Shown here piece by piece: positions 1-40,296 of a stretch of DNA of 40,296 nt; position 1 is the stretch's first letter; every line of letters starts with the position of its first letter. Both the position numbers and the translations under genes were made by a program. The DNA lies in the IMG/VR virus record IMGVR_UViG_3300045242_000085, positions 1 through 40,296 of that record; one strand, given 5' to 3'. The notes beneath the pieces are model-generated. The model did not search any database, had not been told where the DNA came from, and saw only the letters and a list, made by a program, of their open reading frames with translations. The stretch comes from a virus.

Positions 1-335
1 CAGCCATTATCTTTCTTCTCCTTCGTGTAGTCTTGCTCCATGTTGTAGAGAGTTAAGTAGAATTCCTGGATCGTTTCCTCGGTGGCATCGATCGGGAACT
101 TGGCGAGATGGGCGTGCATGAACAACGCGTACCATCTCCTGTACACCTGCAAGTGGTACTTACCGGGCCCGTTGAACCGTCCCTCGTTAATGAAGCGGTT
201 GAGCATGTAAACGCTCAGGAAGCGTTCTGTGTTGGCCGGTTCTTCGCCGTACCACTGCGAATATCCGGTGAAGGTGCCCGGGCGGATGGCCTCCTCCACC
301 TCGAACACCACGTTGTACACCTTGCCGAAAAACAC
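1..335 (-). CDS. Hypothetical phage protein, C-terminus cut by left edge
   Basis: An open frame of about 111 codons runs leftward from a GTG at 335 and leaves the window. The GTG shares bases with the TAG stop of the upstream gene, and GGAGGAG lies six to seven bases before it, which supports this start. The protein begins VFFGKVYNVVFEVEEA and is rich in Tyr, Trp and Phe (YHLQVYRRWYALFMHAHLAKF), with an acidic, helical tail. I do not recognise the family. The tight overlap suggests translational coupling in the small-gene operon downstream of the DNA polymerase fusion. Confidence 0.6.
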   Translation of the reverse strand, partial: MFFGKVYNVVFEVEEAIRPGTFTGYSQWYGEEPANTERFLSVYMLNRFINEGRFNGPGKYHLQVYRRWYALFMHAHLAKFPIDATEETIQEFYLTLYNMEQDYTKEKKDNG

Positions 336-568
336 TAGAACTCCTCCGCCGTCGCGTTCTTGAAGCAGGCCTCGTCCATGCCGGTCATGAAGAGTTCCCG
401 GTCAGCCGCCTTCATGTTCGGAAAAGCCAGCCCTATGCTCCCGTTTGCGTAGTAGTCCTCGAGCTCGTCTTGCCGTACGACAATGCTGTGCCGCTTCTGG
501 CAACTCGGGCAAAGGACGAACACCACTTCTGCCATCCCCCGCTCGAGGGAATTTACCTTATATATCAT
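335..568 (-). CDS. Small phage protein with a CPSC knuckle
   Basis: This 77-residue protein has a single CPSC near residue 20, followed by basic and acidic residues and the segment ELFMTGMDEACF near residues 59-70. One CxxC plus a distant Cys suggests half of a zinc ribbon rather than a complete one. I recall similar short proteins in actinophages, where the end resembles a 'GxCxxC' motif, but no function is established. The ATG at 568 has a strong GGAGGGGGAG site before it. A second ATG eleven codons in, closer to the conserved part, is also possible. The gene sits between two other small genes in the left operon. Confidence 0.75.
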   Translation of the reverse strand: MIYKVNSLERGMAEVVFVLCPSCQKRHSIVVRQDELEDYYANGSIGLAFPNMKAADRELFMTGMDEACFKNATAEEF

Positions 569-669
569 CTCCCCCTCCTTCCAAGAGAGAGGCGGGCTCG
601 GGCTATCCCGTGGAGAATTGACCCGCCCCTCCCATTCGGTGTCTAAGCGGTCAGGCGTCTTCTATAAGA
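569..669 (-). other. Short intergenic gap with a weak inverted repeat
   Basis: This is about 100 bases between two minus-strand genes. It holds the ribosome site of the downstream gene and a GGCGGG / CCCGCC inverted repeat (591-596 with 622-627) separated by about 25 bases. The loop is long and no T-tract follows on the minus strand, so I do not call a terminator. No convincing promoter is visible. Confidence 0.4.
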
Positions 670-957
670 TCACCCCGCTTCCTCTTCTGTGTAACGGTGA
701 GGACTCATCGAGAGTCCCCTGGCATCAAGGTAGGTGACAGTCACCCTGTAGCCCGGGGGCTTGACGTGAACCTTGGTATCGCTGCCCCAGGCAACTGGCC
801 CGGTGTACGGCATCGCATAGGAGCCCGGAGCGAAATCGAAGATGATGACCCGCCCCGGAAACTTCCTCACTTCTTCGACTGCCTGGCTCCAGAGCATCCG
901 CAGCTCACGTTCGGGCATCTCGGGAGTGACGTGGATCACCCTGGAGTCGTCCATCAC
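670..957 (-). CDS. Hypothetical phage protein, 95 aa
   Basis: The protein begins MMDDSRVIHVTPEMPERELR, then has a helical stretch and a beta-rich segment (GRVIIFDFAPGS and HVKPPGYRVTVTYLDA). It is probably a small soluble alpha/beta protein. It overlaps the stop of the upstream gene by four bases (ATGA), so the two are likely translationally coupled. No catalytic motif or known family is recognised. Being directly downstream of the probable ssDNA-binding protein suggests an accessory role in DNA metabolism, which is only an inference from position. Confidence 0.7.
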   Translation of the reverse strand: MMDDSRVIHVTPEMPERELRMLWSQAVEEVRKFPGRVIIFDFAPGSYAMPYTGPVAWGSDTKVHVKPPGYRVTVTYLDARGLSMSPHRYTEEEAG

Positions 958-1487
958 GTCTCCGGAGTAGGTTCTTCTTCGGGCGGGATCATGATGTTCG
1001 CGCCGGCGCTGTCCGGGACGTCAACGTACTTCTGCTCAAGGGCGTCCTCGACCACCGTGACATAGATGGCCTTCAGGTACGCCTTGATCCCGTTCCTGCC
1101 GCTGACCTCCCAGTGATACGGCCTGATGATCATGTCGACGTTCTCGATCTCGGCCCAGTCAAGAATCGGGAGGAGCTCCTCCGTCAAGGGCGTCTTCCCG
1201 CGGCTTGTGATCAGGTAGACCCTCGGGATCGATCCGCGGCCGGCCTCTGCCGGGTACTTGACCGTCACCTCGAGGATGGGCTGAAGATCGTCTTCCTCGT
1301 TTCGGGGCTGCAGGAAGCGGACATTCCAGCCGTCCTTCATCATCCGTTCGCCGAGGTCCTCGTCAAGGGCGACGTTGAAGTTCCTCTGCCCCTTGGCGTT
1401 GTAGCGGCCGGGGAGTCCCGAGAAGTTTCGGAACAGGATCCGCACCCCCTCGAGAATCACCGGTTCGAGCTGCTGTCCCTTCGCCAT
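954..1487 (-). CDS. Probable ssDNA-binding-type phage protein
   Basis: This 177-residue protein starts MAKGQQLEPVILEGVRILF and contains FRNFSG at about 20-25, GQRNFNVALD at about 33-42, GWNVRFLQPR at 53-62, LDWAEIENVDMIIRPY at 108-123 and GIKAYLKAIYVTV at 132-144. I recognise this pattern from a conserved phage family in both actinophages and Firmicutes phages. The beta-rich body and acidic proline-containing C-terminal tail (EEEPTPET) resemble single-stranded-DNA-binding proteins, and it lies just downstream of the replication gene. The DNA-binding role is an inference; the family itself is more secure. The start overlaps the previous stop by one base. Confidence 0.6.
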   Translation of the reverse strand: MAKGQQLEPVILEGVRILFRNFSGLPGRYNAKGQRNFNVALDEDLGERMMKDGWNVRFLQPRNEEDDLQPILEVTVKYPAEAGRGSIPRVYLITSRGKTPLTEELLPILDWAEIENVDMIIRPYHWEVSGRNGIKAYLKAIYVTVVEDALEQKYVDVPDSAGANIMIPPEEEPTPET

Positions 1488-1810
1488 CAGAGGACGCCAA
1501 TCTGCCGCATGAACTCCTGCTGCGCGGCGATCATGTCGTTCTGGGCCTTGGCGTAGCCGGTGAGGTGGCTGATGTACTCCTTGTCGTCCGAGACGTTGCG
1601 CCCCTCCTCAAGGAAGAACGTCATGGAACGGATGAAGTTGCCCTGCGCCTTGATGAACTGCATCGAGACGAGGTGGCTGGGCGTGTACAGAGCCATCGCT
1701 CCCATGCCAGCGCCCGGCAGATCGGGGAATCCGAGATCGCCCGCTTGCGGTCCGAAGTCCTTGGGGAAGACCTCGGTGTCGCGCTCTTCGGGCTTGTCTG
1801 CGGTTGTCAT
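1487..1810 (-). CDS. Hypothetical phage protein, 107 aa
   Basis: The start at 1810 (MTTADKPEERDTEV) is chosen because the longer frame upstream overlaps the neighbouring gene out of frame, and because AGGAG-like sequence precedes this ATG. The N-terminal 40 residues are acidic, Pro- and Gly-rich and probably disordered. The second half is helical (SMQFIKAQGNFIRSMTFFLE, then YAKAQNDMIAAQQEFMRQIG), suggesting a helical bundle or oligomer. No family is recognised. It is embedded in the tightly packed small-gene operon beside the probable ssDNA-binding protein. Confidence 0.7.
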   Translation of the reverse strand: MTTADKPEERDTEVFPKDFGPQAGDLGFPDLPGAGMGAMALYTPSHLVSMQFIKAQGNFIRSMTFFLEEGRNVSDDKEYISHLTGYAKAQNDMIAAQQEFMRQIGVL

Positions 1811-1820
1811 GATGTTTCTC

Positions 1821-2135
1821 CTAGTAGTTCTTGAGCCATTGAATGTGTTCGGGATCTTTCGGATCGATCCATGGTGTTGCGGGCGGCGCGTCGAAGGCGA
1901 TGGAGACGGTCTGCAGAACACCATCCTGCACGAGGTCGACAAGAGCTGCACCGACGTCCGCCTTCGGGTCGATATACGCTTCGACTCTTCCGTCGTCCTC
2001 AAGTACTGCCTCTCCGATGATCCGCCGGACTCCGCCGATGTAGACCGTCAGGGGGAGCCGCCTTCTGTCTCCCGGCTTCAGCTGCTTCGGGATGTCCGGG
2101 ATCTCTCCCGTGACGTGTAGGTGTTCTTCATCCAT
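1821..2135 (-). CDS. Hypothetical beta-rich phage protein, 104 aa
   Basis: The protein starts MDEEHLHVTGEIPDIPKQL and alternates short strands (RRLPLTVYIGGVRRIIGEAV) with an acidic loop (LEDDGRVEAYIDPKADVGAA) and a final Trp/Pro-rich stretch. It looks like a small beta-sandwich or barrel. I cannot name the family. It lies between the DUF6275-like gene and the 107-residue helical protein with about ten bases on either side, consistent with one transcript. Confidence 0.7.
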   Translation of the reverse strand: MDEEHLHVTGEIPDIPKQLKPGDRRRLPLTVYIGGVRRIIGEAVLEDDGRVEAYIDPKADVGAALVDLVQDGVLQTVSIAFDAPPATPWIDPKDPEHIQWLKNY

Positions 2136-2146
2136 AACATTCTCCG

Positions 2147-2470
2147 TTACTCCGCGGCGGCCCAGTCCCTCCGGAGAGCCTCCAGGTTGGCGAGCTCCGG
2201 ACCGGTCCGGATGATCTCGACGTTGTCGAACTTCTTGTAGACGTCGAGGTAGATCGATCCCACTGTTCCGTCGTACGTGACCTCGTAGTAGGTCCCGTCG
2301 AGAAGATCGGTGCTGACGAGCGCCTTCCAGTTCTGGAGGGTCTTGCAGAACCAGACCACGTAGACGTTCTCGATAGTGAATTTGTCGAGATCGTCCGTCT
2401 TGTCGAGGTGCCTCATGGCGTACTCGAAGACCTCGCGCTTGGCGGTTTCGATGAATTTCGTGTCAGGCAT
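2147..2470 (-). CDS. DUF6275-like phage protein
   Basis: This 107-residue protein contains HLDKTDDLDKFTIENVYVVW, then FCKTLQNWKALVST and YYEVTYDGTVGSIYLDVYKK. The YVVWxCKTLQNxKAL core and the following YYExTYxG strand match what I recall of DUF6275, a family of small phage proteins found mainly in Firmicutes and Actinobacteria phages. No function is known. It resides in the early-type operon downstream of the DNA polymerase fusion, so a role near replication or host takeover is possible, but this is unsupported beyond position. Confidence 0.65.
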   Translation of the reverse strand: MPDTKFIETAKREVFEYAMRHLDKTDDLDKFTIENVYVVWFCKTLQNWKALVSTDLLDGTYYEVTYDGTVGSIYLDVYKKFDNVEIIRTGPELANLEALRRDWAAAE

Positions 2471-2478
2471 GACTCTCC

Positions 2479-2634
2479 TTACGGCATGAGCATTGAGATC
2501 AGGGCATCACGAGACAGGCTCGCTATGGTGATCTCCTGTCCGCTGCGGCAGTCCGTGCGCCTCTGAACGAGCTCGAGCAGTTCGATATGCCTAAGCTGCT
2601 TGTAGTTCTCAGGGACGGGGACTGATTCCTTCAT
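2479..2634 (-). CDS. Small hypothetical protein, 51 aa
   Basis: A 51-codon frame starts MKESVPVPENYKQLRHIELL and ends SLSRDALISMLMP. Its ATG overlaps the upstream TGA by four bases (ATGA) and its stop is nine bases before the next gene, so it fills an otherwise empty slot in the operon exactly. The composition is that of a short helical protein with mixed charge. It was found by reading the gap between neighbours. Function is unknown. Confidence 0.6.
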   Translation of the reverse strand: MKESVPVPENYKQLRHIELLELVQRRTDCRSGQEITIASLSRDALISMLMP

Positions 2635-2948
2635 GGCGTCTCCTTGTCTGGTTGATCCTCCAGCGGCCCGAATCTGACTTCGTCGGTGTCCCGGATGATG
2701 TTGACGTCCTTAGGATCGTAGAAATCCCCGAAGATCGAGTAAGCAACGATCCGTTGCTGAGGCATCTTGCCGGTCTCGATGGCACCGGCGAACCAGGCGA
2801 GCATCAAGCCTGTCGGATCCTCGAGTACGTCGCCGTCGGTTTTCCGGACGATAACGAACTTGTCCGCGAACCTCTCGGCCCAGTGCATAGCGTCCTGATC
2901 ACCGTGAAGATCGTTGTCGTTCGGCGTCGCGTTTTCGATACCTGCCAT
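2631..2948 (-). CDS. Hypothetical phage protein, 105 aa
   Basis: This acidic protein begins MAGIENATPNDNDLHGDQDA and contains HWAERFADKFVIVRKTDGDV and DPTGLMLAWFAGAIETG, then a beta stretch (QRIVAYSIFGDFYDPK) and an acidic end. No motif identifies a family. It follows the 1231-residue replication fusion with about seven bases between them, so it is almost certainly co-transcribed and perhaps an accessory factor. That last step is an inference from position. Confidence 0.7.
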   Translation of the reverse strand: MAGIENATPNDNDLHGDQDAMHWAERFADKFVIVRKTDGDVLEDPTGLMLAWFAGAIETGKMPQQRIVAYSIFGDFYDPKDVNIIRDTDEVRFGPLEDQPDKETP

Positions 2949-2955
2949 TGTTCTC

Positions 2956-5900
2956 CTAACTGATAAACTCGTCGACGTCGCCGAAGTTGGCGAGGGCCTT
3001 GACCGCCGTCTCCTTCAGCTTCTCGAAGTAGCTCATGTCTATGTCGTCCTCAAGTCCGAGGTCCTTGACGACCACAGCCTCTTTCCAGAAGTAGTCCTTG
3101 GTGCCGGAGACGGCGCCTTGCTTATCGCCGTCTATCCGTATCAGCTTTCCTCCGCCCGTGCCTTCCCTGACAGGGACGAAGCTGCCGGCACCGCCGATGA
3201 ACTGCGGACCGTTCCCGGAGTCCAGGTAGATATAGCCCTTCCTGACTTCCTTGGTCTCACAGAAGTCCTCGAAGACGAGCGGCTTGTGGCTGAATAGCGT
3301 CTTGAAGACGTACGGACGGGAGAACTGAACTCCCACGGCGGTCCACGTCGAAGGAACGCCTCCCTTGCCGACGTAGTCGGCATCGTTGATGAGGCAGAAT
3401 TTGTCGTAGTGGGCCTCATACTCGAACTCGTAGCCGTAGTCCTCGCCGAACTTGGTTACGAATTCGATTATGGCAGAATCTCCCCCCGGGATTTTTATGG
3501 AATCCGTTTTGATATGGATCACCTGATAACCGCGAGATTGTACAGCGTTCTTCAAGGCAATCATGAACAGAGCGCCGCGTTTGGCGACGATGTTATCCTT
3601 GTTGCGGATATCCCGGAATGCGTTGTCGAAGCTAGCCGACGTCAGCCCGTAGACCGTGTTGATGACGATCTTCAGAGCATATGCGAGAGCGTCAGCGTCC
3701 TCTTCCGAGGAAAGATAGGGAGCAAGAGCACCACCGAGCAGCCGTCGCGCTCGATCGTAATCTCTCCGCTTGATAGCAATCCGAGCTGCTTTGAGATCCG
3801 CGAAATTCTTCGTGTAAGGTCCGAACAGGTCGAGCAGTTCGATGGAGGTTGGATGCATCGAGGCGACATCCAGAACCGCCACGTCTTGGTACATCCCGGG
3901 TTCAGAATATACGTACCCTCCTTCACCGACTACCTCCCCCTTGTAGGTGCTCTTCCCGAAGTCGTAGACGTAGCCAGGGAACAGCTGTGACAGATCCGTG
4001 TAGACGAAGTCAGCTTGTGGCTGCTTGACGTCCCCGAATATGATCCTCGCGGTGTGGTTGTAGGTCGTTTGGTTGACGGGCAGGCCGCTGAGCGCAGACA
4101 GCATCTGACGGGCTGCGAAATCCTGTCGCCGGGCGTTGAAGACTGCTTCCTCGGTCCTGACGTCGTTCTCGCAGTAGTCCAGAACCTGCGGCCAGAGTTC
4201 TTCTGGCACTGGCTCATCCCAGGGCAGGCCTAGTTCCTTGTGGTTGAGGCCAAGATCGATCTGGAACTTCTTCAACGTCGCCTTGACGCTGGAGATGTCC
4301 AGGATATCGGCATACGAAAGACTGTAGGCCGCCCCGAACATTGCGTTCTGATCGCCGCGTGTGATGATCCGCTGGCTGAGCTTGAAGAGCTCCTCGTTGC
4401 TGTAGCCCATGACGCCACGAGCGTAGAGGATGTGGTTGTCGTACCGGCGGTTATTGAACCCGACGAGACGCCTCTTCAAGAGCTCCTCAACGTCCGAAGA
4501 CGACGGGTTGAGCATCCTGTAGACGGTGTCGACGTCCTCGACCTTCCAGCAGACGACGAAGAGATTAGGGAAGACCTCGACGTCGTAGAAGACCAGCCTC
4601 GTGTCCTCGGGTTCGGGGCCAGCTTCGATCTCCGCCTCCGAGGAAAACTTCATGTCGTTCACCCTGGCGATGCAGTACTCGGCCTGATTGGACGAGCTGA
4701 GAGCGAAGACCAGGATCCTCTGCTTCATATCGCTCACGTCGTACGGCATCCCGGAAGCGTAGGCCTCCTCAAGGATGTGATGGATGAAGTCGATGCTCGG
4801 CTTGGTGTAAGGGTGCACCTCCTTGTTGAGACCCTTCAGGATCTGTGACCTGAGATGCCTCTCATCTTGCGTAGTTCTTGGGTTGAGCACTTTCTTCTTC
4901 TCCTTAAGAGGAAGCCCGTCGAACATCTCCTCCACAGGGATGTTGTTGCAAGTCGACAGCCGCCGGCGAAGGGAAGAATCGCCGGGGTATGTCTTGACCT
5001 CAATCCCAGGTCCGTACTCTCTGGCAAGTGTTTCGACATCCCCCACATAGATATAATGCAGGTGGATGCCTCTTCCGCTCATACTGTATTCAGAGTAGGT
5101 GGGCTTGAGTTCGCTTGCTGCTTCCAGGTTCAGTTCCGCGCTTTTCTGACCATCATCTCCCCTCAAGTCGAAGTCGATGACGATATGATTCTCCGGCACC
5201 TTGACGTAATGCAGTCTCGTTGTATCGAGATCTCTGAGTTTCGTCTTGACGTTTTCCCACTTCTTGGGTGGCTTTCCGTCTTCGTCAGCATACTGTGCCG
5301 GCATGTCAGCAAGAAGTTCGTCGAGAAGAGAGGTCGTCTCATCCATGACAAGCGAAGGGGGTGGCTTTACGAAGGCTTGGGTATTCCCGAGACTTCTTAG
5401 CCTGAATCCTGAGTGCCAGCGCCGGACATCGTGTCCTCGAACGAAGGCACGAAGCTCGAACTTCGTATAGCACTTCTTGAGCTCCAGTTCGAAAGTAGTC
5501 CTATCGAGACGTTTGGGGTAGTTGCCCGCCTCGAACCACTGATTGTAGAGGTTGTATGCCTCTGTGGTAGTGACTCCTTCCTTTCCCAGGAAGTAATCGT
5601 CATGCTCCGACATGAACATCCGGAACTGGTTCGTGTGGACCTGCATGAATTCAGGCTTGTAAGCATCGTACCGGTGCGGGCCAGCTTCTCTGTACACTTC
5701 CCGGCAGTGATATGCGATCGCCCCTATTTCGAAACGGATCCGTCCGGTTATGATGTCGAAGTCGTCAAGTTCGTTTCCGTTCGTATAGGCATCGATCAGA
5801 CGCCTGTTCAATCCGGAATTGTTAGTGATCTCGATAAGATCGTTGGTTCCAAGGAACAGGAAGGTATGAACCTCGATTTGGACTTCGTCTCGGTACTTCG

Positions 5901-6651
5901 CTTCAAGGCCTTGTGCCTCGCGGGCGACGATCGTGTTAAGGACTGTGTTGTCCTGGACATCCCGCAAGCTTCCGTCGTACTGAATGGCAACTTTTGGGTT
6001 GTTCCTGAATACGGAAGCCGCGAAGTTCCTCTGGTTAGAGGCGAGTTTCTTGGCATTGAACGGAACCCAGTATCCGTAGAAGAGCTGCGCCAGGATATCC
6101 AGGAACGTTCCCTTGCCCGTTCCAGGCTCTCCGTAGATGGAGACGAACTTCTGGATCTTGTCCTGATCTCCTGCGAGAATAGCTCCCACAGCCCATTCGA
6201 GCTTGTGCCGCTCGATTGGATCGTAGCAGCAGCTTATGAACTTTTCGTAATACTCTATCGAGCCTTCTTTGATGTCGTAAGGAAGCCTGACGGAGCTGTA
6301 ATCTTCTTTCCTCGGAGGATCGCTCGCGAAGACAAAGATCTGATTGAGAGTTGCCGGGGTGTCTGGACGGGTTTTGCAGTACTGCTCAAATGAGTACATC
6401 ATGCGGTTCTCGGTGTTTACAAGGAGCTTGGGTATCGCGCTAAGCCTGTTGGCTTCGGTCCTGAGCTCATCGTCTACGATCTGGATAAGTTCGTCCAGGT
6501 CTTCGGACCAGCACCCAAGACGTTCGCTCCATATCGCTTTGAACTTCCCGTCCTTGATCATGATGTCCTTGGACTTCCTTCCGCGGAAGCCAGGATATAC
6601 TACGGGTCCTTTCTTTGCATCGGGATCCAGAACGACATCGAAGAAATCCAT
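2956..6651 (-). CDS. Helicase / primase-like / family B DNA polymerase fusion
   Basis: One uninterrupted 1231-residue protein. The N-terminal part has a P-loop GEPGTGKGT (174-182), a Walker B-like VAIQYDG (221-227), a motif C-like FLFLGTN (264-270) and NRRL (282-285), as in SF3/D5-type helicases. A middle segment has DFD (493-495), SMSGRGIHLH (523-532) and GIEVKTY (549-555), resembling the DxD, sxH and third motifs of AEP primases. The C-terminal part is a family B polymerase: Exo I YDVE (689-692), Exo II NRRYD (734-738), Exo III YCENDV (827-832), motif A DVASMHPTSI (928-937), motif B KIVINTVYG (994-1002) and motif C KTDS (1048-1051). The start ATG follows GAGGAGGGG. It probably unwinds and copies phage DNA. 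Whether the AEP-like segment is active is unknown. Confidence 0.88.
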   Translation of the reverse strand: MDFFDVVLDPDAKKGPVVYPGFRGRKSKDIMIKDGKFKAIWSERLGCWSEDLDELIQIVDDELRTEANRLSAIPKLLVNTENRMMYSFEQYCKTRPDTPATLNQIFVFASDPPRKEDYSSVRLPYDIKEGSIEYYEKFISCCYDPIERHKLEWAVGAILAGDQDKIQKFVSIYGEPGTGKGTFLDILAQLFYGYWVPFNAKKLASNQRNFAASVFRNNPKVAIQYDGSLRDVQDNTVLNTIVAREAQGLEAKYRDEVQIEVHTFLFLGTNDLIEITNNSGLNRRLIDAYTNGNELDDFDIITGRIRFEIGAIAYHCREVYREAGPHRYDAYKPEFMQVHTNQFRMFMSEHDDYFLGKEGVTTTEAYNLYNQWFEAGNYPKRLDRTTFELELKKCYTKFELRAFVRGHDVRRWHSGFRLRSLGNTQAFVKPPPSLVMDETTSLLDELLADMPAQYADEDGKPPKKWENVKTKLRDLDTTRLHYVKVPENHIVIDFDLRGDDGQKSAELNLEAASELKPTYSEYSMSGRGIHLHYIYVGDVETLAREYGPGIEVKTYPGDSSLRRRLSTCNNIPVEEMFDGLPLKEKKKVLNPRTTQDERHLRSQILKGLNKEVHPYTKPSIDFIHHILEEAYASGMPYDVSDMKQRILVFALSSSNQAEYCIARVNDMKFSSEAEIEAGPEPEDTRLVFYDVEVFPNLFVVCWKVEDVDTVYRMLNPSSSDVEELLKRRLVGFNNRRYDNHILYARGVMGYSNEELFKLSQRIITRGDQNAMFGAAYSLSYADILDISSVKATLKKFQIDLGLNHKELGLPWDEPVPEELWPQVLDYCENDVRTEEAVFNARRQDFAARQMLSALSGLPVNQTTYNHTARIIFGDVKQPQADFVYTDLSQLFPGYVYDFGKSTYKGEVVGEGGYVYSEPGMYQDVAVLDVASMHPTSIELLDLFGPYTKNFADLKAARIAIKRRDYDRARRLLGGALAPYLSSEEDADALAYALKIVINTVYGLTSASFDNAFRDIRNKDNIVAKRGALFMIALKNAVQSRGYQVIHIKTDSIKIPGGDSAIIEFVTKFGEDYGYEFEYEAHYDKFCLINDADYVGKGGVPSTWTAVGVQFSRPYVFKTLFSHKPLVFEDFCETKEVRKGYIYLDSGNGPQFIGGAGSFVPVREGTGGGKLIRIDGDKQGAVSGTKDYFWKEAVVVKDLGLEDDIDMSYFEKLKETAVKALANFGDVDEFIS

Positions 6652-6664
6652 CCACCCCTCCTCT

Positions 6665-7222
6665 CTAATACAGCTCGTTTTCCGTCATGTAAGCTGACAT
6701 CTGATACCAGATCTCCGTACCTCTCTGATCTCTCTTCGGCTTCCTGAGGGGGAATATGCCACCGCGACCTGATCTTGTGTACTGCCGGTGATTGAGCTTG
6801 TTGACGATAGCAGTGACTTTCATGCCGGATCGCGGCGTCCAGTCACTGTCTGCGAACTTCCATAGATCCAGGTTCTCCAGGAAGATCTTGAACCATTGTC
6901 GCTGGCCGTACTCGACGATATAGTCAGCCCTCCGGGTAAGGGCTATCAGCATCTCCATCATCGAGCAGCCGCCAAGGCTCTGCAGCTGCGTGTAGTCCTC
7001 TACTTCTATCTCCTTGAGGGAGGATATGAACTCATCCCTCAGCTCCATCCCGTCACGAGCCCGGTTGTCATCGTTCGGAGTCGAGTCGTCGAACTTGACC
7101 TTGTGCAGGATGGCGCACACTTTCGTGTAGGAGAGAGGCGACGCCGGGTCGTAAATCTTGAGGACCTGGTCGTACAACCAGTAGAAGTAGAGATCCATGA
7201 TGTCCGCGGGCGGCTTACCCAC
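6665..7222 (-). CDS. Hypothetical protein upstream of the replication fusion, 185 aa
   Basis: The frame begins GKPPADIMDLYFYWLYDQVL after a GTG at 7222 that overlaps the upstream stop by eight bases. An ATG at 7198 is an equally plausible start because neither has a strong ribosome site. The protein is alpha-helical with SLGGCSMMEMLIALTRRADY near the middle, a Trp-rich stretch (QRQWFKIFLENLDLWKFADSDW) and a basic C-terminal region (RKPKRDQRGTEIW). I do not recognise the family. It directly precedes the helicase-polymerase gene with about 13 bases between them, so a partner role in replication is worth testing. Confidence 0.7.
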   Translation of the reverse strand: MGKPPADIMDLYFYWLYDQVLKIYDPASPLSYTKVCAILHKVKFDDSTPNDDNRARDGMELRDEFISSLKEIEVEDYTQLQSLGGCSMMEMLIALTRRADYIVEYGQRQWFKIFLENLDLWKFADSDWTPRSGMKVTAIVNKLNHRQYTRSGRGGIFPLRKPKRDQRGTEIWYQMSAYMTENELY

Positions 7223-7940
7223 CTGGTTTTCCGTACCCGAGAACTGTCTCCGAGAAGCTTGCCTCCTTCAAGATGATCTCCATGTCAAGCGTCATCCGCT
7301 CGTTGCGGATATAGACGATGCTGGGATCCTCGGACAGCTCTCCGAACTTGAGGAAGAAGTTCTCGCCGGCAATCGAGATGTCATTCAGTGGACTGTCCCG
7401 CTCGTCGGTCAGGACACCGTCTCCGGAATACCAGGTCAAGGTGACCTTACTGAACTCTAGGCCCTCTTCGAGGTGTTCGTCCCGGCTGACGACGTAGGGG
7501 ACGAGAGTGTCTCGTAGGACACCGCTCTGTAGGACAGGGCCTTCGTCGCTCCCGTCCTCCTCGTCTGGACCGATGTCGTCGTCATCCACCTCGTCGCGTT
7601 CGCTCTGTACAAATCCGAGGGAGAGGCTGGGGAGGTCTCCCTTGTTTGCGGCGAGCAGGGCGCGCTCAGCATCTGTGAGGGCGCGGATGTTTTCGGGATC
7701 GACTCGGATTCCCAGGGCGGCCGAGACCCTGGCCGTGTCGGCGTTATCACCGTCACCGGCAGACGAGGCTGCAGCTTTATCCGCGTAGTAGGACTTGACT
7801 CCGGCGACTTCCTTGGCGATCTGCTTGTCAAGCGTGCGCCGGGTGAGGAGCCATCCAGATACGGCCCCGACGCCAAGGCCAAGAACAGCACCAAGTAGAA
7901 CACTAGCCCCATCGATTCTCGCTCCTTTGATGTTGATCAT
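7215..7940 (-). CDS. Membrane-anchored phage protein, 241 aa
   Basis: A single hydrophobic segment at about residues 12-32 (GASVLLGAVLGLGVGAVSGW) is followed by a basic patch (LTRRTLDKQ), a Ser/Asp-rich linker and an acidic stretch (DEVDDDDIGPDEEDGSDEG). The C-terminal beta-rich domain includes VTLTWYSGDGVLTDE and NEMTL-type strands (YIRNERMTLDMEIILKEA). The layout suggests a protein anchored by its N-terminus with a soluble domain. The ATG overlaps the stop of the DUF6353-like gene by four bases, so the two are coupled. I do not know a function. The acidic linker separates anchor and domain. Confidence 0.7.
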   Translation of the reverse strand: MINIKGARIDGASVLLGAVLGLGVGAVSGWLLTRRTLDKQIAKEVAGVKSYYADKAAASSAGDGDNADTARVSAALGIRVDPENIRALTDAERALLAANKGDLPSLSLGFVQSERDEVDDDDIGPDEEDGSDEGPVLQSGVLRDTLVPYVVSRDEHLEEGLEFSKVTLTWYSGDGVLTDERDSPLNDISIAGENFFLKFGELSEDPSIVYIRNERMTLDMEIILKEASFSETVLGYGKPGG

Positions 7941-8806
7941 ATTGCGATCGGACCGTCCACGTTGAAGTCGAGGAAGATGGACGGAACTTCCCCGTTGATG
8001 AAGTCGCGGTTACGCTCCTCGTCCGCGTACAGGCCGAAGTCGACGTATCCGTCGCCGTCGCCGTCGTTCCTCCAGCCGACGACCTGGCCGGCCTGGGTCC
8101 AGTCGAAGCCGAGCATGTCGTAGACCTCGTTCAGGAACAGGAAGCCCTTGGCGTTTAGCATGTCGTTCGCGCTGCGCTCGAAGACCCGGAGCTGCATCAT
8201 GTTCCACTCGGGGGTCTTGCTCCAGTGGATGTTGAACTGGTCGTAGAAGCGGCCATACTGAGACGGCCTGTCCGCGTCCTTGTCGATCTCGTAGACCGGT
8301 TCCTCGCTCTCGACCTGGTCGACTGCCCGCATCACAGGCCGGCGGTAGAGCTCACGCTCCTTCTCCTCGCCGATCTCCTCGCGGACACGCTGCCTGTAAG
8401 CCTTGAAGCCGGCGTCCAGAGCGGTATACGCGGCAACCAGGGCCGTTTGCTTGCGCTGCATCAGGCCGTGGGCAGATATGACGCAGATAACGCTCATGCC
8501 GCCAGCGGCGATGGCCGGGGAGAAGATCTTGGCGATCTCCAGGCCCCTGTGGACGTACAGCCGGCCGATCTCCTGCTGCTTGTCCCGTTTGGTGTATTCC
8601 TTGGTGACCTCCTTGCTGGTGATGATGTGCGCGTCGGCCCTCAGCTCCTCCAAGGGCTTCTGGGCCTTGAGGACGGCCTTGCCGACGAGGTAGGTGGTGG
8701 CACCGAAGCCGACGACGCCGATTCCGGTGAGGATCTCCGGGCCGTGCTTCTTCAAGAAGAGCTCGGTTTGCCCGGCGAATCGCTTGGCGATTGCTTCCAT
8801 ACTCAT
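7937..8806 (-). CDS. DUF6353-like membrane protein, copy 1
   Basis: This 289-residue protein has two hydrophobic helices, at about 24-45 (EILTGIGVVGFGATTYLVGK) and about 92-112 (SPAIAAGGMSVICVISAHGL). Each is followed by basic sequence. The signature ALVAAYTALDAGFKAYRQRV follows the second helix, and a soluble C-terminal half contains FNIHWSKTPEWNMMQLRVFE. I recognise this as DUF6353-like, a family of unknown function from Firmicutes and actinobacterial phages. A second copy at 10468-11271 has the same plan. The ATG follows AGGAGAAACGAA. It begins a coupled pair with the next membrane protein. Confidence 0.7.
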   Translation of the reverse strand: MSMEAIAKRFAGQTELFLKKHGPEILTGIGVVGFGATTYLVGKAVLKAQKPLEELRADAHIITSKEVTKEYTKRDKQQEIGRLYVHRGLEIAKIFSPAIAAGGMSVICVISAHGLMQRKQTALVAAYTALDAGFKAYRQRVREEIGEEKERELYRRPVMRAVDQVESEEPVYEIDKDADRPSQYGRFYDQFNIHWSKTPEWNMMQLRVFERSANDMLNAKGFLFLNEVYDMLGFDWTQAGQVVGWRNDGDGDGYVDFGLYADEERNRDFINGEVPSIFLDFNVDGPIAI

Positions 8807-8841
8807 TTCGTTTCTCCTGTTGCGGTTGGTGCTTGGTCTGG

Positions 8842-9522
8842 TTAGTCGATGACGTGAAGGCGCGGCAGGCTGATAAGATAGCCTCCGCGAGTGTGACGGA
8901 CAATGGCGGACCTGAGATCGTTCCAGCCGTACTTCTCGGTTGTGAAGGGACTTGAGATCCCGCAGAGATCGTAGAAGTCAGCCACGGTAGCCACTCCATA
9001 GACGCTGACGAGCTCTCTCATGCCATCCAGGACGTCCTCAGCCTCTCCTCTTGTCTCGAGGATGACATCCTCAAAGCCCTGGTTGATGCGGTCCCGCGGT
9101 GAGGAGACCACAGTTGTCGATCTCCCGGTGGCGATGCGCTGGTAATTGGTGACGATTCCGCCGCCAGGACGGTCGTTCCTTGTCCGGATACCGGTCGCTC
9201 CGTACAAGGCTCTGGCGCTTCCCTGGGTAATGGCCTCGTAGAGCATGTTCTTGGCCGCCGGGATCAGCACATCGATCAAGATGTAGTACGCGATTCCCTG
9301 GCCATCATCCTCGACGGCCATGGCTTCCCCGGCTCGCTGCCACCACTTGCGTTTCCTGGTAACAACATTGCCCTCGATGACCTTCTCGACCCTCTTCGGA
9401 GGCGGCTTTTCCTCCTTCTCGGCCTTCTGGGCGGCCTTTAGCTTGTGCGAATTCGCAGGATAATCGACTGGGACGTTCTTCTGCCGGCCGCCTCCCATGT
9501 CGACTATCATCTCTTCGGACAT
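8842..9522 (-). CDS. Conserved phage protein of unknown function, 226 aa
   Basis: The N-terminus is charged and low in complexity (KAAQKAEKEEKPPPKRVEKV), followed by KRKWWQRAGEAM and an amphipathic segment AYYILIDVLIPAAKNMLYEA that may lie on a membrane. The C-terminal part has YGVATVADFYDLCGISS and KYGWNDLRSAIVRHTRGGYL, a block I recall from conserved hypothetical proteins of phages and mobile elements, often near DUF6353 genes. No catalytic residues stand out. The gene has its own upstream promoter copy (9587-9617) and a leader hairpin (9546-9567), so it is separately controlled. Confidence 0.7.
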   Translation of the reverse strand: MSEEMIVDMGGGRQKNVPVDYPANSHKLKAAQKAEKEEKPPPKRVEKVIEGNVVTRKRKWWQRAGEAMAVEDDGQGIAYYILIDVLIPAAKNMLYEAITQGSARALYGATGIRTRNDRPGGGIVTNYQRIATGRSTTVVSSPRDRINQGFEDVILETRGEAEDVLDGMRELVSVYGVATVADFYDLCGISSPFTTEKYGWNDLRSAIVRHTRGGYLISLPRLHVID

Positions 9523-9540
9523 GACTGCCTCTCGGTAGTA

Positions 9541-9570
9541 AAACTGAGACCGCTTGTTGGCGGTCTCTGA
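9541..9570 (-). terminator. Leader hairpin (possible attenuator) before the 226-aa gene
   Basis: GAGACCGC at 9546-9553 pairs with GCGGTCTC at 9560-9567 around a six-base loop. On the minus strand the hairpin is followed by AGTTTTACT, a short U-run. It lies after the promoter at 9587-9617 and before the ATG at 9522, so it sits inside the 5' leader, not at the end of a gene. The same stem sequence occurs in the leader of the 14167 gene. Confidence 0.6.
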
Positions 9571-9586
9571 AGGGGGGCGTATTTCC

Positions 9587-9617
9587 CTTCGTTATAGGGC
9601 GTGTTAATCCTGCGACT
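9587..9617 (-). promoter_or_regulatory. Repeated phage promoter, copy 1
   Basis: On the minus strand this reads TCGCAGGATTAACACGCCC, then TATAAC (plus 9591-9596), then GAAGG. It is the most divergent copy of an element found six times upstream of accessory genes. The -10 box is near consensus. The conserved upstream block lies just inside the usual -35 position rather than at it. It serves the 226-residue gene starting at 9522. Confidence 0.65.
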
Positions 9618-10290
9618 AGGCCGAGGGCGGCGGGGTCTCCGGGTCTTGCCGCGTCCGTATCGACTGCATCTGCTTGTCGTAGGCCGCAAGGACCTCTTCG
9701 CGGGTCATGCCCTCTTGCACGGGAAGAGCGACCAGCGGCTTAGCCTGGTCGGCCGGAGGACGCCTGAACGCGACAGGGATGTTCTCGCGGGCAATCTCCT
9801 CCTGAGTGACTCGCACGAGCCCTTCCGGGAGCGTGATGGTCCCGCCGGTGATCAGCCTGTTCTCTGCCGGCAGCGGAATATCCACCGTCACGCCCCTCTT
9901 GCCGGCTTTCGCTGCTTCCATCTTCGCCTCGTCCAGCATCCCCTTGGGGAATATGCCGGTGACGAAGTTGAGAGCCACTTGCTCGCTCGACTCGAGCAGG
10001 TCGATGAGCGCGTCGAAGGCCGGCCCGCTCATGAACCGCCTGGTGGCCTCTTCGTCTTTCTCGAACCGGCCGTCGTCGGTCTTGGCCCCGTACGAAGCCT
10101 GCACGAGGTTCTTGAAGGCATCGTAGGCGACTTCGCCGTCCTCGGTGGTCATGAGGTTCGTGAGCTGCTGCTTGAGCCCGCCCTCTCCGTTCAGGAGGTC
10201 CATCGCCTGATGCTTGTAGAGATGGAAATACAGGTCCTCGGTGCAGACCCTCTCGTTGAGGTCCTCGTACTTGACGGTGATCGTGATCAT
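9616..10290 (-). CDS. Conserved phage protein, tail-chaperone-like, 224 aa
   Basis: The protein opens MITITVKYEDLNERVCTEDL and contains YFHLYKHQAMDLLNGEGGLK, a long helical region with SYGAKTDDGRFEKDEEATRR, and FVTGIFPKGM near residues 110-120. This order matches a family I recall in Firmicutes phages that looks like a tail assembly chaperone (strand, helix bundle, 'SPDGRRF', 'GIxP'). The last 100 residues are Pro-rich and probably extended. Its place here, far from the tape measure, argues for caution about that role. The ATG overlaps the previous stop by four bases. Confidence 0.55.
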   Translation of the reverse strand: MITITVKYEDLNERVCTEDLYFHLYKHQAMDLLNGEGGLKQQLTNLMTTEDGEVAYDAFKNLVQASYGAKTDDGRFEKDEEATRRFMSGPAFDALIDLLESSEQVALNFVTGIFPKGMLDEAKMEAAKAGKRGVTVDIPLPAENRLITGGTITLPEGLVRVTQEEIARENIPVAFRRPPADQAKPLVALPVQEGMTREEVLAAYDKQMQSIRTRQDPETPPPSA

Positions 10291-10463
10291 TCTTCGTTCT
10301 CCTCAAGTGCTTTCTTGATGGTGTCGGTTAGCTCGTTGCCGATCCTTACAGCTTCCGCCCAGGGATCCCCGGCGGCCGCGAGCTTCTTGTGTACCGAGGT
10401 TACTGCTGACGCGAGGAGATAAGGGAGGACGATCCAGAATATCCACAGCAGGACCGCCCTCAC
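10287..10463 (-). CDS. Small single-pass membrane protein, 58 aa
   Basis: The only usable start in frame is a GTG at 10463, inside the last bases of the upstream gene. The protein begins VRAVLLWIFWIVLPYLLASA, a clear hydrophobic helix, followed by a charged amphipathic tail ending KKALEENEE. Its stop overlaps the next ATG by four bases. The position between a DUF6353-like membrane protein and the chaperone-like protein suggests it belongs to the same membrane-related cluster. Function is unknown. The weakly spaced ribosome site suggests translation coupled to the upstream gene. Confidence 0.6.
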   Translation of the reverse strand: MRAVLLWIFWIVLPYLLASAVTSVHKKLAAAGDPWAEAVRIGNELTDTIKKALEENEE

Positions 10464-10467
10464 CCTC

Positions 10468-11271
10468 TCAGAAACACTTGCCGAAATCCGCCCGCGGATT
10501 GTTGATGTAGCTGAAGGCGAGAGCTGGGATTCCGTCTGGGTGGAGGTGGGACGTGATAGCGAGCTTGACCCGGTTATCCATGTTCCAGCCGACCACCTCG
10601 CCCTCTTCCGTGTGCTCGAGGTTGAGCTCGTCGTAGAACTCGTTGAGGCTGGCGTACATGTCGTTGCCGATCCGGAAGTTGATCTCGACCTCGGCGTGAC
10701 GGATCTTGTCAGCATCGGAACGAAAGTAGCGCCCTGTCCAAGCCTCGAAGCAGAGCACGTCACTCCCCGATGAGAGGATGATCTCCTTACTTGGAGAGCC
10801 GGCCTTCTCGATCTGGGCCGCGGCGACCTTCTCCTGGATCGCCTCTTCCTTCTTCGGACCCAGCTCCTCGAGTACCTTGTCCTTGTACTCGCGGAACGTG
10901 TTGTCTGCAAGTGCGTAGGCCGCCACGAGGGCCGCGTTGCGGTTGGTCTCGATCTTGTTCGAGGCGACGATGCAGGCGATCGTGATGGCGCCGGTGACGC
11001 CAGCCGGAATATAGAACTTCCAGGTCGCCTTGAAGATCTCCATGGGCGGTAGCTTGGTGCTGCGCGCCGTGTCCTGATCCTTGAGGAGCGGGCCGGCCTC
11101 TGCGGCCTTCTCGTCCTTGACGTTGCTGATGGCCTTGACGGCCTTGGGCGTTCCCCTGACTGCGAGGATCGCGGTGGTGACTACGCCGGCGATCGCGACG
11201 CCGGACAGTATTGCTGGCGAGTTTCGCTTGGCGAATTCGCTGATGTCACTCGCGAACGATGACATGTCCAT
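10468..11271 (-). CDS. DUF6353-like membrane protein, copy 2
   Basis: This 267-residue protein has two hydrophobic segments: NSPAILSGVAIAGVVTTAIL (about 15-35) and PAGVTGAITIACIVASNKIE (about 93-112). It then has RNAALVAAYALADNTFREYK, which aligns with ALVAAYTALDAGFKAYRQRV of the copy at 7937-8806. The second half is soluble and contains VLCFEAWTGRYFRSDADKIR and EVVGWN, paralleling QVVGWR in the other copy. The two are clearly paralogs of one plan but well diverged. A GGAGGAAAG ribosome site precedes the ATG. It follows a terminator-like hairpin at 11293-11315. Confidence 0.7.
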   Translation of the reverse strand: MDMSSFASDISEFAKRNSPAILSGVAIAGVVTTAILAVRGTPKAVKAISNVKDEKAAEAGPLLKDQDTARSTKLPPMEIFKATWKFYIPAGVTGAITIACIVASNKIETNRNAALVAAYALADNTFREYKDKVLEELGPKKEEAIQEKVAAAQIEKAGSPSKEIILSSGSDVLCFEAWTGRYFRSDADKIRHAEVEINFRIGNDMYASLNEFYDELNLEHTEEGEVVGWNMDNRVKLAITSHLHPDGIPALAFSYINNPRADFGKCF

Positions 11272-11292
11272 CTTTCCTCCTTCGAGAGAAGA

Positions 11293-11315
11293 AGAGAGCG
11301 CGTGTTGCGCTCTCT
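11293..11315 (-). terminator. Terminator after the 64-aa membrane protein gene
   Basis: AGAGAGCGC (11293-11301) pairs perfectly with GCGCTCTCT (11307-11315) around GTGTT. On the minus strand the hairpin is followed by TTCTTCTCTC, a pyrimidine run. It lies between the stop of the 64-residue gene and the ribosome site of the DUF6353-like copy 2. It could end the short transcript or partly attenuate the downstream gene. Confidence 0.65.
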
Positions 11316-11320
11316 GCCAG

Positions 11321-11515
11321 CTAGTTGCTGGTCTTCTTGGGCTTGGTAATGGCCTCGGTGACCTTCTGGTTGATGATCGTCGTGAGGACGTTCGTGCCGA
11401 CCGTGACGGCGATGGTGACGGCTGCGGTTGCTACGGCAGCGGTGACCTTGCGGTTACGGCTCGGCTCGACGGTCTCTTCGACGGTCTCGCTCTGGGGGGT
11501 CTGGTTCTCGGGCAT
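11321..11515 (-). CDS. Small single-pass membrane protein, 64 aa
   Basis: The N-terminus is hydrophilic and acidic (MPENQTPQSETVEETVEPSR), followed by NRK and a hydrophobic helix VTAAVATAAVTIAVTVGTNV, then a short basic tail ending KPKKTSN. The predicted helix is Ala/Val/Thr-rich. The ATG has AGGAGAACACA before it and its own promoter copy at 11543-11573, with a hairpin terminator just after the stop. It is therefore a one-gene transcription unit like the cassettes at 14.3-15.3 kb. No family is recognised. Confidence 0.7.
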   Translation of the reverse strand: MPENQTPQSETVEETVEPSRNRKVTAAVATAAVTIAVTVGTNVLTTIINQKVTEAITKPKKTSN

Positions 11516-11542
11516 TGTGTTCTCCTAGAATTCGGCTTCTGG

Positions 11543-11573
11543 CTTCATTATAGGCCTTGTTATTCTTGCGAGG
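11543..11573 (-). promoter_or_regulatory. Repeated phage promoter, copy 2
   Basis: The minus strand reads CTCGCAAGAATAACAAGGCC, then TATAAT (plus 11547-11552), then GAAGCC. It has a perfect -10 box and the shared GCAAGAA block. It lies about 30 bases before the ATG of the 64-residue membrane protein and immediately after the stop of the upstream 57-residue gene. Confidence 0.75.
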
Positions 11574-11747
11574 TCATACCGCCACAGTCCTCCATTCGTG
11601 ATAGACGCACTTGAAACGCTGCTCCAGCGTGTCTCCAGGACGCATCCTCGCTATGGCGTCTTCCTTGTCGCTGGTCTCGGCCCAGATCTCACCCTCCATG
11701 TCGATCACGCGCCACCATTCGGTGGGTTCCCAGTCCTTTTCGTTCAT
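11574..11747 (-). CDS. Small hypothetical protein, 57 aa
   Basis: The start at 11747 (MNEKDWEPTEWWRVIDMEGE) overlaps the upstream TGA by four bases and is preferred over a longer frame with no ribosome site. The protein contains IWAETSDKEDAIARMRPGDT and FKCVYHEWRTV, which look like a small alpha/beta fold. It may be a compact domain of the kind often found in phage accessory operons, but I recognise no family. It is the last gene of the operon 12846-11574, ending right at the next promoter. Confidence 0.65.
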   Translation of the reverse strand: MNEKDWEPTEWWRVIDMEGEIWAETSDKEDAIARMRPGDTLEQRFKCVYHEWRTVAV

Positions 11748-12013
11748 GGTTTGCTCTTCGGGAACTTGGGTGGGTCGAGGTCCTTGGTGACCCACTCGAA
11801 CTCGAACTCGTGCATGATCTGCGCGCTGACGCTATCCGGCGAAAGCTCAATGAAACGCTCAAGCATCCGCTGCGCGATGGCGATCTGCCGCTCCCGCTTG
11901 TTGTACGCGTTGAGCACGATCTTGCCGGCGATGTTGGTGACCACGAGAGCCGTAATGCTGAGGACGTTCGTGGCCTTGAGGATATCGATCTTGTCCTTGT
12001 CCGAGAGGCTCAT
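11744..12013 (-). CDS. Small probable membrane protein, 89 aa
   Basis: The start at 12013 gives MSLSDKDKIDILKATNVLSI, followed by a moderately hydrophobic helix (TALVVTNIAGKIVLNAYNKR) and an amphipathic helical part (RQIAIAQRMLERFIELSPDS), ending in a Lys/Pro-rich tail. It overlaps both neighbours by four bases (ATGA on each side), which supports this start over the longer frame. It is probably a one-pass membrane protein with a cytoplasmic helical domain. No family is recognised. Confidence 0.65.
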   Translation of the reverse strand: MSLSDKDKIDILKATNVLSITALVVTNIAGKIVLNAYNKRERQIAIAQRMLERFIELSPDSVSAQIMHEFEFEWVTKDLDPPKFPKSKP

Positions 12014-12300
12014 GAGCACACCTCCGTGACGTAGTCGGTGTAGACCTGCAAGGTGGTCTCGTCCTTGCCCTTGTCGTGCGTGACGACGAAGAACGTGGGC
12101 CCGGGGAAGGTGATCCAGAGGACGACGCTCCAGATGTTCTCCTGGACGACGTTCCTCCACATGAGGATCCGGACGTCCCTGACGTCAACGGGATCCCTTT
12201 CCAGCTCCTTGCAGTGGTCGTTGTAGTACTCCGCGGCCAGGCGCTTGGCCTTGGTCTGGGGAGCTTCGCGCTTGGGCTTCCGCTGCTCGTTGACGTCCAT
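12010..12300 (-). CDS. Hypothetical phage protein, 96 aa
   Basis: A basic N-terminus (MDVNEQRKPKREAPQTKAKR) leads into helices (LAAEYYNDHCKELERDPVDV) and a beta-rich part with NIWSVVLWITFPGPTFFVVT. The ATG overlaps the upstream TGA by one base. The strands with alternating hydrophobic residues suggest a small alpha/beta fold rather than a membrane helix. No catalytic motif or family is recognised. It belongs to the tightly packed operon that starts at 12846. Confidence 0.65.
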   Translation of the reverse strand: MDVNEQRKPKREAPQTKAKRLAAEYYNDHCKELERDPVDVRDVRILMWRNVVQENIWSVVLWITFPGPTFFVVTHDKGKDETTLQVYTDYVTEVCS

Positions 12301-12665
12301 CAGTTCTCAGCCTCCATGTGGTTCTTGAGGTCCATCAGGGGATCGTCGCCGTCGAAGACGACTCCGCAGAAGCAGACGACCTCGGACGGCGGCATGTCTG
12401 TCATCTTGACAAGGAAGTGCTTCTGCTCCTTGCCTTCCTGGTTCGGGTCGTTGATGACGAGGTTCGGGTCGTTGTGCAGGTTCTGCACGTGCTCTCCCGG
12501 GATCATCGCGGATACGGGCTTGCCGTAGCTTGCGAGGAATTCCTCCTGGAGACCGGTGGCGATCTCATGCGAGATGATCCACATGACGCCGGTCGCTCCC
12601 TGCTCGGGATGCCTAGCATCGACGTAGGCGATGGACAGGACGGCTTTGCGCTCTTCGGTGGGCAC
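12300..12665 (-). CDS. Hypothetical phage protein, 121 aa
   Basis: I choose a GTG start at 12665, preceded by GAAAGGCGAG, because the longer frame would overlap the whole upstream small gene. The protein starts PTEERKAVLSIAYVDARHPE after the initiator and includes GVMWIISHEIATGLQEEFLA, a loop rich in Asn/Asp, and SEVVCFCGVVFDGDDPLMDL near the end. The CxC pair could bind metal but is not diagnostic. No family is recognised. Confidence 0.65.
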   Translation of the reverse strand: MPTEERKAVLSIAYVDARHPEQGATGVMWIISHEIATGLQEEFLASYGKPVSAMIPGEHVQNLHNDPNLVINDPNQEGKEQKHFLVKMTDMPPSEVVCFCGVVFDGDDPLMDLKNHMEAEN

Positions 12666-12666
12666 G

Positions 12667-12846
12667 TTACTCGCCTTTCTTTTCGGTGGGGTATAGCTCC
12701 ATCGGGAAAAATGCCTTCGCGAAAGCAGGCAGCTTAATCTCCGGGAGTATGGACGGCATGTGTTTCCAGGGGCAGTCACAAGGAACCAGAACGATCCGGC
12801 CTTCTTGCACGACCCCGTGAAGGTCGTCTCCTATTTGCAGGTGCAT
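12667..12846 (-). CDS. Small hypothetical protein, 59 aa
   Basis: A 59-codon frame begins MHLQIGDDLHGVVQEGRIVL and contains PCDCPWKHMPSILPE and KAFFPMELYPTEKKGE. The ATG has a strong CTTAAGGAGACATC leader, and the stop lies one base before the GTG of the next gene, so it fits the operon perfectly. It has a CDC motif that might bind metal. Found by reading the gap. It is the first gene after the bidirectional terminator at 12870-12894, yet no promoter of the repeated type lies in front of it. Confidence 0.65.
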   Translation of the reverse strand: MHLQIGDDLHGVVQEGRIVLVPCDCPWKHMPSILPEIKLPAFAKAFFPMELYPTEKKGE

Positions 12847-12863
12847 GATGTCTCCTTAAGGTG

Positions 12864-12903
12864 GAAAAACTAAGAGGGCTTGATCTCCTCTTAGTCTTTT
12901 TCT
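12864..12903 (-). terminator. Bidirectional hairpin terminator
   Basis: CTAAGAGG (12870-12877) pairs with CCTCTTAG (12887-12894) around a nine-base loop. The plus side is followed by TCTTTTTCTT and the minus side by TTTTTCC, so the hairpin can work on either strand. On the minus strand it follows the stop of the 123-residue membrane protein and precedes the operon starting at 12846. No plus-strand gene is nearby, so its main job is probably to end minus-strand transcription. Confidence 0.75.
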
Positions 12904-12910
12904 TGCACGG

Positions 12911-13282
12911 TCAGGCGGCCTTGCGGTTCCTGGCGGTCAGCACGACGAGGCGGCCGATGCCGAGGATGATGTCGACGATCGCCCAGAAGACGATGACGAT
13001 CCCGACGCCGATCGCGGTACCAGCGCTGGCGGCCTGGTTGAGGCCGGCGCGGTAGTGGACCAGGCAATCGGCCTGGCTCTTGAACAGGCCCTGCCAGGCG
13101 CCGTGCAGGCAGCCGGCGTTGACGTCGGCGGTGCTGGCGCCGGTGTGGCTCATGATGCCGCTGACCACCCAGGCCACGAACAGGACCTGGATCGCAAGGA
13201 AGAACCACATGAAAACGCGGCGGGGCTTGCGGGTGTTGGGGGCGTCGGTGGCGGGCTGGGCGGTGATGTCGATGGTGCTCAT
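12911..13282 (-). CDS. Two-pass membrane protein, Streptomyces-like, 123 aa
   Basis: After a hydrophilic N-terminus (MSTIDITAQPATDAPNTRKP) come two hydrophobic helices: VFMWFFLAIQVLFVAWVVSG (about 23-42) and TAIGVGIVIVFWAIVDIILG (about 89-108). The loop between them contains two Cys residues (GCLHGAWQ and ADCLVHY). This plan and the last helix closely resemble small membrane proteins common in Streptomyces genomes, as I recall them. The gene is visibly more GC-rich than the replication gene, consistent with host origin. It ends at a strong terminator. The promoter is not obvious. Confidence 0.7.
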   Translation of the reverse strand: MSTIDITAQPATDAPNTRKPRRVFMWFFLAIQVLFVAWVVSGIMSHTGASTADVNAGCLHGAWQGLFKSQADCLVHYRAGLNQAASAGTAIGVGIVIVFWAIVDIILGIGRLVVLTARNRKAA

Positions 13283-13438
13283 GATGAATTCCTTAGGGTT
13301 GTTTTGGGTTGATGGAAGCTGATGAAGGGCGCACTTCGCGGCGGTTCCTGGGGGTGTTGTGGAGTTCGGAACAAAGCGGCGAAGACTTGTCGTTTAAGCC
13401 CGAGCATGAATGCTGGGCCCCTGGGTGGTTACTGCGGG
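13283..13438 (-). other. Intergenic region with a bulged hairpin
   Basis: The region between the secreted-protein gene and the membrane-protein gene holds an imperfect inverted repeat near 13403-13424. On the minus strand it reads GCCCAGCAT, TC, ATGCTCGGGC and has one bulged base. It probably ends the 14167-13439 transcript, although only TTAAA follows. The sequence before the 13282 gene is GC-rich and shows AAGGAATTC as its ribosome site, but no -10 box of the repeated promoter type. Confidence 0.45.
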
Positions 13439-14167
13439 TTAGCGGATGCCGACGATGTTGCCGTCGCGCTGGAGCTGGCCGTCAGCGTTCCAGGAGCTGT
13501 CCTCCCAGTGCTGGCTCCAGGTGGTCACCTTGACGATGGTGCGCTTGCCGTTGACGAGCTTCACCACGTACTTGGTGTGGGGGACGGCCTTGTAGTTGTA
13601 GTCGTAGGCGCCCTCGTTCACGCCCTGGAAGGTGGTTCCGGCCGGGAAGGCGTTCTCCACCCATGTGCTGGACGGGTACAGCGAGTTCAGGTGCTCGCCG
13701 CGGAGCTGCTGCGGGACCAGGCCGTTGTGGGCCTTCTGGCTCGCGTAGAACATGCCCCAGTAGCCGACGCCCGTCATGGGACCGGACACCTGAGTCGCCC
13801 GCAGATGCTTGCCGAGGTTGTGACCGCCCTGGTTCGGGGTGAACGCGCCGGGGATGTCCTTGAACGTCCCGGCGTCCTGGATGGAGCCGTTGTACATGAA
13901 CATGCCGAGGTACGGCGTCAGCGACGGGTTGGCCGCGACCATGCCCGGCGTGACCTTGCCCAGGAAGTTCAGGTGCAGGGTGCGGGTCATCGTGTCGTGC
14001 GCCCAGGGACCGTTGCCTCCGCCGTCCAGGCGGTTGACGATCTTGGTCTGAGCGGTCAGCGGGTGATGGGTCGCTGCGCTCGCGGAGGTTGCCGCGAGGC
14101 TCAGCGGGATCCCGGCTGCCATGATTCCGGTGGCAGCCCAGCCGAGGATCCGGGTTGACTTACGCAT
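13439..14167 (-). CDS. Secreted protein with Sec signal peptide, 242 aa
   Basis: The N-terminus MRKSTRILGWAATGIMAAGI followed by PLSLAATSASAA is a typical actinobacterial Sec signal with an A-x-A cleavage site at about residue 31. The mature part is Gly/Asn/Trp-rich (GGGNGPWAHDTMTRTLHLNF, VGYWGMFYASQKAHNG, TTWSQHWEDSSWNADGQLQ) and beta-rich, with no Cys. I recognise no enzyme motif. It probably acts outside the host cell or in the envelope. It is a single-gene unit: repeated promoter at 14245-14275, leader hairpin at 14192-14215 and a probable terminator after it. Base composition is more GC-rich than the replication gene. Confidence 0.75.
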   Translation of the reverse strand: MRKSTRILGWAATGIMAAGIPLSLAATSASAATHHPLTAQTKIVNRLDGGGNGPWAHDTMTRTLHLNFLGKVTPGMVAANPSLTPYLGMFMYNGSIQDAGTFKDIPGAFTPNQGGHNLGKHLRATQVSGPMTGVGYWGMFYASQKAHNGLVPQQLRGEHLNSLYPSSTWVENAFPAGTTFQGVNEGAYDYNYKAVPHTKYVVKLVNGKRTIVKVTTWSQHWEDSSWNADGQLQRDGNIVGIR

Positions 14168-14191
14168 GGGGTTTCCTTCCCACTAAAAGAA

Positions 14192-14215
14192 AGAGACCGC
14201 GGGATTGCGGTCTCT
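14192..14215 (-). terminator. Leader hairpin (possible attenuator) before the secreted-protein gene
   Basis: AGAGACCGC (14192-14200) pairs with GCGGTCTCT (14207-14215). On the minus strand the hairpin is followed by TTTCTTTTAG, a good U-rich run, and lies between the promoter and the ATG at 14167. A second repeat, AGATCT at 14221-14226 and 14237-14242, sits just upstream in the same leader. The stem sequence matches that in the 9546-9567 leader hairpin. Confidence 0.65.
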
Positions 14216-14244
14216 GTGTGAGATCTGGGCATATTCAGATCTCT

Positions 14245-14275
14245 CTTCATTATAGGGCATGTTTTTCTTGCGAGG
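14245..14275 (-). promoter_or_regulatory. Repeated phage promoter, copy 3
   Basis: The minus strand reads CTCGCAAGAAAAACATGCCC, TATAAT (plus 14249-14254), then GAAG. The match to copy 4 is nearly complete. It drives the secreted-protein gene starting at 14167 with a leader of about 75 bases. Confidence 0.78.
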
Positions 14276-14277
14276 GC

Positions 14278-14309
14278 AGAAAAACCTTGAGCCCCTGTTA
14301 GGGGGCTCG
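14278..14309 (-). terminator. Terminator after the 81-aa membrane protein gene
   Basis: GAGCCCC (14290-14296) pairs with GGGGCTC (14303-14309). On the minus strand the hairpin is followed by AAGGTTTTTCTG, a standard intrinsic terminator. It begins five bases after the stop at 14314 and ends just before promoter copy 3. Confidence 0.8.
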
Positions 14310-14313
14310 TTGG

Positions 14314-14559
14314 TCAGTTGGTTTCACTTTCCTTGGAAACTGCGAGGTAGCTTCCGTCGGCGAGCTGGTACACCGCGCGACCCTGGAAGTTCTGCTCACG
14401 GGTCCATTCGTTGACCTTCTGCTGCTGCTTGGCCTCTTCATTGACTGCGTAAACAGTCACTGCTGAGGTAGCGGCAACGAAGGCAACGATGGCCCCGATC
14501 GTGAATGCTTCTTCATGGTCGGCGACGAACTGCTTGGCCTTACGGTAGGCGTTCTTCAT
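14314..14559 (-). CDS. Small single-pass membrane protein, 81 aa
   Basis: The protein starts MKNAYRKAKQFVADHEEAFT, followed by a hydrophobic helix (IGAIVAFVAATSAVTVYAVN) at about 22-41 and a hydrophilic tail with NFQGRAVYQLADGSYLAVSK. The tail motif AVYQLADGSYLAV resembles a short beta hairpin. The gene has promoter copy 4 directly upstream, CTAAGGAGAAACA before its ATG, and an intrinsic terminator after its stop, so it is transcribed alone. Its role is unknown; a membrane or lysis-timing function is possible but not shown. Confidence 0.7.
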   Translation of the reverse strand: MKNAYRKAKQFVADHEEAFTIGAIVAFVAATSAVTVYAVNEEAKQQQKVNEWTREQNFQGRAVYQLADGSYLAVSKESETN

Positions 14560-14580
14560 TGTTTCTCCTTAGTTATTGTG

Positions 14581-14612
14581 GCTTCATTATAGGGCATGTA
14601 TTTCTTGCGAGA
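14581..14612 (-). promoter_or_regulatory. Repeated phage promoter, copy 4
   Basis: The minus strand reads CTCGCAAGAAATACATGCCC, TATAAT (plus 14586-14591), then GAAGCC. This is close to the consensus of the set. The expected start of transcription is about 20 bases before the ATG at 14559, so the leader is short and holds only the ribosome site. Confidence 0.78.
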
Positions 14613-14642
14613 GAAAAAGCTTGAGCCCCTGTTACGGGGCTC
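14611..14642 (-). terminator. Terminator after the 61-aa membrane protein gene
   Basis: GAGCCCC (14623-14629) pairs with GGGGCTC (14636-14642). On the minus strand it is followed by AAGCTTTTTCTC. The stem is identical to that of the terminator at 14290-14309, so the two cassettes share terminator sequence as well as promoter sequence. Confidence 0.8.
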
Positions 14643-14650
14643 TCGCTGGC

Positions 14651-14836
14651 CTACTTGGTGTTCTTGACTCGGCGGTTCACCTCTTTCCTCCAAGTGCGTG
14701 AGTTGTTGGCCTCCACGGCAACCTGCGCGATCTTCGCAACCGCTGTGATGGCGGCGGCGCTGATCCCGATGACTGCCATGGGGTTCTCGTCCCATGCTTG
14801 CTTGATCTTGTCTTTGGCGTTCTGTACCTTGGTCAT
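14651..14836 (-). CDS. Small membrane protein, 61 aa
   Basis: The protein starts MTKVQNAKDKIKQAWDENPM, then has a hydrophobic helix AVIGISAAAITAVAKIAQVA (about 21-40) and a basic tail (NSRTWRKEVNRRVKNTK). The sequence is typical of small phage membrane proteins with the N-terminus amphipathic. It is a single-gene cassette: promoter copy 5 upstream, TTAGGAGATTACA before the ATG, intrinsic terminator after the stop. No family is recognised. The tail's Arg/Lys clustering suggests the C-terminus is inside the cell. Confidence 0.7.
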   Translation of the reverse strand: MTKVQNAKDKIKQAWDENPMAVIGISAAAITAVAKIAQVAVEANNSRTWRKEVNRRVKNTK

Positions 14837-14857
14837 TGTAATCTCCTAAGTATTGGC

Positions 14858-14888
14858 TTCATTATAGTGCTTGTAATTTCTGCGATCT
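14858..14888 (-). promoter_or_regulatory. Repeated phage promoter, copy 5
   Basis: The minus strand reads ATCGCAGAAATTACAAGCAC, TATAAT (plus 14862-14867), then GAAGCC. The GCAAGAA block is altered to GCAGAAA, while the -10 box and the downstream GAAGCC are unchanged. It drives the 61-residue membrane protein gene. Confidence 0.75.
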
Positions 14889-14901
14889 GAAAAAATTAAG
14901 G

Positions 14902-14942
14902 TCAGAAAAACAGAAACCCTGTGCAGCGGTTGGGCTGCACAA
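14902..14942 (-). terminator. Terminator after the 99-aa membrane protein gene
   Basis: TGTGCAGC (14921-14928) pairs with GCTGCACA (14935-14942). On the minus strand the hairpin is followed by GGGTTTCTGTTTTTC. It lies 26 bases after the stop at 14969 and before promoter copy 5. Confidence 0.78.
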
Positions 14943-14968
14943 GGTCTGTCTTAAGCTGAGTTGGTCGG

Positions 14969-15268
14969 CTATTGTACTTTATTCCGTCCGATCAGGCCGA
15001 ATGCTCGGCTGGTGATGACTCCGTTCTTCTCGAATCCCAGGATCATGGCGATCGCGATGATGTTTCCTGCGATAGCAACTATGGTCTCTGGCGACACTCG
15101 TGAGGGCTTCGGCTCTACGGCCTTGGCTTCCATGAGTGTCTTCAGGTTTGTAGCTGCTGTCGTGTAGACTTCATCTCCGACGTCATATCCTGACATCTCC
15201 GAGATCAACGTTTCAATCACCGGGTCGATGACACTTGGCTTCTCTTCGGGCTTGAATGGGTTGTACAC
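14969..15268 (-). CDS. Small conserved phage membrane protein, 99 aa
   Basis: The start is GTG (15268) with GAAAGGAAACC before it. The N-terminal half is acidic (YNPFKPEEKPSVIDPVIETL). The C-terminal half holds a hydrophobic helix (VSPETIVAIAGNIIAIAMIL) and a short end FEKNGVITSRAFGLIGR. The pattern 'AxAGNIxxIAMILxFEKxxVITSRAFG' resembles a conserved family I recall in Firmicutes and actinobacterial phages, often near DUF6353 genes. Function is unknown. It is a cassette with its own promoter, set inside a hairpin, and its own terminator. Confidence 0.7.
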   Translation of the reverse strand: MYNPFKPEEKPSVIDPVIETLISEMSGYDVGDEVYTTAATNLKTLMEAKAVEPKPSRVSPETIVAIAGNIIAIAMILGFEKNGVITSRAFGLIGRNKVQ

Positions 15269-15282
15269 GGTTGGTTTCCTTT

Positions 15283-15325
15283 CTCTGGCTTCATTATAGT
15301 GCTTGTTTATCTCGCGAAGCCAGAG
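15283..15325 (-). promoter_or_regulatory. Repeated phage promoter, copy 6, inside a 10-bp inverted repeat
   Basis: The minus strand reads CGCGAGATAAACAAGCAC, TATAAT (plus 15293-15298), then GAAGCC. Perfect arms CTCTGGCTTC (15283-15292) and GAAGCCAGAG (15316-15325) enclose the -10 box. The outer arm ends at the base next to the holin stop codon (15326). The hairpin could therefore terminate holin transcription, while the promoter in its loop starts the next gene. Confidence 0.7.
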
Positions 15326-15643
15326 TCAGAACGTTTCCTGCTTGACATTCAGCCGGATCTGGTTCTTGCCAGGAATGTCATCCAGCGGTGTTGCTATGTC
15401 CAGTTGATACCTCCCAGCCCTATCCGGGTCCACAAGAAGGTCTCCGTCCGTAGGCGGCGTATACTTGCCTGTGGAGATCTTCAGGATGACGCCGAGGAAC
15501 GTGTCGACCGCTATGATCGATCCGAGAACCTCCTCGGCATACGGGATGTGCCAGATGGTAGCTATGGTGAAATATAGCGTACCGAGAGCCGGCAGGTAGA
15601 TCTGCGCCCAGTTCTTGAGCGTGTCGTAGTGACGTTGAATCAT
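15326..15643 (-). CDS. Probable holin (r1t-type)
   Basis: The start at 15643 gives 105 residues: MIQRHYDTLKNWAQIYLPAL, then hydrophobic sequence LGTLYFTIATIWHIP and EEVLGSIIAVDTFLGVILKI, then a soluble tail. The two hydrophobic helices and the 'IYLPALGTLYFxIAxIWxIPYAxxVxGSIxAxDTFLG' pattern fit r1t-like phage holins. The protein would form the membrane lesion that lets the endolysin reach the wall. AGGAAC precedes the ATG. A longer frame upstream overlaps the Fn3 gene and is not used. The endolysin is far away at 38.4-39.3 kb. Confidence 0.78.
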   Translation of the reverse strand: MIQRHYDTLKNWAQIYLPALGTLYFTIATIWHIPYAEEVLGSIIAVDTFLGVILKISTGKYTPPTDGDLLVDPDRAGRYQLDIATPLDDIPGKNQIRLNVKQETF

Positions 15644-15650
15644 GTTGTTC

Positions 15651-16067
15651 CTAGCCGAGTGTTTTCCACACGCCTCCGGTACGAATATAAGGAATGGCCT
15701 GGTGCCACTTCCCTCCGGAACGGACGTACGGAATAGCCACTCTCCAGACGCCTCCCACTCGGATATAAACTCCGCCAGGCATCGTGATTGTTGATGAAGC
15801 AGACGGATTGGAATACCCGTCATCATTGAGTGCGTAGATGGCGAACGTGAAAGCCCTACCAGGAATGAGGCTGATTACGTTCCTGCTGCGGTTGTTGGCG
15901 GAACTGTCGTAATGCGCTCCTGTCATGGTGGCGGCGTTCCACCGTCTCATCAGATATGACTTGATCGGCTTCCCGCCAGTGCTTCCTGAGAGGGCCCAGG
16001 TGACCGTAACTGATGTCGGCGTGATGTTCGAGAACGTCGGCTTACCTGGAGGAGACGGTTTCGCCAT
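15651..16067 (-). CDS. Fn3-domain tail-associated protein
   Basis: This 138-residue protein starts MAKPSPPGKPTFSNITPTSV and contains VTVTWALSGSTGGKPIKSYL, ISLIPGRAFTFAIYALNDDG and YSNPSASSTITMP, the strands of one fibronectin type III domain (about 8-96). The C-terminal 40 residues repeat a GGVW/GGKW-type unit three times (IRVGGVWRVAIPYVRSGGKW, then IRTGGVWK), as seen at the ends of phage tail proteins. It likely sits at the tail tip or on the tail surface and may bind sugars. It follows the fibre-like gene by a few bases. Confidence 0.75.
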   Translation of the reverse strand: MAKPSPPGKPTFSNITPTSVTVTWALSGSTGGKPIKSYLMRRWNAATMTGAHYDSSANNRSRNVISLIPGRAFTFAIYALNDDGYSNPSASSTITMPGGVYIRVGGVWRVAIPYVRSGGKWHQAIPYIRTGGVWKTLG

Positions 16068-16073
16068 GTCGCC

Positions 16074-16358
16074 TCAGAGGATCTTGAAGTAGAGGTTGCC
16101 GTCGATCGCACCGCCGACGCTGTCGGAAGGCGCTGCCGTTCCCGAGCGGATGTTCAGGTTCGTCCGGGCTCCCTTAGCATCCGTTGCACCGGTGCCGCCG
16201 GCGTTGACGGGCTGAATGGCCGGACTGAGGGCCTTGACCTGAGCCACGAAATCCCTCGTCCGGTTGATCTCGGTAGCGCCGTCCTTGACGAGCCCAGCCG
16301 ATCCGGTATTCGGCACGAGGGGATAGCCCGCCTTGAGGGCGTCGTCTCCAATAGCCAT
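16074..16358 (-). CDS. Small tail-fibre-like protein, 94 aa
   Basis: The protein starts MAIGDDALKAGYPLVPNTGS and contains NAGGTGATDAKGARTNLNIR, the GGTGAxxAxxARxNL block typical of phage tail fibres. The end (GGAIDGNLYFKIL) resembles the start of a tip or collagen-like fibre domain. Its small size suggests a fibre fragment, an adaptor, or a tip protein that trimerises. It lies between the Gp37-like tail protein and the Fn3 protein, consistent with a tail-tip role. Confidence 0.7.
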   Translation of the reverse strand: MAIGDDALKAGYPLVPNTGSAGLVKDGATEINRTRDFVAQVKALSPAIQPVNAGGTGATDAKGARTNLNIRSGTAAPSDSVGGAIDGNLYFKIL

Positions 16359-16366
16359 GCTTTCTC

Positions 16367-17536
16367 CTATGCTTCGTCCCAGTTCTGATCGCTTGCGACG
16401 TCGGCCCAGTGCTCTCCGATCGGACGAGCGCGCCAGGTTCCTGGCAGGATGACGTCTTTCAGAGTCAGCGTCGGATATGAGAGTTCGCCACTGCCGTCAG
16501 ACACGAAGATCTGCTCCGTGACGATCAGCTGGTTGATGAACCCCTCAGGACTCTGCTCCTCAACAAGATCGCCGAGAGAGTAGTCGATCTCATACACGTA
16601 CGGCTGATACTGCGTCACTTCTCCGTCGTAAGCGTAGACAGCCGTGTTCTTGCCAAGCTCAGTCTTCCCTCGCTGCGTGAGAGCAGTGGTCAGGCCGGCG
16701 CCTAGCGGAAGATCGATGTCCTGTGCGTTGACCATGAGGACCCTGCGAGCGGCTCCTGAAACCGTAGCGTCAAAACCAGTCGCGTACACCTTCACCGCGT
16801 CGAGCTTGCCGAAGACGTAGGCCACGCTCTTCTGGTTCGCGATGGACTTCACGGTAGCCGTCTTGGAGATCGTCTCCATCTGCGGAGCGAACAGGACAGC
16901 ACCCCTCACGGACTGCATGGTCGTCCGGTCGTTGCCCATGTAGACCTCGAAATATACATGCCCTGTGTCGCCGTCCCTGATGAGCCGGAACCCGACAGGC
17001 CATGTCGTGGCGACACTAACGAGGTTGTTGTAAAGGCTATCCGGATCGAAGTCCAGCGTGACAGTGTCAGCCGGCTCCGGGATGGACCCTACCGGCAGAA
17101 GCCGTCCTGAGGTGTAGAACGGTATCCCGTCGTTCGCATCCAAGGCATGAGTCACGCAAACAGTGTTAAACATGGTTCGCATGATGTCAGCTGGATGTCC
17201 TGTGAGAGTCCACTTGGGCTTGGCTGTCAGGTCGTCGACCGCGGAATATGCCACCCTGTCCTCAAGGATGGCTTCCATCGACCGGCCGGTGACAGTGAGC
17301 TTCTTGATACCGTCCAAGGCGATTTCGTCCACGACGCTCTCAACCGTCATCGTACGGTACGAGCCAGTCATGCCGATCCGGATGCCAGGCTGCAGGAGGC
17401 TTCTATTGCCCTGATCAGAGTTGGTCAGGATCTCGAAGTCACCCCAGGCAGCATACCTCTCGGTCCAGACGAACGACTCGAACCCTTCAATGACCTCGGC
17501 TCTCCGGAGGCTATCGTCAAGAGTGAACCACTCCAT
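16367..17536 (-). CDS. Siphovirus Gp37-like tail protein, 389 aa
   Basis: The protein starts MEWFTLDDSLRRAEVIEGFE and contains SFVWTERYAAWGDFEILTNS, LTVTGRSMEAILEDRVAYSA and further beta-rich segments including YDGEVTQYQPYVYEIDYSLG and DLVEEQSPEGF. This matches the ReqiPepy6 Gp37-like family, tail-associated proteins that follow the distal tail protein in many actinophages. It probably forms the tail hub or adhesion complex. The start overlaps the Dit stop closely. No protease or lysozyme motif is visible, so enzymatic activity is not suggested. Confidence 0.8.
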   Translation of the reverse strand: MEWFTLDDSLRRAEVIEGFESFVWTERYAAWGDFEILTNSDQGNRSLLQPGIRIGMTGSYRTMTVESVVDEIALDGIKKLTVTGRSMEAILEDRVAYSAVDDLTAKPKWTLTGHPADIMRTMFNTVCVTHALDANDGIPFYTSGRLLPVGSIPEPADTVTLDFDPDSLYNNLVSVATTWPVGFRLIRDGDTGHVYFEVYMGNDRTTMQSVRGAVLFAPQMETISKTATVKSIANQKSVAYVFGKLDAVKVYATGFDATVSGAARRVLMVNAQDIDLPLGAGLTTALTQRGKTELGKNTAVYAYDGEVTQYQPYVYEIDYSLGDLVEEQSPEGFINQLIVTEQIFVSDGSGELSYPTLTLKDVILPGTWRARPIGEHWADVASDQNWDEA

Positions 17537-18358
17537 TCAGAAACCTCCGTATTTGACTATGTACCGGACCGTGTAAGGCGTGGGAGCTCCGTTGAAATAT
17601 ACGGTGAACTGGTTCGTACCTTGCTGAAGAGCGACCCAGCTCGACGTCTTGTCGAGAAGATAGAGACCTGAGACATCTACTCCGGATCTCCTGATCGCTA
17701 CCCTCTTGCTACCGGGATTGGTATCGATCGTGAGCTGGTCGCCGACTACGAAGTTCCCGGCCACACGGGTCTGCATGGTGATTCCGTCAGGCCTGGTGTT
17801 GACGATCCTGACTTCTCCGGAAACAACCGGGACCGTGATGTCAAGCGTGATCCCGGTATCTGTCGTCCCCGGATAGTCGATCATCGTCGTATCGCCGTCG
17901 ATCGATGAAGTGCTCTGGAGAACCGTCGTGTCCGGAGCATAGAGATCGGGGTCGTAGCACATCAAGGAGACGTTGATCTCCGGATCGGAAGTGAACATGT
18001 TATTGTCCACGTTCTCTACGACAGCGACAGTCCTTGCGAATACCCCACCAGGTCTGTCGTAGAGGCTGAAAGTGATGATTCCCTTCGGCATCAGATATGC
18101 GTAGAGATTGTCCCTGAGTCCGGCCACGTCATTCGTGACGTAGTCCGACTCAAGCCCGATCGTCATCGTGATGTTCCTGGGCTCCCGCCGGGCGTTCTGG
18201 AATATGGCCCCGTCCATGGTGGCGAGAGTTGATGACGACAAGGTTGCCTTGACAGGGTCTAGCCCCTGGATTTCCTTCACGACATACCCAGCCGTGGCAT
18301 CCGTCAGGGGAAGATACAGAGTCCCGCGAGGACCGTCGATGGTCACCATCGTAAGCAT
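17537..18358 (-). CDS. Distal tail (Dit-like) protein, 273 aa
   Basis: The protein starts MLTMVTIDGPRGTLYLPLTD and contains FQNARREPRNITMTIGLESD, LRDNLYAYLMPKGIITFSLY and EINVSLMCYDPDLYAPDTTV, all typical of siphovirus distal tail proteins (N-terminal Dit core at about 1-140). The C-terminal half is beta-rich (GITLDITVPVVSGEVRI and FTVYFNGAPTPYTVRYIVK) and probably a galectin-like or decoration domain. It lies immediately after the tape measure, the usual place. It should form the ring between tube and tip. Confidence 0.82.
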   Translation of the reverse strand: MLTMVTIDGPRGTLYLPLTDATAGYVVKEIQGLDPVKATLSSSTLATMDGAIFQNARREPRNITMTIGLESDYVTNDVAGLRDNLYAYLMPKGIITFSLYDRPGGVFARTVAVVENVDNNMFTSDPEINVSLMCYDPDLYAPDTTVLQSTSSIDGDTTMIDYPGTTDTGITLDITVPVVSGEVRIVNTRPDGITMQTRVAGNFVVGDQLTIDTNPGSKRVAIRRSGVDVSGLYLLDKTSSWVALQQGTNQFTVYFNGAPTPYTVRYIVKYGGF

Positions 18359-21300
18359 TACGGCAGGGCTCCCTTCACCTGAGACAGCTGGTTCTTGGTC
18401 TGACGGTAGATCTCAGCGCTGGAGAGCGCCACCGGAGAGGTGTTCGTCTGGTGGAACGTGACGTTTGTCCCTCCAGCGACGATGGTCGAGCCGGCAGCTG
18501 CGGAGGCTGCTGCCTGACTGAGATCGGATATGGTGGCCGCGGCTGTTGTCGCTACCGTTGGAGACAAGCCGGCCTGAGTCATGGCAGCAAGGTCGTCGAA
18601 ACCCCTCTGAGCCTGCGACAAGTCGATCACCGGAGTGATCGTCGGGTTCAGGTCCACCATGTCGTTCGCCATCGCCACAGAATTCTCCAGCGCCTTGAGC
18701 AGTATCGCACCAGTGTCTTCCGTAGCCTTGATGAGATCGCTGTGGTGATCGGTCATACCGAACATCAGACCCTCGATGATGCCGATACCCATCGCGTACG
18801 TGTAGTGCGAAGGCGAGAAGAACTTGATCGCCTTGCCCAGGGCGGATATGACCGACGAACCGATGCTGGCAGCCTTGCTGATGACCGCCCCGGCCTTGCT
18901 GGCCAGTCCGCCGGTCATACCGTCGATGATCGCTCCGGCAAGGTTCGCACCCGCAGCCTGCATAGCACCGCTGGATCCGCGGATCTGGCTCGCAAGGGTG
19001 TTGACGAAGTTGATGATCATGCGAATAGCGGCCGAAGTGATCCTGCCGGCCTGAGCACCCACGGCGTTGATGAACGCTATGACCACGTTCCCGCCGGCCT
19101 GGGCGATTCTCGGGATATTCCGTGCTATGCCGTTCAGGAATGCGACGATGATATCGCTGCCCTTCTGAACGAACTGAGGCATCCTTGCCGCTATCGCGGT
19201 CAGCAATGCCATCACAAGCCGGATCATGGTGTTCACGATCCTTGGCGTGTTGTTCGCGATCAGGTTCAGCATCGTCGTCAGGATCGCCTGGACAGCCTTC
19301 CCCACAAGCGGAACGACCTTGATGATCGCTTGCAGGATCGACGTCAGGATCGTCGTGAACGCCGCTGTGATAGCCGCTCCGCCCTTGCTGATAGCCTGGG
19401 CGAACATCACGATCCCTTGCCCGATCTTCTGCAGCGCAAACGGGATCAGGTTCAGGATGCTTGTCACGAACGAGACGATTGCTGCACCGGCCGTCAGGAC
19501 TGCTACGCCGATTGCCGTGAGGCCTGCGCCTATCGCCACTACCCCCGCGCCAAGGAGGAACATCCCCGCACCGAATAGGGCCATGGCGGCCGCCAGGCCG
19601 ATCAGTACGAGCGTGACAGGTGCCAGGAGGTAGCCGGCAGCGCCAAATATGACGAACGCGCCAGCCAGGGCGACAAAGCCCTTGATGATCGTTCCCCAGC
19701 TGAGAGACCCCAGTGTTATCAGGACGGGTACCAGGATCATCAGGGCGGCGGATATGACGAGCAGAGCGGCCGCACCCGGCAGAGCTCCCGCCATTGCGAT
19801 CATGGCGGCTGCAAGGATGACCAGTGCGCCGGCCAAGACGACCATGGACTTGCCGATAGCTCCCCAGGACATACCGCCCATGGAAGCCAGGGCCTTGGAC
19901 AAGATCGTCAGGGCGACAGACACCACCAGAAGCCCGGCTGCCGCTACCAGCATGTCAGGCATGAGCCGCATGGCAACAGCGATGATGATCAACGCTCCGG
20001 CCAGCTCCAGGAGAGCCTTGCCGATAGCCGCCATCGGCTGAGAGCCCATGATCTTCAGGGCAATAGCCATCGCGTTCAGGGCGACTGCGATCAGGAGCAG
20101 CGAAGCCGCGGTCTCGATGATCTGCTTGCCGCCGAACTTGTTGAAGGCAGCCATCACCAGCAAGAGCGCAGCGATAGTGCCTACGCCCTTGGCAAGAGAT
20201 CCGATGTTCATCCGCCCCAGGATCGCCACAGCACCCGCCAGGATGTTGATAGCAACGGCCATCAGGATCATCGCCGCAGCGGCAGATATGAGGCCTCTGG
20301 AGTTCGAGGACATCACCTTGACGGCTGCCACGAGGATGACCATCATCGCCGCGACTGTCACGATGCCCTTGGCGATCCCGTTCCAGTCAATGGTCGACAG
20401 GAGCTTCATGGCTCCGGCCAATATGACGATCGCGCCGGCCATCAGGACCATGCTCGCCGCGGCAGCTCCGACCCCGAATATGTTGATCCCAGTCGAGATC
20501 TTGCCGAGGATGTTCATCGCGAAGAGCAGCTGACCGAACATGACGCCCAGAGCTGTCAGAGATTTGCTCAGGCCGCCAGGGTCGATCGTCGACAGCAGGA
20601 AGACCGATGCCGCCAAGACTCCGACAGCTATGGCGATCTTCTCAAGCGTGCCGGCCTTGATCTGGTCCTGCATGGCCTTGAGTGAATCAGTCAAGGTGGA
20701 GAATATCTTCTTGATCTGATCCATGAGTCCAAGGCCGCCACCGCCGCCAGAGAAGAGACCGGTGATCTTCTTGATGAACCCGCGGACGGCAAGAAGGATC
20801 CCGCCGAGAAGCCCCTGGTTGATCAGATTCGCGACATTGCTCAGGTCTCCGCTTCGAAGGGCGTTGACCAGGGCATCCTTGATTCCGCTGAATGCCGCAG
20901 CGACCCTCTTGGCGAACGGTTTCAGTGCAAGTAGGGCTCTGCCGGCCGCACTTGCGAGGTTGTCTATGCCGCTTACCAGGAAGCTGAGTACCTTGACGGG
21001 AGCAGCCAGTATGTTTCCTAGCCCGCCGAAGAACTTCTCTAGCCCACCGCCGTTCTCAAGGACGTGCCGGAACCCTGTGATGAGGCTGGCAATCTTGGCG
21101 ACTAGGCCGAGAATTCCTCCGCCAACGCCGGTAGCCGCGGATATCAGCTTCCCGAAGACTGAGAATATGCCCTTGACGATGTCCACGCCGACCTTGATGG
21201 CGTCGAACAAGCCCTTGAATATGGTCTTGATGTTGTTCAGCGTCGACGAGCTGATCTTGATCCGGCCCATGAACTGCTCAAACGACTTGGACATCTCCAC

Positions 21301-22548
21301 AAGTCGCTGAGCCGTCATCGGCGGGAAGACTTCCCGGAACGCTTCCTTGACCGGACTGAGGACCTGGCCGAGGAGACGCATGCCCGACGTGAGGCCGTTG
21401 ATCACCGCTGTACGGCCGCCCAGCTTGTTCCACATGCCAAGGAGCGTAGCCAGGTGGTTGATCGGCGAAACAAATGCCTTCGACAGGGAATTGGTAACAC
21501 CGGTCCAGAGCGTGGTGGCCTGGTCCATGTTGCCAAATATGTTATGGAAGACATCAGCCCACGCAGATCCCACAGCTTCCTTGAGCGTGGAGAACATCTG
21601 CGACATGGTGCGGACCTTGGTGGCAGCATCCTGAGCGGCCTGAGCCTGCTTCATGATGGCCTTGGTCTGCTCGTCAGTGTAGCCCATAGCCTTGAGCTGC
21701 GCCGCACTCAGGTCGCCTGTGAACGTGGCCAGCGTCTGGGTCATGATGTCAGAAGTAAGCCAGCCCTCTTGCAGGGAGTCCCTGAAGGAGCCGTTCTTCT
21801 TGATCATGGCGTCGACGTTGACACCGTGCACCTTGGCTGTCTGAATCAGGGCCTTCTGGAAAACCTTGCCGCCCATGCCGGCATTGACAACCGAGTTCCA
21901 GTCCATGAGCTTGACTGTGCCCGTGGCGATGGCCTGCGACAGCTGGTACATCGCTGTGCTGGCCTGCTGGGCGCTTGAGCCGGAGAGAGCCGCGAGGTTA
22001 GATATGCCCTTGATCGAGGACACCGACTTGTCCAGGGGTACGCCTGCGGCCGTGAAGAGGCCGATAGCGTGCGTCATGTCCTGGAAATTGTAAATCGTCT
22101 TGTCGGCGTAGAGGTTCAGCTGCTGAAGAGCGCCCTCGATCTTCTTCATTCCTGCGGCACCAGACAAGCCGGTGTTCGCCTGGATAACCGCGATCGTGTT
22201 CAGGCTCGCTTCATACTCGTGCAAGCCGTCTATGATCGGCGTGATCGTGAAACTCTTGACGAGGTTGCCGGCAGCCGATGCTACAGCTCCGCCGATTCGC
22301 ATCAAAGCGCCAACGGCGATAGCGCTCATCGCATTGAACTTGGAGCTGATCTTGTCGACACCGTCAGCGATATGCGACAAGTCGACCTTCTTGCCAGCTG
22401 CATCGAGGTCAGAAAGACCCTTGGCGCCCTTGAGACTGCCAAGGCTGGACTTGAGCTTGTCGAGAGCTCCGATGACCGAGGCTACGCCGTTCAGGAACGA
22501 AGCGCCCTTGAAGGTCATCTCGACGATTCTCTGATCGACGCTAGCCAC
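18358..22548 (-). CDS. Tape measure protein, 1396 aa
   Basis: The protein starts MASVDQRIVEMTFKGASFLN and has an N-terminal block (YEASLNTIAVIQANTG, FQDMTHAIGLFTAAG) typical of siphovirus tape measures, a central hydrophobic region with about six tandem repeats of roughly 57 residues (about 656-1000), and a C-terminal SPSHYTYAMGIGIIEGLMFG. The length predicts a tail near 200 nm if about 0.15 nm per residue applies. It should set tail length and be ejected with DNA. The C-terminal region contains no lysozyme domain. The gene overlaps its neighbours by single bases. Confidence 0.9.
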   Translation of the reverse strand: MASVDQRIVEMTFKGASFLNGVASVIGALDKLKSSLGSLKGAKGLSDLDAAGKKVDLSHIADGVDKISSKFNAMSAIAVGALMRIGGAVASAAGNLVKSFTITPIIDGLHEYEASLNTIAVIQANTGLSGAAGMKKIEGALQQLNLYADKTIYNFQDMTHAIGLFTAAGVPLDKSVSSIKGISNLAALSGSSAQQASTAMYQLSQAIATGTVKLMDWNSVVNAGMGGKVFQKALIQTAKVHGVNVDAMIKKNGSFRDSLQEGWLTSDIMTQTLATFTGDLSAAQLKAMGYTDEQTKAIMKQAQAAQDAATKVRTMSQMFSTLKEAVGSAWADVFHNIFGNMDQATTLWTGVTNSLSKAFVSPINHLATLLGMWNKLGGRTAVINGLTSGMRLLGQVLSPVKEAFREVFPPMTAQRLVEMSKSFEQFMGRIKISSSTLNNIKTIFKGLFDAIKVGVDIVKGIFSVFGKLISAATGVGGGILGLVAKIASLITGFRHVLENGGGLEKFFGGLGNILAAPVKVLSFLVSGIDNLASAAGRALLALKPFAKRVAAAFSGIKDALVNALRSGDLSNVANLINQGLLGGILLAVRGFIKKITGLFSGGGGGLGLMDQIKKIFSTLTDSLKAMQDQIKAGTLEKIAIAVGVLAASVFLLSTIDPGGLSKSLTALGVMFGQLLFAMNILGKISTGINIFGVGAAAASMVLMAGAIVILAGAMKLLSTIDWNGIAKGIVTVAAMMVILVAAVKVMSSNSRGLISAAAAMILMAVAINILAGAVAILGRMNIGSLAKGVGTIAALLLVMAAFNKFGGKQIIETAASLLLIAVALNAMAIALKIMGSQPMAAIGKALLELAGALIIIAVAMRLMPDMLVAAAGLLVVSVALTILSKALASMGGMSWGAIGKSMVVLAGALVILAAAMIAMAGALPGAAALLVISAALMILVPVLITLGSLSWGTIIKGFVALAGAFVIFGAAGYLLAPVTLVLIGLAAAMALFGAGMFLLGAGVVAIGAGLTAIGVAVLTAGAAIVSFVTSILNLIPFALQKIGQGIVMFAQAISKGGAAITAAFTTILTSILQAIIKVVPLVGKAVQAILTTMLNLIANNTPRIVNTMIRLVMALLTAIAARMPQFVQKGSDIIVAFLNGIARNIPRIAQAGGNVVIAFINAVGAQAGRITSAAIRMIINFVNTLASQIRGSSGAMQAAGANLAGAIIDGMTGGLASKAGAVISKAASIGSSVISALGKAIKFFSPSHYTYAMGIGIIEGLMFGMTDHHSDLIKATEDTGAILLKALENSVAMANDMVDLNPTITPVIDLSQAQRGFDDLAAMTQAGLSPTVATTAAATISDLSQAAASAAAGSTIVAGGTNVTFHQTNTSPVALSSAEIYRQTKNQLSQVKGALP

Positions 22549-22918
22549 GAGTCACCACCCCCCACACTGCATCAGCGATTGCCTTGAATATAGGAGCCAT
22601 GGCCGGGTTGATATAGTCCTCACCCTGGACATACCCGCCGGTACCAGTGCCATGACCATACTGAATTCCGGCAGCGACGTTGAATCCGCGGTTGACGTGC
22701 GTGTTGTTCCAGGTGATCTTCGGTCCGTCAGCCCGACGAACGATCGTGCAGTTCCACGAAGCCGAAGTCACACCGGTCCGAGCTGGAGTAGCAGCAGCAA
22801 GAGCGGATACACCAGCCCGGGCTCCTGAGTCGATAGCCCTGTACTGATCTCCGTTCGACATCGCCTTGAGCCACTTCTCGGTTTTGCCGGTATCCCCCCT
22901 GACGGTAATCTCGATCAT
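22541..22918 (-). CDS. HK97 gp10-like neck/tail-joining protein
   Basis: The start at 22918 follows CCTAAGGAGCCAC and gives 125 residues beginning MIEITVRGDTGKTEKWLKAM. The region ATPARTGVTSASWNCTIVRR and the end IQYGHGTGTGGYVQGEDY followed by INPAMAPIFK match the HK97 gp10-like neck family. Such proteins usually sit between head closure and tail terminator genes, before the tail tube gene. Here it lies after the tail tube genes and directly before the tape measure, which is unusual. A longer upstream frame overlaps the previous gene and is not used. Confidence 0.75.
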   Translation of the reverse strand: MIEITVRGDTGKTEKWLKAMSNGDQYRAIDSGARAGVSALAAATPARTGVTSASWNCTIVRRADGPKITWNNTHVNRGFNVAAGIQYGHGTGTGGYVQGEDYINPAMAPIFKAIADAVWGVVTRG

Positions 22919-22926
22919 GTGGCTCC

Positions 22927-23718
22927 TTAGGGAGAGACTTTCCTGACCCGCATAATGCTTGTGCCTAGCTGGCAGGTCGTGCCGTTGGTCGCGGAGCCCC
23001 ACTTAAACGCGAAGTTACCTCCGGTGGCGCCAGTGGTCAAGTATCCGCCAGCTTTCCACCCGTTGGTTACGGCGCCGGCTGTGTTGGCACCGGTCGTCCA
23101 GGTGTAGGTATTGGTAATCTCGCCAGTGCCCGCTATGTTGCACGAAAGGCAATAAAATCCGCCAGTACCGGAAGGACATGTGAATTGCCACGTCATCGCG
23201 GCTGTGCCAGCATAGGAGAGTTCGAGGGATATATCGTACGTGCTGTTCGGATCCAGAGTCGTCTTCAGATCCGGATCGTCCAACAACGTCGAGGAAGTAC
23301 GGTTCGTCGAGGCCGTCTTGATGATCGCCTGTGCGAAGTGCGGATCCGCCTTGATATCCGCCATCAGCTGCGCGATGGTCCGATTCGCCCAGGCGCCAGC
23401 CTTGTACTGGAGAATATCGCTGGTGGCCGGAGTGAGCCCCTCGATCGTACTGATATCGGTGCCCAGATCAGCCAGAATCTGGGCCATCGTCCGGTTGGTC
23501 CAGACACCGGCTCTGCTCTGGATCATGTCAAGATCAGCAGGAGCGAGGTTCGCAATCTCGGCCAGGCTCGGATCGACAGCGATGTTGCCTATGGGAAGCC
23601 TGGTGCCCTCCCGGGTTATGAGAACGATGGTTCCGTCGTCCTGGACCTCGCCGGTCTCGACAAGCGCGTTCGTAATCGCGTTGATAGCTTCCGCGGTCAT
23701 CCCGACTACTGTGGCCAT
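22927..23718 (-). CDS. Receptor-binding-like tail protein, 263 aa
   Basis: The N-terminal half contains two similar segments: QSRAGVWTNRTMAQILADLG and QYKAGAWANRTIAQLMADIK. These are repeats of a short helical/linker unit. The C-terminal half is a beta-sandwich pattern: TASTNRTSSTLLDDPDLKTT and LDPNSTYDISLELSYAGTAA, with a Cys pair FYCLSCN and later SIMRVRKVSP. This resembles the receptor-binding or decoration domains of actinophage minor tail proteins. Its place between tail tube genes and tape measure is unusual for a minor tail protein. It overlaps no neighbour. Confidence 0.7.
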   Translation of the reverse strand: MATVVGMTAEAINAITNALVETGEVQDDGTIVLITREGTRLPIGNIAVDPSLAEIANLAPADLDMIQSRAGVWTNRTMAQILADLGTDISTIEGLTPATSDILQYKAGAWANRTIAQLMADIKADPHFAQAIIKTASTNRTSSTLLDDPDLKTTLDPNSTYDISLELSYAGTAAMTWQFTCPSGTGGFYCLSCNIAGTGEITNTYTWTTGANTAGAVTNGWKAGGYLTTGATGGNFAFKWGSATNGTTCQLGTSIMRVRKVSP

Positions 23719-23729
23719 CGATCCTCCTT

Positions 23730-24467
23730 CTATTGCGAACTTACCTTGAACGTGCCGTCGGGGAATATGACCACAGTATCCGCGATGATCTGGAACGTCT
23801 CCGGACCGGTCATCGAAACCATGCTGTCCGGCCCTATGACCGTGAACGTGGTATCTCCGTTGTCGATGACTTGCATGAGGGCATTGGTCTCGAACAAGTC
23901 GATGAGATCCATCGGATCCGGAAGCAACGGATCGTTCTCATCGTTGCCGTAGATAACATCCTCAAGGGCAGCTATGGCCTCTGGTTGAGTATCGTCGACC
24001 GTTATCACGAGGTGTGCGGTAGGTTTCCCCCCGGGGATTTTTTCAGGTAGAGTCGTGAAAGGCCATTCAAAAGCAACCGGATTCGTTTTCTCTCCGATAG
24101 TCTCGTAATCGGCCTTGGTCGGAAGCGCCAGGACGTTGTAGACGATGTGGATCTGCTGATCAGTCCTGTAACTGAACCCGAAAGCCCGCCTTGGCTGACC
24201 TGTCGCCGACCCGAAGATCCCGATGTACGGTTCAAGCTCATCCGGATAGGTAAACGCGGATATGCTCCCGGAGAACGGTGCCGCTACGTTTCGCTCCCTG
24301 TACTTGACTCCGTCGAAATATCGAGGATCCTTCGTGGAGTCTGAGACCTCGGTGACGGATATGAGCCCGTTCCAGGCAACGCCAGGATCATCTCCGGGGA
24401 ACAGGACTCCGTGACTGACCCCTGAGGTAAATATGCGATCCGAAGGGTCATCCCAGATTATCCTCAT
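23730..24467 (-). CDS. Major tail protein-like paralog C, 245 aa
   Basis: This protein shares the paralog pattern: GVSHGVLF, VAWNGLISV, AFTYPDEL, FGFSYRT, QIHIVYNVLA and ALEDVIYG. It aligns with the proteins at 24464-25120 and 25705-26376. It differs by a C-terminal extension of about 40 residues (DNGDTTFTVIGPDSMVSMTG, then a final FPDGTFKVSSQ) that resembles a small beta domain. It could be a tail tube subunit, a tube cap or a decorated tube protein. The ATG overlaps paralog B's stop (ATGA), so the two are coupled. Confidence 0.7.
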   Translation of the reverse strand: MRIIWDDPSDRIFTSGVSHGVLFPGDDPGVAWNGLISVTEVSDSTKDPRYFDGVKYRERNVAAPFSGSISAFTYPDELEPYIGIFGSATGQPRRAFGFSYRTDQQIHIVYNVLALPTKADYETIGEKTNPVAFEWPFTTLPEKIPGGKPTAHLVITVDDTQPEAIAALEDVIYGNDENDPLLPDPMDLIDLFETNALMQVIDNGDTTFTVIGPDSMVSMTGPETFQIIADTVVIFPDGTFKVSSQ

Positions 24468-25120
24468 ACTCCGCTCCCTATCTCCAACTCTATCAGGAGA
24501 CCGAGTTCCGCTGCAGTCGGCATCCGCGGATCAGTGGTAGCCGTCCCGTAGAGAATATCCTCGAGGGACGCGATGTCAGCCGGATCGTACTCCGCAGTGT
24601 TGATAATGAAGTGCGACGTCGGCTTGGGCCACACTCCATAGAGGGGCTCGGTGGTAATCGACCATGTGCGAGGCTTCACGTTGGGCTTCTCGGCAATGGT
24701 CTCGTTCACGAACTCCGGGCTCTTGGCGGTGACGTTGTAGACGATATGAATCTGGTAGGCCCCGTAAAGCCCTCTGACATCATCGCCTATGAGTGTCCGG
24801 TAGGAGAACCCGAACTTCTTCCTGATTTGATCACAGGCAAATAGCCCCGGAGCCAAATTCAGGATTCCGACACAGGGATCGAATGCCTTGGGGAAGGAAA
24901 ATGCCTCGATCGTCGCCGAGTACTCCTCGAGGGAGACCAGGTTGATGATCTTGTCTCCGTCGAGATAGACCTCCTTGGAAGTCCCGCCGACAGGAGCTTC
25001 GGAGATCTTGGTGAGACCGTTCCAGACAACTCCGGGATCGGAACCGACATAGAGCATTCCGTGATCTATTCCGGTCTGGAAAGTCCGAGCGCCTACTGCA
25101 TCCCATTCGGCTCTGGGCAC
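24464..25120 (-). CDS. Major tail protein-like paralog B, 218 aa
   Basis: This protein starts with GTG (AGGAGGAGAC before it) and carries GIDHGMLYV, VVWNGLTKI, EAFSFPKAF, FGFSYRT, YQIHIVYNV and SLEDILYG, the same order as paralog A. It lacks paralog C's extension. Together the three proteins look like products of gene duplication, with the chaperone-like gene sitting between A and B. It may be a second tube protein, perhaps used at one end of the tail. That role is an inference. Confidence 0.7.
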   Translation of the reverse strand: MPRAEWDAVGARTFQTGIDHGMLYVGSDPGVVWNGLTKISEAPVGGTSKEVYLDGDKIINLVSLEEYSATIEAFSFPKAFDPCVGILNLAPGLFACDQIRKKFGFSYRTLIGDDVRGLYGAYQIHIVYNVTAKSPEFVNETIAEKPNVKPRTWSITTEPLYGVWPKPTSHFIINTAEYDPADIASLEDILYGTATTDPRMPTAAELGLLIELEIGSGV

Positions 25121-25128
25121 GTCTCCTC

Positions 25129-25671
25129 CTATCCCTTAGATCCGGTCTTCTGACGACGTATCTTGTTGAGCCTTCTCTGCTCTGCTGCTGCGTCAGACTT
25201 GCTCATCTTCGTCGGCTTGGCGTTCTTGTAATTGCAGACCTTGATGAGCGTCAGGAGCCTGCTGAGATGCCAGTGCTGGCACTCGAACGGGATGTTGAGA
25301 GCAATCATCCAGTAGTAGATCAGCTCAGCCGTGACTATCTCCGGAGTTCCCTTCGGAGCATGTCTCTCGTTGAACCACGTAGCAGTCATCTCATCTTCGA
25401 TGTAATCCCTGATTTGCGCGAAATCCTTGTCTCGAAGACGAGCGAGATCTTTGTCTGAGGGAATCTCTCCGGAAATCATGCACCGGATGTAGTCGATAGT
25501 CTGCTCCTGAGTCATCTTCTCTTTTCTCAGGAACGGAACTTTCCATTTGGACTCCCATTTTGACAGAGAGACCAGGGAGTGCTCCAGCTCCAACTCGAAA
25601 GATTCAGCGGTTGCGAATTCGCTGGTCTCTTCGTCGAATACCTCCGCCAGAGGCACGATAATCCGAAGCAC
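25129..25671 (-). CDS. Tail assembly chaperone-like protein, 180 aa
   Basis: The start is GTG at 25671. The protein includes LELEHSLVSLSKWESKWKVP, then TIDYIRCMISGEIPSDKD, ELIYYWMIALNIPFECQHWH and LSRLLTLIKVCNYKNAKPTK, ending in a basic tail. The 'HSLVSLSKWES ... YYWMIALNIPFECQxWHLxRLLTLIxVCN' block is a conserved phage family found after the tail tube gene in siphoviruses of actinobacteria and Firmicutes. It is usually a tail assembly chaperone. No frameshift extension is apparent at its end. Confidence 0.72.
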   Translation of the reverse strand: MLRIIVPLAEVFDEETSEFATAESFELELEHSLVSLSKWESKWKVPFLRKEKMTQEQTIDYIRCMISGEIPSDKDLARLRDKDFAQIRDYIEDEMTATWFNERHAPKGTPEIVTAELIYYWMIALNIPFECQHWHLSRLLTLIKVCNYKNAKPTKMSKSDAAAEQRRLNKIRRQKTGSKG

Positions 25672-25704
25672 TCCCTAGCCCTCCTTTCCTGGCCGGGTTC
25701 CTCC

Positions 25705-26376
25705 TTACGGTCCGCCTACCAGGTCAATGATCTCGTCGGGCGACGGCAGCTTGGGCGCGCCGGTGGCGCCGTAGAGGATGTCCTCGATCGACTTCATCTG
25801 GGCCGCGTCGAGCTTGGTCGAGTCGGCGACGATGAGGCTGGTTGGCGCCATGTCGGTGACGGGGACAGGAGTGCTGTTGATGTCCCACGAGAACGACAGG
25901 GCCTCCGGCGAGTCGTTGATCGTCGCGTAGGCCTTCTCCGAGGGAGAAGCGAGCAGGCCGTACACCATGTGGATCTTGTAGCCGAGCTCCTCGTCGACGT
26001 CGCTGCCGACTTTGGTGCGATACGAGATGCCGAACGTCGCCCGCGGCTGCTGGTTGATCTTGAGGCCATCGGTCGGCTCGACGCTGCCGTCGCACTGCCC
26101 GAACTCGTCGGGATAGGTGAAGGCCTCGATCGTGCCGCCGAAGGTCTCCGCCGACAACAGGTTGAGGTACTTGATGTTGTCCGCGTAGGCGGGGTTGGCC
26201 TCGGCGCCAGCAGGGGTCTCGGTGACGGTCGTCAGGCCGTTCCACGCGTAACCCTTGTCGTACGCCCCTGTTGCCTTGTTCAGGATGTAGAGGACCCCGT
26301 GATCGACACCGTGCTCGTACAGACGCTCTCCGGTGCCATCCCACGTGATCGGCCCAGTAGGGGTCGTCATGCTCAC
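25705..26376 (-). CDS. Major tail protein (tube), paralog A, 223 aa
   Basis: The protein starts MSMTTPTGPITWDGTGERLY and includes GVDHGVLYILNKATGAYDKG, YAWNGLTTVTETPAGAEANP, IEAFTYPDEF, TFGISYRTKVGSDVDEELGY, KIHMVYGLLASPSEKAYATI and SIEDILYG. This is the family of siphovirus major tail proteins I recall from actinophages and Firmicutes phages. Its position immediately after the joining proteins fits the true major tube protein. GAGGAGTGAGC precedes its start. Two paralogs follow it downstream. Confidence 0.8.
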   Translation of the reverse strand: MSMTTPTGPITWDGTGERLYEHGVDHGVLYILNKATGAYDKGYAWNGLTTVTETPAGAEANPAYADNIKYLNLLSAETFGGTIEAFTYPDEFGQCDGSVEPTDGLKINQQPRATFGISYRTKVGSDVDEELGYKIHMVYGLLASPSEKAYATINDSPEALSFSWDINSTPVPVTDMAPTSLIVADSTKLDAAQMKSIEDILYGATGAPKLPSPDEIIDLVGGP

Positions 26377-26381
26377 TCCTC

Positions 26382-26687
26382 CTAGAAGTAAACGTCGTAG
26401 ATATCGTGGTTCAGTTGATCCAGCGTGAAGTGCCGGACCAGGGTCGTCAGGGGAAGTTCGGCGACCCTGTCTGGGATGAGGCTGTCGGGATCCCGGTCAA
26501 TCACTGTGACTTGATACCGGAGCCGCCGGTGGTACGGCCGGTTATCGGCGAAGAATACCGCCTGATAGTCCCGGTTGTAGACGATAGCCGGATAACTCAT
26601 CCTGACGTTCTCGGGGGGCTGGAAATATACATTCTCATTCCCCAAAAGCCCCTCAAGGAGCGACTGGAGCAGAAGCCGTTTCTCCAT
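26382..26687 (-). CDS. Tail terminator/joining-type protein, 101 aa
   Basis: The start at 26687 has a strong GGAGGGCTGTGGA site before it and gives MEKRLLLQSLLEGLLGNENV. The protein contains YFQPPENVRMSYPAIVYNRD and RYQVTVIDRDPDSLIPDRVA, the strand-helix layout of tail-completion proteins (Tc or terminator-type). It overlaps the previous gene by 35 bases. It lies directly before the major tail protein, where a tail terminator normally occurs, so it probably caps the tube and joins it to the head. Confidence 0.72.
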   Translation of the reverse strand: MEKRLLLQSLLEGLLGNENVYFQPPENVRMSYPAIVYNRDYQAVFFADNRPYHRRLRYQVTVIDRDPDSLIPDRVAELPLTTLVRHFTLDQLNHDIYDVYF

Positions 26688-27003
26688 TCCACAGCCCTCC
26701 AATCGACAAGATGAGTCTTGGCCTCTGAACTTCCACGAAAGTGACCGTCCAGGGTGAGCCGCTCCAGCGGACATACCTCATCTTCGCGAAGTTTTCGTAG
26801 GCATAGACGTCCGCTACGATGCTGATCCTGTTCTGAGCAGTAACATCGGTGTTCAATGTCGCCGGGATCTGCGCGGAGTCCTCCAGGCGCCGGGCTAGCA
26901 TGAGAACCTCACCGTAATAATTCTTCTCGGTAATTTCCTCTGTCCAGACGCCTGGAGCGGTCTCCTCGTCGTTCGCGTAGCCTACGGCTCCCTGGAACCG
27001 CAT
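26653..27003 (-). CDS. Head-closure-type protein, 116 aa
   Basis: The protein starts MRFQGAVGYANDEETAPGVW and contains TEEITEKNYYGEVLMLARRL, then ISIVADVYAYENFAKMRYVR and FVEVQRPRLILSIGGLWNG. The 'xETAPGVWxExITExxYYGxV' and 'VEVQxPRLILxxGGxxNG' blocks match a conserved head-tail connector family in actinophages and Firmicutes phages. It lies directly after the capsid gene, the place of head-closure proteins. The role is inferred from order and family. No enzyme motif is present. Confidence 0.72.
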   Translation of the reverse strand: MRFQGAVGYANDEETAPGVWTEEITEKNYYGEVLMLARRLEDSAQIPATLNTDVTAQNRISIVADVYAYENFAKMRYVRWSGSPWTVTFVEVQRPRLILSIGGLWNGETASAPVAP

Positions 27004-27014
27004 CTACGTCCTTT

Positions 27015-29033
27015 CTAGGAGGCGGGGCGCTGGAACGACCAGTCGCTGGAACCGTTGTCGGCGAAGGCGTAGCCGCCGGCCGGCTTGGCGCGGACGTGCA
27101 TGTACGCACCAGGCGCAAGCGCCGTCTGGGCACCGGCGGTCAGAGCCGACTCGGTGCCGGTGGTGTCGTCCACCTTCACGTAGGACACGTTGGCCATGGT
27201 CGGGATAGTCACGACGCCGGTCGTCTTGACGAACGTCGGGGCCGTCGGCGCGCCGAGCATGGTGGCGGTCGTGTTGCCGACCACGATGGCTGACTTGTAC
27301 TTGGTGAGAGCGCCGGAGAGCCGGGTCTCGTACAAGTAGGTGAACTTGTTGTAGTCGATGTCGAAGTCATCGAAGAAGTTGACCTCGCCGCCGCGGTCCG
27401 TACCCACCGAGTAGTCGGTGAGATTCACGATGATGCCGATCACCGTGTCCTTCATCTGCTCCAGAATGTCGACCGTGACGATCGAGCCGACACCCATCGC
27501 GTCGGCCAGGTCGGTGACCGAGGAGTGCAGACGCCGGCCGAGCGTGTCCTTGGCGAGGAGCATCTTGGTGACCCAGGAACGAGCCGTGTAAAGCGTCGGG
27601 ACGCCGGTGCCCTGGAACCACTGCATGCCGGCCATGATCCCGTCGACGATCTCCTCGGTGGAGCTGGAAGCGTCGGAGATGTTGATGTTCACGTGCGTGA
27701 CGAACAGGTCGGCATCCGTGAGGATCGGACGGATGTTGCCTTCCTTGATCTTGTCCGGGTCCGCCACGTCGCGACCGTCGCCGACGAGGATGGCGCGGGC
27801 GATCTCCTCGTCCAGCATGACCCGCATCTCGGCCTTGAGCCAGGTGACGATGTCCATGTCCGTGATGTCCAGGATGTCATCCCGGTCGAGCTTCTGCTTC
27901 TTGTACACGGTCTGCGGGGTCGTGATGCGCTGCGTGAGGCCGAAGAACTCCTCGCGCTTCATGGCGCCCTTGACGTAACCCCTCGCCCGGGCCTCGTCCA
28001 TGGTGATGTCCGCGAACTGGCTCTTGATGCGAGTGAACGGGACGTGATGGGTTCCGCCGAGCACGCCGGCGACCCACGCCTGCCGCCTCGAGATCCACTC
28101 GGGGGTGTTGTCGACGGACTGGGCGTCGGGGAACAGCAGATCGATGTTGTTGATGCCGTGCGCCAGGGCGTACTGCTCGACCGCGTCCTTGAGCGAGCCA
28201 CCCTTCTGCGCCGCGCTGAAGATCCCCTGGAGATCGGAGTGCGTGAGCGTTGGCCCAGCCGCGGCGCCGCCGGGGGTCTGGTCAAAGACATTACGGGACA
28301 CTGTGGGTTCGCCCTTCGGGTCAGTGGCAGGAGTGCCGGTCGGGTCGGAAGTCATGGCGTCTTGCTGTACGGCCGCGCCGATGAGGGCGAAGACGAACTG
28401 CTGCTGTGCCTCGCTGAAGGTGTTGAACATCTCTTCAGGAGACAAGTCGCCCTGCGCGTTCTGAGCGACTTGCGCGGGCGGAGCGAGAACGGGAAGGTTG
28501 CTGACCGCGTGAGCCAGAGCCGGCTTCTGCTGGACCGCCGGGACCTGAGCCCCTGCGACCGGAGGCTGAATCGGGCCGACCGTGATCTCGGCATCGGTGT
28601 AGATGATGGCCATGTCCTCGAACGGGGTGTAGCCATCACCGTGAGCAAGGTTGACGTTGTCGATGAAGGCGCCGGGGTTGGCTCCGCCCAGAACCAGGCT
28701 GACCTCACGAATGACCCCGTGAACGACCTCCATGGCCTGCTGGATGAGCCCATTGGCGAAGATCGACAGCGCCTTGATGTCCTTGTGGATGACGAGCGCC
28801 TTGGCCTGCTTGCCGAACGGCGTGTCGTTGAAGAACCCCTCGCCGTAGACTCCGTCGTCCCTGTTGTGCAGAACGACATGGCCCAGGATGTTGTCAGGGG
28901 AATCGTGTTGGTGCTGCCACACGAGCGGAACGGTAGTGCCGTCGTTGCCCTTGAACGCGTGCGCCTTGATGGTTCGGCCGTCAGAGCACCTGACGCCGCT
29001 CCTGGTAGCGTAACCAGTGAAATCAGGTTCCAT
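27015..29033 (-). CDS. Prohead protease-scaffold-major capsid fusion with Ig-like end, 672 aa
   Basis: Residues 20-150 look like an HK97-type protease: PLVWQHQHDSPDNILGHV (His at 41/43) and GVIREVSLVLGGANPGAF with the likely serine at 112. A proline/glutamine-rich part (150-250) should act as scaffold or cleaved delta domain. Residues about 260-590 form the major capsid fold (SQFADITMDEARARGYVK, VTWLKAEMRVMLDEEIARAI, GVGSIVTVDILEQMKDTVIG). Residues 596-672 look Ig-like or lectin-like and may decorate the capsid. All lie in one frame. The start ATG overlaps the portal gene by about ten bases. Confidence 0.82.
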   Translation of the reverse strand: MEPDFTGYATRSGVRCSDGRTIKAHAFKGNDGTTVPLVWQHQHDSPDNILGHVVLHNRDDGVYGEGFFNDTPFGKQAKALVIHKDIKALSIFANGLIQQAMEVVHGVIREVSLVLGGANPGAFIDNVNLAHGDGYTPFEDMAIIYTDAEITVGPIQPPVAGAQVPAVQQKPALAHAVSNLPVLAPPAQVAQNAQGDLSPEEMFNTFSEAQQQFVFALIGAAVQQDAMTSDPTGTPATDPKGEPTVSRNVFDQTPGGAAAGPTLTHSDLQGIFSAAQKGGSLKDAVEQYALAHGINNIDLLFPDAQSVDNTPEWISRRQAWVAGVLGGTHHVPFTRIKSQFADITMDEARARGYVKGAMKREEFFGLTQRITTPQTVYKKQKLDRDDILDITDMDIVTWLKAEMRVMLDEEIARAILVGDGRDVADPDKIKEGNIRPILTDADLFVTHVNINISDASSSTEEIVDGIMAGMQWFQGTGVPTLYTARSWVTKMLLAKDTLGRRLHSSVTDLADAMGVGSIVTVDILEQMKDTVIGIIVNLTDYSVGTDRGGEVNFFDDFDIDYNKFTYLYETRLSGALTKYKSAIVVGNTTATMLGAPTAPTFVKTTGVVTIPTMANVSYVKVDDTTGTESALTAGAQTALAPGAYMHVRAKPAGGYAFADNGSSDWSFQRPAS

Positions 29034-30327
29034 TTTGACTGCTTACTCCTTGAGGTGTCGTTGGTACCTGCGGCCTCATCGGCATCAGAGCAAGGTTCGG
29101 CTTTCGAGCCGGCCTCGGCGGAGGAACAGGAGCCGGGAGGTTCTTGTTGAGAAGCTTGTCGGCATTTGGATCCTTGGACGGCTTCCAGCCGATGACAGCC
29201 CGCATGTCGTTGGACGAAGCGACCTCGTTCCTCGTAAACTTGTCGACGATCTCTGCAAGATCCTTGATCGGTACAAGCTTGAACGGGTTACGAAGGAAGA
29301 TGATCGACTGGCCCTGCGACCGTGCTGTCTTCGTGAGGAAGACCCTTGCCATTGCTTCCGTGATCGCGGTAAGAATCGGCTCGATCGACCGGTTGAAGTA
29401 GTTGATCATTGCCTCTTCGTTGGCGGTCCCGTTCATCACCTCTTCGGTGATGCCGAGCTGAGAATAGAGCATCTTGGTAAGATACTCGATCTGATCCATC
29501 AGATTGTTCTCAGCCGGTCGGTTCAGCTGGACAATCTTCTCAGTGCCATCCGTATAGGCGATTCCGTACTGCGACCCCTTGAGCTGGAATTCGATCTCCT
29601 CGAGCCGCTTCTGCGCTTCCTGTCTCCGTGCCGGCGTCTTGATGACGTAAGGCAGTTGAATGATGATGTCCAGCTTGCCGGAGGCGCTCTGCTCATCGAC
29701 AGCATCAAGAAGCGCGAGCTTCCTGAGAAGACGCTGAAGAGTCGAGCTTGGCTCGTTCATCACCGTGTAGAGAGGATTCTCGATGATGGCGCACATCGCC
29801 TTGGGGACCGTGACCTCTTCCTGGAGCCCCTTCCGCTCATCGTACGCCTGAACCTTCACGTGTTTTGGATACCAGCCCGTGATTCTCCCGACACGCATGT
29901 TGGTAACGTCGTACCCGCCAGTCACCAGCGGATTCAACGTTGTCTCAACGGGAAGAATCGCGACGACACCCCAGTCGAAGAGCGACTGAACGATGTCTTG
30001 GCGGAACGCAGTCGCTGCCTGATCGACGTTTGCTTCCACCGTCAGGCATTCGTTGATTCCGCTGTCGATCTCCTCCTGGTACTGACCGTTGTCATCCAGA
30101 CGAGCGTGAAATATAGGAACGGAGGTCACGTCGATCGCGAGGCGGGTATAAACCGAGGAAATGATCGTCTTCTCGCCCGCATACCTGTAGCGAACGCGAT
30201 CGGGACGCCAAGAATATGAAGCGCCTAGATCCTCTACTGGCCGATCCTGCCAATGCATCTCTTCGTACCAGAACACGTTCCAGGCGTGCTTCAGGCTCTC
30301 TCTGAACTTCCTTTTAGATCTGGCCAT
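29023..30327 (-). CDS. Portal protein, 434 aa
   Basis: The protein includes AGEKTIISSVYTRLAIDVTS, the portal block YGIAYTDGTEKIVQLNRPAE, then LYSQLGITEEVMNGTANEEA and NYFNRSIEPILTAITEAMAR, and RNPFKLVPIKDLAEIVDK. These fit HK97-like portals of about 430 residues. The C-terminal end is Pro-rich. The portal forms the dodecamer through which DNA enters and leaves the capsid. It lies between the large terminase and the protease-capsid fusion in the standard order. Confidence 0.88.
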   Translation of the reverse strand: MARSKRKFRESLKHAWNVFWYEEMHWQDRPVEDLGASYSWRPDRVRYRYAGEKTIISSVYTRLAIDVTSVPIFHARLDDNGQYQEEIDSGINECLTVEANVDQAATAFRQDIVQSLFDWGVVAILPVETTLNPLVTGGYDVTNMRVGRITGWYPKHVKVQAYDERKGLQEEVTVPKAMCAIIENPLYTVMNEPSSTLQRLLRKLALLDAVDEQSASGKLDIIIQLPYVIKTPARRQEAQKRLEEIEFQLKGSQYGIAYTDGTEKIVQLNRPAENNLMDQIEYLTKMLYSQLGITEEVMNGTANEEAMINYFNRSIEPILTAITEAMARVFLTKTARSQGQSIIFLRNPFKLVPIKDLAEIVDKFTRNEVASSNDMRAVIGWKPSKDPNADKLLNKNLPAPVPPPRPARKPNLALMPMRPQVPTTPQGVSSQNGT

Positions 30328-30338
30328 GTCCTCCCTTC

Positions 30339-32084
30339 CTACTCGAAGGAATCTTTGTTGAGCTTGTATGCCACGAACGCATCCATCATAGCCGAGACGT
30401 TGTCGATCTTCTCCTGGTGACGCTTCTTCAGAAGCTTACGGTTGCCATTCGTATCCTCGATGGTGATCGCATTCCCCATTGCAAAGGTCATGAGTGCCTG
30501 GTCGAAGATGAGCATCCGCTCTTCGGATAGCGTCTTAAGTTCGCCTAGGGGAACCGACTCGGTCCTGGCTCCTTGAATGACCTTCTCGATACCGAAAGGC
30601 CCGTTCTCGGATTCCCAGCGAAGCACGAATTCCTTGGCGTTGTACGGGTCGAACCCGAACGCCCGGACGTCGTATTCGTTGGCCAGGATGAACCGATCAA
30701 GATCGTCATAGACCTCCATCATGTCGAGGATTGCGCCCTCAAGGACATGAAGGCTGCCTTCGGTAATGAACTCGTCGTACTTCTGCCGCATAGCTCCGGG
30801 AAGCTTCATCATCGTCAGGTTCGAGATGTAGCTCCTGGTCTTGACTCCAAACGCTCCGTTCGACATCGGGAAGAGGAACGTAAACGCACAGAAGTCGTCT
30901 CCTTGAGAAAGGTCGGCGCCCATAGCACAAGGCATCCGCCAAAACTCGTGAGTACGATGCGGAAGGGTTTCCTCGTACGTGAAGAAATACGTGTAACCCT
31001 CCATCGGAATCCCGAACCGCTTCGCCAGAATATCATTACGAGTAGACGGCGCTTTCTCGGCTCTCTCGACATCCAGCTGATAAGTTTCATAGCTGACCGT
31101 CAGTCCTATGTTCGGATTGGCCTTCGGCCACATAGCTGGATCGGCGACTTCCTCGATCTCGTCCAGTTTGTAATGCCAGATCGAGACATGAGGGTTGGGA
31201 TAGTCCCCTCGGAGGATGTCTTGCAACTCCATTTTGATTGTGTCGCCGCTGCCGTTACGGACGGTACCCTCGGAGCTCGTAGCGACAATGAGATAGTCCG
31301 GAAGCTTCGACGCTCCTTGCTCAAGAGCACCGATGACGTCCTCACGGATGTCAGTCGACAGCCACTCGTCAACCGTCGACACCTTTGGTCGAAGCCCCTG
31401 TAGTTTGGCCACCGACATCGGCCGGATCTCAAGTAGCGATCCTGTGAGGAAGTTCTCGATCCCCTTCTTGGTCGATGCCAGCTTGACTCGGTTAGCCCTG
31501 GAACCTGTGGTGTTCTGAAGTGAGCCTTCGGTGAGGAATTCAAAGAGCGGTCCTCTTGCCCTAGTGATAGCCGTCCGGAACGGAGACATCACCTCTTCGG
31601 CTTGCTTCATCGTCGGTGCGGTTGTGATCTGATGTGTCGTAGAAACATCCACGTTGAGAAAGTAACTCTGGATGCACTCATCGTACATCGATTTCGCCGA
31701 CCCGCGAGCACAGATTATGTACTGCTTGTTAACCAGCCGCTTCTTGATGATCTTACGGACGTACTTACCGCCGTGACCATCAGGATTAGGGACGTAGACG
31801 CTCCGCTCGATGAAGTAAAACCAAGCAAGGAGCGCCTCGGCCCACAACTTGAAGCTTGGCAGCAGATGGAAGTCGCTACCATCTGTCAGCGTTAGCTCGT
31901 TCTCGCAGTACTTGACAAACCCTTCGATCGCGCCATCGTCATAGTAGAAGTTACGGTCGAGGATGAGCGCGTCGATGCGGTTCATCTCCATCGAGATTTC
32001 CCGGTTAACCGGTATCTCGCCTCGGAGAACAGCAGCACGGAAGGCGCCGTAATAGATCGGCGTAGCCGTGTTCGAAAGACCCAT
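30339..32084 (-). CDS. terL: Terminase large subunit, 581 aa
   Basis: Walker A-like CARGSAKS lies at 125-132, preceded by the basic strand LVNKQYII. Walker B VSTVDE is at 235-240. The nuclease domain has AMGADLSQGDD (388-396, Asp 391), FGFDPYNA (477-483) and a late KIDNVSAMMDA (559-569). This is the classical ATPase-then-RNaseH-type nuclease layout at the usual length. It packages DNA by cutting and translocating concatemers into the prohead. The Walker A has Ala-Arg before the GSAKS core, a variant seen in phages. The gene precedes the portal. Confidence 0.92.
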   Translation of the reverse strand: MGLSNTATPIYYGAFRAAVLRGEIPVNREISMEMNRIDALILDRNFYYDDGAIEGFVKYCENELTLTDGSDFHLLPSFKLWAEALLAWFYFIERSVYVPNPDGHGGKYVRKIIKKRLVNKQYIICARGSAKSMYDECIQSYFLNVDVSTTHQITTAPTMKQAEEVMSPFRTAITRARGPLFEFLTEGSLQNTTGSRANRVKLASTKKGIENFLTGSLLEIRPMSVAKLQGLRPKVSTVDEWLSTDIREDVIGALEQGASKLPDYLIVATSSEGTVRNGSGDTIKMELQDILRGDYPNPHVSIWHYKLDEIEEVADPAMWPKANPNIGLTVSYETYQLDVERAEKAPSTRNDILAKRFGIPMEGYTYFFTYEETLPHRTHEFWRMPCAMGADLSQGDDFCAFTFLFPMSNGAFGVKTRSYISNLTMMKLPGAMRQKYDEFITEGSLHVLEGAILDMMEVYDDLDRFILANEYDVRAFGFDPYNAKEFVLRWESENGPFGIEKVIQGARTESVPLGELKTLSEERMLIFDQALMTFAMGNAITIEDTNGNRKLLKKRHQEKIDNVSAMMDAFVAYKLNKDSFE

Positions 32085-32108
32085 GTCGACCCTTCTTGAC
32101 GACGAACG

Positions 32109-32339
32109 TTACTCCGCGGGGAGCTGAGCTCTCAGATCCCCTCGGGTCCCGTCGACTATCCGGGCCATCTGCCGGAGATCGCTCAGAAGATCAGCGTCGA
32201 TCGCGAGAGCAGGCGTGCCCAGCTCCTCCTTGAACTCGGCGATCTTCTCCGAAACGTCGTCCAGCCACTTGGATACCTTGGCGGCGAACTCCAGCGGGTC
32301 CTTTTCCGCCGGGGGCGACGGGGGCTTGTTCGGGGGCAT
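32109..32339 (-). CDS. Small acidic helical protein, 76 aa
   Basis: The protein begins MPPNKPPSPPAEKDPLEFAA, a proline-rich segment, and continues KVSKWLDDVSEKIAEFKEEL and ADLLSDLRQMARIVDGTRGD, an amphipathic helical run likely to form a coiled coil. No known domain is recognised. It lies between the cysteine hydrolase and the large terminase, with short gaps, so it is probably part of the packaging transcript. A role as accessory to packaging or head assembly is a guess from position only. Confidence 0.65.
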   Translation of the reverse strand: MPPNKPPSPPAEKDPLEFAAKVSKWLDDVSEKIAEFKEELGTPALAIDADLLSDLRQMARIVDGTRGDLRAQLPAE

Positions 32340-32348
32340 GGCTTCTCC

Positions 32349-32864
32349 TTACGCTGTGTCTAGCAGCTGATCGAGATCTCCTGGAGTGACGTAGCCAGTC
32401 CAGTGATCATAGAGCGGATGACCGCCATCACGATAGCAGGCGGCGACGAGCTGAGAACAGATCATGTGGCCGGTAGATTCTATGTAAGCCTTGAGATGCG
32501 GAGCGGGGATATGAAAACGGCGCAGGACAAGGGCGCCGTAATCTGGCCACGAATACCCGATCTTTGCAGCCAAATATCGTCTACCGGCCAGCACGATCTC
32601 GGAACGCTCCTTGCCGGTCAGGTCGATCAGACCTGTCGACAGGCGATGCGGAATGTTCCGATACTTGTCGAGACTGTCCTCGTGGATACCACCACCAGTC
32701 ATCTCGATGATGCGGCCTTCGCCAACGCAGAGAGCGACGTGTTCGTACTTGCTGAAGCCGGTGCCGTTGAGGAACTGCATGATCGCGATGAGACGACCAC
32801 CCCGGCCGGCGATGTTGGTCAGGATGAAATCTCCTGGCTGAGGCGCGGCCATTTTGGGCATCAT
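32349..32864 (-). CDS. Permuted papain-like cysteine hydrolase (YiiX/NlpC-type)
   Basis: This 171-residue protein has PQPGDFILTNIAGRGGRLIA (8-27) and KYEHVALCVGEGRIIEM (39-55), with His 42 and Glu 54, and MICSQLVAACYRDGG (134-148) with Cys 136 in the C-terminal half. The His-before-Cys order marks the permuted NlpC/P60 or YiiX/LRAT-like fold. Such enzymes cut amide bonds in peptidoglycan peptides or lipids. No signal peptide is present. It overlaps the upstream gene by four bases, and it lies in the head-packaging region rather than beside the endolysin. Confidence 0.72.
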   Translation of the reverse strand: MMPKMAAPQPGDFILTNIAGRGGRLIAIMQFLNGTGFSKYEHVALCVGEGRIIEMTGGGIHEDSLDKYRNIPHRLSTGLIDLTGKERSEIVLAGRRYLAAKIGYSWPDYGALVLRRFHIPAPHLKAYIESTGHMICSQLVAACYRDGGHPLYDHWTGYVTPGDLDQLLDTA

Positions 32865-33730
32865 TTCTTCACTGCCGCCTTCTTGATCAGTTCTTCGAGT
32901 CCCTTGGCTGCGTACTTCGACCCGAAGGATGTCGCCGTCTGCTTGGCGATACCGCCGGCGACTGCACCAGTGGCGATAAGAACCCCGAGAGCGATCTTCT
33001 TACCGGTGGAAACCTTCTTCTGGTCGAGCCGGCCGTACTGATCCTCCAGGTTCATACGGGCCACAAGGGCTTTGAGTTCCTCGTTGGACAGGTTGTGACT
33101 CCCGTGCCTCCTGGCGAGGGAGTGAAGTTCTGCGGCTCGACCTGCCTCCGGAGAAACATGAGGCCTAGGAGCCGTGAGTGAAGGATGGTTGTGCGGGCCG
33201 GCGACTGAGGAAGGCGGTCGGGTCGATCCAGGGGAGGAACTTGGATGTCTCCTGCGAACTCCCCACTTCATCCCGAGGACGCCATAATGGGCCAGGAACT
33301 CTCCGAGATCGTCATGCTGGATCTTGGCCGCGTGAGCCCGAAGAGTGGCCGCCTTGGCTGCATGACGGTTTGCCGACCTGATGTGCTGGTTATGGAGCCG
33401 GCGAAGATTGTTGCTCGTCTCCCCCAGGGCTTCGGCTTTGCTTCCGCCATACCGGGCGTAGAACTGCCAGTCATTCATCTGAGACGCGTTCTCGCCGTAA
33501 ACACGCTTGAACGGGGCAGAGTGCACGCCCTTCGTGTTCAGCTGTTCGTGTTCCTTCTGGGCATGCGCAGCAGCCAGGATATGAGCCTTCACGATCGCCT
33601 CATGCGTGGCGGCCTTTTCCTCTAGCTGCTTCTTGGAATGCCGCTGGCCCCAGTGCATCCCCTTGACGCCGAAGTGAGCTAGGAGCGCCTCGACCTCCGT
33701 GTAGCGCTCTTCAATAGTAGGAGTAGTCAC
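32861..33730 (-). CDS. Protein with two GMxWG boxes and C-terminal hydrophobic helix, 289 aa
   Basis: I choose the GTG at 33730, just after GAGAGGAGCGTT, over a TTG one codon earlier. Two boxes, HFGVKGMHWG and HYGVLGMKWG, lie near residues 19-28 and 148-157 and are separated by a Lys/Ala/His-rich helical region. Such boxes occur at the ends of several phage structural proteins. A Pro/Ser/His-rich stretch follows, then a hydrophobic helix (IALGVLIATGAVAGGIAK) near 246-263 and a basic end. The function is unknown. The protein overlaps the cysteine hydrolase, and the pair may act together. Confidence 0.7.
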   Translation of the reverse strand: MTTPTIEERYTEVEALLAHFGVKGMHWGQRHSKKQLEEKAATHEAIVKAHILAAAHAQKEHEQLNTKGVHSAPFKRVYGENASQMNDWQFYARYGGSKAEALGETSNNLRRLHNQHIRSANRHAAKAATLRAHAAKIQHDDLGEFLAHYGVLGMKWGVRRRHPSSSPGSTRPPSSVAGPHNHPSLTAPRPHVSPEAGRAAELHSLARRHGSHNLSNEELKALVARMNLEDQYGRLDQKKVSTGKKIALGVLIATGAVAGGIAKQTATSFGSKYAAKGLEELIKKAAVKK

Positions 33731-33883
33731 CAACGCTCCTCTCGGGAGGCGAAATATGACCTCCGGGAGCGCCGCCTCGACTGCGATGGCTTGCCTGAAC
33801 TTGACGACACAGACGCCACATCGATCGGTGAGGACAGCGCCCCCGGAGGATTCTCAACTACTCAGGTGTTACCTGGACGCAGA
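33731..33883 (-). other. Intergenic region between the GMxWG and secreted-protein genes
   Basis: On the minus strand the secreted-protein stop (33884) is followed by CAGGT-AAC-ACCTG (33863-33875), a short hairpin without a T-tract. It may be a weak terminator. Closer to the next gene are small GGAGG-rich inverted repeats (33729-33775) that include the ribosome site of the GMxWG gene. No repeated-type promoter is seen here. Confidence 0.4.
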
Positions 33884-34669
33884 TTACCTGCGAGCCAGGC
33901 CGTCACCGTGGACGCCGACGGACAGGAAGTCCGGGCTGACCCGGGTCGACAGCAGCGGGTTCCCGCTGATCAGGTTGAGCGAGCACACGCCTCGGATGTT
34001 CGGGAAGTGCGCCAGCAGAGCCAGCCGGTAGGTGCCGTTGCCGACCGCGTGCAGGTTCAGGCCGGTGCCGCCGTTGAAGCGCCACACGCCGAACTGAAGC
34101 AGGCTCGCGGTGCAGTTGCTGGTGTTGCGGATCGGGTTAGCGATCCCGGTGTGCTGGAGGAACACCCGCCCGCTGCCCAGGTTGAGCCGGTCGAGCGTGT
34201 TGGACAGCTGCGTGTCAGTGCCGACGCCGTTGACCGGGCCGATCGCCTGAGCGTAGTTGGCGATGACAACCCCGAGACGCGGACCAGTCCACGCCTGAGC
34301 GATGTCGAAGTGCTCCGGCCGGCAGCGCGCCTGCGGGTTGACGGTGGGGGTGGGCTGCGGCGCGGGATGGTTGCCGAGGTGCGTGATCTTCGCCGAGAGC
34401 GCGTACGTCGGCTCGGACGAAGGCACGTCCCGCGGAACGATCCGGATCTGCCGAGCGCAGTTCTGCTGCACCGGCACCGGCCGCGGGTCGCAGTTGCGCC
34501 CGAACTGCGGGTTGACCGTGGGCGACGAGCCGTCGATCGGCACCGCCTCACACGTGTGGTTCGTTCCGCCGGACGGCGACGGCGTCACACCAGCGGATGC
34601 CGTCGCAGCCGTAGCGATCGACAGACCCATGGTCATTGCCGCTGCGGTTGCGAGTAGGATCTTCTTCAC
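33884..34669 (-). CDS. Secreted six-cysteine protein, 261 aa
   Basis: The GTG at 34669, eleven bases after AAGGAG, gives a clean signal peptide: KKILLATAAAMTMGLSIATA followed by ATASAG. Earlier starts would put charged sequence before it. The mature protein has six Cys residues (HTCEA, RNCDPR, QNCARQ, ARCRPE, SNCTAS, GVCSLN), suggesting three disulfides and an extracellular site. Stretches such as LLQFGVWRFNGGTGLNLHAV are beta-rich. No enzyme motif is recognised. It sits amid structural genes, is GC-rich like host genes, and has a hairpin-containing region upstream. Confidence 0.72.
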   Translation of the reverse strand: MKKILLATAAAMTMGLSIATAATASAGVTPSPSGGTNHTCEAVPIDGSSPTVNPQFGRNCDPRPVPVQQNCARQIRIVPRDVPSSEPTYALSAKITHLGNHPAPQPTPTVNPQARCRPEHFDIAQAWTGPRLGVVIANYAQAIGPVNGVGTDTQLSNTLDRLNLGSGRVFLQHTGIANPIRNTSNCTASLLQFGVWRFNGGTGLNLHAVGNGTYRLALLAHFPNIRGVCSLNLISGNPLLSTRVSPDFLSVGVHGDGLARR

Positions 34670-34817
34670 TTTCTTTGTACTCCTTGTTGATTGCGTACTT
34701 CCCACTAGAATGAAGAACGGTCTTGCTCGTAAGGGAGTAGTTCCACCTCCTTGTGGAATGGATTCGTCCCCCGAAGGGGACCTATCGTCACCGCAGCGGG
34801 AACGGCGGCGAAGCTTG
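34670..34817 (-). other. Intergenic region with UUCG hairpin and possible promoter
   Basis: GTCCCC (34766-34771) pairs with GGGGAC (34776-34781). On the minus strand the loop reads TTCG, a very stable tetraloop. It follows the KKM-repeat gene and probably ends its transcript, although no U-tract follows. A second hairpin is TTCCAC/GTGGAA (34741-34746 with 34753-34758). A GCAAGA block with TCTAGT 17 bases further on (near 34704) faintly resembles the repeated promoter; I give that only low weight. Confidence 0.5.
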
Positions 34818-37238
34818 TTACAGTGGAGAGAAGATGAACAGCTTGTCGCGGGGATGGACAGGCACGATGACCTCTCCTCCTCTTCCGCGTATAGCCATTT
34901 TGACTGTAGACACAGTGATCACGGCGTCGGAGAATCCTTCACCGGAACTAGTGACTTGCATCTTCTTCAGACGGACATTGCCAGCGATCACGGCCATGTC
35001 CTGGCCAGCGCCGAGGATTGTCATCTTGTGCAGGCGGACTGCACCTGTTGCGACGGCTCTTCCGGTACCGGAGCCGGCAATCCCCATCTTCTTGAGGCTC
35101 ACCGCACTCTGGACATAGTTGACCTTCTGGGCGGATCCGTAGATCGACATCTTCTTCATGCCGACACTGCCGGTGACGTCGGAACGTCCGGCACCAGATC
35201 CAGCTACGCCCATCTTCTTCATGCTGATGGCACCAAAGCCGGCAGTTTGCGTACCGCCGATCCCAGAGATGCGCATCTTCTTGAGAGAGATAGTCACACT
35301 GGCAAAGATGAGCTTCTCGCCGGAACCGAAGACGGACATCTTCTTCAGCTTGACAGCGGAGGACGCGATAGCCTGTCCAGCGCCGGCAGCAGAGATGCCC
35401 ATCTTCTTCATGGAAACGGAAGCGAAGGCAGCAGTTTGCGTGCCGCCGATCCCGGCAACACCCATCTTCTTCAGGCTTACCGTTCCGGAACCAGCGGATG
35501 CTCCGGTACCGGTGCCTGAAACGCCCATCTTCTTGAGACGTATGTAACCGTCAGCGAAGATGTACTTCTCTCCCGAGCCGAAGAGTTTCATCTTCTTCAG
35601 GCTCACATTGCCCGACGCAGTAACCAGGACTGAGCCGGAACCGGCAACGCCCATCTTCTTCAGGTTCACAGCAGCAGTCACTACCGCAATGCCGGAACCG
35701 ATCCCCGAGACAGACATCTTCTTGAGAGAAACGTTGCCGGTCCCGACGCTTGCACCGGATCCAGCACCGGAAAAACGCATCTTCTTCAGGCCTACAGCGC
35801 CTGAGACGGCCGAAATCCCCGTAATCGTACCGGAGACGGCCATCTTCTTAGCTGAGATGGCCCCAGAAGCCGCTGAGAAGCCCGTAGACGAGCCGGACCC
35901 CAAAACCCCCATCTTATGTAGGGTAACGTTCCCGACGCCGTAGGAAGCCCCTGAGAGCGTTCCAGACACTGTCATCTTCTTGAGCTTGACAGCACCTGTT
36001 ACGGATGTTACTACAGTTACTGCTCCGGAGGCGCCCATCTTCTTCAGAGAAGGACCACCGCTGACTTGAGCGATCCCGGCCCCTGAACCAGAGAGAGTGC
36101 ACTTCTTCAAGACCGGGCTGCCAGAAGCTACGGATATGCCCGCTCCGGTTGCAGACACTCGCATCTTCTTCAAGCTGACGGTGGCTGAGGCCGTCACCAC
36201 GACGGAACCCGATCCAGAAATGCCCATCTTCTTGAGGCTCAAGGCTACGACGGCAACCGAGGTGCCGGAGCCCGTCCCCGAGATGGTTCTCTTCTTAAGA
36301 GTGACGCCTCCGGAGGCAGCGGACACCGCGCCAACCGCGACCGCGATGCCCATCTTTTTCAGGCTGACTGCGCCTGAAGCTGAAACAGGAACTGTTGCCG
36401 CCGACCCGGTAACGGACATCTTCTTCAGGCCAACTACACCTGTGACGACGGCATTTCCGATACCAGAAACAGCGACGCGCATCTTCTTCGAGCTGACTGC
36501 GCCTGTACCAACGGCGTTCCCGATAAGAGAACCGGTAACACCCATCTTCTTCGAGCTGACTGCGCCTGCACCTGAAGAATAAGACACACCTGGCTGCTCG
36601 ACAGTGCTGTATGCAAGGTCATCGAACCACATCTTCGGGACGGTGGCTTGCGCGATGGAGATCCCGAATATCGTAGATGCGATCGACGGCCCGAGGTTGA
36701 GAGTCGCGGCGCTAGTGAAGGTCTCTGTCGGCGTCTCACTGTCAGCGGAGTTGTAGTAACTGACCTTGAACTGGCCCACTGTGGCGCTAGCCTTTGCCCA
36801 GAACTCAACCCGGATCCACTGGTTAAGTGGAAGGTTGTTCGTGCTCGTCCACTGAGTCGCTGCAGCCGAGTCGCAGACCACCAGCTTGCCCGTGCTGGCA
36901 TACCTCAGGAAACAGCAAACCGTCGTAATCGGCGCGGCGCTGTAGAAACCAAAAATTCTCGAGTTGGCCGCGGGCGTAGAGGCGATGTAGATGTAGAACC
37001 GAGCGTACAGCTGGGAAATCGAGGTATTCCACCCGAAGTAGCAAGTGGTGGACGTGGCGCCGACCGCAAGAGCTGCCGACAGTGAGCCATGCGCCTTCTG
37101 CGTGTTCTCGTAGTTCAGCGTGCAGCCAGTTCCGATACTCGCGTAATCGAGTGCATCACCCGAAGCGCCGCCACTGTTAGCAGTAGTAACGGCGGTCGCG
37201 TTAGTTCCACCTTCTGCTGTCCAGTTCTTGGCGGCCAT
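34818..37238 (-). CDS. Lectin-like virion protein with 27 KKM repeats, 806 aa
   Basis: Residues 1-215 form a beta-sandwich pattern of the LamG/concanavalin type: AHGSLSAALAVGATSTTCYF, SQLYARFYIYIASTPAANSR, NLPLNQWIRVEFWAKASATV and VPKMWFDDLAYS. From about 226 to 785 there are 27 units of about 20-21 residues with the core GAVSLKKMGVSGSG (variants LHKM, KKR, KKC). Each unit should form one or two strands, so the array could be a long fibre or beta-solenoid with a basic stripe. The end (GGEVIVPVHPRDKLFIFSP) is not repeated. It probably binds the host surface. Confidence 0.75.
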   Translation of the reverse strand: MAAKNWTAEGGTNATAVTTANSGGASGDALDYASIGTGCTLNYENTQKAHGSLSAALAVGATSTTCYFGWNTSISQLYARFYIYIASTPAANSRIFGFYSAAPITTVCCFLRYASTGKLVVCDSAAATQWTSTNNLPLNQWIRVEFWAKASATVGQFKVSYYNSADSETPTETFTSAATLNLGPSIASTIFGISIAQATVPKMWFDDLAYSTVEQPGVSYSSGAGAVSSKKMGVTGSLIGNAVGTGAVSSKKMRVAVSGIGNAVVTGVVGLKKMSVTGSAATVPVSASGAVSLKKMGIAVAVGAVSAASGGVTLKKRTISGTGSGTSVAVVALSLKKMGISGSGSVVVTASATVSLKKMRVSATGAGISVASGSPVLKKCTLSGSGAGIAQVSGGPSLKKMGASGAVTVVTSVTGAVKLKKMTVSGTLSGASYGVGNVTLHKMGVLGSGSSTGFSAASGAISAKKMAVSGTITGISAVSGAVGLKKMRFSGAGSGASVGTGNVSLKKMSVSGIGSGIAVVTAAVNLKKMGVAGSGSVLVTASGNVSLKKMKLFGSGEKYIFADGYIRLKKMGVSGTGTGASAGSGTVSLKKMGVAGIGGTQTAAFASVSMKKMGISAAGAGQAIASSAVKLKKMSVFGSGEKLIFASVTISLKKMRISGIGGTQTAGFGAISMKKMGVAGSGAGRSDVTGSVGMKKMSIYGSAQKVNYVQSAVSLKKMGIAGSGTGRAVATGAVRLHKMTILGAGQDMAVIAGNVRLKKMQVTSSGEGFSDAVITVSTVKMAIRGRGGEVIVPVHPRDKLFIFSPL
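34930..36560 (-). repeat. Tandem coding repeats of about 60-63 bases
   Basis: The coding sequence of the KKM units repeats a block containing AAGAAGATG about every 60-63 bases (plus strand CATCTTCTT), over about 1.6 kb and 27 units. The spacers between these blocks vary in sequence but keep Gly/Ser/Val codons. Such a structure should allow unit gain or loss by recombination between repeats. Confidence 0.8.
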
Positions 37239-37241
37239 GGA

Positions 37242-37667
37242 TCACTCAGGATTGCTGACGGCGAAGCTCGACACGGACATGGTCTCGCCGACCGTGAGCG
37301 TGATGTCCGTCAGGTTCAGGTCGCAGCCCGAGAGACCGACCGTGCCGTCGAAGAGGATGGTCGTGCCGTCGGACTTGAAGAGCCGGAAGAACGCCGCGGT
37401 GCCGGTGGCGAGTGCCGTGATGTTCGAGATCGCGTTTGCCGTCGCCGTGGCGGAACGTGTCGGAGCGGTACCAGCAGCCACAGATGCCGCGAAGGCGGTG
37501 GCGTTCATGGTGAACTCGCCGAGCAGTGTCTGGGCGCCGATCGCCGTGTTGGCGTCAGTCGGCTGGGCACCGGAGTAGATCCTGAGCTTCCCGGCGTTGG
37601 CCAGAGCACAGCCGGCGTCAAGCGAGGCCTTGGCGAAGGTGTCTGAGAAGAACGGGTTGAGCGCCAT
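37242..37667 (-). CDS. Small virion-type protein, 141 aa
   Basis: The protein starts MALNPFFSDTFAKASLDAGC and contains ALANAGKLRIYSGAQPTDAN, TLLGEFTMNATAFAASVA and ISNITALATGTAAFFRLFKS, then strands (GTTILFDGTVGLSGCDLNLT). The 'GKLRIYSGAQPTDANTA' block and beta-rich C-terminus match a conserved phage protein family of unknown function that usually appears among minor tail or decoration genes. It lies directly before the lectin-like repeat gene and is likely part of the same host-recognition module. Confidence 0.65.
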   Translation of the reverse strand: MALNPFFSDTFAKASLDAGCALANAGKLRIYSGAQPTDANTAIGAQTLLGEFTMNATAFAASVAAGTAPTRSATATANAISNITALATGTAAFFRLFKSDGTTILFDGTVGLSGCDLNLTDITLTVGETMSVSSFAVSNPE

Positions 37668-37679
37668 GCTTGGTTCCTC

Positions 37680-37694
37680 CTATAGCCATTTTGA
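37680..37694. repeat. Copy of a 14-base direct repeat flanking the lectin module
   Basis: The sequence TATAGCCATTTTGA occurs here (37681-37694), just after the 234-residue gene, and again at 34890-34903, inside the end of the KKM-repeat gene. The copies flank the two genes between them. Exact 14-base matches are unlikely by chance in this window. Confidence 0.55.
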
Positions 37695-37700
37695 ATCAGA

Positions 37701-38405
37701 TCAGAAGCCGGGCGTCCAGCCCGCGTGCCACTCGGCGAAGGTCGACCTGAACACCGCGCTGATGATGTCCGTCTTGTCAGGAGTGAGAACCGGCTCGCCG
37801 ATGCTTCCCCAGTTCCATCCCGAAGTCCAGGTGACGTTGTAACCGTTGGTGGTCAGCTCCATGGTCATGTGCTGGCCATTCTCGCCGTGTGCCGGAGGAT
37901 TGATGACGCAGTCGCCGTACAGCGTCAGGTAGAACACGTTCCCGTCGTCCATGTCCGGCGTTACCTCAGGCATGTAGCCGAGGTTGACGACGATCGGGTT
38001 GTAGACGTAATCCGGCGAATCCGGCCGGAGACCAAACCCAGGAGGCGGCGGAGGAGGATTGATGTCTTCGCCCTCGACGTTCAGCCGCCACTCCATCTCG
38101 TTCCGGACTTCCTTGAGTGCGGTGACGGTGAACGAGTTCTGCGGAGGGTCGAACACGAGCCGTACGAACGTGTAGATGTACGACTTGACGCCCTGAAGCC
38201 TGTCCATGTCCGGACTGAATTCGCCCCACGTAGTGGAGCTGTCGAAGATGATGAACGGCTCAGTCGGTCCGACCCCCAGCTGCCGCAGGATGCCGAACGC
38301 GGTGTTGGTGTGCGTGACGACGTCGACGTCAAACGCCGTGAACTCAGGATCCATGCCAAGAAGCTTCTTGGTCGAATCCAGGACGCTATCCGTGTTGATC
38401 GGCAT
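37701..38405 (-). CDS. Connector-like domain fused to a tail-decoration domain, 234 aa
   Basis: Residues 1-112 (MPINTDSVLDSTKKLLGMDP; NTAFGILRQLGVGPTEPFII; VKSYIYTFVRLVFDPPQNSF; MEWRLNV) match the head-tail connector family related to HK97 gp6. A proline run (NPPPPPPGFG) then leads to a C-terminal domain: MPEVTPDMDDGNVFYLTLYG, INPPAHGENGQHMTMELTTN, WNWGSIG and FAEWHAGWTPGF. This half resembles domains of tail fibres and decoration proteins. The protein may tether a fibre-like domain to the connector. It lies upstream of the lectin module, far from the other connectors. Confidence 0.65.
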   Translation of the reverse strand: MPINTDSVLDSTKKLLGMDPEFTAFDVDVVTHTNTAFGILRQLGVGPTEPFIIFDSSTTWGEFSPDMDRLQGVKSYIYTFVRLVFDPPQNSFTVTALKEVRNEMEWRLNVEGEDINPPPPPPGFGLRPDSPDYVYNPIVVNLGYMPEVTPDMDDGNVFYLTLYGDCVINPPAHGENGQHMTMELTTNGYNVTWTSGWNWGSIGEPVLTPDKTDIISAVFRSTFAEWHAGWTPGF

Positions 38406-38420
38406 CCTTACTCCTCGGGA

Positions 38421-39308
38421 TCAGAGGTGACAGGCGGAACGAGCAGAGTTGTATGCAGTGTCCGTGTTCTGGCCCCAGACACCGTCTGCACCCTTCGGGT
38501 CGAAACCCATGCCGGCCAGAGCCTTCTGGACGGCGATGACGGTGTTCGTGAGTGCCGTGTTGGACTTCGGTCCCCAAGCCCCATCCTGTGTCGTCCCGAC
38601 GACCTTCTGCGTGTACCGAACACCGTACGGGTACTTCCTTCCGCCCCAGGGAGTGGCCGCCTCGAGCGATTCGCCGCACTTGTCGGTATCGGTTCCCCAC
38701 TGGTTGTCGGCGGTGGTGTGGAGGGCCTTCTGAAGAGCCACGCAGTTCGGCTTGGGGCCTGGCGGCTTCGGTGCCTGGCCGATGTACTTGCCGACCATTT
38801 TGAGAAAGTCACTCCACGGGAACGATTTGCCCGGATCGGAGTGATCGCTGGACCGGAAGACACGGTTCACGTCGACGTGGCCGACAAACCCCTTGGTGTA
38901 GCCCTTGATCTGAGCGTCCGAGTTGTGCCGGAGCGGGATGGAGTACTTGCGGCACCACTCCGCGGCGCAGACAGCGGCGTTGTCGAGCAGGGCCCTGGAA
39001 TACGCGTCGTTCCACTGGGCCGAACCCTGACTGGCATAGCCGGCCAGCTCGAGGTTGAGCGAGTTCGGGTTGACCGGCGGCATGGTCCAGGCCTCATCAC
39101 CGTCGTTGACGCAGCGAACCCGGGAGTTGTTGTCGACGCACCAGTGGGACGATGCCTGGATAGCCGGGTTCATGAAGTACCTGGCTACGTTCTCCGCGGT
39201 CGAAGGACCTTCCGGCGCTTCCATGGTGTGGATGCCGATGAAGACGATCGAGCCACGGCGGCCGCTCCTCCTGTTCGGCGTGATCATCGTGCTTGTTGCT
39301 ACCATCAT
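38421..39308 (-). CDS. Endolysin: N-acetylmuramoyl-L-alanine amidase, 295 aa
   Basis: The N-terminal domain has IVFIGIHTME with His 27, ASSHWCVDN with His 55, NLELAG with Glu 87, VGHVDVNRVF with His 144 and SDHSDPGKSFPW with Asp 158, the PGRP/Amidase_2 pattern (His 27, His 144 and Asp 158 as zinc ligands). The C-terminal half (190-295) has repeats of the kind LQKALHTTADNQWGTDTD and VQKALAGMGFDPKGADGVWG, peptidoglycan-binding motifs. It cuts the amide between muramic acid and the stem peptide. The start overlaps the HNH stop (ATGA). No signal peptide is present, so a holin should be needed. Confidence 0.85.
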   Translation of the reverse strand: MMVATSTMITPNRRSGRRGSIVFIGIHTMEAPEGPSTAENVARYFMNPAIQASSHWCVDNNSRVRCVNDGDEAWTMPPVNPNSLNLELAGYASQGSAQWNDAYSRALLDNAAVCAAEWCRKYSIPLRHNSDAQIKGYTKGFVGHVDVNRVFRSSDHSDPGKSFPWSDFLKMVGKYIGQAPKPPGPKPNCVALQKALHTTADNQWGTDTDKCGESLEAATPWGGRKYPYGVRYTQKVVGTTQDGAWGPKSNTALTNTVIAVQKALAGMGFDPKGADGVWGQNTDTAYNSARSACHL

Positions 39309-39733
39309 TCTCCTAACCAGAGCTTCGTGTCGCCAGGTCGTCTCTCGACGAGAACAGGCCTGATCAACTTCTCGTTACCGAAGTGAATGGCGTTATGGGT
39401 CCTCATGGAAACCGTGATCAGGAACTCAGGATCGAGAACCGATTCGTCTCCGTCAACAAGTGCTTCCACCGTCATAGGATTCATGTGATGGACAGCGCCC
39501 TTGGTAAGAATCTCATGACCCTCCATCCCTAGGTCTCGCCCCATGTCCCGGGCGATCACGTGGTTCCGGAGGTTACGCCACTGACTCGATGTGTAGAACG
39601 CCTGGTTCAGGTACCTGTCAAACCCGAAGTTTGAGATTCCCACTTGTGAATGCAGGGCGAGATACCTGAACCTATTTTGGAACTCATCTATGCGAATGAG
39701 CTCCGTGTAAGATCTGATCCTCGGCGAATTCAT
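39305..39733 (-). CDS. HNH endonuclease, 142 aa
   Basis: The motif starts with VHHMNPM (His 82/83) and continues in LDPEFLITVSMRTHNAIHFG (Asn 114, His 117), an HNH core near the C-terminus. No CxxC pair is present, so a zinc-free or shortened HNH is likely. HNH proteins next to terminases in HK97-like phages help packaging by nicking DNA. The ATG follows CGGGAGGTCC and lies inside the end of the upstream gene. Confidence 0.8.
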   Translation of the reverse strand: MNSPRIRSYTELIRIDEFQNRFRYLALHSQVGISNFGFDRYLNQAFYTSSQWRNLRNHVIARDMGRDLGMEGHEILTKGAVHHMNPMTVEALVDGDESVLDPEFLITVSMRTHNAIHFGNEKLIRPVLVERRPGDTKLWLGE

Positions 39734-40049
39734 CGTCGTCAGGACCTCCCGCGTAACTGCGCATGGCCCTTAGCGCGTTCCTGTAGAGATCCTCGATCCG
39801 GCCGGCTGTGGCCAGAGCTTCGACCTTGGCGGAGAGCAACTCGTTCTCTCGCCGAAGACGGGCCTGCTCCAGCTGCTCTCTGGTCGTTCCGAGCTTGAGA
39901 TAGTGGGTGATGACCTGAGCAGAGGCCTTACCCTCTAGGAGTTGCTGCTCGGCTACGTCCACGGCAAGCGCGATCAGCTGATTCTCTCGTCCTTCGATCG
40001 TTGTTGCGGGAGGCCTTGACCGACCAGTTCCTTTCCTTTTAGCTGCCAT
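39684..40049 (-). CDS. Probable terminase small subunit, 121 aa
   Basis: I choose the ATG at 40049 because GGGGGTGA ends five bases before it. The longer GTG start at 40064 lacks a good site. The protein has a basic N-terminus (AAKRKGTGRSRPPATTIEG) and a conserved block RENQLIALAVDVAEQQLLEG, then KASAQVITHYLKLGTTREQL, RLRRENELLSAKVEALATAG and RIEDLYRNALRAMRSYAGGP. The order fits a family of small terminase-like proteins that lie at the start of late phage operons. The HTH and coiled-coil parts suit a DNA-binding oligomer. The acidic end is hydrophilic. Confidence 0.7.
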   Translation of the reverse strand: MAAKRKGTGRSRPPATTIEGRENQLIALAVDVAEQQLLEGKASAQVITHYLKLGTTREQLEQARLRRENELLSAKVEALATAGRIEDLYRNALRAMRSYAGGPDDDEFAEDQILHGAHSHR

Positions 40050-40235
40050 GGAGTTCACCCCCACTTCTGGAGAGTCTTGAGCTGACTGAGACTACTTCAC
40101 CAGGGGGCACCGGGAGATCCTAGTGACTTTAGTGGGAACGAAAGGCACTTTCCTAAGACACGAAAGGTCGGGGGGGTGGACCAGACTTGTCTACAGGAAT
40201 TCGAATCTCTACCGATGCCCCCGGGTGAAGCAGCC
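40050..40235 (-). promoter_or_regulatory. Region upstream of the late operon
   Basis: This gap separates the probable small terminase from the partial gene at the right edge. On the minus strand TAGGAT (plus 40117-40122) could be a -10 box of the actinobacterial kind, but no matching -35 is visible. The words ACGAAAGG occur twice (near 40139 and 40161), and GAAAG-GCA-CTTTC forms a short hairpin. The late operon could start here. Support is modest. Confidence 0.35.
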
Positions 40236-40296
40236 TCAGTCGCTATCGCTGTCCTGGTCTTTGCACGTACAGTTCTCGTCTTTGCTGTTGGCTTTC
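40236..40296 (-). CDS. C-terminal tail of a gene cut by the right edge
   Basis: Reading the minus strand from the edge gives KANSKDENCTCKDQDSDSD and then a TGA. The acidic tail with a CxC motif looks like the end of a small protein, and no stop interrupts the frame to the window edge. Only about 19 codons are visible, so the call is weak. Confidence 0.3.
   Translation of the reverse strand, partial: KANSKDENCTCKDQDSDSD

Follow-up and report, generated by a model that had tools for sequence, protein, structure and literature searches.

The question raised by this locus is whether one long phage gene encodes the helicase, the primase and the polymerase of a replication fork in a single chain, and whether such an arrangement is new. 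The window, i.e., the whole stretch of DNA analyzed here (40,296 bases), is an entire IMG/VR virus record and also carries siphophage genes for a terminase, portal, head protease, major tail protein, tape measure protein, Dit, minor tail protein, holin and endolysin. Its length falls short of the about 60 kb of isolated relatives, e.g., Gordonia phage Pherobrine, and the phage genome is thus probably incomplete. The replicase gene is one uninterrupted frame of 1231 codons with an ATG start, and it lies on the minus strand, which the first-pass annotation had left out of its description. Several other minus-strand genes of the window were recorded in passing: upstream of the replicase gene, a DUF6353 protein encoded twice (7937 to 8806 and 10468 to 11271), three genes matching the major tail protein family phrog_2645 (23730 to 24467, 24464 to 25120 and 25705 to 26376), a gene near the terminase that matches the enoyl-CoA hydratase-like phage family phrog_1128 (32349 to 32864; 2e-16) and, amid the structural genes, an open reading frame of 806 amino acids with no PHROGs or Pfam match (34818 to 37238).

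Read from its N terminus, the protein begins with an SF3/D5 helicase, which is followed by an AEP-type primase, a small helical domain and, at the C-terminal end, a family B polymerase that includes a 3'-5' exonuclease. The PHROGs family phrog_4210 ("DNA polymerase") spans residues 1 to 1230 with 1602 bits (E = 0), and the order helicase, PriS-like domain, aHD and PolB in one chain is that of the GP55-type (phrog_4210) replicases. A Pfam search of the window protein placed only the helicase above the cut-off; recognition of the polymerase and the primase required PHROGs, profiles and structure. AlphaFold2 models of residues 1 to 690 and 430 to 1231, calculated from 65-row alignments, reached mean pLDDT values of 88.9 and 90.7, respectively. 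Their closest solved folds were SF3 primase-helicases (SaPI5, African swine fever virus [ASFV] PrimPol, NrS-1, and poxvirus D5/E5) and family B polymerases, so that the helicase and polymerase halves both gave the expected folds; TM-scores were modest because each structure query contained several domains. Among 165 aligned family members, K180, N270, R283, R284, D493, D495, H530 and E551 as well as D690, E692, D738, D830, D928 and D1050 do not vary, and K994 is replaced by Arg in two. The window protein thus has the domain architecture and the conserved catalytic residues of this family. With its activities judged from those of GP55, we are highly confident that it represents a GP55-type four-in-one replicase and the enzyme chiefly responsible for DNA replication in a tailed phage with relatives among the siphophages of Gordonia, Arthrobacter and Streptomyces.

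Table 1. Features of the replicase gene and its replication module in the window
Feature	Position in window	Strand	Basis
GP55-type multidomain replicase, 1231 aa	2956..6651	-	Single ORF; full-length phrog_4210 match, E = 0; 39% identity to GP55
N-terminal SF3/D5-type helicase region, residues 1-430 (AAA core about 145-300)	5362..6651	-	Pfam, TIGR01613, profile, fold
Walker A GEPGTGKGT, residues 174-182	6106..6132	-	GP55 alignment (K180 = GP55 K189); K180 invariant in 165 members
AEP (PriS-like) primase domain, residues 448-590	4882..5310	-	Prim-Pol in relatives; phrog_1829; invariant catalytic residues; D495 = GP55 D509
aHD-equivalent helical domain, residues 597-680	4612..4863	-	Model helices; Y637 = Y655 and F649 = F667 of GP55
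3'-5' exonuclease subdomain, residues 684-850	4102..4602	-	D690/E692 = GP55 D712/E714; D738 and D830 invariant; phrog_1252
Family B polymerase palm/fingers/thumb, residues 860-1231	2959..4074	-	Profile and fold; D928 = GP55 D949; motif C KTDS at 1048-1051
ssDNA-binding protein (PF24083), replication module	954..1487	-	PF24083, 2e-58; in 10/10 records checked

GP55 of Lactococcus phage 1706 (YP_001828703.1) was published in 2025 in NAR as a "four-in-one replicase," and helicase, primase, polymerase and exonuclease activities were demonstrated for the purified protein (PMC12205980). According to this report, GP55 unwinds DNA using UTP or dTTP, makes RNA primers at the site 5'-CCAAC-3' with a preference for GTP, performs primer extension, proofreading and strand displacement, and has over 1000 homologues by the authors' count (PMC12205980). 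Over 1212 aligned positions, the window protein and GP55 share 39% identity, and all seven mapped loss-of-function mutation sites are identical in the former (GP55 K189, D509, D712/E714, D949, Y655 and F667, corresponding to K180, D495, D690/E692, D928, Y637 and F649). The domain boundaries suggested by the first-pass annotation, at residues 440 and 680, nearly match the GP55 constructs 1-439 and 689-1317 (PMC12205980). By analogy with GP55, the N-terminal SF3 helicase would open the duplex and drive strand displacement, the AEP domain together with the helical aHD would synthesize short RNA primers, and the C-terminal family B polymerase would extend these primers and proofread with its own exonuclease; the exposed single strand would probably be coated by the PF24083 protein. 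Since identity is just 39%, UTP- or dTTP-dependent unwinding and priming at CCAAC need not carry over to the window protein.

The helicase region matches the Pfam models DUF5906 (5e-8) and Pox_D5 (0.014), the P4-type primase C-terminal model primase_Cterm (TIGR01613; 5e-7) and the SaPI5 primase-helicase 7ola in both profile (5e-7) and fold (3.5e-10) comparisons. Besides Walker A and the AAA fold, it contains the other signatures of an SF3 helicase, with the Walker B position at D226 (Glu in 4 of the 165 members), the sensor 1/motif C residue N270 and the arginine finger R283/R284. Such an ATPase might instead serve in origin opening or in loading, leaving the fork to be moved by a downstream SF2-type or a host helicase. 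Complete relatives indeed carry a downstream helicase gene (SF2-type) with weak DEAD-family matches, GP55 in solution is mainly a dimer and not a hexamer, and the helicase domain is dispensable for its de novo synthesis on M13 (PMC12205980). However, GP55 unwinds duplex DNA and requires its helicase for strand displacement (PMC12205980), and the Walker A lysine, the sensor 1 asparagine and the arginine finger are invariant, which makes a role limited to origin opening or loading unlikely. We therefore favor a helicase that would act at the fork as part of the replicase.

In the primase domain, which both models cover with high confidence, the DxD motif (D493/D495), the histidine (H530) and the third acidic motif (E551) of AEPs are all present. 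The family phrog_1829 matches this segment of the window protein at 3.6e-6; in 24 diverse family members, phrog_3022 ("DNA primase") matches every one (E ≤ 0.01), and Prim-Pol (PF09250) weakly matches 15 (E ≤ 0.1, best 0.0018). The window segment alone reached no Pfam model, and its profile gave only chance-level matches to solved structures, with no solved AEP among them. This weak similarity to known AEPs could point to a catalytically dead spacer, with another protein making the primers, a reading that we regard as very improbable: its four catalytic residues are invariant among the 165 members, primer synthesis by GP55 needs the PriS-like domain, as tested with the D509A mutant (PMC12205980), and a DnaG zinc ribbon was matched neither in nine isolated-phage records nor in the window. 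An active primase thus remains the preferred assignment. Behind it, model helices at residues 597 to 608, 616 to 633, 640 to 651 and 657 to 665 occupy the place of the aHD of GP55.

For the C-terminal part, phrog_1252 (DNA polymerase) matches residues 678 to 879 (1e-36), a profile comparison with E. coli Pol II gave 5e-7, and the best fold match of the model to PolB structures reached E 1e-15. The exonuclease motifs are Exo I (D690/E692), Exo II (around N734 to D738) and Exo III (Y826xxxD830); residue 734 in Exo II is Asn in 84 and Cys in 81 of the 165 members. Motif A (D928xxSMHP), motif B (K994...Y1001G1002) and motif C (K1048TDS) of the palm follow, completing the picture of a proofreading PolB except that motif C deviates. 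Family B polymerases usually have DTDS at this position; in all aligned members, Lys replaces the first Asp. Most of the 165 members came from scans that used KTDS as one of two patterns, but KTDS is also invariant in an unbiased set of 14 sequences gathered without it. The sites read by the first-pass annotation, namely Walker A at 174 to 182, motif C-like and arginine-finger-like sites, an AEP-like triad and Exo I to III, could all be located, and its claim of complete palm motifs A to C holds for A and B but has to be amended for the first residue of motif C. The missing Asp counts somewhat against the assignment, although GP55 is active with KTDS too. A text search for "KTDS" and "motif C" found neither term in the running text of PMC12205980.

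Next to its occurrence in the window, the family proved to be widespread. Matches were found in 261 phage records, with 80% or more of the query covered in 252, chiefly in phages of Arthrobacter, Gordonia and Streptomyces and, more distantly, in Lactococcus, Faecalibacterium and saliva phages; the predominance of actinobacterial isolates is due in part to the choice of phages that were sequenced. A scan of viral contigs with the family alignment yielded at least 569 relatives, whereas a scan with one sequence had recovered only two loci of the viral collection because its peptides were not conserved. Genome contigs contributed 135 relatives, largely in Firmicutes and other gut genomes, which presumably are prophages or phage contigs, and plasmids carried only polymerase-like fragments. 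Of 162 loci that were fetched, 153 have the gene as a full-length single frame, and most of the others are cut by contig ends. Together with the full-length phrog_4210 match, these 252 records confirm that helicase, primase-like segment and PolB form a single chain, and the window being known from an IMG/VR virus record and not from a cultured phage counts for little against these collinear relatives and the expression of GP55 as one protein (PMC12205980), so that a sequencing or assembly error joining two or three neighboring genes is ruled out for practical purposes.

Some loci stood out individually. On one bacterial contig (L170:5001-8979), the replicase gene is in two pieces with a break near residues 936 to 943, as might result from prophage decay or from an error in sequencing. 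Three full-length relatives (L164, L097 and L158) come from contigs assigned to the bins Bathyarchaeum, Saccharibacteria and Dependentiae, which may reflect unusual hosts or faulty binning. An extra helicase or primase copy near the gene was sought at all loci, and a true one was found only in Streptomyces phage Bing, where gp60 (L006:1480-1935), a separate gene of 151 amino acids located four genes upstream of the full-length replicase, resembles a shortened version of the replicase SF3 ATPase (24% identity to residues 135 to 321, E 1e-7) with an intact P-loop.

The PF24083 single-stranded DNA-binding protein (SSB) occurs together with the replicase in all ten records checked (nine isolated-phage records plus the window); in phages 1706 and Scap1, its annotation reads single strand annealing protein. 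DnaB and family A polymerase (PolA) had no match in these ten records, and DnaB none in nine records from viral contigs, which may all be fragments. Given this result and the lack of a DnaG zinc-ribbon match, the phages seem to rely on the GP55-type replicase. The idea of a "one-protein replisome" put forward in the first-pass annotation is not far from the model published for GP55 (PMC12205980), but the constant presence of the SSB and the DEAD-like helicase gene of complete relatives make "replicase plus SSB" the better description, in which we infer that replicase and SSB are functionally linked. Tentatively, and with more doubt than conviction, replicase and PF24083 SSB might form a complete two-component phage replisome, with the KTDS lysine as a family-specific tuning of the polymerase, e.g., for very short RNA primers from the adjoining primase domain.

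Although described at first as a rare arrangement, the window protein adds a member to an already published, large and widespread phage family and is not a new architecture. Having all core fork activities in one protein makes such an enzyme attractive for isothermal DNA amplification and for studies of very small replication machines, a case already made with GP55; what the window member contributes is a version like those of actinophages, with an SSB as its likely partner. While the emphasis of PMC12205980 is on human-associated phages, the surveyed isolates, mostly actinobacterial, indicate that the family is common beyond these. The KTDS lysine and the SSB co-occurrence are two details that were not found in the text of that paper.

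Comparison with known systems places the window protein as follows. GP55 has the same four domains in equal order, aligns over the full length and shares the KTDS motif C, but it has 1317 instead of 1231 residues, and about 60% of residues differ. Closer relatives are the "DNA primase/polymerase" proteins of Gordonia, Arthrobacter and Streptomyces phages (e.g., Pherobrine gp63), with about 47 to 52% identity over the whole length and an SSB gene downstream of the replicase, as in the window; their annotation leaves the helicase unmentioned. The AEP-SF3 primase-helicases (NrS-1 polymerase, SaPI5 7ola, and poxvirus D5) have a related helicase fold and likewise join helicase and primase in one chain, but unlike the window protein they are without a family B polymerase. 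In this class, the primase usually precedes the helicase. The phrog_1829 family, in which positions 48 to 123 match the primase segment and positions 487 to 739 the helicase segment, also has this primase-first order, the reverse of that in the window protein, which agrees with the first-pass observation that the primase here follows the helicase. The accessory helical domain of AEP-SF3 primase-helicases also differs from that of the GP55 type (PMC12205980). Finally, the window protein has the exonuclease motifs, palm motifs and fold in common with the family B polymerases E. coli Pol II, archaeal PolB and phi29 polymerase but, unlike these, carries its PolB behind a fused helicase and primase and with KTDS in place of DTDS.
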